64,000 bases of DNA, taken from positions 30,251-94,250 of the forward strand of contig DAHXOO010000001.1 in NCBI GenBank assembly GCA_027364845.1. The letters are read 5' to 3'. This stretch comes from Pseudomonadota bacterium. Lineage in GTDB: Bacteria > Pseudomonadota > Gammaproteobacteria > Acidiferrobacterales > UBA6901. Each line of letters opens with the position of its first letter. The first letter of the stretch is position 1. This document shows positions 1 through 64,000 of this stretch, one piece after another. Under the pieces are notes generated by a model. The model saw nothing but the letters and a program-made list of their open reading frames with translations. It made no database searches and had not been told where the DNA came from. Made by a program: the position numbers and the translations under genes.

Positions 1-1183
1 TGCGGCGATGCGTGCGGTAACCGGGTACCGCACGCATCGCGATACGGCCGTTGTAGCGAATAATCAGCGGTGCGAGCAGCATGCTGAGGACCATGGTTGC
101 AAGCACGCCCTCGATGGTACGTTCCGGCAACAGTTGGGCGCGTTGTGCCTGGATCAACAGGGCAAATCCGAACTCGCCGCTTTCCGCCAGCACCAGGCCG
201 GTTCGCAGCGAAACTCCCCTTTCAAGGCCGAATACTCTGCCAAGGACAGTAATAAGCCCGATCTTGAGCGCAAGCATGGCGATCAGCCCCCCGAACACCC
301 ATGGCCACAGAGAGCGGAGAACCGTCAGGTTGAGCAGCATTCCGACGGTGATGAAGAACAACCCTAGAAGCACATCACGGAACGGCAGGATATCGCTTTC
401 AACATGATGCCGATATTCGGTCTCTCCGATCAAGATGCCGGCGACGAACGCGCCGAGCGCGAGCGATAATCCGGCGAGCCGAGTGAGCCATGCCGAAGCA
501 AGCGTAATCAGCAGCACAGTCAGCATAAAGAATTCGCGCGAACGCGCGAGCGCGGCCCGGTGAAATACCGGTCGCAGAAAGATCGGACCCACCAGTAGGA
601 TCGCCAGCAGCACCGCCGCACCCTTCAGCAGCGCCCAGGCCAACGTGATCAACGCCGATTGCGGCTGGCCGCCGGCCAGCATCGGGATCACGATCAGGAA
701 CGGAACCACAGCCAGGTCCTGGAACAAGAGTACTCCGATCGCAGCCCATCCATGGCGGGAGTGCTGTTCACCCTGCTCCACCAGCAGCTTCAGGGAAATC
801 GCTGTCGAGGACAGACTGAGCACACCGCCGATGACGATTGCCGCCGGCGCTGACACTCCCAGCATCCAGACTACCCCGCCTATGATCATGACACTTAAAA
901 GCACCTGGGCACCACCCAGGCCAAGAACCAGACGCCTCATAGCCAGCAATTGAGGCAGCGAGAACTCGAGGCCGATCGTGAACATCAGGAATACCAACCC
1001 AAACTCGGCGAGCTGGCGGATTCCCTGCAGATCTGGGATCCAGGCAAGCCCGTATGGCCCGATCAGCAACCCGGCACAGAGGTAAGCAAGCACCTGAGGA
1101 AGATGGAGGTAGCGGAACACCGCCACCAGAACCACCGCAACGCCCAGAAGGATCAGGATGTGCCCCAAGTCCAAGGAGTGCAT
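1..1183 (-). CDS. Kef-type monovalent cation:proton antiporter (CPA2), partial
   Basis: The minus strand is open from an ATG at 1183 to the left edge, giving about 394 residues of a multi-pass membrane protein with no stop. Hydrophobic helices alternate with short loops, and the stretch around GLVFLMFTIGLEFS is typical of KefB/KefC and other CPA2 exchangers. Family members swap K+ or Na+ for H+ across the inner membrane and often end in a cytoplasmic RCK/TrkA-N domain. Only the membrane domain is visible here, so the regulatory end and exact subfamily are unknown. The gene diverges from kdsD with only 44 bases between the two start codons. The family call is secure; ion specificity is not. 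Confidence 0.9.
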   Translation of the reverse strand, partial: MHSLDLGHILILLGVAVVLVAVFRYLHLPQVLAYLCAGLLIGPYGLAWIPDLQGIRQLAEFGLVFLMFTIGLEFSLPQLLAMRRLVLGLGGAQVLLSVMIIGGVVWMLGVSAPAAIVIGGVLSLSSTAISLKLLVEQGEQHSRHGWAAIGVLLFQDLAVVPFLIVIPMLAGGQPQSALITLAWALLKGAAVLLAILLVGPIFLRPVFHRAALARSREFFMLTVLLITLASAWLTRLAGLSLALGAFVAGILIGETEYRHHVESDILPFRDVLLGLFFITVGMLLNLTVLRSLWPWVFGGLIAMLALKIGLITVLGRVFGLERGVSLRTGLVLAESGEFGFALLIQAQRAQLLPERTIEGVLATMVLSMLLAPLIIRYNGRIAMRAVPGYRTHRR

Positions 1184-1215
1184 TAGGATATTGTTTTCCG
1201 TTTCGATATACTCAT

Positions 1216-1228
1216 TAAGGTTACCTTA
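1216..1228. promoter_or_regulatory. Perfect palindrome between the antiporter and kdsD
   Basis: TAAGGTTACCTTA is a perfect inverted repeat around a central T. It covers the purine-rich ribosome-binding stretch of kdsD and ends on the A of its ATG. It lies in the 44-base divergent intergenic region. It could be an operator or an RNA structure that hides the kdsD ribosome-binding site, or chance. No protein is assigned. Confidence 0.3.
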
Positions 1229-2226
1229 TGCCTCGTAACATCGCGAAATACCAGACGGAAACGTCGTCACTGACACGGCTCGGGCGGGCGGTTATCGAGC
1301 TCGAGGCAGCCGCCGTGTCTGCGTTGGCCGGTCGCATTGACGAACGCTTCGTGCAGGCGTGCCAGATCGTGATAGGGTGCAAAGGCCGCGTAGTTGTGGT
1401 CGGAATGGGCAAGTCCGGTCATATCGGAGGCAAGATTGCCGCCACCCTGGCAAGCACCGGCACACCGGCGTTCTTTGTGCATCCAGGCGAAGCAAGCCAT
1501 GGCGACCTCGGGATGATCACCCCAGTCGACGTCGTGATCGCGATCTCCAATTCAGGCGAGACGGACGAGATTCTGACGATTCTTCCCATCATCAAGCGCA
1601 TGGGCACAAAGCTCATCAGCATGACCGGCAACCAGCACTCGAGCCTCGCCCTGCAGGCGGACGTGAATTTGGATGTGGGCGTGGAGAAAGAAGCCTGCCC
1701 GCTCAACCTTGCGCCGACCGCAAGCACCACTGCCACTCTGGCCATGGGCGACGCTTTGGCAATGGCGCTGTTCCAATCGCGCGGCTTCACACCGGAGGAT
1801 TTCGCGCGATCCCATCCGGGGGGCAAACTCGGCCGGCGGCTGCTGCTCTACGTGAGCGATATCATGCACACCGGGGAGAACATGCCGCTCGTTGGCGAAC
1901 ACTCATCGCTGCGCGAGGCGCTACTGCAGATGACGAGCAAGGGTCTGGGCATGACCGGCATAGCAGACGCAGCTGGCAGGCTGATCGGTATCTACACGGA
2001 CGGGGATCTGCGGCGAACTCTAAATAAGGGCGTCGATGTTTATGGCGCGACGATCAGTGAAGTCATGACGCGTGACCCGAAGACTACGCGTCCCGACAGG
2101 CTTGCCGCGGAGACGGTGCAGCTGATGCGTTCCCTCAACATCAGCGGCCTGTTCGTCGTCGACGACGACAACCGGGTGGTCGGAGCGCTCAACATGCACG
2201 ACCTGCTCAAGGCCGGCGTGGTCTGA
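1228..2226 (+). CDS. kdsD: D-arabinose 5-phosphate isomerase
   Basis: Interconverts ribulose 5-phosphate and arabinose 5-phosphate in the cytoplasm, the first committed step toward Kdo for the LPS inner core. The 332-residue protein has an N-terminal SIS sugar-isomerase domain (about 45-180, with GMGKSGH around Lys62 and the AISNSGETDE phosphosugar loop) followed by two CBS domains (about 205-330). This is the standard KpsF/GutQ/KdsD architecture and length. It is followed directly by kdsC and the lpt genes, the usual Kdo/LPS-export order, which favours KdsD over the paralogues GutQ or KpsF. Its stop overlaps the kdsC start. Confidence 0.96.
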   Translation: MPRNIAKYQTETSSLTRLGRAVIELEAAAVSALAGRIDERFVQACQIVIGCKGRVVVVGMGKSGHIGGKIAATLASTGTPAFFVHPGEASHGDLGMITPVDVVIAISNSGETDEILTILPIIKRMGTKLISMTGNQHSSLALQADVNLDVGVEKEACPLNLAPTASTTATLAMGDALAMALFQSRGFTPEDFARSHPGGKLGRRLLLYVSDIMHTGENMPLVGEHSSLREALLQMTSKGLGMTGIADAAGRLIGIYTDGDLRRTLNKGVDVYGATISEVMTRDPKTTRPDRLAAETVQLMRSLNISGLFVVDDDNRVVGALNMHDLLKAGVV

Positions 2227-2780
2227 TGGACGGCGGCTGCACACTGCCATTTGACGTGACGCGCACCACCCTTGATCGCGCAGTCGGGATCAAGCTGGTC
2301 CTGTTCGACGTGGACGGTGTCCTGACCGATGGCCGTCTTTTTGTGGACAACACCGGCGAGGAGTATAAGGCATTCAATTCACGCGACGGCCACGGGATAA
2401 AGATGCTGCAGCGCAATGGCGTGGAAGTCGGAGTCATTACCGGACGCACGTCGCGCATCGTTGAACACCGCACCGCCGAGCTAGGCATCAGACATGTCTG
2501 CCAGGGGTGCGTGGACAAGGTGGCGGCCTACGAAAAGCTCATCTCCCAACTTGGCCTTGAGGCCGCGCAGGTGGCGTTCACCGGCGACGACGTGGTAGAT
2601 CTGCCCGTCATGCTACGTGCCGGCTTTGCCATTGCGGTGCAGGATGCTCACTCCCTCGTCAAGAAATATGCACATTGGGTGACGCCGAGCGCCGGCGGCC
2701 GTGGTGCCGCCCGCGAACTGTGCGAGTTAATCATGACAGCGCAAGGCAGCTATGCCGCTGAAATGCAGCGTTACCTCTGA
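2226..2780 (+). CDS. kdsC: 3-deoxy-D-manno-octulosonate 8-phosphate phosphatase
   Basis: Removes phosphate from Kdo-8-phosphate to give Kdo. It is a small HAD-superfamily phosphatase of 184 residues with no cap domain. Motif I is DVDGVLTDG (Asp28 as nucleophile, Asp30 as acid/base), followed by VITGRTS (motif II) and GDDVVDLPVM (motif IV), all typical of the tetrameric KdsC family. The ATG overlaps the kdsD stop as TGATG, so the two are translationally coupled. The C-terminus lies 36 bases before lptC. Confidence 0.96.
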   Translation: MDGGCTLPFDVTRTTLDRAVGIKLVLFDVDGVLTDGRLFVDNTGEEYKAFNSRDGHGIKMLQRNGVEVGVITGRTSRIVEHRTAELGIRHVCQGCVDKVAAYEKLISQLGLEAAQVAFTGDDVVDLPVMLRAGFAIAVQDAHSLVKKYAHWVTPSAGGRGAARELCELIMTAQGSYAAEMQRYL

Positions 2781-2816
2781 GCCGGAAACAACCCGTCACC
2801 TCGCCGGCGCGCGCCG

Positions 2817-3257
2817 GTGGAGCGCATGAACTGGAGTCTCAACAAACTCATGATCGCGGTGATCCTTCTGGCGCTGCTGATCCTGACGGTATGGCTGCCA
2901 AACGCACTCGTTACCCCTGTCATTTCCCTGAAACACACCCAACAGCGCGAGCCGGACTACATCATTCGCAATTTCACCGTAACCGCGATGAGCAAGCTGG
3001 GGCGACCGAAGTACGTATTGACCGCCCGCACGCTGGTGCACTACCCCGACGACAAATCCGCCACTTTGACGCAGCCGCGTCTAGTTCAGTACACGCCTGG
3101 CGCGCCTGCTGTCTACACTTCGGCCGATCACGGCCGTGTTTATAATAACGGCAAGGAATTGCTCATGGCTGGAAACGTCAAAGTGGTGCGTGGACACGAC
3201 AAAAGTGCCCCTGCGGGCGAAATAAGAACGCATCAGCTGCGGATTGTGCTCGACTGA
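2817..3257 (+). CDS. lptC: LPS export system protein LptC
   Basis: LptC sits in the inner membrane as part of the LptB2FGC extractor and passes LPS to the periplasmic LptA bridge. The protein has a single N-terminal membrane helix (about residues 10-28) followed by a periplasmic beta-rich domain; YVLTARTLVHYPDDKSATLTQP is cut here to its core YVLTARTLVHYPDD, typical of the family. The start could be GTG 2817 or ATG 2826; the latter removes three residues and keeps the helix. The stop overlaps lptA. The genes for LptF and LptG are not in this window. Confidence 0.92.
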   Translation: MERMNWSLNKLMIAVILLALLILTVWLPNALVTPVISLKHTQQREPDYIIRNFTVTAMSKLGRPKYVLTARTLVHYPDDKSATLTQPRLVQYTPGAPAVYTSADHGRVYNNGKELLMAGNVKVVRGHDKSAPAGEIRTHQLRIVLD

Positions 3258-3895
3258 TGCGCATTCCATCACTCACTGCGTTCAGCCTTGTCCTGCTCGG
3301 TTCCACTCTGTGCGTCGGCGGGGCCTGGGCGGCAGGCACTGGCGGACATCCGGGGCCCCAGGGCACAGGGCCCACAGCGGTTTCAACGCCGGTCACCACG
3401 CCGCGCCGCTCCACCGGAGCACGCACGAACGGAATCGCCGCTGAACGCAAACTTCCGATCCAGATCAGTGCCGACCGCATCGAAATAGACCAGAAGACCG
3501 GCATGGCGTATTACCGGGGACATGTGACGTTCGTGCAAGGAGGACTGCGCATCACTGCGGCCAAGGCCGAAGCGAACATGCACAACAATGTCATTCGGAC
3601 GGTTTTCGCCCAGGGCAATCCGATCACCTTTTTGCAGCGAGTACCGGCCCCGGGCCAGGACATCTACGGTACCGCGTTACGCCTCAAGTATTACGCCTCC
3701 GAGCAGCGTCTGGACCTGTATGATAACGTCCACTTCCGACAGGGCAGCGATTCATTGCACAGCGCCAGACTGCATTACAACATTGCGACGGGCACTATGA
3801 CTGCGGTGGCGGGCTCCGCCCAGGAGCAGGTTCACGTTGTCATCCAACCGCAGGGAACTTCAACCGGCCCGGTCCGGTCCGGCGAGAGGCGTTGA
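3257..3895 (+). CDS. lptA: LPS export protein LptA (OstA family)
   Basis: Periplasmic beta-jellyroll protein whose oligomers bridge LptC to LptD and carry LPS across the periplasm. A cleavable signal peptide covers about residues 1-25, ending in GGAWAAG. A low-complexity Gly/Thr/Arg linker (26-65) precedes the OstA domain, which includes [19 protein letters not shown]. At 212 residues it is slightly longer than the E. coli protein because of the linker. The ATG overlaps the lptC stop, and lptB follows after a single base. Confidence 0.94.
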
Positions 3896-3896
3896 T

Positions 3897-4622
3897 TTGA
3901 CCATTCTTTCCGCAACAGGCCTGAGCAAACGCTACAAGGCACGCCAGGTCGTCCAGGAAGTGTCGCTGGAGATCCGCAGCGGTGAAGTCGTGGGCCTACT
4001 CGGTCCGAACGGCGCCGGCAAAACGACCTGCTTCTACATGATAGTGGGCCTCATTCCCATTGACCGCGGCAGGATTCACCTCGACGGCCAGGATATCGGC
4101 CGCTTGCCGATGCACAAGCGTGCGCGCCTCGGAGTTGGTTACCTACCCCAGGAACCTTCCGTTTTCCGCAAACTTTCAGTGCAGGACAACATCCTGGCGA
4201 TACTCGAAACGGTTCCCAGCCTGACGCCTGGCGAGCGCGCCCACCGCCTCGAAGAACTGCTGCAGGAGCTGCATATCACGGAACGTCGTGCCACTCTCGG
4301 AGTAAGCCTGTCCGGCGGCGAGAGGCGGCGCGTGGAGATCGCGCGCGCACTGGCCACGCGACCCCAGTTCATTCTGCTGGATGAACCATTCGCGGGTGTC
4401 GATCCCATCTCGGTACTCGATATCCAGCAACTCATAATGCATCTGCGAGAACTGGGGATAGGGGTGTTGATCACCGACCATAACGTGCGCGAAACTTTGA
4501 AGATCTGCGATCGCGCCTATATTCTCAGCGAAGGCCGGGTGCTTGCCGCGGGCATGCCAGCGGAAATCCTGTATAATGAGGAGGTCAAGAAGGTTTATCT
4601 CGGCGAAGATTTCCGTCTGTAA
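3897..4622 (+). CDS. lptB: LPS export ABC transporter ATP-binding protein
   Basis: Cytoplasmic ATPase that drives LPS extraction with LptFGC. Walker A is GPNGAGKTT, the signature is LSGGERRR, and Walker B is [13 protein letters not shown] with the catalytic Glu. The frame is open further upstream into lptA, but a TTG at 3897 lies one base after the lptA stop, has GAGAGG upstream and gives 241 residues, the length of E. coli LptB. I therefore prefer this unusual TTG start. The C-terminus [14 protein letters not shown] is strongly conserved in LptB. Confidence 0.95.
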
Positions 4623-4902
4623 CGTCGCCGGGCGAACGATGCAGTCTCCCGGCCCCACAGACCGCGACCCACGATCACGGACAGAGAGACAAGCAGGCGA
4701 ACCTATCGCCGCCCTATGCGCCCGGACATGGCAACATGTCAACGATGGGCACTCCCGGACGGCTACTGATCGCCACCAGCCGGCGGCGACATTCAACAAT
4801 TGGGATAAAAATGGACTAGACTTTGGGCAATGGAAAACAAAATATCATTTTTCGCAGCGTAGCCAGCGCGGTGCGGACACCAAGAACGACATCGTTTCAC
4901 CA

Positions 4903-6477
4903 ATGAAGCAGTCATTGGACCTCAAGCTCGGTCAGCATCTGACCATCACGCCCCAGCTGCAGCAGGCGATACGACTGCTGCAGCTGTCGTCGTTGGAGTT
5001 GCAACAGGAAATCCAAGAGGCGATCGAGAACAATCCATTACTGGAAGAGATCGATGAGGAAACAAGTACCGGCAAGGGCGAGAACGAGGGCGACGACCCT
5101 CTGGCCGAGCAGGGGAAAAAGGACGAACCTGAAGCAGGCGGTGAAGACACCGGGGAACTGGGTCCGAGTGACGAACTCGCGGCCGATGCCAGTTCGGACC
5201 ACGATAGCGGTCCAGACCAAGATACCGACGCAACCCCAGACGACTACGTCGCAGACGCATGGGAAGACACCTTTGAGGCACCTGTAAGCGGAGCCGACCG
5301 ATCAGCCACCGACGATGGTCTTCCGGACATAGACGCCCGCAACAGCATCCCTCTCACCCTCAGGGATCATCTGTTGTGGCAAATGCAGATGACGCCTTTC
5401 ACGGAGATCGACCGCCAGATAGCGATGACCCTGATCGACGCCATCAGCGAAGATGGCTATCTGACCGTCGGCCTGGAGGAAATCCGTCAGGCCCTGAGCG
5501 CCGACCCCCGGCGCGGACCGGCTGACCAGCAGGGCGATGTCGACACCGTAGAGCTGGACGAAATCGAAGCGGTCCTGCATCAGATCCAGAACTTTGATCC
5601 CATCGGCGTGGGGGCGCGCAACCTGAGCGAATGTCTGCTGTTGCAGCTGCATAGCATGAGTCCCGACACGCCCTTCCTGGACACCGCACACGAACTGGCG
5701 CAGCCTGAAAACCTCGATCTGCTGGCGTCACGCGATTTCAAGCAGTTGCGTCGTTCAATGAAACTGCGGCCGGACGAGCTGCAAGCGGCCATAGCGCTCA
5801 TCCAGCAGCTCAATCCACGGCCAGGCGGAAGTGTCCAGACTTCGCACGCCAGCTACGTCGTCCCCGACATAATCGTGAAAAAAATGCGCGGGGTGTGGCG
5901 GGCCGAACTCAATAGCAGCACCACGCCGCGGCTGCGCATCAATGCGCACTACGAAAAGATGATACACCGCGGAAGCGCAAGCGCGGACAACAAATACCTA
6001 CAGGAACGCCTGCAGGAAGCGCGTTGGTTCATCAAGAGCCTGACCAGCCGCAACGACACGCTGCTCAAGGTGGCAAGAGCCATCGTCGACCGCCAGCGTG
6101 CATTCTTCGACCACGGGCCCGAGGCCATGAAGCCGCTTGTGCTGCACGATATTGCCGAGGTGGTCGAGATGCACGAATCGACGATCTCGCGGGTAACCAC
6201 GCAAAAATACATGCTGACGCCACGTGGCATTTATGAACTTAAATATTTCTTTTCAAGCCACGTGAATACTGCCGATGGCGGCACCTGTTCGGCGACCGCG
6301 ATCCGCAGTCTGATCAAGAAGCTGGTGGAATCGGAAACTACGTCTAGGCCGATCAGCGACAGCAAGATTGCCGAGATCCTGGAGGAACAAGGGATTCATG
6401 TAGCACGCCGTACCGTCGCGAAATACCGGGAATCCCTTAATATTCCTCCATCCAGCCAGAGAAAATCGCTGGTTTAA
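4903..6477 (+). CDS. rpoN: RNA polymerase sigma-54 factor
   Basis: Sigma-54 directs RNA polymerase to -24/-12 promoters and needs AAA+ activators. The ATG at 4903 begins MKQSLDLKLGQHLTITPQLQ, the Gln/Leu-rich region I typical of RpoN. The C-terminus carries the RpoN box ARRTVAKYRE in the -24-binding domain. At 524 residues it is longer than the roughly 480 usual for the family, mainly because of an acidic region II (about residues 48-130) rich in Asp, Glu, Gly and Ser. The frame remains open upstream into lptB, but that extension is not RpoN-like. The 280 bases before the gene hold no other gene; they include an inverted repeat at 4725-4740 (GACATG and CATGTC around GCAA). Confidence 0.96.
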   Translation: MKQSLDLKLGQHLTITPQLQQAIRLLQLSSLELQQEIQEAIENNPLLEEIDEETSTGKGENEGDDPLAEQGKKDEPEAGGEDTGELGPSDELAADASSDHDSGPDQDTDATPDDYVADAWEDTFEAPVSGADRSATDDGLPDIDARNSIPLTLRDHLLWQMQMTPFTEIDRQIAMTLIDAISEDGYLTVGLEEIRQALSADPRRGPADQQGDVDTVELDEIEAVLHQIQNFDPIGVGARNLSECLLLQLHSMSPDTPFLDTAHELAQPENLDLLASRDFKQLRRSMKLRPDELQAAIALIQQLNPRPGGSVQTSHASYVVPDIIVKKMRGVWRAELNSSTTPRLRINAHYEKMIHRGSASADNKYLQERLQEARWFIKSLTSRNDTLLKVARAIVDRQRAFFDHGPEAMKPLVLHDIAEVVEMHESTISRVTTQKYMLTPRGIYELKYFFSSHVNTADGGTCSATAIRSLIKKLVESETTSRPISDSKIAEILEEQGIHVARRTVAKYRESLNIPPSSQRKSLV

Positions 6478-6499
6478 TTGTTTCATACGGAGAGCAGCT

Positions 6500-6832
6500 A
6501 TGCAGATCACCGTCACCGGACAACAGGTAGAAGTTACCGAGCCCCTGCGCAACTATGTTTCGGAGAAAATTGGGCGGATTCAGAAGCACTTTGATCACAT
6601 GACAACCACCAACGTGGTGCTGCACTTTGAGAAGCGCAAGAATCGCCATATGGTCGAGGCAACGATCAACGTCAAGGGAACCAAGCTGCACGCGGATTCC
6701 GAGCACAACGACATGTATGCCGCCATCGACAATCTGGCCGACAAACTGGACCGGCAGGTGTTAAAGCACAAGGAAAAACTGACGGACCATCACCGTAATG
6801 GTGGAGCGCTCAAGGATCAGAAGGCGGATTAG
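6500..6832 (+). CDS. hpf: Ribosome hibernation promoting factor, short form
   Basis: Binds the 30S decoding region of idle ribosomes and promotes their dimerisation and protection. The 110-residue protein has the S30AE/HPF fold (MQITVTGQQVEVTEPLRNYV, then HFEKRKNRHMVEATI) and no long C-terminal dimerisation domain, so it is the short gammaproteobacterial type. GGAGAG lies just before the ATG. It follows rpoN by 22 bases, the classic rpoN-hpf pair. The C-terminal tail NGGALKDQKAD is not conserved. Confidence 0.95.
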   Translation: MQITVTGQQVEVTEPLRNYVSEKIGRIQKHFDHMTTTNVVLHFEKRKNRHMVEATINVKGTKLHADSEHNDMYAAIDNLADKLDRQVLKHKEKLTDHHRNGGALKDQKAD

Positions 6833-8099
6833 CGCTGAAGCCTGCGAGTTACCGGAAGAAAGCACCAGCGGCGGCGCTTCGCCGGTGTGTACGCGATGCA
6901 CCCGGCGCCGAGGCATCGGAATCCCGGCGCGACCGCCCGTCCATACCGACTTTACGACACTTCATGCATCCGGCCTGGTAGTATCGGACCTGACACCGCA
7001 CGCAGCTGCCACCAAAACGGCCTTGGTCAACAGACACTCCTCAGGCGCCATAATGGCGACCGGAAACCCGGCAAAATATCGTAATTGCCGCCCCATTGTG
7101 CTAGGGTCAACGTATTCAGGCGAGCGTAAGCCGGTTACCGGCTGCATCGCACTGCGGTTGCCTCAGCGACTTGTCTGGAAAAACCTCTTGCCGACTACCT
7201 GGTTCCGACCTGCGCGGCGGTGGCGTTTCAGAGACAACTGGCAGTGGCGATCTTGCGGACTGTTTGAGCATCTGATATTTACCCATGCACACGCAGCGCC
7301 TGCCTGCTTCGGCAGCATAGCGCGGTCGCCTCAGGCGGCTTATAATCGGGCTGAATAATCATACAGTTCTTATGCAACCCCTCCAAGCCTTCCGGTTTGA
7401 ATTGAGGCCCACTGGTGGGCAGCAGGAGATGTGTTGCATCACTCGGTTCTGGCGCTTGGTCGACAAGCCAGTGCTACTGCACCCGGAACGCGGCGGGAAC
7501 CGCCTAAAACAGTGGTGCGGGCCAGAATTGCACCAGCTGCGCAGTACCTGGTGCTACATCCCACAGACACCGTGGATTGGCAGAACACCTGCCCACCATT
7601 GGCCACAGGTGCCAATGGGCTGCAAACAGGCCAGCCAGAACTTCTCTGAACAACACACTGAACTGTCTTGCCCCAGCAAGCCAGTTCCCGGCCCGGGTTG
7701 GCGTGGGCTCGGCCACCATCTCCACTCCGGGCTCCCCGAGGACGGAAGACATTCCAGCATGGTGCCGCCTCCGAGTTCTGGGTCAGCCAGCTCGGCCTGC
7801 GTGCAGGTTGCCAAAGACAACCTCACAAAGGAAGCCCTTTCCTACCGGATGCAATGGCTGCGAGACAAGCCGGGGGAACCCAGGACCACTGCATCTGCGC
7901 CGGCAACCGCGGCCAAGCATCACTGCTGTCAGGGACAGTATCGTCATGCCGCCGATAACAGCAGTTCGACAAAACAGCCCATGGCCTCAGTGATAAGGCG
8001 CCAGGGTCCTGGGACGCCCATCCACGAAAGATGCCCCAGCCATAATGGCCAGTCATCGGGCATTGGCCACGCCGGCAGGCAGTCCAATCGATCGCGCGC
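6833..8099. other. 1.27 kb gap between hpf and hprK, no convincing gene
   Basis: No reading frame on either strand resembles a protein family. The longest (7372-8103, plus) has the composition of random translation, rich in Pro, Ser, Gln, His, Cys and Trp. The second part, about 7380-8100, is CpG-poor compared with its neighbours: I count about 44 CpG in 720 bases, only one in 7561-7680, against about 11 in the single 60-base line 9241-9300 of rapZ. Short perfect hairpins occur, for example GCCCAC-TG-GTGGGC near 7408 and CCATTGGC paired with GCCAATGG near 7600. In related genomes ptsN often lies in this position; it is not here. Confidence 0.6.
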
Positions 8100-9050
8100 A
8101 TGACGACGATTCTCACAGCCAATGGCCTGTTTGAGGCCCAACACGAATCCCTGAAACTCAAATGGCTTGCAGGCCATTCCGGCCGGGACCGGTTGCTGGA
8201 ACCTGCCACGGCGAAGTTCCCGGGTATGGCGCTGGTGGGCCACCTGAACTTCGTGCACCCTAACCGCGTGCAGGTTCTAGGGAATGCCGAGACCGCGTAT
8301 CTGCGCAAGCTCTCGGTCGCGAAACGCCGCCAGGCGGTCCATGACCTGTTCAACTGCCCAACTACTGCCGTGGTGGTGGTGGCTAACGACGAAAAGGTGA
8401 CTACCGACCTGCGTTCGGCGTCGGAATCGATGAAACTGCCACTGTTTTCCTCGCCACTCCCCAGTCCAAAGCTGATCGACCACCTGCAACATTATCTTGC
8501 GGGCGCACTGGCTGCACATAGCACCTTGCACGGCGTATACCTGGAGGTAATGGGTGTGGGGGTACTGCTAACCGGCGAAAGCGGCATGGGTAAAAGCGAA
8601 CTGGCGCTGGAGTTGCTGAGCCGCAATCACCGCCTCATTGCCGACGATGCCGTGGAGTTTTACCGAACTGGCCCTGACGTGCTGCTCGGGCGCAGCCCGA
8701 GCATCCTGCGGGACTTTCTCGAAGTGCGCGGCTTGGGGATACTTAACGTACGGGCCATGTTCGGCGAGACCGCCGTGCGCTCGGAGAAAACCCTGCGGCT
8801 AATCGTGCGCCTGGAACAGCTGAAGCGCAGGCGGCTGGGCAGCATTGACCGTCTGCAGGCGGAACAAAAGACCCGGCGTATCCTTGACGTAGATATTCCC
8901 GAGGTGGTGCTTTATGTGGCACCCGGCAGAAACCTTGCGGTACTGGTCGAGGTCGCAACTCGAAGTCACATCCTCCGCATGCGTGGAGTGAATCCGCTGG
9001 AGGACATCGTAAGGCGGCAGGAGGCTGCGATGCACGGCGCACAGAAATGA
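8100..9050 (+). CDS. hprK: HPr(Ser) kinase/phosphorylase
   Basis: Phosphorylates HPr on Ser46 with ATP or PPi and removes that phosphate by phosphorolysis, linking metabolic state to PTS output. The 316-residue protein has the variable N-terminal domain (1-130), the catalytic His144 in STLHGVYLEV, Walker A GESGMGKS at 159-166, LIADD after it, and the family signature LEVRGLGILNVRAMFG at about 207-222. All catalytic elements look intact. Its target Ser46 is present in the HPr encoded downstream. It is followed 49 bases later by rapZ. Confidence 0.96.
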   Translation: MTTILTANGLFEAQHESLKLKWLAGHSGRDRLLEPATAKFPGMALVGHLNFVHPNRVQVLGNAETAYLRKLSVAKRRQAVHDLFNCPTTAVVVVANDEKVTTDLRSASESMKLPLFSSPLPSPKLIDHLQHYLAGALAAHSTLHGVYLEVMGVGVLLTGESGMGKSELALELLSRNHRLIADDAVEFYRTGPDVLLGRSPSILRDFLEVRGLGILNVRAMFGETAVRSEKTLRLIVRLEQLKRRRLGSIDRLQAEQKTRRILDVDIPEVVLYVAPGRNLAVLVEVATRSHILRMRGVNPLEDIVRRQEAAMHGAQK

Positions 9051-9099
9051 TGGCATACCAGATCCGCGTCAGACCTATGGCGCCCAGGGTGCGCGCGCC

Positions 9100-9969
9100 G
9101 TGGCGATGCAAGGCATGACGCTTCTAATAGTCAGCGGGCTCTCCGGGTCCGGGAAAAGTATCGCACTCCAGGCGTTGGAGGACATGGGGTTCTATTGCAT
9201 CGACAACCTTCCGGCGGCACTGTTGCCGCACTTTGCGCGCCAGATCATGGAAAGCGAGCGCGATGACCTGCGCAATGCGGCGGTCGGCATCGACGCGCGC
9301 AATCACCGCTTCCTCGACGCCCTGCCGGCCGGGCTGAGTCAGTTGAAGTCCATCGGATTGCACTACCAGATCATTTTTCTTGAAGCGGAGGAATCCGTGC
9401 TGGTCAGGCGCTTCAAGGCCACACGCCGCAAGCATCCACTCACCAGGCGGGGTATTCCGCTGCTGGATGGAATTCGGCAGGAAAAAGCGCTGCTCGTACC
9501 GCTGTCCGCGAATGCAGCGCTGCGGGTCGACACAACCCATACCAGCCCTCACGAGCTGCGCCATCTGGTACATAACTTTGCACGCAGCGATAATACCGAA
9601 GGGATGACTCTGATGTTCGAGTCTTTTGGATTCAAGAATGGAACCCCGCTTGATGCGGATTTCGTCTTCGACGTCCGCTGCCTTCCAAATCCCTACTGGG
9701 AAGCCGACCTACGCAAACTGACAGGACTTGATACGCCGGTCATAGAGTTTCTCGAGAAAGATAAGCGGGTGCAGACCATGTTTGCGCAGCTATGCGGCTT
9801 CCTCGAGAACTGGTTGCCGAGCTTTGAGGCGGAGCATCGCAGCTACATGACCATCGCCTTGGGCTGCACCGGCGGCCAGCATCGGTCGGTATACCTGGTC
9901 AAGAAGCTGGCGGAGTACTTCTCAGGAAAAGGGGTAAAAGCCCAAATTCGACACCGGGAGTTGGCATGA
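9100..9969 (+). CDS. rapZ: RNase adapter protein RapZ
   Basis: RapZ is a nucleotide-binding protein; in enterics it guides the GlmZ small RNA to RNase E and so controls glucosamine-6-phosphate synthesis. The 289-residue protein carries Walker A GLSGSGKS at 13-20, and the C-terminal GCTGGQHRSVYLVKKLA and RHREL motifs that mark the family. A GTG at 9100 gives the full form; ATG 9106 or 9115 would trim only two to five residues. It overlaps the EIIA gene by four bases (ATGA). Target RNA in this organism is unknown. Confidence 0.95.
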   Translation: MAMQGMTLLIVSGLSGSGKSIALQALEDMGFYCIDNLPAALLPHFARQIMESERDDLRNAAVGIDARNHRFLDALPAGLSQLKSIGLHYQIIFLEAEESVLVRRFKATRRKHPLTRRGIPLLDGIRQEKALLVPLSANAALRVDTTHTSPHELRHLVHNFARSDNTEGMTLMFESFGFKNGTPLDADFVFDVRCLPNPYWEADLRKLTGLDTPVIEFLEKDKRVQTMFAQLCGFLENWLPSFEAEHRSYMTIALGCTGGQHRSVYLVKKLAEYFSGKGVKAQIRHRELA

Positions 9970-10376
9970 TAGGTCTGTTGATTCTGGCTCAGAGGGATTT
10001 CGGCAAGGGACTGCTGTACTCGGCCGAACACGTTTTGGGCACGCTGCCGCCCGGGATCGAGGCCTTGCCAGTCGACTACGAACTGCCGCAGGAGCGCCTC
10101 GAACAGGCTATCGTTGAATGCTTGAAGCGGCTTGACCGCGGCAACGGTGTGCTAATTCTCGCCGACATCTACGGCGCATCTCACACTAACGCCGCCTGCC
10201 GGCTGCTCAACAAGCACCACGTCGAACTCGTGAGTGGTGTCAATCTCCCGATGCTCATCCGGGTTCTGAATTACCGCGACCTGAACATGGATGGGCTCGT
10301 TGCAAAAGCTCTGACAGGCGGCCCCGAAGGCATCGTGTCTGCGCCGGCAGTGCTACGCAAGGCGGAGCCCAACTGA
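9966..10376 (+). CDS. Mannose-type PTS EIIA domain protein lacking the active-site histidine
   Basis: This 136-residue protein matches single-domain EIIA-Man-family proteins (PtsM/ManX type) found beside HPr and enzyme I: an N-terminal beta strand MIGLLILAQRDFGKGLL, then GVLILADIYGAS and SGVNLPMLIRVLNYR. In working EIIAs the strand ends in a phospho-accepting His, as in THG or AHA. Here the aligned residue 9 is Gln (codon CAG at 9990-9992, one base from CAC). The later DIYGASH replaces the usual Pro with His. The fold should be intact, but phosphate transfer from HPr looks impossible by the normal route. It overlaps rapZ and ptsH, so it is co-translated with the phosphorelay. A sequence error at one base would also explain it. 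Confidence 0.88.
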   Translation: MIGLLILAQRDFGKGLLYSAEHVLGTLPPGIEALPVDYELPQERLEQAIVECLKRLDRGNGVLILADIYGASHTNAACRLLNKHHVELVSGVNLPMLIRVLNYRDLNMDGLVAKALTGGPEGIVSAPAVLRKAEPN

Positions 10377-10645
10377 TGAAGAATAGGACCATAGTGGTCG
10401 TGAATAAACTCGGCATGCACGCGCGCGCATCGGCGAAATTCGTCAATCTGGCGTCACAGTTTAAGAGCGAGATCACCCTGGAACGCAATGGCCATCAGGC
10501 TAACGGAAAGAGCATCATGGGAATCATGATGCTGGCTGCTGGCAAAGGCAGCCAGCTGAACCTGCACGTCAGCGGGCAGGATGAGGATGAGGCGATGCAT
10601 GCCTTGCGCAATTTGGTGGAAAACCGCTTCGGCGAGGAAGAGTAA
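10376..10645 (+). CDS. ptsH: Phosphocarrier protein HPr
   Basis: Small cytoplasmic carrier that takes phosphate from enzyme I on a histidine. The 89-residue protein has His15 in KLGMHARASAKF and the regulatory Ser46 in GKSIMGIMML, at exactly the canonical positions; Ser46 is the substrate of the HprK encoded upstream. The ATG overlaps the stop of the EIIA-like gene (TGATG), and ptsI starts five bases after the stop. No EIIB, EIIC or EIID permease gene is nearby, so a regulatory rather than sugar-transporting role is likely. Confidence 0.97.
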   Translation: MKNRTIVVVNKLGMHARASAKFVNLASQFKSEITLERNGHQANGKSIMGIMMLAAGKGSQLNLHVSGQDEDEAMHALRNLVENRFGEEE

Positions 10646-10650
10646 TTGCC

Positions 10651-12390
10651 ATGCTTGTATTGCACGGGACTGGGGTCAGCAGCGGAATTGCCATTGGCAA
10701 GGCATACGTGCTGCACCGCGAACGGCCGGAGGTGCCGGAATATGCACTGCCCGCGAACCTTATCGAAGAGGAGGTTGAGCGTTTCACCTCCGCAATCGAT
10801 TCGGCGCGAAACCAGCTCGGTCGCATCCGCGACCACATCCCGAAGTCCGCGCCTCCTGAAATATCGAGCATCATCGACACGCATCTGCTGATTCTGCACG
10901 ACAAAATGATCTGCGAAGCCCCAGCCGACACAATCCGAAAAAGTGGATGCAATGCCGAATGGGCGCTAAAGATACAAAGCGACGAGCTTGCAGCAGTGTT
11001 CGAACAGATGGACGATGCATATCTGCGCAGCAAGAAGACCGACGTCGGTCAGGTCGTGGACCGCATTCTGCGCAATCTACTGATGTCTACCGACGAGGAA
11101 CACGAACAGATCACGGATGCGCTCGACGGACAGATCGTGGTCGCCAACGACCTGACACCCGCGGATATAGTATTGCTCAAGCATACGCGCATCGCGGCGT
11201 TCGTGACCAATCTCGGAGGACCGATTTCCCACACGGCGATCTTGGCACGCAGTCTCGAGATCCCCGCCATCGTCGCGGTGCACAACGCCACGCGCGGCAT
11301 ACGCAACGGCGAGGAACTAATAGTCGATGGGAAGCTCGGCGTCCTGATTGTCGCGCCCGAGCATGCCATCATTGCTGAATATCAGCGCCGACAGAAAGAC
11401 ATAATCCAACTCAAGCGCGAGCTGACGGCGATCAAGGTTAGCCGCTCGGAAACGCGCGACGGCCACGCGATCACGCTTTGCGCAAACATCGAATTGCCGG
11501 ATGACGTCAAGGCAGCGACTAAGGTTGCCGCGCAAGGGATCGGTCTATATCGCACCGAATTTTTGTACATGAACCGGCCGGATCTGCCCGATGAAGAGGA
11601 ACAATATCGAGCCTATGCGAAAGTCGTAAAGGCCATTTCCGGTAAACCTGTAACCATACGTACGCTCGACCTCGGCAACGACAAACGCGTCGATGGCGGC
11701 AACCGCGGGAACGACATGGTCACCGTCAACCCGGCTTTGGGATTGCGTGCCGTGCGGCTGTGCCTGCATGACACGTCCCTGTTCCGGCCGCAGCTACGTG
11801 CGATATTGCGGGCTTCGGCGCTAGGCCAGGTACGTATCATGATTCCCATGTTGTCGAGTCTCGGGGAGATGTTCCGCGTACTGGATTTGATCGAGGAAAC
11901 CAAGGTAGAACTGACACGCCAGGGGCAGCCGTTCAACCCCGCGCTGCAGGTGGGCGGCATGATCGAGGTGCCGGCGGCTGCGGTTTCCGCCGACCTGTTC
12001 GCGCCGCATCTCGATTTCTTTTCGATCGGAACGAACGACCTAATCCAATACACATTGGCAATCGACCGCGTCGACGAAGCGGTGAACTATCTTTATGATC
12101 CGCTGCATCCATCAGTACTGCGGCTGATCTCAACCACGATACGCGCCGGGAAGGCCGCTGGCATTCCGGTTGCCATGTGTGGCGAGATGGCCGGCGACAC
12201 GCGCTATACGCGCCTGCTGCTCGGCCTGGGTCTGGATGAATTCAGCATGCACCCCTCGGCGCTACTGGAAATCAAGAGGATCGTGCGCGACAGCAACCTC
12301 GCCGAGCTGGGGCAATTCGCCCAAAGCGTGCTTAACTCACGCGACACCACGGAATTGCACGCGCTCGTGGATAGGATGAACGAGCACTAG
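10651..12390 (+). CDS. ptsI: Phosphoenolpyruvate-protein phosphotransferase (PTS enzyme I)
   Basis: Transfers phosphate from PEP to HPr His15, the first step of the PTS. The 579-residue protein has the N-terminal HPr-binding and phosphohistidine domains with active His194 in GGPISHTAILARS, and the C-terminal PEP-binding TIM barrel with FFSIGTNDLIQYTLAIDR and the catalytic VAMCGEMAGD. There is no GAF domain, so it is the ordinary EI type, not EI-Ntr (PtsP). It ends the hprK-rapZ-EIIA-ptsH-ptsI unit and is convergent with the WYL gene; I see no clear terminator in the 70 bases between them. Confidence 0.96.
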   Translation: MLVLHGTGVSSGIAIGKAYVLHRERPEVPEYALPANLIEEEVERFTSAIDSARNQLGRIRDHIPKSAPPEISSIIDTHLLILHDKMICEAPADTIRKSGCNAEWALKIQSDELAAVFEQMDDAYLRSKKTDVGQVVDRILRNLLMSTDEEHEQITDALDGQIVVANDLTPADIVLLKHTRIAAFVTNLGGPISHTAILARSLEIPAIVAVHNATRGIRNGEELIVDGKLGVLIVAPEHAIIAEYQRRQKDIIQLKRELTAIKVSRSETRDGHAITLCANIELPDDVKAATKVAAQGIGLYRTEFLYMNRPDLPDEEEQYRAYAKVVKAISGKPVTIRTLDLGNDKRVDGGNRGNDMVTVNPALGLRAVRLCLHDTSLFRPQLRAILRASALGQVRIMIPMLSSLGEMFRVLDLIEETKVELTRQGQPFNPALQVGGMIEVPAAAVSADLFAPHLDFFSIGTNDLIQYTLAIDRVDEAVNYLYDPLHPSVLRLISTTIRAGKAAGIPVAMCGEMAGDTRYTRLLLGLGLDEFSMHPSALLEIKRIVRDSNLAELGQFAQSVLNSRDTTELHALVDRMNEH

Positions 12391-12460
12391 CCGGTTTTCC
12401 CGCTGCTTGCCCCAGTGATGAAGCAGTTATGCGCAAGACCGCTAATTTCGGCGCGTCAGT

Positions 12461-12871
12461 TCAGCGGCGATGCAGGTTGCCCGGGAGGTGTGGTCCCATT
12501 TCTTCAGGTCCCACGGACGAAGGGAAGACGAACGAACGGCGCCGGTGGTCATCGACCATGGCAAGCAGCCCATCCCGGTACCTGTCCTTGTCCGACATGA
12601 AACCATCCTGGGTTCGAGTCTGAAAGAATTCCTTCAACAGCGAGACGGCACTGATCTTTTTCAGCCGATACGGACGCCAGAACGGCGGTAGACGGCCGGA
12701 AGAGGAGTAACCGCGGGTCTGGTACCCATCGACCACGATCTCGCCGTTGCCGGCGGTATAGATGGCATGTGGCTCTATGACGCGGATATGAGTCTGATCG
12801 TGATAACGGATCGCCACACAACGCTTTTCCCTGACTGCCACGGTAAGTACTTGTAAAACATTGGGAATCAT
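12461..12871 (-). CDS. Single-domain WYL-like protein
   Basis: A 136-residue protein starting at ATG 12871, which has AAGG eight bases upstream; an in-frame start at 12910 is possible. The segment CVAIRYHDQTHIRVIEPHAI, followed by GEIVVDGYQTRGYS and WRPYRLKKISAVSLL, matches the WYL fold that binds small ligands or nucleic acid in many bacterial regulators. There is no helix-turn-helix domain, so it would not bind DNA in the usual way by itself. It lies tail to tail with ptsI. A ligand sensor acting on a partner is the likeliest guess; no function is proven. Confidence 0.7.
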   Translation of the reverse strand: MIPNVLQVLTVAVREKRCVAIRYHDQTHIRVIEPHAIYTAGNGEIVVDGYQTRGYSSSGRLPPFWRPYRLKKISAVSLLKEFFQTRTQDGFMSDKDRYRDGLLAMVDDHRRRSFVFPSSVGPEEMGPHLPGNLHRR

Positions 12872-12914
12872 AGATTGAGCCTTCACCTTCATACCCACTG
12901 TGGACACCATCTAG

Positions 12915-12942
12915 ATTATAAAATAGTACGATATCCGGCGAA
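12915..12942 (-). promoter_or_regulatory. Possible sigma-70 promoter for the WYL gene
   Basis: The minus strand reads TATAAT at 12920-12915, a perfect -10 box, with TTCGCC at 12942-12937 as a weak -35 (three of six matches) and a 16-base spacer. The predicted transcript would start about 35-40 bases before the ATG at 12871. The sequence is locally AT-rich. No regulator site was identified. Confidence 0.4.
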
Positions 12943-12990
12943 GCAGAGGCAAGCTATCCGGACAAGTGGTCACTTTTCAGGTCTGTGTGG

Positions 12991-14424
12991 TCATTGCCCG
13001 GTTTCCACCGAACCGAATATCCGTTCGCCGAGGCCCCACTTGCTCGCCAGCGTTTCGGTTGCGTTGACGAATTCCTCGGCCCGTGTCGGGTGGTTAACCC
13101 ATGCACGCGCGAGCAGCGCCAAAGCGGACGCATGGTCAGGCGCCAGTGCCAACATATGGATCAGTTCCCCCGCTGCGGTCCCGACCAATTCTGCTCCCAG
13201 GAGCGCTCCGCTGTCTAGTTCTCCGATCAGGCGCACAAAGCCGCGCGTGTCGTCCTGTCCGAGGGCGCAGGGTGAACTCTCGAAGGCTGCGAAGCCCACC
13301 GCGGGTTCCAGTCCGGCGTCTTCCGCAAGATCCTCGTTGAGCCCAATGCGTGCAAGCTCCACGGCGCTGTAGATCACTTCCGGCACCCACAGTACATCAC
13401 GTCGGAACCGCGCCTGTGACGACCCACCCGCGACAATGTTCCGCACCGCGACAGCGGCGTCGGCGATTGCCTGATTGGCGGTCATGTGCTCGGATATGCA
13501 GTCGCCAATCGCGTAGACATGCGGCACGCTGGTCTGCAGCCACTCGTTTACACGCACGAACCCTCGATCGTCCAGTGCTACTCCGACGACGTCTAGTGCC
13601 AGCCCGTCAGTAAACGGAGTGCGTCCGGTTCCGAGCAGCACCCAGTCCACGGCCAGCTTCCGTCCTGTAGCAAGCGCGAGTATCAGTTCCCCATCACGCA
13701 CATCACTGCCGATCACACTCGCTCCTTCAATCGGCTCGATGCCGCAGTCGCGCAGCGCCCCGCTCAGAGTGGTCAGCGCCTGCGGGCTGAACCGGGTGCG
13801 CGTCAACGGCGAACGGCGCGTGATCCAATACACCTGTCGGCCAAGCATTGTGAGTATGAAGGCAAACTCGGCACCAATCAGACCGCCGCCGACTATTGCG
13901 ACGCGATGGCCCGTAGGGGGTGGCTCATCGAAAAGCATGTCCGTGGTCAAGATACGCTGTGGCCGTGGGGCGAGCCCTGCCGGCGCCGACGGCTTCGATC
14001 CCGTTGCGATGATCACATGGGCGGCTTCGAGACACTCGTAGCCCGCCTCAACCGCGACACCTACCTCGTGCGGCGAAACAAAGCTGGCAGTTCCGCTGCG
14101 CATGCTGATACCCAGGCGTTTCATGTAATCCAGATAACTTTCCTGCACCTTGCGCACCACTGCTTCCTGATGCTCCCAAGCCTGCATCAGGTTGGCCTCA
14201 AGGCGCCCATTGATTCCGCGCCCTGCAAAATTGCGGGATGCGGCAATCAGACTTGCGCTGTGGTGCCAGTCCTTCTTCGGCACACATCCTCGATTGAGAC
14301 AGCAACCGCCCCAGTCCTGTTTTTCTACGATCGCCACACGCTTGCCACGCAACGCGCCGAGCACTGCGGCACGGTAGCCGCCGGGGCCGGATCCGATCAC
14401 GACGATATCAAACGCCTCTGTCAC
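12991..14424 (-). CDS. Dihydrolipoamide dehydrogenase-like FAD disulfide oxidoreductase
   Basis: A class I pyridine nucleotide-disulfide oxidoreductase of about 477 residues. FAD site GSGPGGYRAA is near the N-terminus, then the redox disulfide in GGCCLNRGCVPKK (CxxxxC, with an extra Cys where Thr is usual), NAD site GGGLIGAEF, the second FAD motif VYAIGDC, and a C-terminal dimer domain with NHPTRAEEF, where the catalytic His is expected. The start is taken at GTG 14424, with GGAGG 11 bases upstream; the frame is open to ATG 14469. No 2-oxo acid dehydrogenase E1 or E2 gene is adjacent, so a lipoamide role is not supported by context. It could act on another disulfide substrate; mercuric reductase is unlikely because the C-terminal Cys pair is absent. 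Confidence 0.8.
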   Translation of the reverse strand: MTEAFDIVVIGSGPGGYRAAVLGALRGKRVAIVEKQDWGGCCLNRGCVPKKDWHHSASLIAASRNFAGRGINGRLEANLMQAWEHQEAVVRKVQESYLDYMKRLGISMRSGTASFVSPHEVGVAVEAGYECLEAAHVIIATGSKPSAPAGLAPRPQRILTTDMLFDEPPPTGHRVAIVGGGLIGAEFAFILTMLGRQVYWITRRSPLTRTRFSPQALTTLSGALRDCGIEPIEGASVIGSDVRDGELILALATGRKLAVDWVLLGTGRTPFTDGLALDVVGVALDDRGFVRVNEWLQTSVPHVYAIGDCISEHMTANQAIADAAVAVRNIVAGGSSQARFRRDVLWVPEVIYSAVELARIGLNEDLAEDAGLEPAVGFAAFESSPCALGQDDTRGFVRLIGELDSGALLGAELVGTAAGELIHMLALAPDHASALALLARAWVNHPTRAEEFVNATETLASKWGLGERIFGSVETGQ

Positions 14425-14477
14425 AATTTTTCGATCCTCCGTTTCGCGAGTGAAAATGCCGTTCACCACGGAACCAA

Positions 14478-14503
14478 GCCTACTCTATAGGCAGGCCTAC
14501 TCT
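14478..14503. repeat. Direct and inverted repeats upstream of the flavoprotein gene
   Basis: GCCTACTCT occurs twice, at 14478-14486 and 14495-14503. Overlapping them is a perfect inverted repeat TAGGC-AG-GCCTA at 14488-14499. On the minus strand a weak promoter-like pair (TTACCT, 16 bases, TATAGA) spans the same stretch. An operator for the downstream oxidoreductase gene is plausible but unproven. Confidence 0.35.
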
Positions 14504-15240
14504 GCAGGTAAGCTATTTCGGCCACGATACCCTCCGAGGCCAACGGCATCGCACTCACGCGCCTCGCGCTTGATCTACCTTCCGGCCCCGCCTGCCGGAG
14601 GGCCCCGCAGGATTGCAGTAGCACAATCCATAGCGGCCGCTACTGCTGCCAGCAGCGGGATTGAGCAGGGAGTTTCGCGGTTACACGCTGATTCATAAGT
14701 TACCGTTCCACGACGACCCTTGTCCCATGAGTGGTCGCGTACAGCACCTGCCACGGCTAGGCATGATGCCTTATGCTGTCCAGACTGATCGTGCAGATCG
14801 GGCGCAACAGACGAAGTGTGCGTCGGCCGGCGACTGCGTCCATGCCGATCTGGGCATCGAGTGGATGCGCGAACTCCTGACGCTGGGCGGTGGAGACGGA
14901 CATCTGCGATTCGATGTGTATCAGGGCCAGTCGCATTCGCCGAGCCCGCAGGGTCGGGTCGACCGGAAACAGGTGCTACCGCTCGCGCTGCCACTTCCCT
15001 TGCTGCCGAAGGTTGAACCCACGGGCAATACTGGTCCACCATCTGACGCGCGACGGCGCAACCTGTCGCCCGGCCAACATTGCCTGGCTGCTTGACGAAA
15101 TCGGGACCCGTCTTCATACGGCGCTGCGCCTTGAAGTCGGCCGACTACGCATGAAACGTGGCCTGCCGCTTGAAGATAACGAGATCAATCCGCCTCCGGA
15201 CGGATCGCACTGAGCATGCCCTGGCGATCGTCGTCCGCGC
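14504..15240. other. Gene-poor stretch, possible decayed coding sequence
   Basis: Nothing here matches a family I know. Two plus-strand stretches look more protein-like than their surroundings: one near 14840-14920 (DLGIEWMRELLTLGGGDGHL) and one near 15080-15210 (IAWLLDEIGTRLHTALRLEV). They are in different frames, which would fit a frameshifted remnant. A GC-rich hairpin (CCTTCCGG with CCGGAGGG, one mismatch) lies near 14578-14601 without a following T-run. A longer minus-strand frame (14575-15117) has random-like composition and is not supported. Confidence 0.4.
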
Positions 15241-16593
15241 CTAGGCACCGGCGAGCGTCATGTTCTCTATGAGAATGGATCCGGTGCGGATATTGCCGTG
15301 CAGATCCACATCACGACCGACAGCAACGATCTGACGGAACATCTCGCGCAGGTTTCCGGCGATGGTGATCTCTTCAACCGGATACTGGATTTCACCGTTC
15401 TCCACCCAGAATCCGGCAGCTCCGCGCGAGTAATCCCCAGTGACGGTATTGACTCCAAAGCCGATGAGCTCAGTCACGAGCAATCCGGTATACATGCGCC
15501 GGACAAGCGCCGGAAGATCATCGCTGCCGGGTTGGATCGTAAGATTATGCACACCACCGGCATTGCCAGTTGTCTGCATGCCAAGTTTGCGCGCCGAGTA
15601 CGAGTCCAGCACATAGCCCAGCAGCACGCCGTCACGCACGAGATCCCGGTCGCGCGTCGCAACGCCTTCATTGTCGAACGGCGCGCTTCCCAAGCCCTTC
15701 CTCAGATGGGGCTGCTCATAAAGCCGAATCCACGGCGCAAACACCGGCTTGCCGAGCTGGTCCAGCAGGAACGAAGCCTCGCGATACAGACTGGCTCCGC
15801 GTACGGCACCAACAAAATGCGACAAGAGACTGGAGGCAACCGGCGCCTCATACAGAACCGGGGTCTGACGAGTGGACAATTTGCGCGCAGCCAGTCTGCG
15901 TACCGCGCGCGATGCCGCCTGACGTCCGACCACTTCCAGCGCTTCAAGCTCGCTCGCGTCGCGCGCGACGGTATACCAATAATCACGCTGCATTCCGGAA
16001 TCGTCCTGCGCGACCACAGCGCAGCTCAGCGCGTGGCGCGTTGCAGCCACTGTGCCGAGAAAGCCGTTTGTGTTCCCATAGACCTCGAGGCCTTCGTGCG
16101 AAGTCAGCGACGCGCCCTCGGAGTTGCGGATGCGTGCATCGGCCTCGCGTGCTGCATGCTCACACGCGGCAGCGATCTCGATGGCTCGGTCAGCGCCGGG
16201 ATTCCACGGATGGTACAGATCCAGATCGGGAATCGACCGGGCGAGGACCGCAGTGTCCGCAAGTCCGGAGCATTCATCGGCGGCTGTATATCTCGCAATG
16301 CTCGCCGCCGCCCGCACCGCACCACGAACAGCTTCAAATCCCAGGTCCGAGGTGCTGGCCGAACCGCTCTGTTTGCCAAAATAAACGGTTACACCCAAAC
16401 CCTTGTCGCGGGTGTGTTCGACCGTCTCAACATCCCCGAGCCGCACGGTCACGGCCAGACCCTGGCTGACACTTGCGGTGGCCTCCGCCTCGCTGGCACC
16501 CTGCCGCAGCGCTTCGGCGAGAACTTCGCTGACTAGCGCACGCAGCGCCTCCGGGGTGGCTGCAGGCACCACCTGCTTCGCTTCTTGCGTCAT
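15241..16593 (-). CDS. pmbA: TldE/PmbA subunit of the TldD/TldE metallopeptidase
   Basis: PmbA (TldE) pairs with TldD in a heterodimeric cytoplasmic peptidase that degrades unfolded peptides and, in E. coli, matures microcin B17 and processes CcdA. The 450-residue protein has the conserved GLGVTVYFGKQSGSASTSD region, GNTNGFLGT, GLLVTELIGFGVNTVTGDYS, and a C-terminal GNLREMF...GSILIENMTLAG. As expected for TldE it has no HExxxH. It lies 12 bases after a small ORF, which itself follows tldD, so both subunits are probably made from one transcript. Confidence 0.95.
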   Translation of the reverse strand: MTQEAKQVVPAATPEALRALVSEVLAEALRQGASEAEATASVSQGLAVTVRLGDVETVEHTRDKGLGVTVYFGKQSGSASTSDLGFEAVRGAVRAAASIARYTAADECSGLADTAVLARSIPDLDLYHPWNPGADRAIEIAAACEHAAREADARIRNSEGASLTSHEGLEVYGNTNGFLGTVAATRHALSCAVVAQDDSGMQRDYWYTVARDASELEALEVVGRQAASRAVRRLAARKLSTRQTPVLYEAPVASSLLSHFVGAVRGASLYREASFLLDQLGKPVFAPWIRLYEQPHLRKGLGSAPFDNEGVATRDRDLVRDGVLLGYVLDSYSARKLGMQTTGNAGGVHNLTIQPGSDDLPALVRRMYTGLLVTELIGFGVNTVTGDYSRGAAGFWVENGEIQYPVEEITIAGNLREMFRQIVAVGRDVDLHGNIRTGSILIENMTLAGA

Positions 16594-16605
16594 CCGGTGC
16601 GGCCC

Positions 16606-16857
16606 CTAACTCGAGTGCTTGTTGATGGCACTGCGGTTTCCCCAATGCCCGATGTTGTCCACCTCGACACCAACCCACCATAAATCGCCAATACTGTCGT
16701 GGCTGTGGCCTCCGACGATATGCTGACCCTGCCCGAGCATGATGTGGGTAAGATGAGCGCGTGCTTCCCCAATACGGCGATATACATGCCACTGCACAAC
16801 GTTCCCGCGACCGTTCTGGGGCAGCGGCCGCTCTTCATTAAGAAACTGGTCATTCAT
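16606..16857 (-). CDS. Small His-rich protein encoded between tldD and pmbA
   Basis: An 83-residue frame starts at ATG 16857, eight bases after a perfect AGGAGG, the best ribosome-binding site in this part of the window. It is co-directional with and lies between tldD (61 bases upstream) and pmbA (12 bases downstream). The product has eight histidines, including QHIVGGHSHDSIGD, and an N-terminal MNDQFLNEERPLPQNGRGN that is polar and disordered-looking. I know no family for it. An overlapping alternative frame (16590-16853) lacks the Shine-Dalgarno support. Because TldD/TldE processes peptides, a substrate or helper role is conceivable, but this is inference from position alone. Confidence 0.55.
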   Translation of the reverse strand: MNDQFLNEERPLPQNGRGNVVQWHVYRRIGEARAHLTHIMLGQGQHIVGGHSHDSIGDLWWVGVEVDNIGHWGNRSAINKHSS

Positions 16858-16918
16858 GACACGATCCTCCTGCATTCGTACTTGGACAGGCAATCGCCAG
16901 CCAGACGTCTCAAGTCCA

Positions 16919-18367
16919 TCAACTGCCATGCGTTCCACCCACCGTAAGGCCATCGATAAGCAACGTCGGTTGTCCGACACCGACGGGCACACTTTGACCG
17001 TCCTTGCCGCAGGTACCCACACCGGAATCAAGCTGAAGGTCGGAACCGACACGCGTTACCCGCGTCAGAACATCGGGACCGTTTCCGATGAGCGTGGCGC
17101 CTTTTACCGGCCGCGTGACCCTGCCGTTCTCGATCAAATAGGCTTCACTGGTGGAAAATACGAATTTTCCGGAGGTGATGTCGACCTGGCCGCCGCCGAA
17201 ATTGACGGCGTAAAGCCCCTTGTCGACGGATGCGATGATCTCGCCGGGATCATACGTGCCAGCCAGCATGAACGTATTGGTCATACGCGGCATCGGAATA
17301 TGTGCATAGGACTCGCGCCGCCCGTTGCCGGTAGGCGTCATTCCCGTGAGACGGGCATTCAATAGATCCTGGAGATAGCCTTTCAGAATTCCATTCTCTA
17401 TCAGCACAGTCTGCTGTGTCGGTGTTCCTTCGTCGTCCACGTTGAGCGAGCCGCGGCGACCGGGCAGGCTGCCATCATCGACAACTGTGCACTCGTCCGA
17501 AGCGACGCGCTCGCCAATGCGTCCGGAGAACGCCGAAGTACCCTTACGGTTGAAATCACCCTCAAGGCCATGGCCAATGGCCTCATGCAGCAGTATGCCC
17601 GGCCATCCCGGTCCCAACACGACCTTCATGGTGCCTGCCGGGGCAGCGCCTGCCTCAAGGTTCACCAAGGCCTGACGTACCGCCTCGCGCGCATACGTCA
17701 TGGCTGCACCCTCGCCAAGCAAGTCCTGATAACTAAAGCGCCCGCCCCCGCCATGGCTGCCCTGTTCACGTCGCCCACCCTGCTCCACGATCACGGTGAC
17801 GCTCAATCGAACCAGCGGCCGGATATCGGCTGCTTGCACACCGTCGCTTCGCATCACCAGGACGATCTCCTGCACACCGGACAGGCTGGCCATCACTTGC
17901 TTAACGCGCGGGTCCTGACGTCGCGCCTCGGTCTCCACCTGCTCCAGCAGTTTCACCTTGGCGCCGTCCTCCAGGCTGGTCATGGGATCGAGCGGCTGAT
18001 ACAGGTCGAGAACGGGGATCGAGCGCCATGCCGACGGCACAGTGAGGCCGCTGCCCTGCCGTGCAATCGCTCGCGCGGCAGAGGCGGCCTCCAGCAGAGC
18101 CGGGAGCATGATCTCGTCGGAGTAGGCAAATCCCGTCTTCTCACCACTGACGGCGCGCACACCGACTCCCTGCTCGATGTTATGACTGCCGGTTTTGACC
18201 TGCCCCTCTTCAAGCGACCAGCTCTCGTGGCGGCTGTATTGAAAGTAAATGTCGGCATAATCCAGACGATGGTTGAGTAGCGCACCCATCAGGCGGCCGA
18301 CATCGCCCTCGCCGATGCCGGCTGGCTCGAGAAGGGTTCCGCGTACCCGTTCTAACATATTGCTCAT
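16919..18367 (-). CDS. tldD: TldD metalloprotease subunit
   Basis: Catalytic partner of TldE/PmbA. The 482-residue protein has the zinc motif HEAIGH ([15 protein letters not shown]), the TldD glycine-rich segment [19 protein letters not shown], and the C-terminal [20 protein letters not shown] with its conserved Cys that can complete the metal site. All key residues are present. The start ATG overlaps the end of the nitrilase gene by four bases (ATGA), and the gene belongs to the long minus-strand array that includes yhdP and rng, a common gammaproteobacterial arrangement. Confidence 0.96.
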
Positions 18368-19176
18368 GCGCCGAGCCTCCGGTGACGGATACTGGGGAAG
18401 TTGCTGCGTATGCGTTTCTGCATCGTGCGATCGTGATCCGCAATCACGAAGCCCGAACCTCGCGCCAGGCGGTCGACAACCTCGCCCCAGGGACTCACTA
18501 TCATGCTATCGCCGTAGGTCTCGCGCCCGTTGAGGTGATAGCCACCCTGGGCGGCAGCAATAACATAAGCCAGGTTTTCAACGGCACGTGCACGCACCAG
18601 AACCTCCCAGTGGGCACGCCCGGTGCGCACTGTAAACGCCGACGGCACCGCGAACAGCTCGGCACCGGCGTCGAGCAAGCGCCGGAACAGTTCCGGAAAT
18701 CGCAGATCGTAACACACAGCCAGTCCGAGCTTCCCAAATGGCGTCGTCGCGACCACCATATCGCTACCTGGCTCAATCGCCGCGGATTCATTGTATTGCT
18801 CTCCGCTTTCCAGGCGGACGTCGAACAGGTGCACCTTGTCATAGCGCGCAACCCGTACTCCACGATCATCGTACAGCAGGCACGCGGACCGCACCCGGTC
18901 AGCCTGAGTTGCACGCATGGGGATGGTTCCGCCGACAAGCCACACGCCATGGTAGCGCGCCTGGTTTGCGAGAAACTCCTGCATCGGACCCTTGCCGTCC
19001 GTTTCCATGACCGCCAAACGATCCGCGTCCTTCATTGGCATGATGGCGAAGTTTTCCGGCAAAACGACCAATGATGCCCCGGCCGCGGCGGCGTTGGCGA
19101 TCAGCCGTGCTGCTTCATTGAGATTGGCACTCACCTGCGGCCCCGAAGCCATTTGTATGGCGGCGATCTTGCTCAA
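18364..19176 (-). CDS. Nitrilase-family amidase (Nit1/deaminated-glutathione amidase type)
   Basis: A 270-residue carbon-nitrogen hydrolase with the full Glu-Lys-Cys triad: LPENFAIMP (Glu), YDKVHLFD (Lys) and VCYDLRFPE (Cys). The sequence and length fit the Nit1/Nit2-like branch, whose members repair deaminated glutathione or hydrolyse omega-amides; the neighbours yhdP and tldD often accompany this branch in gammaproteobacteria. Substrate cannot be read from sequence alone. It overlaps tldD downstream and the exported hypothetical gene upstream by four bases each. Confidence 0.88.
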
Positions 19177-19643
19177 GGCGCCTGTTCTCCCTGTTGCTGA
19201 ATTGCGATGGTTACCGAATTGTCATTGTGTCGCAGGTCTGGATCGAGCGCGATACGCTTACCTGGAACGCCGAGCGCCACCAGCCAGGCGCGCAGCTCCT
19301 CCGCCCATAAAGTACCCTTGTCACCGGCCGGATAATGCATGATCAGCCGCTCGCCGCGGCGTTCCTGGAAGCTGCTGATCAGATTGCCCAGCCCCGGAAT
19401 GCGCGCAATCTTCCGTCCGGTGCGCGGTTGCGCCAGCTGCGCGGCACTCAGCGTCACGCTCTTTATCGACTCACGCACACAGCCACGCAATCCGGACGCG
19501 GTTGGGAATATGGCGTGGGCGCTGACAACCGCGGGCACTGCGCCTGCGGAACTCGCAGTCAGCGCCCGGGCCGGAGTCGTAATGGCGACAAGCCCCGTCA
19601 GCGACAAAATTGCAATCATAAGCCTTGTGGGTGTTTTCTTCAT
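19173..19643 (-). CDS. Exported hypothetical protein
   Basis: A 156-residue protein with a clear signal peptide (Lys-rich start, hydrophobic core LMIAILSLTGLVAI, cleavage near ARA). The mature part has RGERLIMHYPAGDKGTLWAE followed by an amphipathic helix and GVPGKRIALDPDLRHNDNSV, a pattern faintly like periplasmic OmpA-type domains, but I cannot assign a family. It is 31 bases after yhdP and overlaps the nitrilase gene, so it is real and co-transcribed. It lies in the envelope-related part of the array. Confidence 0.75.
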   Translation of the reverse strand: MKKTPTRLMIAILSLTGLVAITTPARALTASSAGAVPAVVSAHAIFPTASGLRGCVRESIKSVTLSAAQLAQPRTGRKIARIPGLGNLISSFQERRGERLIMHYPAGDKGTLWAEELRAWLVALGVPGKRIALDPDLRHNDNSVTIAIQQQGEQAP

Positions 19644-19674
19644 TGAACAAGGGCAAATACAGCGTCGAATTGAC

Positions 19675-22600
19675 CTATTTTTTTGTCGGCAGCAAATCCA
19701 GCGGCGTGAGCGGGCTCCCCTTGGTCACTTTAGGATTGTCCCACGACCCCATGACCGCGTACTGGGTTTCCGTGGTCTGTTCGAGCGGCCCCCTAAGTAT
19801 GCTCCGGAACACCGCCACCGCAGCACCAACCACCGGGCCGCCCAGCAACATGCCAGTCACCGTAAGCTGGTCACCCAACCGTGGTACGACCTTGATGTCC
19901 AAGTCCATGTCGCGCGCCGCCAGACCGAGTCGACCGCCGATACGGATCGTGGCAGAGGGACCTTTCACCGTCAGGCCCTCGGTGTAGGCATTTCCGTCTT
20001 GCACCATCACCTTTCCTTCTATGCTATCAAACGTGAAGCCTTTGCCGAAGACGTTGCTGAAATCCAGCGTGAGATATCGCATCAGAGCGCGTGTATCGAT
20101 CAGTCCGAGCAGTCGCCCTGCACCACCCGGGCTGATCTTGGGTAAGCGTCCGTTCTTCAATGACAGCACGCAGTTTCCGTTCAAGCGCTGCGCACTAAAG
20201 CTGGTCGGGGCTCCCGTCCAGCCCCATTGGCCGCTCGCCTGAAACCGGCCCTGGGCCAGTTCTCCCGGATAACCCAGACGATCTAGGACACGTCCTAGGT
20301 CTTCGCTCCGAACCTGCATATTGATACTGGTAGACTGGCTTCCTGCCTGCAAGACTTTCCAGTCGCCGGTGGCGCGCAGATCCAGACCCGGCTGGAAAAT
20401 ATGGACAGACTGGATATGCCAGCCCTGCACGGCCGGGAACGCGTCCAGATCCAGCCCACCGAGCGCCTTACCCCAGTCATGGAAGTTTTGGACTCGCAGA
20501 TGAATCTCTGGCATTGAACGCGGGTCTATTTCCGCCGCCGGGCCAGCGCCGGTCGCGGGCGGTTTCGGCGGAATCGTCAACTGCTGCAGCACGAGATTGA
20601 CCACGCGGTTCCGCAGCCCAATTCCGCCGGAGGCGGCTGCCGGTTGCGCCATTTGCCCGCCCCCGGGTGGCGGTCCGAGCGTGCCATTATCGACAGTCGC
20701 AGGTTGCATCGGAGTGGCGGCGGGAACCGGCACCGAGGCCACAACGGCGGTAGGTTTCACATCGAGACTGCCGACAACGTCGTCACCGCTTAGCATTCCG
20801 TGCCAACTGCGCCCGCGCTTCGTCGTCGACATCCGAAAGGTGCCGAAGGGACGCCCGAAGAGTTGCAGCCGGTCTACCTTGATGTCTAAGGCAGTGAGCG
20901 TGTCGGCAAGATCGGAGTTGGACCCGTCCTGGTCCAGGCCCAGGATGACACGCCACCAGCGATCGGCGTCCAGCTCTGGCGTATCGACATTCACACGCAG
21001 ACCCGGCGCCGGCACGAGTATCGCCGACCTGCTGCCAACCTCGACTGTGCCGCGCGTGAACTTCCAGCCTGTGCCGGCCGGCTCGTCCAGAACAAGCAGG
21101 CCATTCAGTTTGTTGGCAACGCGTAAATCCAGAACCTGGTGTCCAGCCGCGGTTTCGCGCGTCTTCAGGGTCAGCTTCGCAGCAACCCCGATCGGCTTGT
21201 CCAGCGGCGGTGGTAACTGCACGCCCAGGCTCTGAAGGTCCATCGCCAGATCAAGATGCGCTCCCGGCTTCGCGAGCTGCAGCGTAGCATTCCACGGAAT
21301 GTCTCCGCTCAGCCGTGGTCCGAGCGCGCTGCCAAGCGCCTGCTGCAGGCCGGCCTGAGTCATGGTACCCCGCAGCTGCACGACCGAAGTCTCGGGCGTG
21401 ACAGTGGTCACTGCAAGCGATGCATCGCCCCCCAGCAGCTTTCCGTGCACACTGCCCCCGCTCAGGCCGTCCCGGTTAAACTCCAAGGATCCGTTGAGAG
21501 ATTTGACGCTGACGCCCGGGATCGGGGAGTACAGTGCGGCGTTTTGGAACTCGAACGCTCCCGTCAACTGCAGCCGCGACGGCACGTGCGCCGGGATCGC
21601 CAAATCGAGGCTGAGCAGGCCCTGGCCGCTTGCGTGTATGCCGGGGAAAAGAAGCTGCGGCCGGGGACTGATATGGCTGGCATAGAGCACCGAGAGAGTC
21701 TGATCTACGGGCCCCATCACCTGGCCTCCAGCACGGATGACGGGCCCGCCACGGGTGGTCAGGTCGTCGATGGCAACCGCCACCCGGCGCACTGACAGCC
21801 CGCGAATCATCCCGCTTCGGCCAGCGACAAACAGACTGGCGCCGCTGGCCAGCAAATCTGCGTTAATGTTCGTGATTCTTGGCCAGCCCTCGAGATAACG
21901 GAATACACCGTTTTCGATATGCACGGATACCTGGAACCGGCCGTTGCCGTCGCGGAACGGAAAGTCGCGCAGCGCACCCTGAATGACCACCTGGCCTGAG
22001 GCGACGGTGCCCGACACGACTGATTGGCTCAGCCAATCGCGCAGTCCCGGGTGCAGAATGTTCGGATAATAACGGGCAGCGTTTGCCAGATTGCCATTGC
22101 TCAGGTTGACCCGCAGATCCAGCTGCGGCGACGCGCCGCTGTCATCCGGCAATCGCAGATCCAGACTTCCCCATAGCTTGGCGTCGTTCGAGACCACATT
22201 CAGGTTTCTACCATGTACACGCCAGGAACGGTCCTCCCGCTGCCATTTGATTCTGCCACTTGCGGTCTGGATATCTATCGCGTGCTGAAAAACGAGTGGA
22301 AGTGTCACTTTGACGGCCTTGCTGGCCAGTACCAGCTCACCGCCCGTTGTGCCACACGACAAATGGGCGGTCAGGCCGCGCACCCCTGGGAACTTCCCAT
22401 ATGGATCGAATCTCAGTCCGAGCATGTCAGCCTCGACCGCGTAACCGGCCGTATGTCCACCCTTGTTGTCGAGCCGCAGCCTCAAATTATTCACCACCCC
22501 GCCAGGGTGGATCGCGCGCAAAAACGTCAACAATTTGCTGGGGCCCTTCAACTGCGCCAGGAACGCATCGGCGTCGTCGACATTAACATGCTGAACGAAA

Positions 22601-23727
22601 AGGTGGTTCGCATAGGGGTTATGCTCAATACGCAGCTCGCCAGCGGACCAAGGAGAGGAAACCAGCCCGAGCTGCAGGTGATTAAGTTGCAGCGTCCAAC
22701 TTGCGCCGCCGGATGTCACAGTCCAGTTCACGTCCGCCGCCGCCGTATTGACATCAAACGCCGGGACTCCGGGCAAGGCCAGCTTGAGCGCGGCTACCCC
22801 GGCGTGACCGTAGAGCGAAACCGGAAAACCGTCTGACCATTGACTAGAGAGGCTTACATTGAATCGGCCGTCGAAACCGGTAGGCAGTTTGTCGCGGATG
22901 ATTTTCGGGAGGACATAAGTATTGAGTCCCTCAGCCTGGACATCGATCGCTCCTTCCCAGTCTTTATCGGTAAGCGGATCACCGGTGAAGTCTGCCGAAA
23001 AAGTGCATATCTGACACATCGCCTGGGGGAAAATGGCATTCATCTGCAACCGATGGCGGTTACCGCTGTTCTGCAGGCTCAGATTAACGCGCGTCAGGCG
23101 CAGCGGCGGCTCGGTCGAGGCGTAGTCGATCCACACAATCTGGCCGCCCTGCACCGAAACATCGTTCTGCTGGAATAACCAGGGGAAAAACCCTGCACCC
23201 TGGCCGGGGATGTCCTTACCGACCGTCTCAAGGCCGGTAATCTGGAAGGTACCGCCGGAAAGCCGCTCGAACGACAGGTCCGGATGAACCAGGACGAGAT
23301 TATTGATCTGAATTTCCCCGGCAAGCAGCGGCAGCCATGCCAGCGTGATCCGTAACTCCTTGAGTTTGACCGCGATCTGTTGGCTGCCAGGAGAGTAGAC
23401 GGTCAGGCCGTAGACGCGCAGGCCCGGATTCAGCCCGTGCCAGTACGCCTCGGAGCGATCGATCTGTACGCGGTACGACGAACGCTGGCTGATGTAGTTG
23501 GCAATCTGATCTTTGCGGCTGGCGAACGTCGGCAGCCATGCGTGAACGATGATCAGCAACGCCGCACCCAGCACCAGCAGCGTCGCAGCAATGTACACCG
23601 TCCAGCGACAGAATCGCAGCGCCGGGCGGTGACACGTCCGCCACACCATATCCAGTGCCACCAGGCGCCTCATGTTCTTCGCACCCAATGCTAACCGGTG
23701 CCCGATCTTCTTCAGTATCCGCCGCAT
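19675..23727 (-). CDS. yhdP: AsmA-like envelope protein YhdP
   Basis: A very large (about 1350 residues) inner-membrane-anchored protein with one N-terminal helix (FCRWTVYIAATLLVLGAALL) and a long periplasmic repeat-beta body ending in the AsmA/DUF3971 C-terminal region. E. coli YhdP (about 1270 residues), with TamB and YdbH, is implicated in phospholipid transport to the outer membrane. A Pro/Ala/Gly-rich linker lies near residues 1010-1060. The frame begins at TTG 23766; ATG 23727 or 23673 are both possible starts, and I give 23727. Its place between rng and tldD is the conserved order. Confidence 0.93.
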   Translation of the reverse strand: MRRILKKIGHRLALGAKNMRRLVALDMVWRTCHRPALRFCRWTVYIAATLLVLGAALLIIVHAWLPTFASRKDQIANYISQRSSYRVQIDRSEAYWHGLNPGLRVYGLTVYSPGSQQIAVKLKELRITLAWLPLLAGEIQINNLVLVHPDLSFERLSGGTFQITGLETVGKDIPGQGAGFFPWLFQQNDVSVQGGQIVWIDYASTEPPLRLTRVNLSLQNSGNRHRLQMNAIFPQAMCQICTFSADFTGDPLTDKDWEGAIDVQAEGLNTYVLPKIIRDKLPTGFDGRFNVSLSSQWSDGFPVSLYGHAGVAALKLALPGVPAFDVNTAAADVNWTVTSGGASWTLQLNHLQLGLVSSPWSAGELRIEHNPYANHLFVQHVNVDDADAFLAQLKGPSKLLTFLRAIHPGGVVNNLRLRLDNKGGHTAGYAVEADMLGLRFDPYGKFPGVRGLTAHLSCGTTGGELVLASKAVKVTLPLVFQHAIDIQTASGRIKWQREDRSWRVHGRNLNVVSNDAKLWGSLDLRLPDDSGASPQLDLRVNLSNGNLANAARYYPNILHPGLRDWLSQSVVSGTVASGQVVIQGALRDFPFRDGNGRFQVSVHIENGVFRYLEGWPRITNINADLLASGASLFVAGRSGMIRGLSVRRVAVAIDDLTTRGGPVIRAGGQVMGPVDQTLSVLYASHISPRPQLLFPGIHASGQGLLSLDLAIPAHVPSRLQLTGAFEFQNAALYSPIPGVSVKSLNGSLEFNRDGLSGGSVHGKLLGGDASLAVTTVTPETSVVQLRGTMTQAGLQQALGSALGPRLSGDIPWNATLQLAKPGAHLDLAMDLQSLGVQLPPPLDKPIGVAAKLTLKTRETAAGHQVLDLRVANKLNGLLVLDEPAGTGWKFTRGTVEVGSRSAILVPAPGLRVNVDTPELDADRWWRVILGLDQDGSNSDLADTLTALDIKVDRLQLFGRPFGTFRMSTTKRGRSWHGMLSGDDVVGSLDVKPTAVVASVPVPAATPMQPATVDNGTLGPPPGGGQMAQPAAASGGIGLRNRVVNLVLQQLTIPPKPPATGAGPAAEIDPRSMPEIHLRVQNFHDWGKALGGLDLDAFPAVQGWHIQSVHIFQPGLDLRATGDWKVLQAGSQSTSINMQVRSEDLGRVLDRLGYPGELAQGRFQASGQWGWTGAPTSFSAQRLNGNCVLSLKNGRLPKISPGGAGRLLGLIDTRALMRYLTLDFSNVFGKGFTFDSIEGKVMVQDGNAYTEGLTVKGPSATIRIGGRLGLAARDMDLDIKVVPRLGDQLTVTGMLLGGPVVGAAVAVFRSILRGPLEQTTETQYAVMGSWDNPKVTKGSPLTPLDLLPTKK

Positions 23728-23798
23728 TCGGCTATTTTGCCGTATCGACCGCCGTGGAGATAGCAAGCGGAAAGGCCGCAGCCGGAATTAACCGGATA

Positions 23799-23826
23799 TG
23801 GACTGCACGACAACCGACGGTATAAT
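23799..23826 (+). promoter_or_regulatory. Probable sigma-70 promoter in the yhdP-rng intergenic region
   Basis: TGGACT at 23799-23804 (four of six -35 matches) is separated by 16 bases from a perfect TATAAT at 23821-23826. Transcription would start near 23833 and give a leader of about 130 bases before the small ORF at 23961. The leader can fold: CAGAAT near 23888 can pair with ATTTCTG or alternatively with ATTCTG farther on. This is the best -10 box on the plus strand of the region. Confidence 0.5.
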
Positions 23827-23960
23827 AGGCTGTAGCACACCAGCAGGGTCGCCCCCCTTTAGGCAACAGCCATCGGAGGGGCCGTGCCAGAATCTCGATT
23901 TCTGCTATCAGGTTGGAAATTCTGCGGTGGAGCCAGAAAATTAAAACAAACGGGGGAGCC

Positions 23961-24116
23961 ATGACACAACAGCGCCAATTGGAGCTCAATACCATCATCT
24001 CCAGCATCATCGCTATTCTGCGAACCACCAAGGACCTGGATGCGGTACTGGCACGTGCCCATGCCGGGCTCAAGCACCGCACCGGCGCGCGCGACGCGCC
24101 ACTAACCTCCCCGTAG
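23961..24116 (+). CDS. Small protein of unknown function (51 residues)
   Basis: A short frame in the 385-base gap between yhdP and rng, opposite in direction to both. ATG 23961 follows GGGGGAG at ideal spacing, and a promoter-like sequence lies about 130 bases upstream. The product starts MTQQRQLELNTIISSIIAIL and continues with an amphipathic stretch RTTKDLDAVLARAHAGLK, so it is mostly helical and could bind another protein or membrane. The C-terminus is Ala/Pro/Arg-rich. I recognise no family. It ends 35 bases before the convergent rng stop. Confidence 0.55.
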   Translation: MTQQRQLELNTIISSIIAILRTTKDLDAVLARAHAGLKHRTGARDAPLTSP

Positions 24117-24151
24117 GCGACCGACACACCGAAGCTCCGGCGGAAACGGCG

Positions 24152-25645
24152 CTACAGCAGCACTACGTCAAACTGCTCCTGGTTATAGAGCGCCTCCACC
24201 TGCAGGTGTACCGGCTTTCCGATGAATTCCTGCAACTGCACCAAGCTGGCGGATTCTTCGTCAAGCAACATCTCGATCACCACCGGGGACGCTAGAACCA
24301 GATACTTGTCCGCACCGAACTGACGGGCCTCGCGCAGTATCTCCCGAAAGATCTCGTAGCAGACGGTCTGCGGGGCTTTGAGCACGCTCCGCCCTTTGCA
24401 CACTGGACACGGCTCGCACAGCACATGCTCCAGACTCTCTCGGATCCGCTTGCGCGTGATCTCTACGAGGCCAAGCGACGACATCTCGGTCATGCAGGTC
24501 TTCGAGCGGTCACGCGCAAGCGCCTTTTCCAGTGCCCGCAGCACCTGGCGCTTATGGTCGCTATCGGCCATGTCGATGAAGTCGATGATTATCATTCCAC
24601 CTAGGTTGCGCAACCGCAGCTGCCTGGCGATGGTCTGAGTCGCCTCCAGGTTGGTCTTGAACAGTGTTTCCTCGAGATTCTTGCGCCCTACATAGGCCCC
24701 AGTGTTTACGTCTATAGTGGTCATGGCCTCGGTCTGGTCTATGATCAAGTATCCGCCGGACTTCAGTGGCACCTTGCGCTCCAGCGCCTTCTTGATCTCA
24801 TCCTCAACGGAATACAGATCGAATATGGGCCGTTCTCCCGGGTAGTACTCGATGCGATTCTCCACCTCAGGTATGAATTCGCGCGCGAATTCGCGTGCTC
24901 TGTGGAAAGTTTCGCGCGAGTCGATTCGCACCTTTTCCACATTTTCACGCACCAGATCACGCATGACGCGCAGCGCTAGTACGAGATCCTCGTGCAGCAG
25001 GCTGCACGGCGCAGCGCCCTTGATGCGATCCTGGATTGCCTGCCACACCCTACGCAGGTAGCGGATATCCGTCCTCAACTCCTCGTCGCTGACCGCCTCG
25101 GCCACCGTCCGAAGGATGTAGCCGCCGTCATCGCCCTCGTCCATGGCGGACTTAACCGCGGCGCGCAGACGTTCACGCTCGGCATCGTCACCGATTTTCT
25201 GCGAGATTCCTATGTGTTTGGTATATGGCATATAAACAAGATACCGCGCCGGAAGAGTGATATGCGTCGTCACGCGCGCGCCCTTGGTGCCCAGCGGATC
25301 CTTGACCACCTGCACGACGATTGGCTGCCCGTCATGAAGTGCATCGCCGATGGCGGCGAGCTCGGTGTCCTGATTCACTCCGTTCCCCGGCACGGTGCGG
25401 ATCGGGGTCGCGGAAGCCACACTGCGCACGTCAGAGACATGCAGAAAAGCGGCCCGATCCAGTCCGATGTCTATGAATGCAGCCTGCATTCCCGGCAAAA
25501 TACGGGAAACCCTTCCCATGTAGACGTTGCCCACGATTCCACGGTTGCGCGTGCGCTCGATGTGTACCTCCTGAAGTACACCGTTCTCGATTACCGCAAT
25601 CCGCGATTCCTGCGGAGTTACATTGATAAGTATCTCCTCACTCAC
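24152..25645 (-). CDS. rng: Ribonuclease G
   Basis: Endoribonuclease that matures 16S rRNA 5' ends and decays some mRNAs. The 497-residue protein has the N-terminal S1 domain (residues 38-130), the catalytic RNase E/G domain with DQTEAMTTIDVNTGAY and GGMIIIDFIDM (metal-binding Asp residues), and the zinc-link CEPCPVC. It lacks the long C-terminal scaffold of RNase E. I choose GTG 25645, which overlaps the maf stop as GTGA and gives the E. coli length; the frame is open farther upstream inside maf. maf-rng is the conserved order. Confidence 0.95.
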   Translation of the reverse strand: MSEEILINVTPQESRIAVIENGVLQEVHIERTRNRGIVGNVYMGRVSRILPGMQAAFIDIGLDRAAFLHVSDVRSVASATPIRTVPGNGVNQDTELAAIGDALHDGQPIVVQVVKDPLGTKGARVTTHITLPARYLVYMPYTKHIGISQKIGDDAERERLRAAVKSAMDEGDDGGYILRTVAEAVSDEELRTDIRYLRRVWQAIQDRIKGAAPCSLLHEDLVLALRVMRDLVRENVEKVRIDSRETFHRAREFAREFIPEVENRIEYYPGERPIFDLYSVEDEIKKALERKVPLKSGGYLIIDQTEAMTTIDVNTGAYVGRKNLEETLFKTNLEATQTIARQLRLRNLGGMIIIDFIDMADSDHKRQVLRALEKALARDRSKTCMTEMSSLGLVEITRKRIRESLEHVLCEPCPVCKGRSVLKAPQTVCYEIFREILREARQFGADKYLVLASPVVIEMLLDEESASLVQLQEFIGKPVHLQVEALYNQEQFDVVLL

Positions 25646-26232
25646 GGAATCGACATCCCCAGATGCCGCAGCAGCAGCGCAAGCTCGTACAATGGCAGGC
25701 CCATGACGCCGGAGTAACTTCCCTCCAAGCGCGCGACGAAAGCTGCTGCCCTGCCCTGAATCGCATAGGCGCCTGCCTTGTCGGCAGGTTCGCCTGATTC
25801 CCAATAACGCACTATTTCCTCCTCGGACAGAGGACCGAACGTGACGCGGTTCTCGCTCAAAGCGTTGTGTTCCACACCTTGGTACACGATACATAGCGCG
25901 GTAAGAACCTCATGGGTTCTGCCCGCCAGTCGTCGAAGCATCGCGCAACCGTGGTCACGGTTGCGCGGTTTTCCAAGTATCTCCTGGTCGATAACCACTT
26001 CGGTATCGGCACCCAGCACCGGAAGCGCGCGCCCGGCGCGCGCCCTCACATGGCGCGCCACGCAGTGAGCCTTCTCCGCGGCCACACGCAGAACATAATC
26101 GGCAGCCGGCTCGCCGGCACGTGGCTGTTCGTGAATTTCCGGCGCTACCACCTCGAATCCAATGCCAAGCTGGTGCAGCAGCTCCTGCCTACGCGGGCTT
26201 GCTGAAGCAAGGTAGATACTCGAATCGGGCAT
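25642..26232 (-). CDS. maf: Maf family nucleoside triphosphate pyrophosphatase (YhdE type)
   Basis: Hydrolyses dTTP, UTP and modified nucleotides to monophosphates and limits their incorporation. The 196-residue protein has the N-terminal LASASPRRQELL motif, GADTEVVIDQEILGKP with the catalytic Asp, and the C-terminal GSYSGVMGLP. Adjacency to rng and length point to the YhdE (dTTP/UTP) branch rather than YceF. ATG 26232 gives the family length; the frame is open upstream to 26325 but the extra 31 residues are not family-like. Confidence 0.93.
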   Translation of the reverse strand: MPDSSIYLASASPRRQELLHQLGIGFEVVAPEIHEQPRAGEPAADYVLRVAAEKAHCVARHVRARAGRALPVLGADTEVVIDQEILGKPRNRDHGCAMLRRLAGRTHEVLTALCIVYQGVEHNALSENRVTFGPLSEEEIVRYWESGEPADKAGAYAIQGRAAAFVARLEGSYSGVMGLPLYELALLLRHLGMSIP

Positions 26233-26317
26233 ATCCAATTCAGACCAAGGACAGACGGTTGTCATCAAAACCGGGCTTCGGCAGACGTTCCTAATGGTTG
26301 GCCAGCGGCAGTGATGC

Positions 26318-26794
26318 TCACTCACGATGATAAGGCAGGTGGTTGAGCATGCTCCATGCGCGGTACAACTGCTCGGCCAGCAGCACGCGCACCAGCGGAT
26401 GGGGCAGTGTCAACTCCGACAGCGACCACAGCTCGTCCGCGCGATCAAGACATTGAGGCGCAAGCCCCTCCGGCCCACCGACCAGAAAAACGACATCCCG
26501 CCCCTCGCGCAGCCATTGGCCCATGGAATCGGCGATCTGATCCGTAGTACGCGACTTCCCTTGCCGCTCGAGTGCGATAAGCCGCGCATCTGCCGGCACG
26601 GCGGCGAGGCAGCGTTCCCCTTCCATTCTCAGTATCCGCGCAATATCCGCAGACTGGGATCGCTTGCCTGCGGGGATTTCCCGCAACTCCAACTGACATC
26701 CAGCGCGCAGTCGCTTCGCATAGCCGGCATAGGCGGTACTTACCCACTGCGGCATGCGGGTGCCGACCGCGATCAGATGAAAGCGCACGGCCAC
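26318..26794 (-). CDS. rlmH: 23S rRNA (pseudouridine1915-N3)-methyltransferase
   Basis: SPOUT-class methyltransferase that modifies pseudouridine 1915 in helix 69 of 23S rRNA. The 158-residue protein has the N-terminal IAVGTRMPQWV, the SAM-binding knot FLVGGPEGL, and the invariant C-terminal AEQLYRAWSMLNHLPYHRE. It follows rsfS by 49 bases. The 85 bases between its stop and the maf start contain no further gene. Confidence 0.96.
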   Translation of the reverse strand: MAVRFHLIAVGTRMPQWVSTAYAGYAKRLRAGCQLELREIPAGKRSQSADIARILRMEGERCLAAVPADARLIALERQGKSRTTDQIADSMGQWLREGRDVVFLVGGPEGLAPQCLDRADELWSLSELTLPHPLVRVLLAEQLYRAWSMLNHLPYHRE

Positions 26795-26843
26795 CCGGCT
26801 GCGTGATGTTCAGACAAACCGGAAAACCCCCGCCGCTTCCGGG

Positions 26844-27191
26844 CTAGCGTTCGGCAACATCAGCCCTCTGTCCATCACCCCACAGCTTTTCCAGATTATA
26901 GAAATCGCGCGTTTGCGGTCGCATGATGTGGACTACAACGTCGCCAAAGTCGACTAAAACCCAGTCTCCGGCTTTTTCGCCCTCGGTCCCCAGGGCCCTG
27001 CGCCCGAAGTCGCGCATCTTTTCACGTATCTTTTCGGCCATGGAGACCACATGACGGTTGGAGGTTCCGCTCACAATCACCATGAAATCTGTGAAGTCAG
27101 TCACCTTGCGGACGTCTAGGACCCGAATATCCTGGCCCTTGGCATCGATTAACGTATCAAAGATCAGTTGCTCTATCGTACTCGTTGGCAT
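26844..27191 (-). CDS. rsfS: Ribosomal silencing factor RsfS
   Basis: Binds uL14 on the 50S subunit and blocks subunit joining under poor nutrition. The 115-residue protein shows the family core DFTDFMVIVSGTSNRHV, GDWVLVDFGDVVVHIM and the C-terminal YNLEKLWGD. ATG 27191 overlaps the nadD stop (TGATG) and gives the usual length; the same frame is open for 72 more codons inside nadD, which I reject. nadD-rsfS-rlmH is conserved across gammaproteobacteria. Confidence 0.96.
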   Translation of the reverse strand: MPTSTIEQLIFDTLIDAKGQDIRVLDVRKVTDFTDFMVIVSGTSNRHVVSMAEKIREKMRDFGRRALGTEGEKAGDWVLVDFGDVVVHIMRPQTRDFYNLEKLWGDGQRADVAER

Positions 27192-27877
27192 CACATCCTC
27201 TGGGTTGGACTGAGGTAAAGCCTGTGGCTCGCGATGAACGCCTCCACCGGCGCGGGAAGCATCCCGTGCACCGACTCGCCGCAGGCAAGCGCCGCGCGTA
27301 TGCCCGAACTGGATATATCCTGGGGGCTCACTTCCTGAAATACCAGCCGTCCAGCTGGAGCCTCCATCAGCTGGCCTGGATCGACACAGAACCGCCCTCG
27401 CAGCCAAGACGGAAGCGCTTCATCCGCTGGCGCAAATTCCCAGCCCGGACGCTGGATGACGACCAGATGCGTGAGCTGCGGCAGCTCACGCGCGCGGTGC
27501 CATGACTCGATGCCGCGAAAGGCGTCCATCCCGATGATAAGACAAAGTGGACGCAAGCCGAGTTCAGCCCGAAACGACTCCAAGGTCGGAACAGTATAGG
27601 ATGGACCGCTGCGCCGGATCTCACGGTCGTCGACGCGAAACCCCGGAATTCCAGAGACCGCGATTTCCACCATGCGCAATCGCTCATGTGCCCTGGCAAG
27701 CGGTGCACTACGGTGGGGTGGGATAGCTGAGGGAATAAAGCGCACTTCCTCTAAGGCCAGCGTCCGCATGATTTCCTGCGCCGGACGCAGGTGCCCAAAG
27801 TGAATGGGATCAAACGTACCACCAAAAATTCCGATGGGCTGCACTCGCTGCTTCTGAAGTCCCGCGCTTGCGCTCAA
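27191..27877 (-). CDS. nadD: Nicotinate-mononucleotide adenylyltransferase
   Basis: Makes nicotinate adenine dinucleotide from NaMN and ATP in NAD biosynthesis. The 228-residue protein has the nucleotidyltransferase motif GGTFDPIHFGHL near the N-terminus and the C-terminal ISSSGIRAAL, where ISST is more usual. PSAIPPHRS is the typical substrate loop. It follows proA by 111 bases and overlaps rsfS by one base. Confidence 0.95.
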   Translation of the reverse strand: MSASAGLQKQRVQPIGIFGGTFDPIHFGHLRPAQEIMRTLALEEVRFIPSAIPPHRSAPLARAHERLRMVEIAVSGIPGFRVDDREIRRSGPSYTVPTLESFRAELGLRPLCLIIGMDAFRGIESWHRARELPQLTHLVVIQRPGWEFAPADEALPSWLRGRFCVDPGQLMEAPAGRLVFQEVSPQDISSSGIRAALACGESVHGMLPAPVEAFIASHRLYLSPTQRM

Positions 27878-27988
27878 TCACGTTTTCACATCATAGCCCG
27901 GCCCCGCATCCATGGCAAACCGCTCGCGGTCCGTGGCCGTGCATCGAGTCAAGCTGCGTCCCAAGCCGGCACGCCCATTGCGGTCGGA

Positions 27989-29275
27989 CTATTTGCGGAT
28001 ATGGCCGTCGCCGAGCACAATGAATTTCTGGGAGGTGAGTCCCTCCAGGCCGACCGGTCCGCGCGCATGAAGCTTATCGGTCGAGATACCGATCTCGGCG
28101 CCCAAACCATATTCGAAACCGTCGGCAAAACGCGTTGAGGCGTTGACCATTACTGAGCTGGAGTCGACCTCACGTAGGAAGCGGCGAGCACACGTGATGT
28201 CCTCAGTGACTATCGCGTCGGTATGCTGAGATCCATACCGGGCAATATGCTCAATTGCCTCTTCAAGTCCGGGGACCACGCGAATCGACAGAATTGGCGC
28301 CAGGTATTCCGTATACCAGTCGTCGTCCGTGGCCGCGTTGGCCCACGGCAGAATGCGGCGCGTCGCGTCGCAGCCGCGCAACTCCACACCCTTATCGCGA
28401 TACATCACACCTAGCACCGGCAACACCCTGTCGGCGACCGCCTGCGCGACAAGCAGCGTCTCCATCGTATTGCAGGTTCCGTAGCGCTGGGTCTTGGCAT
28501 TGAAGGCGACACGCACAGCCTTGTCGAGATCAGCCTTGTCGTCGATATATACGTGACAGACGCCGTGCAGATGCTTGATTACGGGAACCGTGGCCTCCTG
28601 ACTGATGCGCTCAATTAGGCTCTTCCCGCCGCGCGGAACAATTACGTCAACATGCTCCTTCATGCGTATCAGCTCTCCGACTGCGGCGCGGTCCGCGGTA
28701 TCGATCACCTGAACTGCGTCTGCTGGCAGTCCGACCTCGACGAGACCCTTATGGATGCAGGCAGCAATCGCCTGGTTCGAATGCAGCGCCTCCGAACCGC
28801 CACGCAGGATGGCGGCGTTCCCAGACTTCACACACAGTCCAGCGGCATCTGCAGTCACATTCGGCCGCGACTCGTAAATAATGCCAATCACGCCGAGCGG
28901 CACGCGCATGCGCCCTACCTGAATGCCCGAAGGCCTGTAATTGAGCCCGGATATTTCGCCGACGGGATCCGGAAGGCCGGCGATCTGGCGCAGGCCCTGG
29001 GCCATCGCGGCGATACGCGGTGAATCGAGGGCCAACCGGTCTAGCTGTGCGGCATCAATGCCCGCACGCGCGGCGGCGTCAAGGTCCTTCACGTTGGCCT
29101 TAACAAGACTGTCGGCCGAGCGCTCAATAGCGGCGGAAATCGCTTCAAGCGCAGCGTTCTTGGCAGCGGTCTCCGCACTTGCCATCTTGCGCGATGCCTG
29201 GCGGGCACGCTGGCCTACCTGCTGCATGTACTGCCTGATGTTCAGTACTTCCGGTTCACGGGATGCCGTCTTCAT
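27989..29275 (-). CDS. proA: Gamma-glutamyl phosphate reductase
   Basis: NADPH-dependent reduction of gamma-glutamyl phosphate to glutamate semialdehyde in proline synthesis. The 428-residue protein is an aldehyde-dehydrogenase-fold enzyme with the catalytic Cys in [12 protein letters not shown] and [25 protein letters not shown] and [22 protein letters not shown], all ProA hallmarks. ATG 29275 has GGAG upstream; the frame extends to 29353 without family similarity. It lies between holA and nadD, as in Pseudomonas. No proB is visible here. Confidence 0.96.
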
Positions 29276-29312
29276 GTCAAATCTCCAGAGACTGGCCGCC
29301 CAGACCTCGGCG

Positions 29313-30356
29313 CTACAGTCCGCGCTCCGCAGGCACCGCTGCAGCCTGCACACGAACTCCGCACAGTGCCAGTACTAAGGACTCGATGTCCGTCCACGCG
29401 TCACCCTCGGCGCGGCCCTTTATGATACGGTCTATGCGCGCCGCGCGCACCAGCATGACCTGCCACTGCACCGGGCGAAAACGCCGCAGCGCCTTCGTCA
29501 CCAGTGACCGGCGGCTCGCCCATATACGGTGCGTCTGAAATACTCCGGATTCGGGACGGCCTTGGGCAATTTGCGCCGCGATCTGCGCCATGTTTCGCGC
29601 CTCCCGGGCCAGCGCCCAAAGAACGAGTATCGGCTCAACCCCTTCGGTGCGCAAGCTCTCCAAAATGCGGATCGCCAAGCGTCCGTCGCCTTCAAGGCAG
29701 GTATCCGCCAGACCGTAAACTGTGAAGCGCGTGTTGTCAGCGAGAAAATTCTCTAAATCCGCAGTACGCACCATGCCGTCGCCGTAGAGCAGCGCAAGCT
29801 TGTCCACTTCCTGTGCCGCGGCCAGTGGATTTCCTTCCATATGGTATGCCAGAAGATCTGCCACGCCAGGCTCCGCGTGCAGACCGCGCAGCGCCATACG
29901 GTGCTCAATCCAGCCGGGCAGATGCTGAGCATCGAGCGACCGCACAGTCACCAGGGCTCCGGCCTGTTCCAGAGATTTCGCCCAGCCACCCTCGCGGGCC
30001 TGCTTGTCGAGCTTGCCGGTGACGACCAGCAGTATGGTGTCGGCGGGCGGACGCGCCGCCAGTTGCGACAGAATCCGAGCACCATGCTCGCCAGGCTTGC
30101 CGCTCGGCACGCGTACTTCCAGCAGCCGGGCGCGCGAAAACAGGGACAAGGATTGCGTTGACAATAGCAAATCGTTCCAATCGAAACCGCTGCCCACGAT
30201 CGTCACATGGCGTTCCGCATAATCGGCTGCGCGCGCTGCATCGCGAATCGCCTCGCAGCACTCATCGACCAATAACGGCTCGTCGCCACAAACCAAGTAC
30301 ACCGGGACAAGCCCCTTGCGCAACAACTCCGGCAGGCGGTCCGAATCAATTTGCAT
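29313..30356 (-). CDS. holA: DNA polymerase III delta subunit
   Basis: Delta is the clamp-loader subunit that opens the beta sliding clamp. The 347-residue protein begins [20 protein letters not shown] and contains [12 protein letters not shown], the degenerate N-terminal AAA+ start, then [32 protein letters not shown] and [10 protein letters not shown], all typical of HolA. ATG 30356 overlaps the lptE end by 11 bases and gives nearly the E. coli length; the frame continues to 30404 inside lptE. Confidence 0.94.
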
Positions 30357-30903
30357 GGCCGGCGCCGATAGCCACAAGTTGGCGAATGACTTGCCGCACC
30401 GCATCGCGCCGCATATCGTTTTGAAGGAAACCGGTTTCGCGCTCGGTCCCCAGTACGTTCAACTTGTTGAAGCTGTACTCGCGCTGGACCTTTATCGTTC
30501 GGTCGGGGATGATTAAATGCCCGGCGGCGTCCGTCAGGTTGAAATGCATCTTGTAATCCAACAAGTATTCAGTTGCACGACCAGTGACATCAATTGCGGC
30601 CACTTCGCTGCTGATGCTTTCTCCCCATAAGGTCAAAGTAGGCACTTGAGCTGCGGCATTGTCGGTCAGCCGCGCACCGGTTTCGGTGCGAAGGGCATCG
30701 CGCATCTCCACAAGCAAGGGCGGATAGGCAACTCCGCCGCCCATGGTTATCCGCAGTGTCGAAAGCTGCGCCGGCAGTGCCGCCAATTGCGTGCCACGCA
30801 GATGGAAACCACAGCCACCAAGCGACAGGAATCCGGCGACGAAAAGCAGTCTGAAGATTCGCTGCACACGGCCGCTCGCTGCCGCTTCTGCACTCCACGT
30901 CAC
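30346..30903 (-). CDS. lptE: LPS-assembly lipoprotein LptE
   Basis: Outer-membrane lipoprotein that plugs LptD and completes LPS insertion. The signal region VQRIFRLLFVAGFLSLGGC has a clear lipobox (LGGC), and the mature part begins GFHLRGT, the near-invariant LptE start. About 185 residues. GTG 30903 lies four bases after the leuS stop and is my choice; the frame begins at TTG 30921 inside leuS. leuS-lptE-holA is conserved. Its partner LptD is outside the window, while lptC, lptA and lptB are at 2817-4622. Confidence 0.93.
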   Translation of the reverse strand: MTWSAEAAASGRVQRIFRLLFVAGFLSLGGCGFHLRGTQLAALPAQLSTLRITMGGGVAYPPLLVEMRDALRTETGARLTDNAAAQVPTLTLWGESISSEVAAIDVTGRATEYLLDYKMHFNLTDAAGHLIIPDRTIKVQREYSFNKLNVLGTERETGFLQNDMRRDAVRQVIRQLVAIGAGHAN

Positions 30904-30907
30904 CTGC

Positions 30908-33556
30908 CTATTCCGCCACAACGATGTTCACCAGTTTTCCCGGCACCACGACGACCTTCTTCACTGTTCGTCCTTCCACATGACGCGCGATCGCTGCGTC
31001 GGCGAGCGCAACCTCGCGCACCTGATCAGCGAGCGCTCCGGATGGCACTGATACCCGACCCCGCAGTTTGCCGTTGACCTGGACCACGAGTTCTATGGTG
31101 TCGCGCCTGAGCGCCGACTCGTCCACCTGCGGCCAGCCCGCATCGAGGATGTCACCGCCAAAACCCAACTCGCGCCACAGATAATGACAGATATGAGGCG
31201 TGATCGGCGACAGCAGGCGCAGCAGGATTCCGAGGCCTTCGGCGACGACAGCCGTGCATTCCTGGTGCGTCGGGCTTTCGTCCCGCGCCTTGACCGAAAC
31301 CGATGCCCGTTCGAGCACATTCAGAATCTTCATCGCCGCCGAAACGACCGTATTGTACTGGTGTCTATCGAAGTCGCCATTCGCCTGCCTCAGCGCCGAG
31401 TGAAGCTCGAAGCGCAGATCTCTGGAAGCATCCGCAGCGATGTTCCCATCGCGACGGGCCGGTAGGACTTCGGAGATTGCGCCATGTTCATAGGCAAAAT
31501 TCCAAAGGCGCCGCAGAAACCTGAAAGCACCCTCCACAGCCGAGTCCGACCACTCGAGCGTCATCTCGGGCGGTGCGGCAAACATCATGAACAGACGCGC
31601 CGTGTCAGCGCCATAGCGCTCGATCAGCGCCTGCGGGTCAACGCCGTTGCCCTTCGATTTGGACATGGTGCCGATGCCGCCGTACTCTACCGGCTCGGCG
31701 TCTCTCTTCAGGATCGCGCCGATGCGATTTCCTTTGTCGTCCAACTTCAGTTCGACGTCGGCCGGGTTGAAATAGGCGATGCGCCCACTTGCCGGCTTGC
31801 GGAAAAAGATCTCGTTCAGCACCATCCCTTGGGTAAGTAGACGCTTGAACGGCTCGTCCCCCTGCACAAGCTCGAGGTCGCGCATCACCTTCCACCAGAA
31901 GCGCGAGTAAAGCAGATGCAAGATCGCGTGCTCTATGCCGCCGATGTACTGGTCTACCGGCATCCAGTACCTCGCCTCCTCGTCCACCATCGCATCCGGC
32001 CGCCCCGGCCCGCTGGGCAACGAGCAATAGCGCGCGTAATACCAGGAGGAGGCGACAAAGGTGTCCATGGTATCCGTCTCGCGCCGAGCGCGCCCGCCAC
32101 ACTTTGGGCAGAGACAATCAACAAAATCTGCCCGCCTCTTCAGCGGATTGCCAGTCCCGTCCGGCACGCAGTCCTCAGGCAGCACTACCGGGAGATCCTT
32201 GTCCGGGACCATAACCTCGCCGCAGCGTTCACAATGAACGATGGGTATCGGGCAACCCCAGTAGCGCTGGCGCGATATGCCCCAGTCACGCAGCCGCCAC
32301 ACTACTTGCCTGTCGCCGAGGCCTCGCGCCCTGAGGTCGGCAGCAATCAGATCCACGGCTGCTGCATACGCCAGGCCGTCGTACTTGCCGGAATTGACAC
32401 AGTGACCCTGCGCCTTGTCGGCATACCATTCCTGCCAGGCATCGGTAGAGAAGCTTTTGCCCGCGATGCCGATAACCTGCCGGATTGGCAGGCTGTACCG
32501 TTTGGCGAAGTAAAAATCGCGCTCGTCGTGCGCCGGAACCGCCATTACCGCGCCTTCGCCATAGCCCATGAGTACATAGTTGCCGACCCATACCGGAATC
32601 TGCTCGCCGGTTAGCGGGTGGATAACCGAGATACCGGCTGGCATGCCTTTCTTCTCAGTCGTCGCAAGGTCGGCTTCCATCACGGTGCCACGGCGGCACT
32701 CGTCGATGAAGGCGGCCAGCTCTGGATTGCCCACCGCGGCGCGGATCGCCAGCGGATGCTCGGCGGCAACCGCGCAAAAGGTCACACCCATGATGGTGTC
32801 AGCCCGCGTGGTGAAAACCCACAGGTTCCCTTCCTCGCCATCAAGCCGATACGGGAAAGCAAAGCGCACACCCTCGCTCCGCCCGATCCAATTGGCCTGC
32901 ATGGCACGCACGCGCTCGGGCCATTCCGGAAGCTTGTCAAGGTCCGCGAGCAGTTCTTCGGCGTAACGAGTGATCGCGAGGTAGTACATCGGGATCTCGC
33001 GCTTTTCCACCGGCGCCCCAGTGCGCCACCCGCGACCGTCTATGACCTGCTCGTTTGCAAGTACTGTCTGGTCGACGGGGTCCCAGTTCACCACACCGGT
33101 CTTTTTGTATGCAATACCGCGTTCAAGCATGCGCAGGAACATCCATTGGTTCCAGCGGTAATAATCCGGTCTGCAGGTCGCCAGTTCACGCGTCCAGTCG
33201 ATTGCGAAGCCTAGTGATTTCAGCTGCTTCTTCATGTAGGCGATGTTGTCGTACGTCCAGCGTGCAGGTGGCACACTATTCGCCATCGCAGCATTCTCCG
33301 CCGGCAGGCCGAAGGCATCCCAGCCCATCGGCTGGAGCACGTTTTTGCCGCACATACGCTGGTAGCGCGCAATCACGTCGCCGATCGTGTAGTTGCGCAC
33401 ATGCCCCATGTGCAAACGGCCGGAAGGATACGGGAACATGGACAGACAATAGAACTTCGCCCGGCTGGGATCCGGAACAGCCCGGAAACTCTTCCGTTCC
33501 TGCCAGTCGGCCTGGGCGTCCCTTTCTATTATTTCCGGATTATAGCGTTCGTGCAT
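30908..33556 (-). CDS. leuS: Leucine-tRNA ligase
   Basis: Class I aminoacyl-tRNA synthetase that charges tRNA-Leu. The 882-residue protein has the HIGH motif as [15 protein letters not shown], the CP1 editing domain ([20 protein letters not shown]), a zinc-like Cys pair region around CERCGEVM, the KMSKS motif as [12 protein letters not shown] and the C-terminal VQVNGKLRG. It is full length and intact. It heads the long minus-strand array; the 173 bases upstream, before the OmpH-like gene, contain no obvious promoter consensus. Confidence 0.97.
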
Positions 33557-33729
33557 TGGGGATTGGCTGCAGCGCGAAGATCGAAATCCGGGGCGCGCAG
33601 GTTATCGTATTCCGCGCACCCGGTCCTGTTGCGGCGAGGCCGAGGTCTACGCATCGTTCATCGCGATTCCCGGCCGCGGCACGAGCCCGCAGTCCAATGC
33701 TGAAACGACTGCTGCAGCACCCACTGCCA

Positions 33730-34266
33730 TCAATTCGCCGGGGTCACGGCTTTGGCGTTGTACATCTGCATGACCTGCTGCGTAATATCCAGACCAGGAT
33801 CGGAGTACAGTACCATCAGCTGCGTCTTCTCGAACACCAGATTGAGTTTGTCTTTGTGTGCCACCTTGGCGATGATTGCCTTGATCGCCCCGATAGACTG
33901 CTGCATGTACTCATTGTCTTTCGCGCGCAATGCATTCTGCGCATCGCCTGCCATGCCCTGGTACTTCTGCAGTTCGGCTTCGAACTGCTTCTGCTTGACG
34001 GCCTTCTGGGCATCAGTAAGGGTCAGCCGCTCCTTCGCAAAGTTGTCCCGCAGCGCCTGCAACTTCTTCTTTTCCCGGTCGAGCGGACCTTGCCGTTCCT
34101 TGATCAGGCGCTCCATCTGCGCCTGATGCTCCTTGCCGGGCTTGCTCTCCAAGATCACCTGCCGCATATCGACATAGCCGATACTGACGCCCTCTGCAGC
34201 GTGCGCGGGTGCGCACCCTATGATGCCTCCCACCAGAAACACGGTTGCCAATAGCTTTGTATTCAT
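33730..34266 (-). CDS. OmpH/Skp-family periplasmic chaperone-like protein
   Basis: Skp-like proteins hold unfolded outer-membrane proteins in the periplasm. The 178-residue product has a signal peptide and a long charged coiled coil (about residues 50-125: MERLIKERQGPLDREKKKLQ, then KQKQFEAELQKYQ), with the family start SIGYVDMRQVILES. ATG 34266 has AGGAGC upstream. The signal contains GGIIGCAP, which could act as a lipobox, or cleavage could occur after AHA; Skp is normally not lipidated. It is a lone gene, not beside bamA or lpxD. Confidence 0.88.
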   Translation of the reverse strand: MNTKLLATVFLVGGIIGCAPAHAAEGVSIGYVDMRQVILESKPGKEHQAQMERLIKERQGPLDREKKKLQALRDNFAKERLTLTDAQKAVKQKQFEAELQKYQGMAGDAQNALRAKDNEYMQQSIGAIKAIIAKVAHKDKLNLVFEKTQLMVLYSDPGLDITQQVMQMYNAKAVTPAN

Positions 34267-34462
34267 GAAACGCTCCTGAGTCACTTGTCATCGGAAACCG
34301 GTTCGCGGTTCTCATCATCTCTAGCTAGCAAGATTATTTCACAGCGGTCCAGCGAACGTAAGGGGCGCGTTTCGGATTGCAAAAACTTTCTTTGACGGAG
34401 GAGCCGGCTGCGGCGGACCTGGTTCCGGTCAAAATGGATCCGCAGGTGGCCTATGTGGCCAA

Positions 34463-36198
34463 TTATAAGCGAGCGGCGGATCCACGCCGGTTGACACGCG
34501 GCAGGGTAGCAAGATTGACGGCATCCAGCGGCCGACTGATCAGGTAGCCCTGCATGGCATCACAGCCAAGGCTGCGCAGAAACGCAGCCTCGCCCTCGAC
34601 ACCTTCGGCGGTGACACGAATGTCCAGGCTATGGGACATGGCGATTATGGCCGTGACGATTGCGGCGTCATCGGGATCGGTCGTGATGTCGTGTACGAAT
34701 GAGATATCTATTTTCAACCAGTCTACAGGGAACCGTTTGAGATAACGGGAGCTTGAATACCCCGTGCCGAAGTCGTCGATGCACAACTGCACACCCATAA
34801 CCGTGAGTGTGTGCGATACCGAGGTTGCGAAGTCGATGTTGTACATCAGTATGCTTTCCGTGAGCCTGAGGTCGCCTGGGCTCATGCCGCTGGAGGCAAA
34901 AGCTTTCTCGATGGCGCGCGCAAACCCTGGTTGACGAAACTGACGGGCGGAAAGATTCACCACCATGCGCGGCGCCTCGATCCCGGATTGCCGCAGCGCT
35001 TCGTGGCAGACGCAGGCTGCTTTGAGAACCCACTTTCCGACAGGCTCGAAGCGTGATACCCATGCTCGGAGATACAAACAGTGCGCGCCCGATCGATTGG
35101 AACGGTATCGCGAAGCTGTCGATGAGTTTCTGTGCGGCACGTGCTGCATCATCGACATGGACCATATCGGCATGCACCAGGGCAAACTCGTCTCCGCTCA
35201 GCCGGGCGAGGGTGTCGCCCTGGCACACGCTGGCCACAAGTCGGTCAGCAACGGAACGCAGCAGATCGTCTCTGGCTTCGTGCCCGAGCGTGTCGTTGAT
35301 GTTCTTGAAGTAGTCCAGGTCAAGGAATATCACGCCCACAAGCCGTTCGCGGCGGTTCGCCTCAATCATTGCATGGCGCAATCGATCGTTGAACAGTCCC
35401 CGGTTCAGCAAACCCGTCAGCACGTCATGGTTGGCTAGAAAGTTCGGCCGATCTTCGGCCTCTTTGCAGCCAGTGACATCGTCAAGCACGCCGTCGTAAA
35501 AAAGGGCCCGGCCTGAACTGTCCACCACGGCGCGCGCATTGTTGCGCGCCGAGATAAGCTCACCATCATCGCGGCGCATGCGAAACTCCGCGTCGCACAC
35601 GGTACCTTCGCGCCGCAGCAGCTCCTGCCACTCACGAAGCGAGCCAGGATCCGCACACAACTCGGCAGCATTGATGGTATGTAGCGCCTCCTTGCGCTGA
35701 TAGTCCAGCATTTGAGCGAATACCGGGCTCGCCTCGACGGTGTTTCCGTAAGAAGTTAGGCGATAGAAGCTCACCGGCACATCCTGAAAGAGGTCCTGAT
35801 AACGTGATTCAGCGTCGCTGACCGTCCGCCGTAGACACCCCCGGCCGAGCGCGACACCCACCGCAGTGGGCAACCGAGCGAAGTTCGGCGGCGACTTAAT
35901 CACATAACCATCAAGGCCGGTTTTCATCGCCTCGACCGCGATCTCCTCGGTTCCGGTGAAGATGATCACCGAACATTTTGCGCATCGCTCTTTTACGGCG
36001 CGCAACACCTTGAGGCCATCGCTCCAGCCGAGATGATAGTCGGTAACGACGATGTCCCAGCCACCGGCCTGCAGCGCCTATTCGAACTCCGACGCATCAC
36101 GCGCCTGATCGGCTTGCACGGTCGGGTATTCCTGTCGGAGTTCCCCGGATGGAAAGAGTTCAGTCGTCGATCAGGAGCATGCGAACCGAGTCGGCCAT
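34463..36198 (-). pseudogene. Decayed REC-PAS-GGDEF-EAL response regulator
   Basis: The minus strand from ATG 36198 starts like a receiver domain (MADSVRMLLIDD) but stops at once; the receiver resumes in other frames, meets a TAG near 36078, then continues as WDIVVTDYHLGWSDGLKVL and VIIFTGTEEIAVEAM. A PAS domain and a GGDEF domain with RLSGDEFALV follow in the frame 34668-36008. Near 35050 the text jumps from the middle of GGDEF (SPSMGIT) to the middle of an EAL domain in another frame (EPVGKWVLKAAC, CIDDFGTGYSSSRYL, AEGVEGEAAFLRSLGCDAMQGY). The end of GGDEF and the first part of EAL, including the EAL motif, are missing. At least two frame changes, one stop and one internal deletion make a working enzyme very unlikely. 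Confidence 0.88.
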
Positions 36199-36263
36199 CG
36201 GTTGGATATCACGCAGCACTCGATCATTCCCGTCGTGCAGGCTTTTGTCGGAACCAAATGTCG

Positions 36264-36821
36264 TCATCCGGTTCCGGGCAATTCCAGCCAGAATCTGCTG
36301 CCTTTTCCGGGAATTGAGTCAACGCCCACCAATCCGCCCATGCGCTCGATGCCGTGGCGTGCAACGGTCAGACCGATTCCAGCGCCAGGATAACGTTCTA
36401 CTCCATGCAAGCGCTCAACAGCACCAAATATGCGCCCACAGTCTTCCACAGTAATTCCGATGCCGTTGTCCTCCACCCATAGTCTGACCAACCCGGCGCG
36501 CTCCTCGGCGCGCAATCGCACGCGCGGCTCCACGCCCGGAGCAACGAACTTGACCGCGTTCGAAAGTAGGTTTGCGACGCACTGCACGAGCGTCGGGGCA
36601 TGCGCCATGACCTGGTACATGGGCCCCTGCACCAGAACATGGGCACATCTCGAACTCAGCTCGGATTCCATCAGATTCAAAGCGTCATCGATCGCCTCAG
36701 CGAGATCGGTCGCACGCAAGGATCGGCGGAAGCGGGACACTTTGCTGTAGTTAAGGCGATCGTGGATCATGGCTTCCATGCACTCGACCGTAGACCCTGA
36801 GCCAGCACCAGGGATCGCCAC
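36264..36821 (-). pseudogene. Truncated sensor histidine kinase
   Basis: 185 residues holding a complete HATPase domain: N box NLLSNAVKFV, G1 VEDNGIGI, G2 GAGIGLTVARHGIERMGG. Before it only the end of a dimerisation helix remains (MIHDRLNYSKVSRFRR); the H-box with the phosphorylated His and any sensor region are absent. It ends about 65 bases before the decayed regulator and was probably its partner. The frame opens at GTG 36821 with no convincing ribosome-binding site, so I treat it as a remnant. A free-standing ATPase module is a less likely alternative. Confidence 0.75.
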
Positions 36822-37200
36822 ATAGCAGAGTCGAGGATGGCGGCGGTGTCACCGGCTAGTAGTATGGTCTGGACCAGCGGTATCCAGCGCCGATTGCGGA
36901 CAAGATCCTCCTGGACCAGAATGGAAACGACGATCCATTTGAATAAAATACAGCAATAAATCAATGATATACGCCGCGCTACACGCGTATCAGAACGATT
37001 CAATCTGCTTTCCCCTTTGCCACCGCGGCGCCGGTCAGCACAGGGATTCCGGGACGCGGGACGTGTTTGCCACACTGTCGACCCGCAGGTCCTGGGACTG
37101 CGCGCCGTTGAGGTGGCATTTATCATAACAAGGATAGACTGCGGACACGTTTTCGCCATCTGCCGCGGCGCGCACGTCGCTGTACCGCTATGGTCGACGG
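36822..37200. other. Intergenic stretch between the kinase remnant and lnt
   Basis: No gene is visible. It includes an AT-rich patch at about 36935-36980 followed by TACGC...GCGTA, a five-base inverted repeat. Sequence upstream of the kinase remnant does not translate as a recognisable sensor or H-box in any frame, so the missing kinase N-terminus is deleted rather than merely frameshifted. Confidence 0.5.
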
Positions 37201-38703
37201 CTAGCTGCGGCGCAGGCGAGGCACAGCCAGCAAGCCGATGACCACCACTGTCAGCAACCACACGATAATGCGGTTGCCGTAATTCACATACGGAGTTGCC
37301 CCTTTCAATGGCGTCACGGTACCCGTAAGAACCCAGGGACGGAATTGCGGCGCGCGCGCAACGACATTCCCGTGACTGTCGATGATGGCTGTAACACCAG
37401 TGTTGGTCGCAAGCATCATCTCGCGGCCGGCCTCCAGCGCGCGCATGCGTGCCATTTCCATCTGCTGGTACGAGGCCAGCGAATGACCGTACCAGGCATC
37501 CTCAGTGACATTCGCCAACAGAGTCGCTTGCGGGAGCGCACGCATCACCTCGGGGCCGAAGACATCCTCGTAGCAGATCGACATACCGACCGACTGGCCA
37601 TCGATCCGCAGCGGCGGCTGCCGCGCCGGGCCGGGGCTTAGATCCGACATCGGTATCCGGAGGTCATCAAGCAGCCACTGCAGCTGCGCGGCCAGCGGCA
37701 GATACTCTCCGAATGGCACCAGGTGGTGTTTGCGGTAAACGCCAGAGTCCCGGCCGATACCGATTACGCTGTTGTAGTAGCGTACGACACCGCCCACGCG
37801 CCTGCGCTCCAAGATACCCAGCAGGATCTCCATGTGGTGCGCCTCAGCCGTCTGCTTCAGCCGCGCAAGAAAACTGTGCTCTACCTCATCGCGAAAGAAC
37901 GGCACTGCCGCCTCCGGCCAAACCGCAAGATCGATCCGGTGCTGTGCGAAAGTCAATGCCATGTAGCGTTGCAGGATGGGTTGCCGATAGGCCGGCATCC
38001 ATTTCTGTGCCAGCGGCACATCGCCCTGCACTAGCGCGACGCGTAGCGGCGCACCCGCCGGCTGTACCCAGTCGACGCGCCCAGCCATCCACGCGACAAA
38101 CCACAATGCGATCAGCGTACCCACATAGCGCCATACAACAGCCCGGTGGCGCCAGGCCTGCGCCACCAGCCCGGCGCTGACGGCCGCCGCCAGACTTACT
38201 CCGTATATTCCGAACCAGGGTGCCACACCCGCCAGCGGACCGTTGACTTGACTGTACCCGATGGCGAGCCATGGAAATCCCGTAAGAAACCACCCACGCA
38301 CCCACTCACCTAGTGTCCAGAGGGCTGATATCCCTAATATCTGCGTCCATGGCCCGGCGACACGGAACAGACGCGCCTGCAGCCAGCCAACCAGTGCCGA
38401 ATAGCAGGCGAGAAAGGCAAAAAACAGGGCCAGCGCCAGAATCGCGAGCGCGCCCGACATCTGCCCGTAAGTGTGCAGTGCGACATACAACCAGGATACG
38501 CCGATACCGAACTGCCCGAGACCAAAAAGGAAGCCGCGCCATGCAGCGCGCGCAGGCGCAACATCCCGCCACAGGACAAACAGCAGCGCAAGAGAGAGGA
38601 TGGCGAGCGGGTAAAACGATACCGGCGAGAACGCCAGCGGCAGCATACCGCCAGCAACAAGTGCTAAAACATCGAGGCATGCGGGCGTGACCCTCAGCGG
38701 CAT
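37201..38703 (-). CDS. lnt: Apolipoprotein N-acyltransferase
   Basis: Adds the third acyl chain to lipoproteins in the inner membrane. The 500-residue protein has about seven N-terminal membrane helices with LGEWVRGWFLTGFPWLAIGY, and a nitrilase-like periplasmic domain carrying the Glu-Lys-Cys triad: AVWPEAAVPFF, YRKHHLVPFGEYLPL and MSICYEDVFG. A final helix precedes the C-terminus. It follows corC in the conserved miaB-phoH-ybeY-corC-lnt order. The start at 38703 gives the normal length. Confidence 0.96.
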   Translation of the reverse strand: MPLRVTPACLDVLALVAGGMLPLAFSPVSFYPLAILSLALLFVLWRDVAPARAAWRGFLFGLGQFGIGVSWLYVALHTYGQMSGALAILALALFFAFLACYSALVGWLQARLFRVAGPWTQILGISALWTLGEWVRGWFLTGFPWLAIGYSQVNGPLAGVAPWFGIYGVSLAAAVSAGLVAQAWRHRAVVWRYVGTLIALWFVAWMAGRVDWVQPAGAPLRVALVQGDVPLAQKWMPAYRQPILQRYMALTFAQHRIDLAVWPEAAVPFFRDEVEHSFLARLKQTAEAHHMEILLGILERRRVGGVVRYYNSVIGIGRDSGVYRKHHLVPFGEYLPLAAQLQWLLDDLRIPMSDLSPGPARQPPLRIDGQSVGMSICYEDVFGPEVMRALPQATLLANVTEDAWYGHSLASYQQMEMARMRALEAGREMMLATNTGVTAIIDSHGNVVARAPQFRPWVLTGTVTPLKGATPYVNYGNRIIVWLLTVVVIGLLAVPRLRRS

Positions 38704-38730
38704 CGGCGGATCTGGCCCGGGCTGCAGGCC

Positions 38731-39618
38731 CTAGGGCCTGGAAACATCCGCGCTCTGCCGCGCGCCGACGCGGGTCACCTTCAGAAGATGCACCTGGCGG
38801 CTGTCCGCGCGCAGCACCTCGAAACGCAGACCGCCGATATCGATCCTCTCCCCGCGCCGGGGCAAGTGCCCGAACGTCGTGACCACGAGGCCACCGACGG
38901 TATCGACCTCGTCATCTGCGAAGCTGGTACCCAGGCGGGAATTGACCTCTTTCAGCGTGGTAAGGGCCTTCACGACGAACCCGCCCGTGCCTCGCTCGAC
39001 GATCATGACGTCATCAGCGTCGATATCGTATTCATCCTTGATCTCCCCGACGATCTGTTCGAGTACGTCCTCGATCGTTACCAGACCAGAGACACCGCCG
39101 TATTCATCCACTACGATGGCCATGTGGTTGCGGTTCGCGCGGAAGTCGCGCAGCAGCACGTTCAGCCGTTTGCTCTCCGGAACGAACACCGCTGGACGCA
39201 GGTAGTCGTTCAGGCTGAAGCTGGATTTCCTGAGCTTGCCGCCATAAAAATAGCGCAGCAGGTCCTTCGCCAGCAGTACCCCGACGATCTTGTCCTTGTC
39301 GCCATCGATCATTGGAAAACGCGAATGGCCGGTCTCAATCACCCGCGGCAGATATTCCTCCGGTGCGGCATTCTTGTCGACCACATACATTTGCGCGCGC
39401 GGCACCATAATATCGCGCACCTGCATCTCCGAGACCTGCAGCACGCCTTCGATCATATCAAGCGCGTCCCGGTCTATGAGGTCGCGGCCCTGCGCCTCGC
39501 GCAGCACCTCGACTAGCTGCTGGCGCGTGCCGGGCTCGCGCAGCAACGCCATGCCCAGGCGGTCGAGAAACGAGCGCGCCTGACCTTCACCGCCCTGATC
39601 ACCGTTGCTCTGACTCAT
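38731..39618 (-). CDS. corC: CorC/YbeX CBS-domain protein
   Basis: CorC (YbeX) is linked to magnesium/cobalt efflux and ribosome metabolism. The 295-residue protein has a short N-terminal helix region, paired CBS domains (about 65-190; VRDIMVPRAQMYVVDKN, MAIVVDEYGGVSGLVTIEDV) and the C-terminal CorC/HlyC domain (about 205-285). No DUF21 membrane domain, as expected for the soluble form. It lies 27 bases before lnt and 18 after ybeY. Confidence 0.93.
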   Translation of the reverse strand: MSQSNGDQGGEGQARSFLDRLGMALLREPGTRQQLVEVLREAQGRDLIDRDALDMIEGVLQVSEMQVRDIMVPRAQMYVVDKNAAPEEYLPRVIETGHSRFPMIDGDKDKIVGVLLAKDLLRYFYGGKLRKSSFSLNDYLRPAVFVPESKRLNVLLRDFRANRNHMAIVVDEYGGVSGLVTIEDVLEQIVGEIKDEYDIDADDVMIVERGTGGFVVKALTTLKEVNSRLGTSFADDEVDTVGGLVVTTFGHLPRRGERIDIGGLRFEVLRADSRQVHLLKVTRVGARQSADVSRP

Positions 39619-39636
39619 CGTGCGACCGCGCGAAAT

Positions 39637-40095
39637 TCAGGCATACGGGTCCGCAAAACCCAGCCGCCTGATAATCCGGGATTCCATCTGCTCCATAATC
39701 TTCGCATCACGTTCGTGCATATGGTCATAACCTCGCAGATGCATTATACCGTGAACCACCATGTGCGCCCAATGCGCTGTCACATCCCCACCGCGTGAGC
39801 GCGCTTCGCGCGCCACCACTGGCGCGCAGATCACTATGTCGCCGAGCAGGCCTGTCTCGGTCTGCACGCCTCCCGGTTCCGTATAGGAAAACGACAGCAC
39901 GTTGGTTGGCCCGGCCTTGTGCCGGTAGCGGTGGTTCAGGTCGGCGCTCTCTTCCTCATCCACGATGCGCACAACGATTTCCAGGCCATCGGCCGCGCTA
40001 TCTTCCATTGCCGCACGCACCCATTTCACGATGGCGGCTTTCTCGGGAACCCCCGCTCCAGAAAATTGGTACTGGATATCCACGCGCAACTTCAC
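39637..40095 (-). CDS. ybeY: Endoribonuclease YbeY
   Basis: Metal-dependent RNase for 16S rRNA 3' processing and ribosome quality control. The 152-residue protein has the zinc motif HGIMHLRGYDH, the conserved NVLSFSY and LLGDIVICAPVV. All three metal-binding histidines are present. It is preceded 12 bases upstream by phoH (ybeZ), its usual partner. Confidence 0.96.
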   Translation of the reverse strand: MKLRVDIQYQFSGAGVPEKAAIVKWVRAAMEDSAADGLEIVVRIVDEEESADLNHRYRHKAGPTNVLSFSYTEPGGVQTETGLLGDIVICAPVVAREARSRGGDVTAHWAHMVVHGIMHLRGYDHMHERDAKIMEQMESRIIRRLGFADPYA

Positions 40096-40107
40096 AGGGC
40101 CAACTGC

Positions 40108-41073
40108 TCAACGCTCGCCGTCGCGTTGAGCTTCATACGCCTCGACGATTCTCTGCACCAGCGGGTTGCGGACGACGTCCTGAGGCGTGAAATGCATAAA
40201 GCTGATCCCATCTATTCCACTCAGGATTTCCATGGCCTCACGCAGACCCGATTTCTGGGCGCGCGGAAGATCGACTTGCGTAATATCGCCCGTGATCACG
40301 GCCTTTGCGTCAAATCCGATGCGGGTGAGAAACATCTTCATCTGTTCGGTCGTCGTGTTCTGGGCCTCATCCAAAATGATGAACGACTCGTTCAGCGTGC
40401 GTCCGCGCATGTAGGCAAGCGGCGCGAGCTCGATTACATTCTTTTCGAGCAACCGCGATACACGCTCGAAGCCGAGCATTTCGTAAAGCGCATCGTAGAG
40501 CGGGCGCAGGTAGGGATCGACTTTCTGTTCCAGGTCTCCGGGGAGGAATCCGAGCCGCTCGCCCGCTTCGACCGCCGGGCGCACTAGAATGATCCGGCCC
40601 ACCTCGTCACGTTCCAGCGCGTCAACTGCACACGCGACAGCAAGGAAGGTTTTTCCAGTACCCGCGGGGCCAATACCGAAATTGATGTCGTGCGCGACAA
40701 TGTTCCGTATGTATTCACGCTGGTGCGCAGTGCGCGCCCGGATAACACACTTCGGCGTCCGCAGGATGGTTTCGTCGTCGTCCGCGACTGACGCTTTCGC
40801 CTCAATCTGCTGCAGCACCGAGCGCACTTCAGCCGGAGTCAGATGATTGTTCCTTGCGGTAGTTTCATAGAGTTCCTTGAGCAGACGCTCGGCGTGGCGC
40901 GCAACGCCTGCGCTCCCGGTCACACGGAAGATATTGCCCCGGTTCGCTATCTCGACCCCGAGGTACCCCTCGATCTGACGGATGTGCTCGTCAAAGGGGC
41001 CACAGAGATTCGCCAGCCGTCCATTGTCAGCCGGCACCAGACTGAACTCGATGTGTTTCTGTTTTCCGGTCAA
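40108..41073 (-). CDS. ybeZ: PhoH-family ATPase YbeZ
   Basis: Cytoplasmic ATPase that works with YbeY in RNA metabolism. The 321-residue protein has an N-terminal KH-like/region of about 110 residues and the PhoH core: Walker A GPAGTGKTFLAVACAVDALE, VRPAVEAGERLGFLPGD, Walker B FIILDEAQNTT and ITGDITQVDLP. The first codon at 41073 is TTG; no better start lies nearby. It lies 31 bases after miaB, in conserved order. Confidence 0.94.
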   Translation of the reverse strand: MTGKQKHIEFSLVPADNGRLANLCGPFDEHIRQIEGYLGVEIANRGNIFRVTGSAGVARHAERLLKELYETTARNNHLTPAEVRSVLQQIEAKASVADDDETILRTPKCVIRARTAHQREYIRNIVAHDINFGIGPAGTGKTFLAVACAVDALERDEVGRIILVRPAVEAGERLGFLPGDLEQKVDPYLRPLYDALYEMLGFERVSRLLEKNVIELAPLAYMRGRTLNESFIILDEAQNTTTEQMKMFLTRIGFDAKAVITGDITQVDLPRAQKSGLREAMEILSGIDGISFMHFTPQDVVRNPLVQRIVEAYEAQRDGER

Positions 41074-41104
41074 CTGCCGCAGTCCGCTGGTTGTCTGGGG
41101 TGAC

Positions 41105-42448
41105 TCAATCCGCCGCTGCGCTACCGGTGAGCCGACCGCGCAACGAAAAGTGAAGTGCCTCTGTGATCTCGACGTCCAGGAGGCACCCGATTAGGTCCGT
41201 GTCGGTGCTCCCAAAGTTCACCATACGGTTGTTCTCGGTGCGGCCGCAAAGCTGCTTTGGGCTTCGGCGTGCGGGGCCTTCCACCAGGATACGCTGCACT
41301 GTCCCGACCATGCGACGACTGACTTGCGTGGCCATTTCTTCGTTGCGCCGCTGCAGTATGCTTAGCCGCTGCTCCTTGACCAGCTGCGGGGTATCATCGA
41401 CAAGCTGCGCGGCAGGGGTGCCGGGACGGGGGCTGTATAGGAAACTGAATGACTGATCGAAACCGATTTCCTCCATCAGATCCATGGTAGCCTGGAAGTC
41501 GTCGTCAGTCTCGCCAGGGAAGCCGACGATGAAGTCACTCGTAATACTGATATCAGGACGCACGCATAACAGCCGCTGGATCTTCGACTTGTAATCATCG
41601 ACGGTATGACCACGCTTCATCAGCGCCAGAATGCGGTCGGATCCGCTTTGCACGGGCAGGTGCAGATGTCCAGCGAGCTGCGGGACTTCGCCATGGACCT
41701 CGATGAGCGCTTCGGAAAATTCGATCGGGTGGGAAGTGGTATAGCGTATGCGGTCAATGCCATCGACCGCGGCGACGTAGCGGATCAGGTCCGCCAGATC
41801 GATGACACCGCCATCGTGACGTGCCCCGCGATAGGCATTGACGTTCTGGCCGAGCAGGGTAACCTCTCGCACGCCCTGTCCGGCAAGTGCCGACACTTCG
41901 GCGATCACATCATCGAAGGGGCGGCTGAACTCCTCGCCACGCGTATAGGGCACGACACAGAAACTGCAGTACTTGCTGCAGCCTTCCATGACAGAGACAA
42001 ACGAACGAACGCCATCGGCGCGCGGTTCCGGAAGACGATCGAACTTTTCGATTTCGGGAAACGAAGTGTCCACTGTCGGCGCGTGGCCACGTAGCGCCGC
42101 ACCAATCATCTCGGGCAGACGATGCAGGGTCTGCGGCCCGAACACGACGTCCACCTGGGGTGCACGACGGCGCAAGGCCTCGCCTTCCTGACTCGCAACG
42201 CAGCCGCCCACTCCGATGATGATTCCGGGCCGCGACTGCTTCAACGCCTTCCAGAAGCCGAGTTGGGTAAAAACCTTCTCTTGGGCCTTCTCGCGGATCG
42301 AACAGGTATTGAGCAAAAGAACATCCGCCTCGGCAGGGTCAAACACAGGCTCCATGCCATGGGTCTCGCGTAGCAGGTCGACGATGCGCGCGGAGTCATA
42401 ATCATTCATTTGGCAACCAAATGTCTTTATATACAGCTTGCGAACCAT
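41105..42448 (-). CDS. miaB: tRNA-2-methylthio-N6-dimethylallyladenosine synthase
   Basis: Radical-SAM methylthiotransferase acting on A37 of tRNAs that read UNN codons. The 447-residue protein has the N-terminal UPF0004 domain with three cluster-binding cysteines ([23 protein letters not shown]), the radical-SAM motif CSKYCSFC and a C-terminal TRAM domain. It heads the miaB-ybeZ-ybeY-corC-lnt operon; its upstream region is the 604-base gap before fliK. Confidence 0.96.
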
Positions 42449-43052
42449 AGCATGCGCCAGAAATCCGGAATCCCGAGTTTAACGCAAACGGACTCCAGGC
42501 GACACGACAGGCGGCCCGAACTATGTTTTCGGCAATCCGGAATCCTCAATGGACCGGTCTCTGCCGGAAATTGGCGGATTGTTTCCGCGTCCTGAGACTG
42601 AAGAAATCTGCGCCTGATGCAATCGCAAGCGTGGCGGCGAAAGAAGAAACCCCGAAGCATCCGGTAAACTGGATGATCCCGGCGGCACATACGCCAAGCG
42701 GGTTTCAACAAATAATCGGCGCAGGCCGGAACGCGGCCAGGCTGCGGGGCACGGCGGTCCGAATACCTCTTTATACTGCCGTTGGCCGGTCATCAGGGCA
42801 AGCAGCTGCCCAAAGTGATAGAGGACCGAGCGATACCTCCGGGAAGACCGGCGCCGGCGGGTCCGATACGGGGCCCGATGAACAACGCCCCGCGTTGGCA
42901 TGCGATCTACAAATGTTACTCGGTTCAGCCGCGGTTTTCCGGTATCCGTGTTTACAAGTCGGGACGATAGGTCTAAACGTTAAGATATCGCACCATTTCT
43001 TGGTCCCGGTCGGCATCCAGACCTAGACCGCAGTCAAGCCGCTGTCACACCT
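42449..43052. other. Divergent intergenic region between miaB and the FliK-like gene
   Basis: It should hold the promoters of miaB (minus) and the FliK-like gene (plus), but I find no good sigma-54, sigma-28 or sigma-70 consensus. A 12-base direct repeat AATCCGGAATCC occurs at 42462-42473 and 42534-42545. Frames inside it, the longest 167 codons (42523-43026, plus), have no ribosome-binding site or family similarity. Confidence 0.5.
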
Positions 43053-44273
43053 ATGCAGATCTACGACAATCTGACCGTCCAGCCAATCGGCCCTTCCGGA
43101 CTGCTCGCGGCACAAACCAGCGCCTGGCAGGTGGGACAGCTCCTGGCTGCTACCGTGGTGGAAGCCCTGGGTGCGGGCCAGCTGTCGCTGCGCATCAACG
43201 GTCAATTGCTCACGGCGCAGACCCAGTTGGCGCTCAAGCCGGGCGCGACCCTCACGTTGCAGGTAATGAGCAGCGGAGAACAGCCCACACTCGCGGTCGT
43301 AGAGTCACCAGTCGAGCCAGACACCCAGCTTCAAGCATGGCGGGTCGCGCTCCCCCTCCAGGAGCCACTGCCACCATTGCTAAACACGGTCGTGGCGCTT
43401 GCCAGTGCGCCCGAGGGATCGCCGACCACACCGGGGCAAGCCATTGCCAGTATCGCCGGCCAGATTCTTGGCAGCCTGTCGGACATCCAGGCGGTCGTAC
43501 ATCCTTCCGGGCTCAAGGCCGCTATCGTCAACTCCGGACTGTTTCTGGAAACACGCCTGTCCGCCGCCGCGGACGAAGGCAGGGACGCAGCCGGGATTGC
43601 GGTGACCGACTTCAAGGCGGGTCTGCTGCGCCTGGCCAGCGCGTTGCGCGCAGCGGCCACAGCTCCCGCCCTGGTCGAGACCGACCCTGGCGGCGGCACC
43701 GTGCCGACGGGCCGCAGTGCTGCGGTTCCGGCCCAAAGCTCGACACCGGCCGCAGCTCTGACGCAGGGTTCCGCATCCGCATTACCCGGGCTGCAGCACC
43801 CGATCGATGCTTCTGCGCAGGCTCTGATCCGGCAGACTGGCGCCGCGCTGGCGCGCTTACAGTTGAATCAACTGTCTTCACTGCCGGCTGAACACGGTGG
43901 CACCTCGATATGGGCACTCGATCTGCCGGTTCATTGCCAAGATCATATCGACGTCTTGCGTCTCAGGGTCGAGGCCGATGAACGTCGCGGCGGCCCGGAA
44001 GGACCGCGTTCCTGGTCGGTGGTGCTTGACCTCGAGCCCAGCAATCTCGGCCCGGTGCATGCGCGCCTGACCCTAAATGGCGTCCAGGTCTCGACCACGG
44101 TCTGGGCTGAACGACCTGACACCGCCGCTCTGTTTGCGAACCATCTCGACGAGCTCCGTGTCAGCATGGCGCACGCCGGCCTGGCCGTGGCCACCATTGG
44201 CTGCTATTGCGGAAAAGCGCCGGCACCCGGGCACTCCCGGATGCCGGACAACTTGCTGGATACCCGGGCATGA
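43053..44273 (+). CDS. FliK-like flagellar hook-length control protein
   Basis: FliK proteins measure hook length and switch the export gate through FlhB. The 406-residue protein has an Ala/Pro/Ser-rich middle (about 210-250) and the FliK C-terminal domain (about 285-390): WSVVLDLEPSNLGPVHARLT and the helix DELRVSMAHAGLAVATIGCY. The N-terminal domain, about 130 residues rich in Leu, Gln and Val, is unlike E. coli FliK. It is followed by a FlhB-like stub with a four-base overlap, a pair also seen apart from the main fliK in pseudomonads. Whether this is the only FliK here cannot be told. Confidence 0.82.
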   Translation: MQIYDNLTVQPIGPSGLLAAQTSAWQVGQLLAATVVEALGAGQLSLRINGQLLTAQTQLALKPGATLTLQVMSSGEQPTLAVVESPVEPDTQLQAWRVALPLQEPLPPLLNTVVALASAPEGSPTTPGQAIASIAGQILGSLSDIQAVVHPSGLKAAIVNSGLFLETRLSAAADEGRDAAGIAVTDFKAGLLRLASALRAAATAPALVETDPGGGTVPTGRSAAVPAQSSTPAAALTQGSASALPGLQHPIDASAQALIRQTGAALARLQLNQLSSLPAEHGGTSIWALDLPVHCQDHIDVLRLRVEADERRGGPEGPRSWSVVLDLEPSNLGPVHARLTLNGVQVSTTVWAERPDTAALFANHLDELRVSMAHAGLAVATIGCYCGKAPAPGHSRMPDNLLDTRA

Positions 44274-44596
44274 ACGGCGACGGACGGCACCACGATGACG
44301 GCATGACACCGGGATCGCCCCCCTCCCGCACCCGCGCCGTGGCGCTGCACTACGACGGCAAGGGTGCACCGCGTGTTACCGCCAAAGGTGAAGGAGAAGT
44401 GGCACAACGGATACTGGCAATCGCACGTGAGCATGACATTCCTTTGCATGAAGATGCCGATCTTCTGCAGCTGCTGTCACGGATTGACCTCGGGGAGGAG
44501 ATTCCGGCCGGCCTGTATGTGGCGGTCGCGGAAGTCATTGCTTTCGCCTACCGGCTCAGCGGCAGGAGCGCCGGCATTCAGCCCGAAAAAAAGTGA
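44270..44596 (+). CDS. FlhB C-terminal-domain-like protein
   Basis: A 108-residue soluble protein that aligns with the part of FlhB after its NPTH cleavage site: AVALHYDGKGAPRVTAKGEGEVA, then EIPAGLYVAVAEVIAFAYRL, against ALRYDQTRMRAPRVVAKG and EIPAGLYLAVAKVLAYVYQL of the true FlhB at 59425-60549. It has no membrane helices and no NPTH, so it cannot self-cleave or anchor. The ATG overlaps the FliK-like stop (ATGA). The N-terminal 25 residues are polar. It may mimic the cleaved FlhB domain and bind FliK; this is inference. Confidence 0.85.
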   Translation: MNGDGRHHDDGMTPGSPPSRTRAVALHYDGKGAPRVTAKGEGEVAQRILAIAREHDIPLHEDADLLQLLSRIDLGEEIPAGLYVAVAEVIAFAYRLSGRSAGIQPEKK

Positions 44597-44650
44597 TGAA
44601 CCGGATTTTCCGCTGCACCGCAAAGCGCCGGACGCAGCGAGCGAAACCAC

Positions 44651-45565
44651 TCAGGGCGCCAGACAAACTCGGTCGCGGCCCGAGCGTTTGGCTTCGTACA
44701 GCGCCGCGTCGGCACGTTCGAACAAGTGTCGGTCATTTTCGTGCGCGCGCAGCGTCGCGACCCCGGCGCTTACAGTGAAATTGACGTCGCCGATTGACGT
44801 CTGGCAGGGCACCGCACGCACCGCAAGACAAATGCGCTCAGCCAGCAGGCGTGCGCCGTACTGGTCGGTACTGTTCATCAGAATGGAAAACTCTTCGCCG
44901 CCGAAGCGCGAAAGGATATCGCTTTTGCGCACACAGGCGATCAGGCGGTCGGTCAACGACTTGATCACCGTGTCGCCGGTCGCATGACCATGGCTGTCGT
45001 TGATGTCCTTGAAATGGTCGATGTCCAGCAGAACCAGCGACAGCGGAGCATTGTTGCGCCTGGCAAGTAGAATCTCACGGTATAGGGCCGAATCCATGGC
45101 CGAGCGGTTGTACAGGCCGGTGAGCGGATCCCTGAGCGCCGACTGCAGTGCGCGTTGATACATAAGCGCATTGCGCAGCGGAAAGGCAAGAGTCACCATC
45201 AGGTTTTCGAACAGCACCATCTCCTCGCGGATGAAAGGCGCAGCGCGCGTAAGAATGAGGTGGCCCAACGCTTCGTTCCCGAGCGCCAGCCGGTACGTGC
45301 ATGAATGCTGTTCGGGTTTTCCGGTTCCTATCTCCAAACCCTGGATGACGTTGCCATAGGTAAGACTGGCGTGCGGTATCACCGGTTGGATCGCGGCGGC
45401 GAAAATCCTGACCAGCTTTTCGACATCTAGCGTCGTCTGAAGCTGGGCCAGCAGATCGGCCGGACCACCTGCCTGGAAGCCATCGTCGACAGTTACTGAT
45501 ACTGCGGCCTTCGGCGCCACCGATTCGGGATCAACCACGACTTGCAGTTGTTCTTGTGTCACCAT
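44651..45565 (-). CDS. Diguanylate cyclase with GAF-like sensor
   Basis: Makes cyclic di-GMP from two GTP. The 304-residue protein has an N-terminal GAF-like region (about 35-140) without membrane helices and a C-terminal GGDEF domain with DPLTGLYNRSAMD, LLDIDHFKDINDSHGH and the active motif RFGGEEFSILM. The inhibitory I-site RxxD (RKSD) lies five residues before the motif, so product inhibition is likely. It is convergent with the FlhB-like stub and co-directional with the chemotaxis genes, suggesting control of motility; its signal is unknown. Confidence 0.92.
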   Translation of the reverse strand: MVTQEQLQVVVDPESVAPKAAVSVTVDDGFQAGGPADLLAQLQTTLDVEKLVRIFAAAIQPVIPHASLTYGNVIQGLEIGTGKPEQHSCTYRLALGNEALGHLILTRAAPFIREEMVLFENLMVTLAFPLRNALMYQRALQSALRDPLTGLYNRSAMDSALYREILLARRNNAPLSLVLLDIDHFKDINDSHGHATGDTVIKSLTDRLIACVRKSDILSRFGGEEFSILMNSTDQYGARLLAERICLAVRAVPCQTSIGDVNFTVSAGVATLRAHENDRHLFERADAALYEAKRSGRDRVCLAP

Positions 45566-45709
45566 TTTTTCTTATCCGTCCTGATCGGGTGTCCGGAATA
45601 CCGCTCCGTATCCTTCACCCGGGCCTGAACCCGGGACAGCGCTCGTTCTGCGGACCGCGACGGCCAGCACGGGCCGCAAACGGCCTGACGTTTGGCACGG
45701 GCCCTGTAT

Positions 45710-46192
45710 TCAACAGCTCGCCTCGTAGCCGGCAGTGCGAGCACGACGGGCAGGTCCAAGCTCGCTCGGTTTATCAGCAGCTTTCGCCTTGGGCACACCT
45801 GCCGTCGTAACAGCGCTGCCGTAAAGGCGCATCATCAGTTCAGCTTCGCCCCGCGCAAGCCCGCAGTTCACCATCAGTTCGTCGGTGTCTGCACCCTCGC
45901 GCACTAATTTTGCCGCAACCGCGTAGGAGTGGTCGTAGATTTCCCGACAACCCGACTGCTCGGAGGGCTCGGGAATACGTGCCAGTTCACCCTCCACCCG
46001 CCCCAGCCGCTCCGCCAACCCCGCGGCCTCGGCGCGGATCGCCAACAGATCCGCCTTCAGCGCCTGCATTGCATCCTGGTGCGCCTGCGTGTCACACCGT
46101 GCGCGCTGACCGGCAACCGCCAGCGCGAGCTGCAGGACCGCACCCACAACCAGGGCGGCAACACCTAGAATCATCATCGGTTCAATTGACAT
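45710..46192 (-). CDS. DUF2802 membrane-anchored protein
   Basis: 160 residues: an N-terminal membrane helix (about 4-28), a coiled-coil-like charged segment (40-75) and the conserved DUF2802 block YDHSYAVAAKLVREGADTDE followed by NCGLARGEAELMMRLYG. DUF2802 genes regularly follow cheW in polar-flagellate gammaproteobacteria; function is unknown. The ATG at 46192 overlaps the stop of the small gene upstream (TGATG), which fixes the start and shows coupling. Confidence 0.85.
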   Translation of the reverse strand: MSIEPMMILGVAALVVGAVLQLALAVAGQRARCDTQAHQDAMQALKADLLAIRAEAAGLAERLGRVEGELARIPEPSEQSGCREIYDHSYAVAAKLVREGADTDELMVNCGLARGEAELMMRLYGSAVTTAGVPKAKAADKPSELGPARRARTAGYEASC

Positions 46193-46377
46193 CAAAACTG
46201 TCTCTGGGTTGCGTACTCGTCGACGTGGTCGTGAGAAGACCCGTCTTCGTCGCCCGGCCTCCGCGCTGGCTTGTCCTGCGAGGGCTGGCGCGGCTGCCGG
46301 CGCCGCTGATCCTTAGGATCCAGGGGCCGCAACGGCCGGGCCGGCGATGGCGGTTGCACGTCACCAACATCCGGCAT
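46192..46377 (-). CDS. Small proline/arginine-rich protein between cheW and the DUF2802 gene
   Basis: A 61-residue frame from ATG 46377, with GGAGG five bases upstream, ending in a TGATG overlap with the DUF2802 gene. The product is disordered and basic in the middle (RPLRPLDPKDQRRRQPRQ) with an acidic, His-containing end EDGSSHDHVDEYA. No domain is recognised. The ribosome-binding site, the coupling and its place in the chemotaxis unit support a real gene; it may be an adaptor or tail peptide. Confidence 0.6.
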   Translation of the reverse strand: MPDVGDVQPPSPARPLRPLDPKDQRRRQPRQPSQDKPARRPGDEDGSSHDHVDEYATQRQF

Positions 46378-46430
46378 GACACCCTCCCGCGGTGCGCCCC
46401 GCAACCAGCCCCAGCGACACGGGCAGGATA

Positions 46431-46904
46431 TCAGGCACCGGCGCCATGGACCGTCACATCGCTCAGAAGCTGATTGAGGTCAATCAGGATCAGAAGTTCG
46501 CCGTCATGACTGCAGACTCCTTGGACAAAACGCCCGTTTTCCTCGTTTCCCACGTTGGGTGCCGTCTCGATCTGCTCGGTGCGCAGATCCACTACCTCGG
46601 CCACGCTGTCTACGAGCATCCCCACAACCTGTCCGCCCGTCTCGGTAATCACGATGCGCGACTCATCGCTCGTCTGCAGCGCAGGTAGCTTGAATCGACG
46701 GCGCGCGTCGACCACCGTTACCACGTGACCCCGCAGGTTGATAATACCCAGGACGAAATCAGGTGACCCCGGCACTGGCGTGATCTCACTGACGCGCAGC
46801 ACCTCCTGCACCTGCATTACATTGATGCCATAGGTCTCCCGGTCGAGCCGGAAGGTCACCCACTGGACGACCGGATTGACAAGAGCCTGCACCGCCTGAT
46901 TCAT
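46431..46904 (-). CDS. cheW: Chemotaxis coupling protein CheW
   Basis: CheW links chemoreceptors to the kinase CheA. The 157-residue protein is a single CheW domain: VTFRLDRETYGINVMQVQEV, PGSPDFVLGIINLRGHVVTVVD, VGMLVDSVAEV and the final LLILIDLNQLL. It lies 120 bases after parP; the order parC-parP-cheW-DUF2802 matches pseudomonads and vibrios. Confidence 0.95.
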   Translation of the reverse strand: MNQAVQALVNPVVQWVTFRLDRETYGINVMQVQEVLRVSEITPVPGSPDFVLGIINLRGHVVTVVDARRRFKLPALQTSDESRIVITETGGQVVGMLVDSVAEVVDLRTEQIETAPNVGNEENGRFVQGVCSHDGELLILIDLNQLLSDVTVHGAGA

Positions 46905-47024
46905 CGCCTGCGCTCCTGGAAGCTGTACTCTTGATACCGCCGGCCGTACGTTATGGCCAGCCGTTCGGCACCCGACTCCGACCCGGGGCGGAAATATAGC
47001 GCCAACTTTCTGACACTTACACAG

Positions 47025-47702
47025 CTAGGTAGCAGGATCCGTGCCAGCATGGTGCCAAGACTTTATCTCGTGGTCAAAAAGGGCAGTCAACGCGTCGCCA
47101 TCCAAAAGAGCATAGCCCAGCCCTGATACGGTCCCGGTGAGCCAGGGCCGCCGCGTTTGGGACGTGCGCCAGCGTACTTCGCCGGGTTCCAGACAGACCG
47201 TCGCAAGGTGTTCGTCGCAACCCAGTCCCCAGCAGGTACCACACAGCATGATCACGGCACCAGGTCGCCAGACCGGTGGCCGCCGCTCCGGCGGCAGAAT
47301 GAAACTACACGGATTCACGACTGTAGCGATACCGTCTGCGACGCTGAATGTGCCCATGACCCAGGGCGCAGCGTCGGCGGACGAGGCCGTGAGGCTCGGC
47401 GAACCCACAATACTCCCGACCTTTTCGGCAGGCAGCGCCAACTTCAGACCAGCCACGCTGAAAACCTGCACAACCAATCCTTGCACAGTCTCCCTGCCGG
47501 ACTGGCCAGCGGCACCAGACGCATCTTGGGGCAGTGGACTAGGCGTTGCCGCCGCGGCTGGCTCACGGATTTCCGGTTGCGCGCAGAGCGGCGTCGGATC
47601 GCGCGCCACGGTACTGTCGCGCAACATCTCGTCGAAATAGGCCGGCAGCGCCTCGGAAGCTGCGGGCAGGCGATCTGAACTATCTTCGGCCATGCTACTC
47701 AT
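47025..47702 (-). CDS. parP: CheW-like array-localisation protein ParP
   Basis: 225 residues: a long low-complexity N-terminus rich in Pro and Ala (1-75) and a divergent CheW-like domain (VVQVFSVAGLKLALPAEKVG; the end GLGYALLDGDALTALF). In Vibrio and Pseudomonas ParP couples CheA and receptors to the polar ATPase ParC and so keeps arrays at the pole. The start codon overlaps the parC stop (ATGA). Gene order, rather than strong similarity, carries the ParP name. Confidence 0.8.
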   Translation of the reverse strand: MSSMAEDSSDRLPAASEALPAYFDEMLRDSTVARDPTPLCAQPEIREPAAAATPSPLPQDASGAAGQSGRETVQGLVVQVFSVAGLKLALPAEKVGSIVGSPSLTASSADAAPWVMGTFSVADGIATVVNPCSFILPPERRPPVWRPGAVIMLCGTCWGLGCDEHLATVCLEPGEVRWRTSQTRRPWLTGTVSGLGYALLDGDALTALFDHEIKSWHHAGTDPAT

Positions 47703-48496
47703 ACCGCCGCTCCGGCAAGCACAGACGGGTCGACAGCGGTCAGCAGGTAGTCAAGCAGCGCTGAATAGGCGGCGACGGCGCGTGCCTGGGGGAAAAGCTG
47801 GGGTGGGGGTACCCCGGCACGGCTCGCTTCGCGCAATTGGGTATCAATCGGAATCGTGCCAGGCCAGAGATGGGCGGGATAGCGTTCCTGAAGCAGGCGC
47901 AGTGTGTCGAGTGAGGCGCGCGTGCGTCGGTCGAACAGCGTCGGAACGATTGCGTACGGCAGCTCTTGGCGGCGTGAGTGCCTCACCATGTTCAAAGTAT
48001 GCAGCATACGCTCGAGACCCTTGAGCGCAAGAAACTCGGTCTGCACGGGAATGATCAGGCGTTCACACGCCGCCAGGGCATTGACCATGAGCAGCCCGAG
48101 CGCCGGCGGGCAATCCATCAGTACGTGGTCGAAGCGGCCCGCCAACTGCGCCAGGTAACGCGTCACCACGAGCCCCATGCCGTCGCGTGCACCCAGCCTG
48201 CGGTCGAGCGTCGACAGCGCGGTGGATGCCGGAATCAGCGAAAGCCGTTCGCAACCAACCGGGCGTACTACATCCGAATGCGCTGCCGAACCGGCAGCGG
48301 CGTCCGCAAAAATCTCGTAGACGCCAGATTCGATGGTTTCCGGATCGTGTCCAAAATAGGTTGTGAGCGAGCCTTGGGGATCCAAATCCACGAGCAGTGT
48401 TTCGCAGCCACGCTGCGCCAGAAGACCGGCGAGCGTCACCGCGGTAGTGGTCTTGGCAACCCCACCCTTCTGATTGGCGATGGACCAGATCTTCAT
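47699..48496 (-). CDS. parC: ParA-type ATPase ParC of the chemotaxis cluster
   Basis: A 265-residue deviant-Walker ATPase: KGGVAKTTTAVTLAGLLA (with the signature Lys), LLVDLDPQGSLT and DHVLMDCPPALGLL. Polar-flagellate bacteria place such a ParA homologue (ParC) between motD and parP to segregate chemoreceptor arrays to the poles. It is not chromosomal ParA because no parB follows. It lies two bases after motD and overlaps parP. Confidence 0.9.
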   Translation of the reverse strand: MKIWSIANQKGGVAKTTTAVTLAGLLAQRGCETLLVDLDPQGSLTTYFGHDPETIESGVYEIFADAAAGSAAHSDVVRPVGCERLSLIPASTALSTLDRRLGARDGMGLVVTRYLAQLAGRFDHVLMDCPPALGLLMVNALAACERLIIPVQTEFLALKGLERMLHTLNMVRHSRRQELPYAIVPTLFDRRTRASLDTLRLLQERYPAHLWPGTIPIDTQLREASRAGVPPPQLFPQARAVAAYSALLDYLLTAVDPSVLAGAAV

Positions 48497-48498
48497 CT

Positions 48499-49476
48499 TT
48501 ACCGACCGTTTCCGGAGGCGGGTAAGGCCTGCGGCCGTGCGGGTTGAACCGGGGATAAGGCAGTTGCAGAACCGGAATCATTTCGCTCAGCGGCACCGGG
48601 ATGCTCGCGCTGCGGGAGGACACCCATCATATCAGGAGAGTCGGAGTGTGCCAGGATCATCAACACCACGCGGCGGTTCTTGTTGCGGCCGAGCCGCGTA
48701 TTGTTGTCAGCCACCGGCCGGTACTTGCCCAATCCGATGGCCGCCATGCGCTGCGGATCTATGCCAGCGCGCATGAACAGCTGCACTACGCTTACTGCCC
48801 GGGCCGCCGACAGCTCCCAGTTCGATGGAAAGACCGTGGTATGAATGGGCTTGTCGTCGGTAAACCCCTCCACATGGATCGGATTGTGAAACTTGCGCAG
48901 CACTCTAGAGATTTTCGCAAGAACCGGGACCGCATCAGACTGAAGTCGCGCGCTGCCGCTCGGGAACAGAACACTGGCCTTTATCTCGACCGCCAGGTAC
49001 ATGCTGCTGCGCCGGACAACAATCAGCTTAGCCTTGATAAGCGAGCGCATTGCGTGCTCGATCTGATCACTCATCTGCTTGATCGCCGCCACCTGCTTGT
49101 CTGCCGGCTTGCTTGTCTGCTTACGCTGTGACTTGGGCTGTGGCGCGGTCGAGGGCACCGGCATAGGCAGCGCGATCGGCGCCGGGCTCATCTGCGGCGC
49201 ACCGGTTACCGGCGCGCCGGGACGCATCATCGGATTGGGCGGCTGCTTGTACAAAATGCGGGCGGGTTTGCCGAACTGGATGGGCATCACAGTCTTCGGC
49301 TGTCCGCGAAACGCCGCCATAAGTGCGTTGGACAACACGCGGAACTTTCCTGCGTTGACCGCCGAGACCGAATACATCACCACGAAAAACGCGAACAGCA
49401 GGGTGATGAAATCAGCATACGACACGAGCCAGCGCTCGTGGTTCTCGTGTTCTTCGGGTTTGCCCCTACGCGCCAT
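48499..49476 (-). CDS. motD: Flagellar motor stator protein MotD (MotB family)
   Basis: Stator subunit that anchors to peptidoglycan. The 325-residue protein has the N-terminal membrane helix WLVSYADFITLLFAFFVVMYS with the proton-carrying Asp, a Pro-rich periplasmic linker (90-120) and an OmpA-like domain (about 165-280). A C-terminal tail of about 40 residues is unstructured. Its partner MotC is encoded 125 bases upstream. A separate motAB set elsewhere is likely, as in pseudomonads; proton rather than sodium use is inferred. Confidence 0.9.
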   Translation of the reverse strand: MARRGKPEEHENHERWLVSYADFITLLFAFFVVMYSVSAVNAGKFRVLSNALMAAFRGQPKTVMPIQFGKPARILYKQPPNPMMRPGAPVTGAPQMSPAPIALPMPVPSTAPQPKSQRKQTSKPADKQVAAIKQMSDQIEHAMRSLIKAKLIVVRRSSMYLAVEIKASVLFPSGSARLQSDAVPVLAKISRVLRKFHNPIHVEGFTDDKPIHTTVFPSNWELSAARAVSVVQLFMRAGIDPQRMAAIGLGKYRPVADNNTRLGRNKNRRVVLMILAHSDSPDMMGVLPQREHPGAAERNDSGSATALSPVQPARPQALPASGNGR

Positions 49477-49601
49477 AAGTTGTCAGCGATCCACGCTCGT
49501 CCCGATCACAACAGGCCTTGTGCTGATATCGGCCGCCCCCTCGCGCTTCGACTGATCGTGTCGAGCGCCTTTCCCCGTCATTTTTCCGCCGATGATCGCT
49601 G

Positions 49602-50342
49602 TCAATGTGCATACCCCTGCAGCTTGGTCTCGATGTTTCTCGGATTCTCGCCTCCGGCGATCGAAATGATGCCTTCTATGATCATGATTCGGAACTGGGT
49701 CTGGACATGCACCTGGCTCTTGAGCTTGCTGGAAAACGGCAGATAGATCAGGTTCGCCGAACCTACGCCGTAGATCGTCGCCACAAAAGCGGTGGCAATG
49801 CCAGCACCCAGTTTGGACGGGTCGGACAGATGGGACATCACATGGATCAGCCCCATGACAGCTCCGATGATTCCTATCGTCGGACTATAGCCTCCCATGC
49901 TTTCGAACACCTTGGCCGCCTGCGTATCACGGTGGTCCGTAGCGTCCAAGTCTACTTCAAGTATGGCGCGTATGGTGTCTGGTTCGGTGCCATCCACAAG
50001 CAGCTGCAGACCTTTTCTCGCAAAAGGATCGGGCTCGGACTCGGCAATCGATTCCAGCCCGAGCAGCCCTTCTTTGCGCGCTATCTGACTCCAGCGGATG
50101 ATCTTCTCGATGACCGCTGCCGGCGCTAGCTTGGGTGGCTTGAAAACCCATGCCGCGATCTTTAGCGCGCGCAGAAACACATTCAGCGGCGTCTGCAGCA
50201 GGATCGCCCCCACGGTGCCGCCGAAGACGATGATGAATGCGGTCAGCTGGAGCAGCGACCGGGTCTGGCCGCCATCGATCAGATTGCCACCCAGGATCGC
50301 ACCGATGCCTAGGAGCAGACCGAGAAAACTTAAAATATCCAC
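49602..50342 (-). CDS. motC: Flagellar motor stator protein MotC (MotA family)
   Basis: Membrane-embedded stator subunit that turns ion flow into torque. The 246-residue protein has four membrane helices; GGYSPTIGIIGAVMGLIHVM carries the conserved proline of helix 3, and the cytoplasmic loop between helices 2 and 3 is rich in charged residues that meet FliG. It starts three bases after cheB. Placement next to cheB and motD supports MotC rather than MotA. Confidence 0.9.
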   Translation of the reverse strand: MDILSFLGLLLGIGAILGGNLIDGGQTRSLLQLTAFIIVFGGTVGAILLQTPLNVFLRALKIAAWVFKPPKLAPAAVIEKIIRWSQIARKEGLLGLESIAESEPDPFARKGLQLLVDGTEPDTIRAILEVDLDATDHRDTQAAKVFESMGGYSPTIGIIGAVMGLIHVMSHLSDPSKLGAGIATAFVATIYGVGSANLIYLPFSSKLKSQVHVQTQFRIMIIEGIISIAGGENPRNIETKLQGYAH

Positions 50343-50345
50343 GGC

Positions 50346-51389
50346 CTAGACCTTCCGCGCCAGTGCCGACCCGATATCGGACAGCGATATCACCTGGTCG
50401 ACAAGTCCGGCCTCGGCTACGGCCATGGGCATACCGTAAATTGCGCATGACGCTTCGTTCTGCGCCCAAATTGTCGAGCCGTTGCTCTTGAGTAGGCGCG
50501 CACCCTCGCGTCCGTCCGCGCCCATGCCGGTGAGCACCACGGCAAGCACCTTTCCGGGGAATACCGCGGCGGCCGAACCGAAAGTGACATCCAGGCTGGG
50601 ATGATAATGCTGACTGCTTTCACTGTCGCGAATGCGCACGACGGTTTCATCACGCTGCGCTTCCACCAGCATCTGCCGTCCACCCGGCGCCAGCAGCGCT
50701 GTTCCCGGCTGCAAGGCTTCGCCATCGCGCGCCTCGCGTACCGTGATCGCGCACAAATCGTTCAGGCGCTGCGCAAACGCTGGCGTGAAGCTCGCCGGCA
50801 TGTGCTGCACCAGCAGCAGCGGAAGAGAAAAGCTGCCTGGCAGCTTGCTCAGTACCTGACGCAGCGCCACCGGACCACCTGTGGAGGCTCCGATCAGCAC
50901 CAGACGGTAGTTGCCTGCAGGCCGGATGGTGGTCGCCCGCGCGTGGTGCTCCGTGCCAGCATCCGGAACCTGGCTTCGGCGGTGGCCCGGGCCGCGCAAC
51001 CCGAGGGCCCGCACGCGCGCGCACAACCGGCGACGCGCTTCATCCTGATCCCGTGAGATGTCCTCCAGACGCTTGGGCAGGTAGTCCATCGCCCCGGCAT
51101 CCAGGGCATCGAACGTCGCCTTTGCACCGTCATGCGTAAGCGAGGAGAACATAAGGATGGGGGTCGGCCAGCTCGCCATGATCCGACGTACCGCGTTGAT
51201 GCCGTCGAGTACCGGCATTTCTATGTCCATGGTGATCACGTCCGGCCGCAACTGCACCGTCTTTTCTATCGCATCCATGCCGTTCACCGCGAAACCGACC
51301 ACCTCGATGAGAGGATCGGCCTCGAGAATCTCCGCGATGCGGCGACGGAAGAACCCGGAGTCGTCGACGATCAACACCCTGACACGCAT
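50346..51389 (-). CDS. cheB: Chemotaxis protein-glutamate methylesterase CheB
   Basis: Removes methyl groups from receptors to adapt the chemotactic signal. The 347-residue protein has an N-terminal receiver domain (phospho-Asp in VITMDIEMPVLDG), a linker of about 45 residues and the esterase domain with the Ser-His-Asp triad: LIGASTGGPVAL, LLVQHMPASFTPAFA and LTGMGADGREGA. The start overlaps the cheA stop. No cheR is visible in the window. Confidence 0.95.
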   Translation of the reverse strand: MRVRVLIVDDSGFFRRRIAEILEADPLIEVVGFAVNGMDAIEKTVQLRPDVITMDIEMPVLDGINAVRRIMASWPTPILMFSSLTHDGAKATFDALDAGAMDYLPKRLEDISRDQDEARRRLCARVRALGLRGPGHRRSQVPDAGTEHHARATTIRPAGNYRLVLIGASTGGPVALRQVLSKLPGSFSLPLLLVQHMPASFTPAFAQRLNDLCAITVREARDGEALQPGTALLAPGGRQMLVEAQRDETVVRIRDSESSQHYHPSLDVTFGSAAAVFPGKVLAVVLTGMGADGREGARLLKSNGSTIWAQNEASCAIYGMPMAVAEAGLVDQVISLSDIGSALARKV

Positions 51390-53281
51390 CAGGCGACCTC
51401 GCTGTGGCGTTCGCGGCGACCGTAGGTGTGCATCAGGCCAGGAACGTCAAGAATAAGCGCCATACGGCCGTTGCCGGTGATCGTAGCTCCGGCCAACCCC
51501 GATGTGCCTTGTAGCAGCGCGCCCAGAGGTTTGATTACCACCTCCTCCTGGCCGATCAGACTGTCAACAATAAAACCGATCCGCTGCGCGCCGGCAGTGA
51601 CAATCACCACGTGGCCCGACTCCGGCCACGGCTGATTGGCCCCGTCGCTGCTCAGCCAGTGCCGCAGATAGATAAGCGGCAAGGGGTGGTCACGCACCAT
51701 TACCACGCGCTGGCCGTCGATGCTGTTGAGCTTCTTCAGATCCAAGTCCAAAATTTCGGCCACACAGGTGAGCGGAAGTGCGAAAACCTGAGCTCCGACC
51801 GTAACCATCAAAGTCGGCATGATCGCCAGCGTCAGTGGCACCCTGATGATCATGTGGGTACCCTTGCCGGGCTCGGATTCTATGTCTATCGTGCCGTTGA
51901 GCCGGGTTATGCACGTCTTCACCACGTCCATGCCGACACCGCGCCCGGATACATCACTAATGTCGTTCTTAGTGGAAAACCCCGGCAAAAAAATGAGCCC
52001 GTAGCAGTCTTCGCGCTTTAGGCGTGCCGCCGCATCGGAATCCAGGATGCCCTTCTCCACTGCTTTGCGACGCAGTATCTCCGGATCCATCCCGGCCCCA
52101 TCGTCGGCAATCACGAGCCGTATGTGGTCGCCTTCCTGCGCGGCTGCCAGTAGCACGCGCCCGGCACCCGGCTTGCCGGCCACCAGCCTGCCCTCCGGGG
52201 TCTCAATGCCGTGGTCCACCGCGTTTCGCACTAGGTGCACCAACGGATCGGCGAGTGCCTCCACCAAATTCTTGTCTAGATCGGTTTCCTCGCCCTGCAG
52301 CTCCAGCACGACTTCCTTGCCGAGGCTACGCGCAAGATCACGCACCACGCGCGGGAAGCGGCCGAACACCTTCTTGATCGGCTGCATGCGTGTCTTCATG
52401 ACCGCAATCTGCAGGTTGGAGGTGACAACGTCGATGTTAGCGACCACGACGGCCATTTGTTCGTCGTCGACGGCCGCTTTGAGCGTGACCAGGCGGTTGC
52501 GCACCAGCACGAGTTCGCCGACCATGTTCATGATGTCGTCCAGGCGTCTGGTATCCACACGTACGGTGTTTTCGGCAATAACCGGCGCCGTCGGCGCAGG
52601 CGCGGCCGACGGCGGCTCGTCGACGATCTCACCGGAGACAGATTTGACCGCCGGCACGCATGCCGGCTGTTTCTTTTCTAACGGCGCACTCTGAAGCGCA
52701 TCGAGCAAGGCTTCGAACTCGGCGTCAGTGATCTCGTCGCTCTGGCTGGATTCGGCAACACCTGCCTGCGGCACTGGCGCCGATGCGGGCAATGCTCTCA
52801 GCAGGTCCTCAAATTCCTGGTCGGTGAGATCATAGGTATCGGCAGGCGACTGCACCTGGGCGGGGGCCGTAGACGGCTGCGGAACGCACTCCACCGGCTG
52901 CGTCAGCTGCTCGAGCCTAGCAAGCAATTGCGTGTCGACCGGCGCAAGTTCGCCGCCGCCTCGCAGGACCTGGAACATGGCGTTCACCACATCCACGGCC
53001 TGCAGCACGACATCCATGAGGCTCGGATCGACCATGCGCTTTCCCTGGCGCAAAACATTGAAAACGTCCTCCGAGCGATGACACAACTCGACCAGCGGGT
53101 TGAGGTTGAGGAATCCGGCGCCACCCTTGATCGTGTGGAAACCGCGGAAAACTGCGTTCAAAAGATCATAATCGCCGGGGCGGCTTTCCAGTTCCACCAG
53201 CTGCCCCCCCAGGTTTTCGACAATTTCGCCAGCCTCGACCAGGAAGTCCTGCAGAATCTTATCGTCAGCATCAATCGACAT
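51389..53281 (-). CDS. cheA: Chemotaxis histidine kinase CheA
   Basis: The 630-residue kinase phosphorylates CheY and CheB. Domains in order: P1/Hpt (phospho-His in AVFRGFHTIKGGAGFLNL, near residue 48), a long Ala/Pro-rich linker, P3 dimerisation (VDTRRLDDIMNMVGELVLVR), P4 HATPase (LVRNAVDHGIETPEG, ADDGAGMD, GRGVGMDVV) and P5 CheW-like domain. A typical P2 CheY-binding domain is not obvious. It overlaps cheB by one base and lies 12 bases after cheZ. Confidence 0.95.
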   Translation of the reverse strand: MSIDADDKILQDFLVEAGEIVENLGGQLVELESRPGDYDLLNAVFRGFHTIKGGAGFLNLNPLVELCHRSEDVFNVLRQGKRMVDPSLMDVVLQAVDVVNAMFQVLRGGGELAPVDTQLLARLEQLTQPVECVPQPSTAPAQVQSPADTYDLTDQEFEDLLRALPASAPVPQAGVAESSQSDEITDAEFEALLDALQSAPLEKKQPACVPAVKSVSGEIVDEPPSAAPAPTAPVIAENTVRVDTRRLDDIMNMVGELVLVRNRLVTLKAAVDDEQMAVVVANIDVVTSNLQIAVMKTRMQPIKKVFGRFPRVVRDLARSLGKEVVLELQGEETDLDKNLVEALADPLVHLVRNAVDHGIETPEGRLVAGKPGAGRVLLAAAQEGDHIRLVIADDGAGMDPEILRRKAVEKGILDSDAAARLKREDCYGLIFLPGFSTKNDISDVSGRGVGMDVVKTCITRLNGTIDIESEPGKGTHMIIRVPLTLAIMPTLMVTVGAQVFALPLTCVAEILDLDLKKLNSIDGQRVVMVRDHPLPLIYLRHWLSSDGANQPWPESGHVVIVTAGAQRIGFIVDSLIGQEEVVIKPLGALLQGTSGLAGATITGNGRMALILDVPGLMHTYGRRERHSEVA

Positions 53282-53293
53282 GGCTGGGTTCCG

Positions 53294-54028
53294 TCAGAAT
53301 CCGAGACTGGACAACAGACTGTCCACCTCATCCTGGTTCGCCACGACGTCAGGCCGATCGACCGGCCTGATCTGCGGACCTTCCAGCGCTGTTTCGACCT
53401 CCTTCCCCGATTCCGCCGGAAGGATGCGTTGGCGCGAAACCCGGATGAGCCCGACCAGACTGTCTTCAACTTCCTGCACCAGTCGGATCACGCGGTGGAT
53501 GATCTGCCCCGTGATGTCCTGGTATTCCTGCGCCATGAGGATTTCAATCAGGCTGGAATGGATGTGCGAGGCATCCGAGGTGATCACCATCAGGAACTCC
53601 TCGATGCATCGGGCCAGCCCACGGAATTCCTCGGGCGTCAATTCGCGTCGCGTGAAACGCACCCATTCGCTTTTCAAGCTCGCAGCGCTCTGGCCCAGCC
53701 GGTTGCTCACCGGCATGATTTCCTCGGTGGCGCTAAGCGTGCGACGGGCAGCCTGCTCCGTCATTGAAATAACGTAGTTCAAACGTTCGCGCGCATCCGG
53801 GATGTCCTTTTCTGCGATGGCGGCCACACGCGAATCGAGATGGAAATTGTTGAGCGTGTCGTGCAGGTCGCGTGTGAGACGCCCGATTTCGTGAAACAGG
53901 TCGGCGTCCCAGTTATGGTGAAATTCGTCCAGAAGACGGCAGGCATTATTGTCGTCGGATTCCTCGATGCGCCGAACCAGCGTGCGCATCTCATCCAGAC
54001 ACTGTTGTTTGGTCAGTTTCCTGTTCAT
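53294..54028 (-). CDS. cheZ: Chemotaxis protein phosphatase CheZ
   Basis: Dephosphorylates CheY-P. The 244-residue, mostly helical protein has the catalytic AQEYQDITGQII (Asp and Gln) and the C-terminal CheY-binding tail DEVDSLLSSLGF. ATG 54028 has GGGAG upstream and lies 37 bases after cheY; the frame is open to 54142 inside cheY but those residues are not CheZ. Confidence 0.94.
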   Translation of the reverse strand: MNRKLTKQQCLDEMRTLVRRIEESDDNNACRLLDEFHHNWDADLFHEIGRLTRDLHDTLNNFHLDSRVAAIAEKDIPDARERLNYVISMTEQAARRTLSATEEIMPVSNRLGQSAASLKSEWVRFTRRELTPEEFRGLARCIEEFLMVITSDASHIHSSLIEILMAQEYQDITGQIIHRVIRLVQEVEDSLVGLIRVSRQRILPAESGKEVETALEGPQIRPVDRPDVVANQDEVDSLLSSLGF

Positions 54029-54065
54029 TCCGGCTCCCAGATTTTCAAGCTCAAATGCGACTTCC

Positions 54066-54458
54066 TCAGGCGCTGGCTGCGATGCGCTCGAATACCTTGT
54101 CGATCTTTTCCCTAAGGGTGTTAGCTGTGAACGGCTTGACAATGTAGCCGTTGACGCCGGCCTGCGCGGCCTCTACGATCTGTTCGCGCTTGGCTTCGGC
54201 CGTGACCATCAGCACCGGGAGCTTTGCCAGTTTTTCATCCGTACGGATCGCACGTAACAGCTCAAGGCCGGTCATTCGCGGCATGTTCCAGTCGGTGACT
54301 AGAAACTGAATGCCACCGCCGCGCAGGATTGGCAACGCGGTGTTGCCGTCGTCCGCCTCGACCACATTGTTGTAGCCAAGATCCCGCAGCAGGTTCTTTA
54401 TAATTCCGCGCATCGTGGCAAAATCGTCCACGATCAGGATCTTCATATTCTTGTCCAT
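54066..54458 (-). CDS. cheY: Chemotaxis response regulator CheY
   Basis: Single receiver domain of 130 residues that binds FliM to reverse the motor. Conserved sites: [13 protein letters not shown] (acidic pair), phospho-Asp in [13 protein letters not shown], Thr in [13 protein letters not shown] and Lys in [12 protein letters not shown]. All are intact. It lies between fliA (61 bases upstream) and cheZ. Confidence 0.96.
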
Positions 54459-54519
54459 ACCGCCTCCGCTTGAACTAACGGTCCTGCCAGGTTTACATGC
54501 CAGTCCCCGAGTCCGGGTG

Positions 54520-55248
54520 TCAATCGCTGTTCCAGTCGTGCATGCGCGCTTTCAATCGCAGCACCGCCTGGCTGTGTATTTGGCTGACGCGCGACTCGCT
54601 TACACCTAAAACTGCGCCGATCTCCTTGAGGTTGAGCTCTTCATCGTAGTACAGCGCCAGAACCAGGCGCTCACGCTCCGGCAGGGAATCTATCGCCTGC
54701 GTAAGACTTCGCCGGAAATCCTCGGCTTGCATCCCCTGCTGCGGATCCGGAATGTCGGACGGCAGGTCCTCGACGAGCCCAGGCTCATCCGCACCGACGT
54801 CGTCAAGGCTGAATAGCCGGCAGGTTGACGCGTCCTGCAGTATGTGGTGATACTCCTCAAGCGGAATCCCAAGCGCTTCGGCAACCTCACTGTCGCGCGC
54901 ATCGCGCCCGTGGCGGTTTTCGAGCTCGTGAATCGCCTGCGCGACTTCACGTGCCCGCCTATGCACCGAGCGCGGAGCCCAGTCATTCTTGCGCATCTCG
55001 TCGAGCATCGCACCGCGGATCCGGATACCGGCATAGGTCTCGAAGCTCGCACCCTGCGACGCATCATAGTGACGTGCCGCCTCCAATAGGCCGATCATGC
55101 CGGCCTGAATCAGGTCGTCCACCTGGACGCTCTGCGGCAACCGGCTGATCAAATGATAGGCAATGCGCTTCACCAGCCCCGCGTGCCGGGTAAGGGTCTC
55201 ATCGAGCCCCTCGGCCTGCGTGGCTGCATATCTGGCCACGCCGCTCAT
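54520..55248 (-). CDS. fliA: Flagellar sigma factor FliA (sigma-28)
   Basis: Directs late flagellar and chemotaxis transcription. The 242-residue protein has regions 2 ([20 protein letters not shown]), 3 ([20 protein letters not shown]) and 4 ([20 protein letters not shown]). ATG 55248 overlaps the flhG stop as ATGA and gives the normal length. The anti-sigma factor gene flgM is not in this window. Confidence 0.96.
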
Positions 55249-56132
55249 GCCACCGCGCACGGCTCGTGCCGGCCGCTGTGTATCAGGCGCTCCACGAAAA
55301 ACTCGAGATGGCCGCGCGCAGTCTCCGGCATCGGCCAATCGTCAGCCTTCTGCGCCAAATTGCGGAACGCTGCTCCCGCGCGGCTACGCGGATAGACATC
55401 CATGACGGCCCGCTGCCTCTGCACCGCCTTGCGCAGATATTCGTCGTACGGCACCATTCCCAGATAATCGAGCGTGACATCCAGAAACCTGTCGGTAACA
55501 CGTGCAATTTTGTCGAAAAGCGCGCGCCCTTCGTAGACGCTCTTGGCCATGTTCGAAAGGATGCGGAATCGGGACAGCCCGTAGTCGCGGCTCAGGACCT
55601 TGATTAGCGCATAGGCATCGGTGATCGAGGCCGGTTCATCGCATACCACAACGATCACTTCCTGCGAGGCGCGGCTGAAGCTGATGACGCTGTCGGAAAT
55701 GCCGGCCGCTGTATCAACGACGAGAGCATCCAGCTTTTGGCCGAGCTCGCTGAACGCGCGAATGATGCCGGCGTGTCCGGCTGGACCGAGATCGGCCATC
55801 GTTCGCACACCGGAGGAAGCAGGCACGATCTTAAGACCCGAAGGACCGGTGAGAATCACTTCCTCCAGCGAACGTTCACCACTTATGACGTGCGAGAGGT
55901 TGTAGGCCGGATGCAGTCCAAGAACGACGTCCACGTTCGCAAGCCCTAGGTCTGCGTCAAGCAGCAGCGTCTCACGGCCGTTTAGCGCCAACCCCAGTGC
56001 AAGGTTCACCGACACGTTGGTCTTGCCGACCCCACCCTTGCCGCTGGTGACTGCGATGACCCGCACCGGTCTCGGCTGGGCTATGCGACGCAGTCCTGCA
56101 GCCTGATCAGCAGTTTGTTCAGACGCAAGCAT
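55245..56132 (-). CDS. flhG: Flagellar number regulator FlhG (FleN)
   Basis: MinD-like ATPase that limits the number of polar flagella. The 295-residue protein has VTSGKGGVGKTNVSVNLALG, LLLDADLGLANVD and LVVDTAAGISDSV. The C-terminal extension is typical of FlhG. In pseudomonads FleN antagonises the activator FleQ, which is not seen here. It overlaps flhF by 14 bases and fliA by four. Confidence 0.95.
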   Translation of the reverse strand: MLASEQTADQAAGLRRIAQPRPVRVIAVTSGKGGVGKTNVSVNLALGLALNGRETLLLDADLGLANVDVVLGLHPAYNLSHVISGERSLEEVILTGPSGLKIVPASSGVRTMADLGPAGHAGIIRAFSELGQKLDALVVDTAAGISDSVISFSRASQEVIVVVCDEPASITDAYALIKVLSRDYGLSRFRILSNMAKSVYEGRALFDKIARVTDRFLDVTLDYLGMVPYDEYLRKAVQRQRAVMDVYPRSRAGAAFRNLAQKADDWPMPETARGHLEFFVERLIHSGRHEPCAVA

Positions 56133-57297
56133 CGGTCGCGACCCTCCTCGGACTTTCTATCGTTTGATCGGTGCTACGCAGCATGTGCGCGGCACGCGCG
56201 GCAAGGGTGACGGCGGTACTGACGAGGCTGTGTGCCCGCGCCACCGCCAGGTCCTCCGGTACCCGCTGTCCGTCGCTGACATAGGCTACCGGTAACTTTT
56301 GCTGTATCACTACGCTCAGCAAACCACCAAGGCTTATCGCCTCGTCAACCTTCGTGATAATGCAGCCACGGAGTCGTGCGCCATGAAATGCTCTCGCCGC
56401 TTCCAGGGCTCCGGACATCTGGCTTGCGGCGGATAGCACCAGATAGGTCCCCAGCCGCTCGCCACCATCGGCGAGCAGCGCGAGTTGCTCGGAAAGGCGC
56501 AGATCGCGCTGACTCATGCCGGCACTGTCCACCAGAATGAGGCGCTTGTCGGAAAACGCCGCCAGGGCTGCACGCAGTTCCTCACCATTTGCCGCCAGGC
56601 GTACCGGAAGACCGAGAATCCTCGCGTAGGTACGCAGCTGCTCATGCGCGCCAATGCGGTAGCTGTCGGTCGTAACGAGCGCTACATGTCGGGCACCGTG
56701 TCGCAGTACAAAGCGCGCAGCAAGCTTGGCGATCGTGGTTGTCTTGCCCACGCCGGTTGGCCCGATAAGCGCCACGACACCGCCGTGATCGAGAACGACG
56801 TCACTAGTCACCTGCAGGCGATGGGCAAGTATTGCCAACACCTGCCGCCAGGCCGCTTCGTAGTCATTGGTCTGAGCGGCCTCGTTCGCAATCTGACGAG
56901 CAAGCGCTGGACCGATTCCCATGTCGCGCAAACTGTGCAACAGGCGTGCGCGTATCGGATTGCGCCGCGCCAGATCGCCCCAGGCGAGGCTGGAGAGCTG
57001 CTGCTCGAGCAGGCCACGCAAGGATTTCATTTCACGGCGCATTTCCACAAGCGCAGGTTCTTGTGACCATTCGATACGCGCAGCGCCCGCGGCAGGCTTG
57101 TGCGCTGCCGAGGTGCTGGGGACGGAAGCCCCTTCTGCACGCTGCAGCAGGGCTTCGTCATAGTCCACCGCAGCAATGATCTCCACTCCGCCTTCAACCT
57201 TGGTATTCGAGAGGATGACCGCGTCGGGTCCCTGCTCCTCGCGCACCATGCGAATGGCTTGGCGGATGTTCGGCGCAAAAAAACGCTTGATTCGCAT
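56119..57297 (-). CDS. flhF: Flagellar biosynthesis GTPase FlhF
   Basis: SRP-like GTPase that places the flagellum at the pole. The 392-residue protein has a basic N-terminus (MRIKRFFAPNIRQAIRMVRE), an N domain and the G domain with GPTGVGKTTTIAKLAA, VTTDSYRIGAHEQLRTYA, DSAGMSQRDL (Ser in place of the usual Thr in G3) and TKVDEA. ATG 57297 has AGGAAAA upstream; an earlier ATG 57312 would add five residues. Confidence 0.95.
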   Translation of the reverse strand: MRIKRFFAPNIRQAIRMVREEQGPDAVILSNTKVEGGVEIIAAVDYDEALLQRAEGASVPSTSAAHKPAAGAARIEWSQEPALVEMRREMKSLRGLLEQQLSSLAWGDLARRNPIRARLLHSLRDMGIGPALARQIANEAAQTNDYEAAWRQVLAILAHRLQVTSDVVLDHGGVVALIGPTGVGKTTTIAKLAARFVLRHGARHVALVTTDSYRIGAHEQLRTYARILGLPVRLAANGEELRAALAAFSDKRLILVDSAGMSQRDLRLSEQLALLADGGERLGTYLVLSAASQMSGALEAARAFHGARLRGCIITKVDEAISLGGLLSVVIQQKLPVAYVSDGQRVPEDLAVARAHSLVSTAVTLAARAAHMLRSTDQTIESPRRVATDACV

Positions 57298-57338
57298 TCT
57301 GCTTTTCCTCATCCAGTCAGCCGTTCATTCCGCTGCGC

Positions 57339-59432
57339 TTATTTGCCCACCGTCGCAACGATCCGGATCTGCTTGTTGTCGGGAATCTCGTTGTATGAAA
57401 GCACGCGCAGCCCCGGCACGGTATGGCGCGTAAAGCGCGCCAACCAAGGGCGCAGGGTGGCGGAAGCCAGCAACACCGCCGGCTGTCCCGCCGCTTCCTG
57501 GCGCTGGGTGCTTTCCGAGAGCGCCTTGCGCATACGGTCAACCAGACCGGGCTCGAATCCCATTCCCCCCTCGCCCGCAACTTGCAGCGATTGTTGCAAT
57601 ATCTGTTCCAGGGATGGATCCAAAGTGATGACGGGTAGTTCAGCAGCTATCCCGTTGATATGCTGAAGGATGGTGCGGCCAAGCGCCAATCGAACTGCGG
57701 CTGTAAGGACGGCAGTATCTTGACTCTGGGCTCCCTGAACCGCCAAGGTTTCGGCGATAGCGCGGATGTCGCGCACCGGAATCCGTTCTTCCAAAAGATT
57801 CTGCAACACCTTCAACACCACCCCCAGTGACAACGTTTTGGGCACGAGATCTTCCACCAGCTTGGGTGCAGTCTTCGCCAGGTTGTTGAGCATCTGCTGC
57901 ACATCTTCACGTCCCAGCAGTTCATGGGCATGGTCCTGGAGAAGCTGGCTGAGGTGGGTGGCGATGACCGTTGCCGGATCGACCACCGTGTAACCCAGAG
58001 TAAGTGCCTGCTCGCGCATATGGCGCTCGATCCATACAGCCTCGAGCCCGAATGCTGGGTCGCGCGTGGCCGCGCCGGCGATGTTTCCGTAGACGCGTCC
58101 GGGATTGATCGCCATATCGCGCTCCGTCTGCACGTCACCCTGGCCAACCATCACCCCATGAAGGCTGATGCGATAGGCGTTCGGCGCCAATTCGAGGTTG
58201 TCGCGGATATGCACGGCGGGCACCAGGAACCCAAGCTCCTGAGACAGCTTCTTGCGCACCCCCTTGATGCGCACCATGAGCTGGCCACCCTGGGCCTTGT
58301 CCACTAACGGTATCAGCCGGTATCCGACTTCCAGGCCGATGGTGTCGGGCGGAATCACGTCTTCCCAGCTCAGCTCGCGCGGCTCCCCCGGTGCGGTGGC
58401 GGGCGCATCGACCGTCGCAGGCATCAAGACTTGTACCTGCTTGCGCTTGGCAATCATGTACGCCGTGGCCCCGCAAACCGAGGCAAGCGTGAGAAAGGCG
58501 AGATTCGGCATGCCGGGTATAATGCCGATCGCGCCGATAACGCCTGCGGTGACACCCAGGGCGCGCGGATTGTCGAACATCTGGGATACGATCTGCTTGC
58601 CCATGTCCTGGGCACTCGACACGCGGGTCACTATGATGGCCGCCGCTGTCGACAGTATCAGCGAGGGGATCTGTGCCACCAGTCCGTCACCGATGGTCAG
58701 CAGCGTGTAGTTGTGGAGCGCGTCGCTGAACGCCATACCGTGCTGGATCACGCCGATAGCAAGGCCGCCGAGAATATTGATGAACAGGATCAGGATGCCG
58801 GCAACCGCGTCGCCGCGCACGAACTTGCTCGCACCGTCCATGGAACCGTAGAAATCTGCCTCGCGGCCGACCTCCGAACGCCGCAGTTTGGCCTCCTCTT
58901 GGGTGATCAGACCGGCATTGAGATCGGCGTCAATCGCCATCTGTTTGCCGGGCATGGCATCAAGGGTGAAGCGCGCGCTAACTTCCGATACGCGGCCTGC
59001 GCCCTTTGTCACGACGACAAAGTTTATGATCACCAGGATCGCGAAGACGACCAGGCCAACCGCATAGTTTCCACCCACAACGAACTCGCCGAAAGCCTTG
59101 ATCACCTGTCCGGCGGCGCCTGAACCGTTCTGGCCGTGCAGCAGCACCACGCGCGTGGAGGCAATGTTGAGCGACAGCCGCAGAAGGGTCGCAATCAACA
59201 GCACCGTGGGGAAGGCGGCGAAGTCGAGCGGACGCATTGTGTATACCACTACCAGTATCACAACCAGAGACAGCGCGATATTGAAGGTGAACAGTATGTC
59301 CAGAATCCGCGGTGGCAGCGGCACGATCACCATGGCCAATATGATGACCAGGAACAATGGTACGCCCAATGCAGTGCGGCCCAGTGCGCGCAAATCGAAG
59401 GTGGGGTTCATCTCGGCCATGGCTTCAGTCAC
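57339..59432 (-). CDS. flhA: Flagellar export gate protein FlhA
   Basis: Largest export-gate subunit, a nonamer that docks chaperone-substrate complexes. The 697-residue protein has eight membrane helices (about 20-325) with the FHIPEP-family signature KGAGRVSEVSARFTLDAMPGK and DADLNAG, and the cytoplasmic domain from about 365. It overlaps flhB by eight bases. The upstream gap to flhF is 41 bases. Confidence 0.96.
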   Translation of the reverse strand: MTEAMAEMNPTFDLRALGRTALGVPLFLVIILAMVIVPLPPRILDILFTFNIALSLVVILVVVYTMRPLDFAAFPTVLLIATLLRLSLNIASTRVVLLHGQNGSGAAGQVIKAFGEFVVGGNYAVGLVVFAILVIINFVVVTKGAGRVSEVSARFTLDAMPGKQMAIDADLNAGLITQEEAKLRRSEVGREADFYGSMDGASKFVRGDAVAGILILFINILGGLAIGVIQHGMAFSDALHNYTLLTIGDGLVAQIPSLILSTAAAIIVTRVSSAQDMGKQIVSQMFDNPRALGVTAGVIGAIGIIPGMPNLAFLTLASVCGATAYMIAKRKQVQVLMPATVDAPATAPGEPRELSWEDVIPPDTIGLEVGYRLIPLVDKAQGGQLMVRIKGVRKKLSQELGFLVPAVHIRDNLELAPNAYRISLHGVMVGQGDVQTERDMAINPGRVYGNIAGAATRDPAFGLEAVWIERHMREQALTLGYTVVDPATVIATHLSQLLQDHAHELLGREDVQQMLNNLAKTAPKLVEDLVPKTLSLGVVLKVLQNLLEERIPVRDIRAIAETLAVQGAQSQDTAVLTAAVRLALGRTILQHINGIAAELPVITLDPSLEQILQQSLQVAGEGGMGFEPGLVDRMRKALSESTQRQEAAGQPAVLLASATLRPWLARFTRHTVPGLRVLSYNEIPDNKQIRIVATVGK

Positions 59433-60549
59433 GCCTCAGATCGTCAGGGATTTCCAGATCCGGCATCGGCTCCGCACCCGGCTCGGCACCGCGGCTGCGC
59501 AGCTGATAGACATAGGCGAGCACCTTGGCCACCGCCAGATACAGTCCCGCTGGTATTTCGCGTCCCAGTTCGGTGCTGTGATACAAGGCGCGCGCAAGGG
59601 GTGGAGCGCTAAGTATGGCTACGCGATGCTCGGCGCCCGTCTTGCGAATCTGCTCGGCGATCAAGTTCGCGCCCTTGGCCACGACCCGCGGCGCACGCAT
59701 ACGCGTCTGATCGTAGCGCAACGCAACCGCGTAATGCGTCGGATTGGTAACAATGACGTCGGCTTTCGGCACCTCGGCCATCATGCGACGCTTTGACATC
59801 TCGCGCTGCATGCGCCGGATCTGAGCCTTGACCTCCGGCCTGCCGTCGGTTTCCTTAAATTCATCGCGCACCTCTTGGCGCGTCATCTTTAACTCGCGCG
59901 CATGATCCCAGAGCTGAAACGGCACATCGATGGCAGCGATCACGACCAGGCCCAAGCACAGGGTGATGAGCGACCAGACCAGTAAGTGCGCCAGATGGGG
60001 TAGTGCCACGTCCAGCGGCTCGGTTCCAAGACCGAGAAGCGCATCGACCTTGTGCCACATCAGCGCGGTGGCGATGACCGCCAGCAGCACGAATTTAGCC
60101 AGTGATTTGAGCAACTCCACCAGGCTGCGCAGGGAAAATATCCGCCCAATTCCCTGAATCGGATCCAACCTGTTCCACTTGAATCCGAGCGCCTGGGGGC
60201 TAAATGACCAGCCGCCCAGGGCAAGCGGCGCGAGCACAGCCGCGAACACCATGATCAGCGCCAATGGTGCGAATCTGACAAGCATGGTCATCACCGCATG
60301 CAGGAAAAACTGTGGGCCGATGCTGGCATCCATTGCCGTACTGCGAGTGAGGTTGAGCGACCCGCGCATGAGATCACTGAGCCCATGAAGCAGGCTGCCA
60401 CCGAGAAACAGCATTCCTCCGGCGGCTGCCAGCAAAAGAACCATAGTGTTCAGCTCGCGCGAACGCGCAACCTGGCCTTTTTCCTGCGCCTCCCGCAGGC
60501 GCTTCGGGGTAGCGCTTTCGGTACGTTCCTGACCACGGTCAACTGCCAT
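59425..60549 (-). CDS. flhB: Flagellar export switch protein FlhB
   Basis: Controls the change from hook to filament export by self-cleavage. The 374-residue protein has four membrane helices and the cleavage site NPTH in VIVTNPTHYAVALRYDQ, followed by the domain that resembles the separate stub at 44270-44596. The N-terminal VDRGQERTESATPKRLREAQ is conserved. It overlaps fliR by 11 bases and flhA by eight. Confidence 0.96.
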   Translation of the reverse strand: MAVDRGQERTESATPKRLREAQEKGQVARSRELNTMVLLLAAAGGMLFLGGSLLHGLSDLMRGSLNLTRSTAMDASIGPQFFLHAVMTMLVRFAPLALIMVFAAVLAPLALGGWSFSPQALGFKWNRLDPIQGIGRIFSLRSLVELLKSLAKFVLLAVIATALMWHKVDALLGLGTEPLDVALPHLAHLLVWSLITLCLGLVVIAAIDVPFQLWDHARELKMTRQEVRDEFKETDGRPEVKAQIRRMQREMSKRRMMAEVPKADVIVTNPTHYAVALRYDQTRMRAPRVVAKGANLIAEQIRKTGAEHRVAILSAPPLARALYHSTELGREIPAGLYLAVAKVLAYVYQLRSRGAEPGAEPMPDLEIPDDLRRD

Positions 60550-61330
60550 GGATTGTCCCTCTGGCCACCAGCTGCTGCATCAGGCCGAAAGCCGCGTCCG
60601 ACAAGCGGTTGATCTGCGACGGCAGGTCCGGCAATGACATCAAGAGCACCAGCAGCCCCAGCAGCAGAGTCACTGGGAAGCCGACCGCGAACAAGTTGAG
60701 CTGTGGCGCGGCACGCGTCATGACGCCAAACGTGATGTTGACCAGCAGCAGCGCAGCGACCGCGGGCAGAGCCACCATGACTGCTCCAGAGAACATCTGC
60801 GTTCCCCACTCGGCCACCGCGTGCATGGCATCTGTTCCGAAACCGTGCGTCGAAATCGGAAGTGTTCGAAAGCTTTCCGCCAGCACTTCGATCATGATCA
60901 GGTGGCCGTTGAACGCCAGGAACAGCAGCGTTGTCATGACCACGTAGAACTGACTCAGCACCGGCACCTGCACGCCGCTGTTGGGATCGATCATGGCCGC
61001 AAAACCCAGCCCCATGAGCTGCCCGATCGTCTGTCCGGCTAGCTCCAACGCATTGAACGTCAGACGCAGGATGAGCCCCATGGCGACGCCGATGAGCAGC
61101 TGCTGCAGCGTGATGAGCAGCGCATCCACACCCAAGGGATCGACGGCAGGCGCGACCGGCAGCAACGGGGCAACCACCAGCGTAACCAGCAGCGCCAACC
61201 CCAGCCGTATACGCATGGGGACGACCGCACTACCCACGATCGGTGCGGTGCCGATGAAGGCGCCGATACGGAACAGTGGCCACATATAGGACCCTATCCA
61301 TGAGACGATTTCGGCGCTGGTGAGCTTCAT
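60539..61330 (-). CDS. fliR: Flagellar export gate protein FliR
   Basis: Membrane protein that forms the core FliP5-Q4-R1 helical gate. The 263-residue protein has about six hydrophobic helices and the family motif PVLSQFYVVMTTLLFLAFNGH. No soluble domain. It lies 22 bases after fliQ and overlaps flhB. Confidence 0.93.
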   Translation of the reverse strand: MKLTSAEIVSWIGSYMWPLFRIGAFIGTAPIVGSAVVPMRIRLGLALLVTLVVAPLLPVAPAVDPLGVDALLITLQQLLIGVAMGLILRLTFNALELAGQTIGQLMGLGFAAMIDPNSGVQVPVLSQFYVVMTTLLFLAFNGHLIMIEVLAESFRTLPISTHGFGTDAMHAVAEWGTQMFSGAVMVALPAVAALLLVNITFGVMTRAAPQLNLFAVGFPVTLLLGLLVLLMSLPDLPSQINRLSDAAFGLMQQLVARGTIHGS

Positions 61331-61352
61331 GGGCTGTACCCGGACGACGTCA

Positions 61353-61628
61353 TCAGTTCAGCCCCACCAGAGTCGGAATGCTTTCGAACAGCTCGCGGGT
61401 ATAGCCGATGATGAGATGCAGCATCCATGGCCCAGCGACCACCAGCACTACAACCAGAATCATGAGCTTCGGTATAAAGCTCAAGGTCGTCTCGTTGATC
61501 TGGGTAGCAGCCTGGAACATGCCGACTAGAAGCCCCACGGCCAGGGCAGCGAGCAGCAGCGGCGCTGCCAACATGACCGTGACTTCAAGCGCCTGCTGTC
61601 CGATCGTCATTACCGATTCTGGGGACAT
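61353..61628 (-). CDS. fliQ: Flagellar export gate protein FliQ
   Basis: A 91-residue protein with two membrane helices forming the hairpin that packs around FliP and FliR; QAATQINETTLSFIPKL is the conserved loop. ATG 61628 has GAGGAGC upstream and gives the family length; the frame continues to 61700 inside fliP and is rejected. It starts 10 bases after fliP. Confidence 0.95.
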   Translation of the reverse strand: MSPESVMTIGQQALEVTVMLAAPLLLAALAVGLLVGMFQAATQINETTLSFIPKLMILVVVLVVAGPWMLHLIIGYTRELFESIPTLVGLN

Positions 61629-61638
61629 GGCGCGCTCC

Positions 61639-62394
61639 TCAGGTGTGAAAGCTCGCGGCGAGCGTTCCCACCACCAATCCCCAGCCATTGACCAACACAA
61701 AAAGCATGAGCTTGAACGGGAAGGAGATCGTCTGCGGTGAAAGCATCACCATGCCCATAGCCATGAGCACACTTGCTACCACGAGATCGATGATTACGAA
61801 TGGAATGTAGATCAGAAAGCCGATCTGGAAGGCCGTCTTGAGCTCGCTGGTCGCGAATGCCGGCACCAGCAGCGACATCGGGGTCTTGTCAGGCGATGCG
61901 ATGCTTTCATGCCCGGCTATATGGGCGAACAGCGCGATGTCGCTCTCGCGGGTCTGGGCAAGCATGAATTCCTTGAGCGGCTTGCTTGCCTTCTGCAACG
62001 CCTGGTCGAGAGGCAGGCTCCGGTTCATGTAAGGCTGCAATGCATCGGTATTGATGCGATCGAACACCGGCGCCATGACGAAGAATGTCAGAAACAGAGC
62101 CAGTCCGAGCAGAATCTGGTTGGGTGGCGTCTGCCCCGTCCCCAAAGCCTGGCGCAGGATCGCAAGAACGACAATGATGCGCGTAAACGACGTCATCATC
62201 ATGAGCCCGGCGGGCAAAAGCGTCAGCGCAGTCATCACTGCGAGAATCTGCAGACTCACCGAATAAGTCTGGCCGCCACCTGGAGCGGGCGTGACGGTAA
62301 ATGCAGCAAGACCGGCTGGGGATGCAGCCGCCGCATGCGGCGCAAGCAGCAACAGCAGTGGTGCGGCGAGAACCAGGACAGAACGGTACTTCAT
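61639..62394 (-). CDS. fliP: Flagellar export gate protein FliP
   Basis: Five copies form most of the export pore. The 251-residue protein has a signal peptide ([20 protein letters not shown], cleavage near AAA), then four helices with [20 protein letters not shown], the methionine-rich gasket, and [18 protein letters not shown] 62394 overlaps the fliO stop as ATGA, which fixes the start; the frame is open to 62805. Confidence 0.96.
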
Positions 62395-62894
62395 GACCGC
62401 TTCTCCTGTTTGAGCACCGATGCCAGACGTGCCGCAAATCCCTGGCCTGGCGCGGCTGCTTGCGGCGTGCTCGGAATCGCCCGGTCCAGAATGTGAAGCA
62501 TTTGGACACGTCCGGGTGCAACGCCCAGCAGCAGCTGGCGTTCCCCGACCTGGATCAGAACTGCACGCTCGCGTGGCCCGAGCGACAGTCCTCCCACGAT
62601 GCGCAGGCTCCCGCCGGCACCCGACTGCAGGTGCCCGAACCGACGCAGCAGCCAGGCCGCGGCAGCAATAACAAGCAGCACCAGAATCAGCCCTAGCAGG
62701 ATCTGGAACAGGCTCGCGGCCACAGTTCGTGAGACTGTCATGGTCGCCTTGGTGGCCGCTACAGCGGACGCTGCCGGAATTACCGCGAGCATCGGCGTCA
62801 ACCACATAAGGAATTTGGTACGCATTATGGATCGCGTCGGTAGTCTGCCGGCACGAATTGGCGCCAGCAGTCGTCGATTGGACATACTTATCAT
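62391..62894 (-). CDS. fliO: Flagellar biosynthesis protein FliO
   Basis: Membrane protein that helps assemble the FliP ring. The 167-residue protein has a signal-like N-terminus, one strong helix ([22 protein letters not shown]) and the FliO cytoplasmic domain with [20 protein letters not shown]. The start at 62894 overlaps the fliN stop (ATGA); ATG 62825 is an alternative. Confidence 0.9.
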
Positions 62895-63235
62895 TTCAGT
62901 TTCTGCACGCGTTCTGCGGCGCTGATCACGTCCGTCAGCCGGATACCGAATTTTTCGTTGACCACCACCACCTCACCGTGCGCAATTAGTGTCCCGTTGA
63001 CCAGAACATCAAGAGGCTCGCCAGCTAGGCGGTCGAGTTCGACGACCGAGCCCTGGTTGAGCTGCATCAGGTGACGAATGCTGATGCGCGTGCGCCCGAT
63101 TTCCATCGAGATCGTCACCGGAATATCGAGTATCACCTCGAGGTTGGCGTCCCCAGCCGCCGCACTGCCCTCGGCCTTAAGGTCAGGCAGGGGTGCGGGC
63201 ACGTAGTCGCCGCTCTTTGTCGCTATATCGTTCAT
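62891..63235 (-). CDS. fliN: Flagellar motor switch protein FliN
   Basis: C-ring component with FliM and FliG. The 114-residue protein has a short variable N-terminus and the SpoA domain: [40 protein letters not shown] and [17 protein letters not shown]. It lies 21 bases after fliM and overlaps fliO. Confidence 0.96.
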
Positions 63236-63256
63236 AGTCTCTCCATTTGTTGCTCG

Positions 63257-64000
63257 CTACTTTTGCTGTGGCAGATGTTTGATCGCTTCCATCACCTTGA
63301 TTGCCCGGTTTCCGCGCGAAACACCGTATCTGCCCCGGAACGTCGGCACGTTCTCCGCCTTGAGCAACACATGGCTTGGGAACTCGATGGGGATCACATC
63401 ACCCGCCTTCAGGTTCATCAGTTCGCGCAGAGATATCTCGGCCTCCGTGAGCGTGCTGCTGACCTCGACCACAGCCTCCTTGACCTCCTCACGCAGGGCA
63501 ATCAGCCAGCGCTCATCGATCTGGTCCCGATCGCTTTGCAGACCAGTATTGAGCAGCTCGCGGATCGGCTCGACCATCGAGTACGGCATCGCGATGTGCG
63601 CCTCACCACCATCGCCTTCAATCTCAATGCGAAAGGTGCTTACCACAACAACCTCACTGGGACTGACGATGTTCGCAAACTGCGGATTGACCTCGGAACT
63701 GACAAATTCGAAATTCACCGGCAGTACCGGCTTCCAGGCCTCTTTAAGATCGTGGAACACCTGCTCCAGCATCATTTGGATGATGCGTTGCTCGGTGCCC
63801 GTGAATTCCCTGCCCTCGATCTTTGCCCGGAAACGCGTGGCGCCACCAAAAAAGTTGTTGACCACTGCAAAAACAAGATTCGGATCGAAAATCATGAGCG
63901 CGCTGCCGCGCAACGGCTTGACGCGCACGATGTTGAGGCTGGTCGGCACGAACAGGCCGTGCACAAATTCCGAAAACTTGAACATCTTCACTTCGCCGGC
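63257..64000 (-). CDS. fliM: Flagellar motor switch protein FliM, partial
   Basis: The C-terminal part, about 247 residues, of FliM, which binds CheY-P and sets rotation direction. The middle CheC-like domain includes LRGSALMIFDPNLVFAVVNN and FFGGATRF, and the SpoA domain follows with LREEVKEAVVEVSSTLTEAE and LNLKAGDVIPI-like strands. The N-terminal CheY-binding segment lies beyond the right edge, where the frame stays open. fliN follows in order. Confidence 0.94.
   Translation of the reverse strand, partial: AGEVKMFKFSEFVHGLFVPTSLNIVRVKPLRGSALMIFDPNLVFAVVNNFFGGATRFRAKIEGREFTGTEQRIIQMMLEQVFHDLKEAWKPVLPVNFEFVSSEVNPQFANIVSPSEVVVVSTFRIEIEGDGGEAHIAMPYSMVEPIRELLNTGLQSDRDQIDERWLIALREEVKEAVVEVSSTLTEAEISLRELMNLKAGDVIPIEFPSHVLLKAENVPTFRGRYGVSRGNRAIKVMEAIKHLPQQK

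Follow-up and report, generated by a model that had tools for sequence, protein, structure and literature searches.

In the IIA-Man protein of Escherichia coli, the imidazole of the active site histidine, His10, is surrounded by Gly71, Ser72, Pro73, and Phe36 from its own subunit and by Met23 and Leu24 from the other (PMC7587183). Pro73 touches the active imidazole, Asp67 activates His10, Ser72 holds the phosphoryl group, and Asn75 contacts HPr (PMC7587183). P-NPr phosphorylates the Brucella PtsM protein, also of the EIIA-Man type, in vitro, and PtsM also binds SucA (PMC2937029). A phosphoacceptor histidine at the end of the first β-strand is a hallmark of the EIIA-Man proteins. Described here is an EIIA-Man protein in which that histidine is missing, its place being taken by Gln9, and in which a second histidine has appeared at position 73.

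The regulatory PTS locus

The window, namely the whole stretch of 64,000 nucleotides that was analyzed, contains hprK, rapZ, EIIA-Man, ptsH, and ptsI in a cluster, as for a regulatory (non-transport) PTS with HprK. The genes are as follows.

8100..9050, + strand: HprK/P, with the Walker A motif GESGMGKSE (TIGR00679, 338.5 bits)
9124..9969, + strand: RapZ, start codon provisional (NF003828, 354.8 bits)
9966..10376, + strand: EIIA-Man variant gene, 136 aa (PF03610, 53.9 bits; model pLDDT 91; TM 0.85 to 1pdo; sole PF03610 match in the genome)
10376..10645, + strand: HPr, with His15 (KLGMHARAS) and Ser46 (GKSIMG) kept (PF00381, 105 bits)
10651..12390, + strand: EI (PtsI), with the active His in GGPISHTAI and the Cys in CGEMAG (TIGR01417, 571.7 bits)

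The translation of the open reading frame at 9966-10376 (+) starts MIGLLILAQRDFG..., and its product reads MIGLLILAQRDFGKGLLYSAEHVLG...LILADIYGASHTNAACRLL.... In the profile search its PF03610 score lies well above the curated cut-off of 21.4 bits, which identifies it as an EIIA-Man protein, and its score of 46.1 bits with the transporter-type model TIGR00824 falls under the cut-off of 98.35. The predicted structure (pTM 0.85) superimposes onto the crystal structure of E. coli IIA-Man (1pdo) with an rmsd of 1.7, and the α/β fold matches. The ATG of the EIIA-Man gene overlaps the stop codon of rapZ, and its TGA overlaps the ATG of the HPr gene, in keeping with a preliminary description of this DNA, which had the gene tightly coupled to rapZ and ptsH. 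That description had also reported an HPr retaining both His15 and Ser46 and an intact HprK, and the motifs listed above bear this out. Further along the window, the region 12991-14469 on the - strand encodes a flavoprotein resembling lipoamide dehydrogenase (Pyr_redox_2), whose redox motif, GGCCLNRGCVPKK, is unusual.

The active site region

Four codons of the EIIA-Man variant gene are relevant to its active site.

9990..9992, + strand: codon 9, CAG, Gln at the canonical phospho-His position, E. coli His10 (profile alignment; relatives)
10029..10031, + strand: codon 22, CAC, His, the equivalent of E. coli Met23 in the pocket of the adjacent subunit (profile alignment; PMC7587183)
10164..10166, + strand: codon 67, GAC, Asp67, which in canonical EIIA-Man proteins positions the active His and activates it (invariant in both groups defined below; role from PMC7587183)
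10182..10184, + strand: codon 73, CAC, His73, the proposed relocated phosphoacceptor, a Pro in canonical EIIA-Man proteins (counts over 281 distinct sequences; pattern search)

The profile alignment to the E. coli protein pairs Gln9 with His10, His22 with Met23, and His73 with Pro73. Together with the translation, it confirms the central observation of the preliminary description, that a glutamine (CAG) stands where the active histidine belongs. As to whether relatives share this glutamine, the answer is divided: it is common to all four congeneric genomes (4/4, at 78-84% identity), but across the order of the source genome residue 9 varies and may be Q, E, D, Y, F, T, or L. A sequencing error at position 9992 is ruled out since the congeners have Gln9, and in relatives it is coded by both CAA (17 cases) and CAG (13). 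Within the genus the dN/dS of the gene is 0.11-0.17, indicative of purifying selection, and this rules out a pseudogene. On the basis of these comparisons, the loss of the canonical histidine in the source genome's EIIA-Man protein is real, shared, and old.

The second substitution, which was absent from the preliminary description, lies in the active site loop. This loop reads GASHTN in the window protein versus GGSPFN in E. coli, such that Pro73 is replaced by a histidine. In the model, residue 9 closes the strand formed by residues 3-9, and residue 73 is positioned in the first turn of the helix formed by residues 72-78, the one coming after the third strand. Given that Pro73 and Met23 surround the His10 imidazole in the E. 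coli protein (PMC7587183), His73 would be expected to line the old active site, as would His22 of the other subunit.

Distribution of residues 9 and 73

Among 50 sequences from the source genome, its order, and its class, residue 9 is Q, E, D, Y, F, T, L, or H, and His73 is present wherever His9 is missing. The sample was widened by contigs of further genomes, a class-wide pattern search for His73, a class-wide profile search (150 sequences read), and the orders of the outlying matches; many of the sampled genomes are fragmented and probably MAGs. The resulting 281 distinct EIIA-Man sequences comprise 217 with His9/Pro73, 54 with X9/His73, five with His9/His73, two with X9/Pro73, and three with Gln or Ala at position 73. 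Residue 73 is a histidine in 59 and a proline in 219, and His9 is absent from 54 of the 59 His73 proteins versus two of the 219 Pro73 proteins. These figures, with position 73 held almost solely by Pro or His (278/281), link the two positions. In the even class sample of 150 EIIA-Man proteins, the combinations are His9/Pro73 (142), X9/His73 (7), and Gln9/Pro73 (1), a distribution that speaks against chance as the reason for the Gln9 of the window protein.

Of 127 columns, column 9 ranks 7th in conservation in the Pro73 group and 86th in the His73 group, the largest drop of any column, and it is column 73 that shares the most mutual information with the presence of His at position 9. All 59 His73 proteins keep Asp67, Ser/Thr72, and Asn75, the last being the residue in contact with HPr, and Gly70, Gly91, and Met96 are, like Asp67 and Asn75, invariant in that group; residue 9 may be Phe, Leu, or Pro. 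The relaxed constraint across the active site that would be expected of a dead EIIA was not seen: column 9 is relaxed, and columns 67, 70, 72 (Ser/Thr), 73, and 75 are fixed, the invariance of 73 carrying no evidential weight because the groups are defined by that residue.

His73 occurs in families f1-f7 of the source order, in f116, in f64, and in one f114 genome. Family f7 holds all three stages, namely His9/Pro73 (G050), His9/His73 (G046, G034, and G055), and X9/His73. In f116, His73 is found in 4/4 genomes, two with Pro9 and two with His9. The double-His proteins, three in f7 and two in f116, look to be the intermediates expected of a transfer of function between the two positions. Tyr9/His73 is found in all seven f64 genomes with a match. 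The f114 genome carries Gln9/His73, and its relatives have Arg9/Gln73 and His9/Gln73. Note that these two Gln73 proteins (Arg9 in L145 of G801 and His9 in L146 of G279) have a separate HPr-EI context and that the pocket is variable in their order. The order's one His9/Pro73 member (L041 of G050) was considered as a possible contaminant contig, which is unsupported; its RapZ and HPr have their nearest matches among other f7 members.

A search by the His73 pattern only, blind to residue 9, found four class genomes outside the source order (two with Pro9, one with Gln9, and one with His9), and across 398 phylum genomes the pattern, which needs Tyr or Phe at position 69 and for that reason missed f64 and may have missed others, gave no further cases.

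Exceptions among the sequences include Arg9/Gln73 (G801), Thr9/Pro73 (L064, a Desulfovibrio MAG), and Gln9/Pro73 (L296 of G088, family f39). They count against a relocated acceptor inasmuch as they demonstrate that His9 can be lost without a histidine at position 73. L296, the sole Pro73 protein of the class sample without His9, also has an arginine replacing Asn75. It resembles a protein in decay and, judged by these residues, may be an EIIA-Man that is genuinely dead, of use as a contrast case.

On the best protein tree (133 columns, poorly resolved), His73 takes five changes and the loss of His9 takes ten. The well supported branches yield only two independent pairs, and the association between positions 9 and 73 is not significant after correction for descent. 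The relocation to His73 may have occurred more than once (in the source order, f116, f64, and f114); a single origin of His73 followed by drift at position 9, or reversals, would also be compatible with the tree.

The phosphorelay and its candidate acceptors

The active histidines are kept in every readable HPr and EI encoded beside a His73 protein, the EI motif in G165 and G281 being GSPISHTAI. A profile search of the source genome revealed one PF03610 protein and no match to PF00359 (EIIA-Ntr), PF00358 (EIIA-Glc), or PF03830 (EIIB-Man), the last absence to be read against a genome completeness of 96%. By these profiles the window EIIA-Man protein is the only candidate acceptor in the genome among the EIIA-Man, EIIA-Ntr, and EIIA-Glc kinds, the search having covered these three EIIA families and PF03830. 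Intact EI and HPr are themselves not proof of an acceptor, since in Legionella pneumophila both persist without any EII (PMC13104625).

PtsN (PF00359) is absent from G000 and from all sampled f1 and f4 genomes, so that the system does not qualify as a PTS-Ntr. The ptsN gene is kept in f2, f3, f5, f6, and part of f7, all of which lack His9, and thus the swap did not follow from the loss of ptsN. In other families of the order, ptsN occupies the spacer between hpf and hprK.

6833..8099: hpf-hprK spacer, with no ptsN or trace of it found

This 1.27 kb spacer contains long open reading frames without a Pfam match and shows little conservation with the congeners (one 206-base stretch at 70% with G002). 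In another genome (G012), a fragment directly upstream of hprK (L314:3354-3473) weakly resembles ptsN (E 0.001), suggesting that the gene has decayed in that genus.

Interpretation of the altered pocket

The exchange of residues is conserved, and the upstream relay is intact. The likeliest explanation is that the role of phosphoacceptor has passed from His9 to His73 inside a single pocket and that the relay probably still works. In such a mechanism, PEP would phosphorylate EI, which in turn would phosphorylate His15 of HPr. HPr would then dock onto the conserved groove and pass the phosphate to His73, which would be activated by Asp67 and its phosphate held by Ser/Thr72. Gln9 would only pack or hydrogen-bond in the old place. 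The protein would thereby stand at the end of a PTS with purely regulatory functions, as its final phosphate acceptor, and with a presumed cellular target. The evolutionary route would run from His9/Pro73 through His9/His73 to X9/His73, a direction suggested by the stages found. With slightly less assurance, we favor the broader view that in a core protein of the PTS the catalytic histidine has shifted from one secondary structural element to another within the same pocket, and that living species keep the stages (His9, both, and His73).

The next explanation, considerably less probable, is that put forward in the preliminary description, which proposed a pseudo-EIIA, an unphosphorylatable partner or sensor, with the relay ending at HPr. 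On such an account the protein would bind or sense HPr or the phosphorylation state of HPr, and His73 would serve in binding or folding. The loss of the canonical histidine on which it was founded stands, and extends to 54 of the 59 variant proteins; the HPr-docking residues are kept, as a pure binder would need, and L. pneumophila provides a precedent for EI and HPr without EII (PMC13104625). The unphosphorylatable part is disfavored, however, because a dead site should drift, and here residue 73 went from proline to histidine and stayed, with Asp67, Ser/Thr72, and Asn75 kept. A pseudo-EIIA leaves unexplained both the replacement of Pro73 by a fixed pocket histidine and the fixed catalytic Asp67 and Ser/Thr72. 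Moreover, where a Pro73 protein of the class sample has lost His9 (L296), Asn75 has been lost as well, as in decay.

An improbable third reading holds that the pocket is a metal or ligand site, formed by His73, Asp67, His22 of the other subunit, and Gln, Glu, Asp, or Tyr at position 9, and that the protein is a sensor rather than a phosphocarrier. Several possible ligand residues would indeed share one pocket, but residue 9 can be Phe, Leu, or Pro, and both the retained docking residues and the coupling of the gene to those of HPr and EI in one operon speak against it. Least probable of all is that His22 is the new acceptor, entering the pocket from the partner subunit of the dimer, and that His73 is a helper: His22 is present in 57/59 proteins of the His73 group versus 60/219 of the Pro73 group, and the equivalent Met23 of subunit B lines the E. 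coli pocket (PMC7587183), but it is common among canonical His9 proteins and missing in both f5 genomes, which have His73 without His9.

A relocation of the acceptor to His73 would bear on annotation, given that the rules and models for EIIA-Man assume one fixed phospho-His. By such a rule, approximately 50 sampled species would count as relay-dead, including the whole sampled family of the source genome. If His73 carries the phosphate, these proteins represent a clean natural case in which a catalytic residue has changed position and the intermediates still live. Otherwise, EI and HPr operate in these bacteria without a known acceptor.

Comparison with known systems

The window protein resembles the EIIA-Man proteins of the rpoN/ptsH regulatory clusters (Brucella PtsM, PMC2937029, and the alpha- and betaproteobacterial ManX) in being a single domain without an apparent EIIB or EIIC partner, encoded near HPr and HprK. 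It differs from them in having Gln9 and His73, whereas they have a histidine at position 9 (His9 in Brucella as its authors propose, PMC2937029). With the IIA-Man proteins of E. coli (ManX, 1pdo/1vrc) and Streptococcus pneumoniae (6fmg) it shares the fold, Asp67, Ser/Thr72, Asn75, and the HPr-facing loop. It departs from these in the replacements of His10 by Gln, Pro73 by His, and Met23 by His, and in that a mannose-type EIIB was not found in its genome. In the literature searched, outside of which lie most subscription journals, neither a displaced or missing histidine in an EIIA-Man protein nor a moved catalytic residue in a PTS EIIA was found described. Indeed, we know of no such move for any PTS EIIA. 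Enzymes are known in which the catalytic residue has moved elsewhere in the same pocket, and the window protein would resemble these in that the same chemistry is expected from a different position in the sequence.
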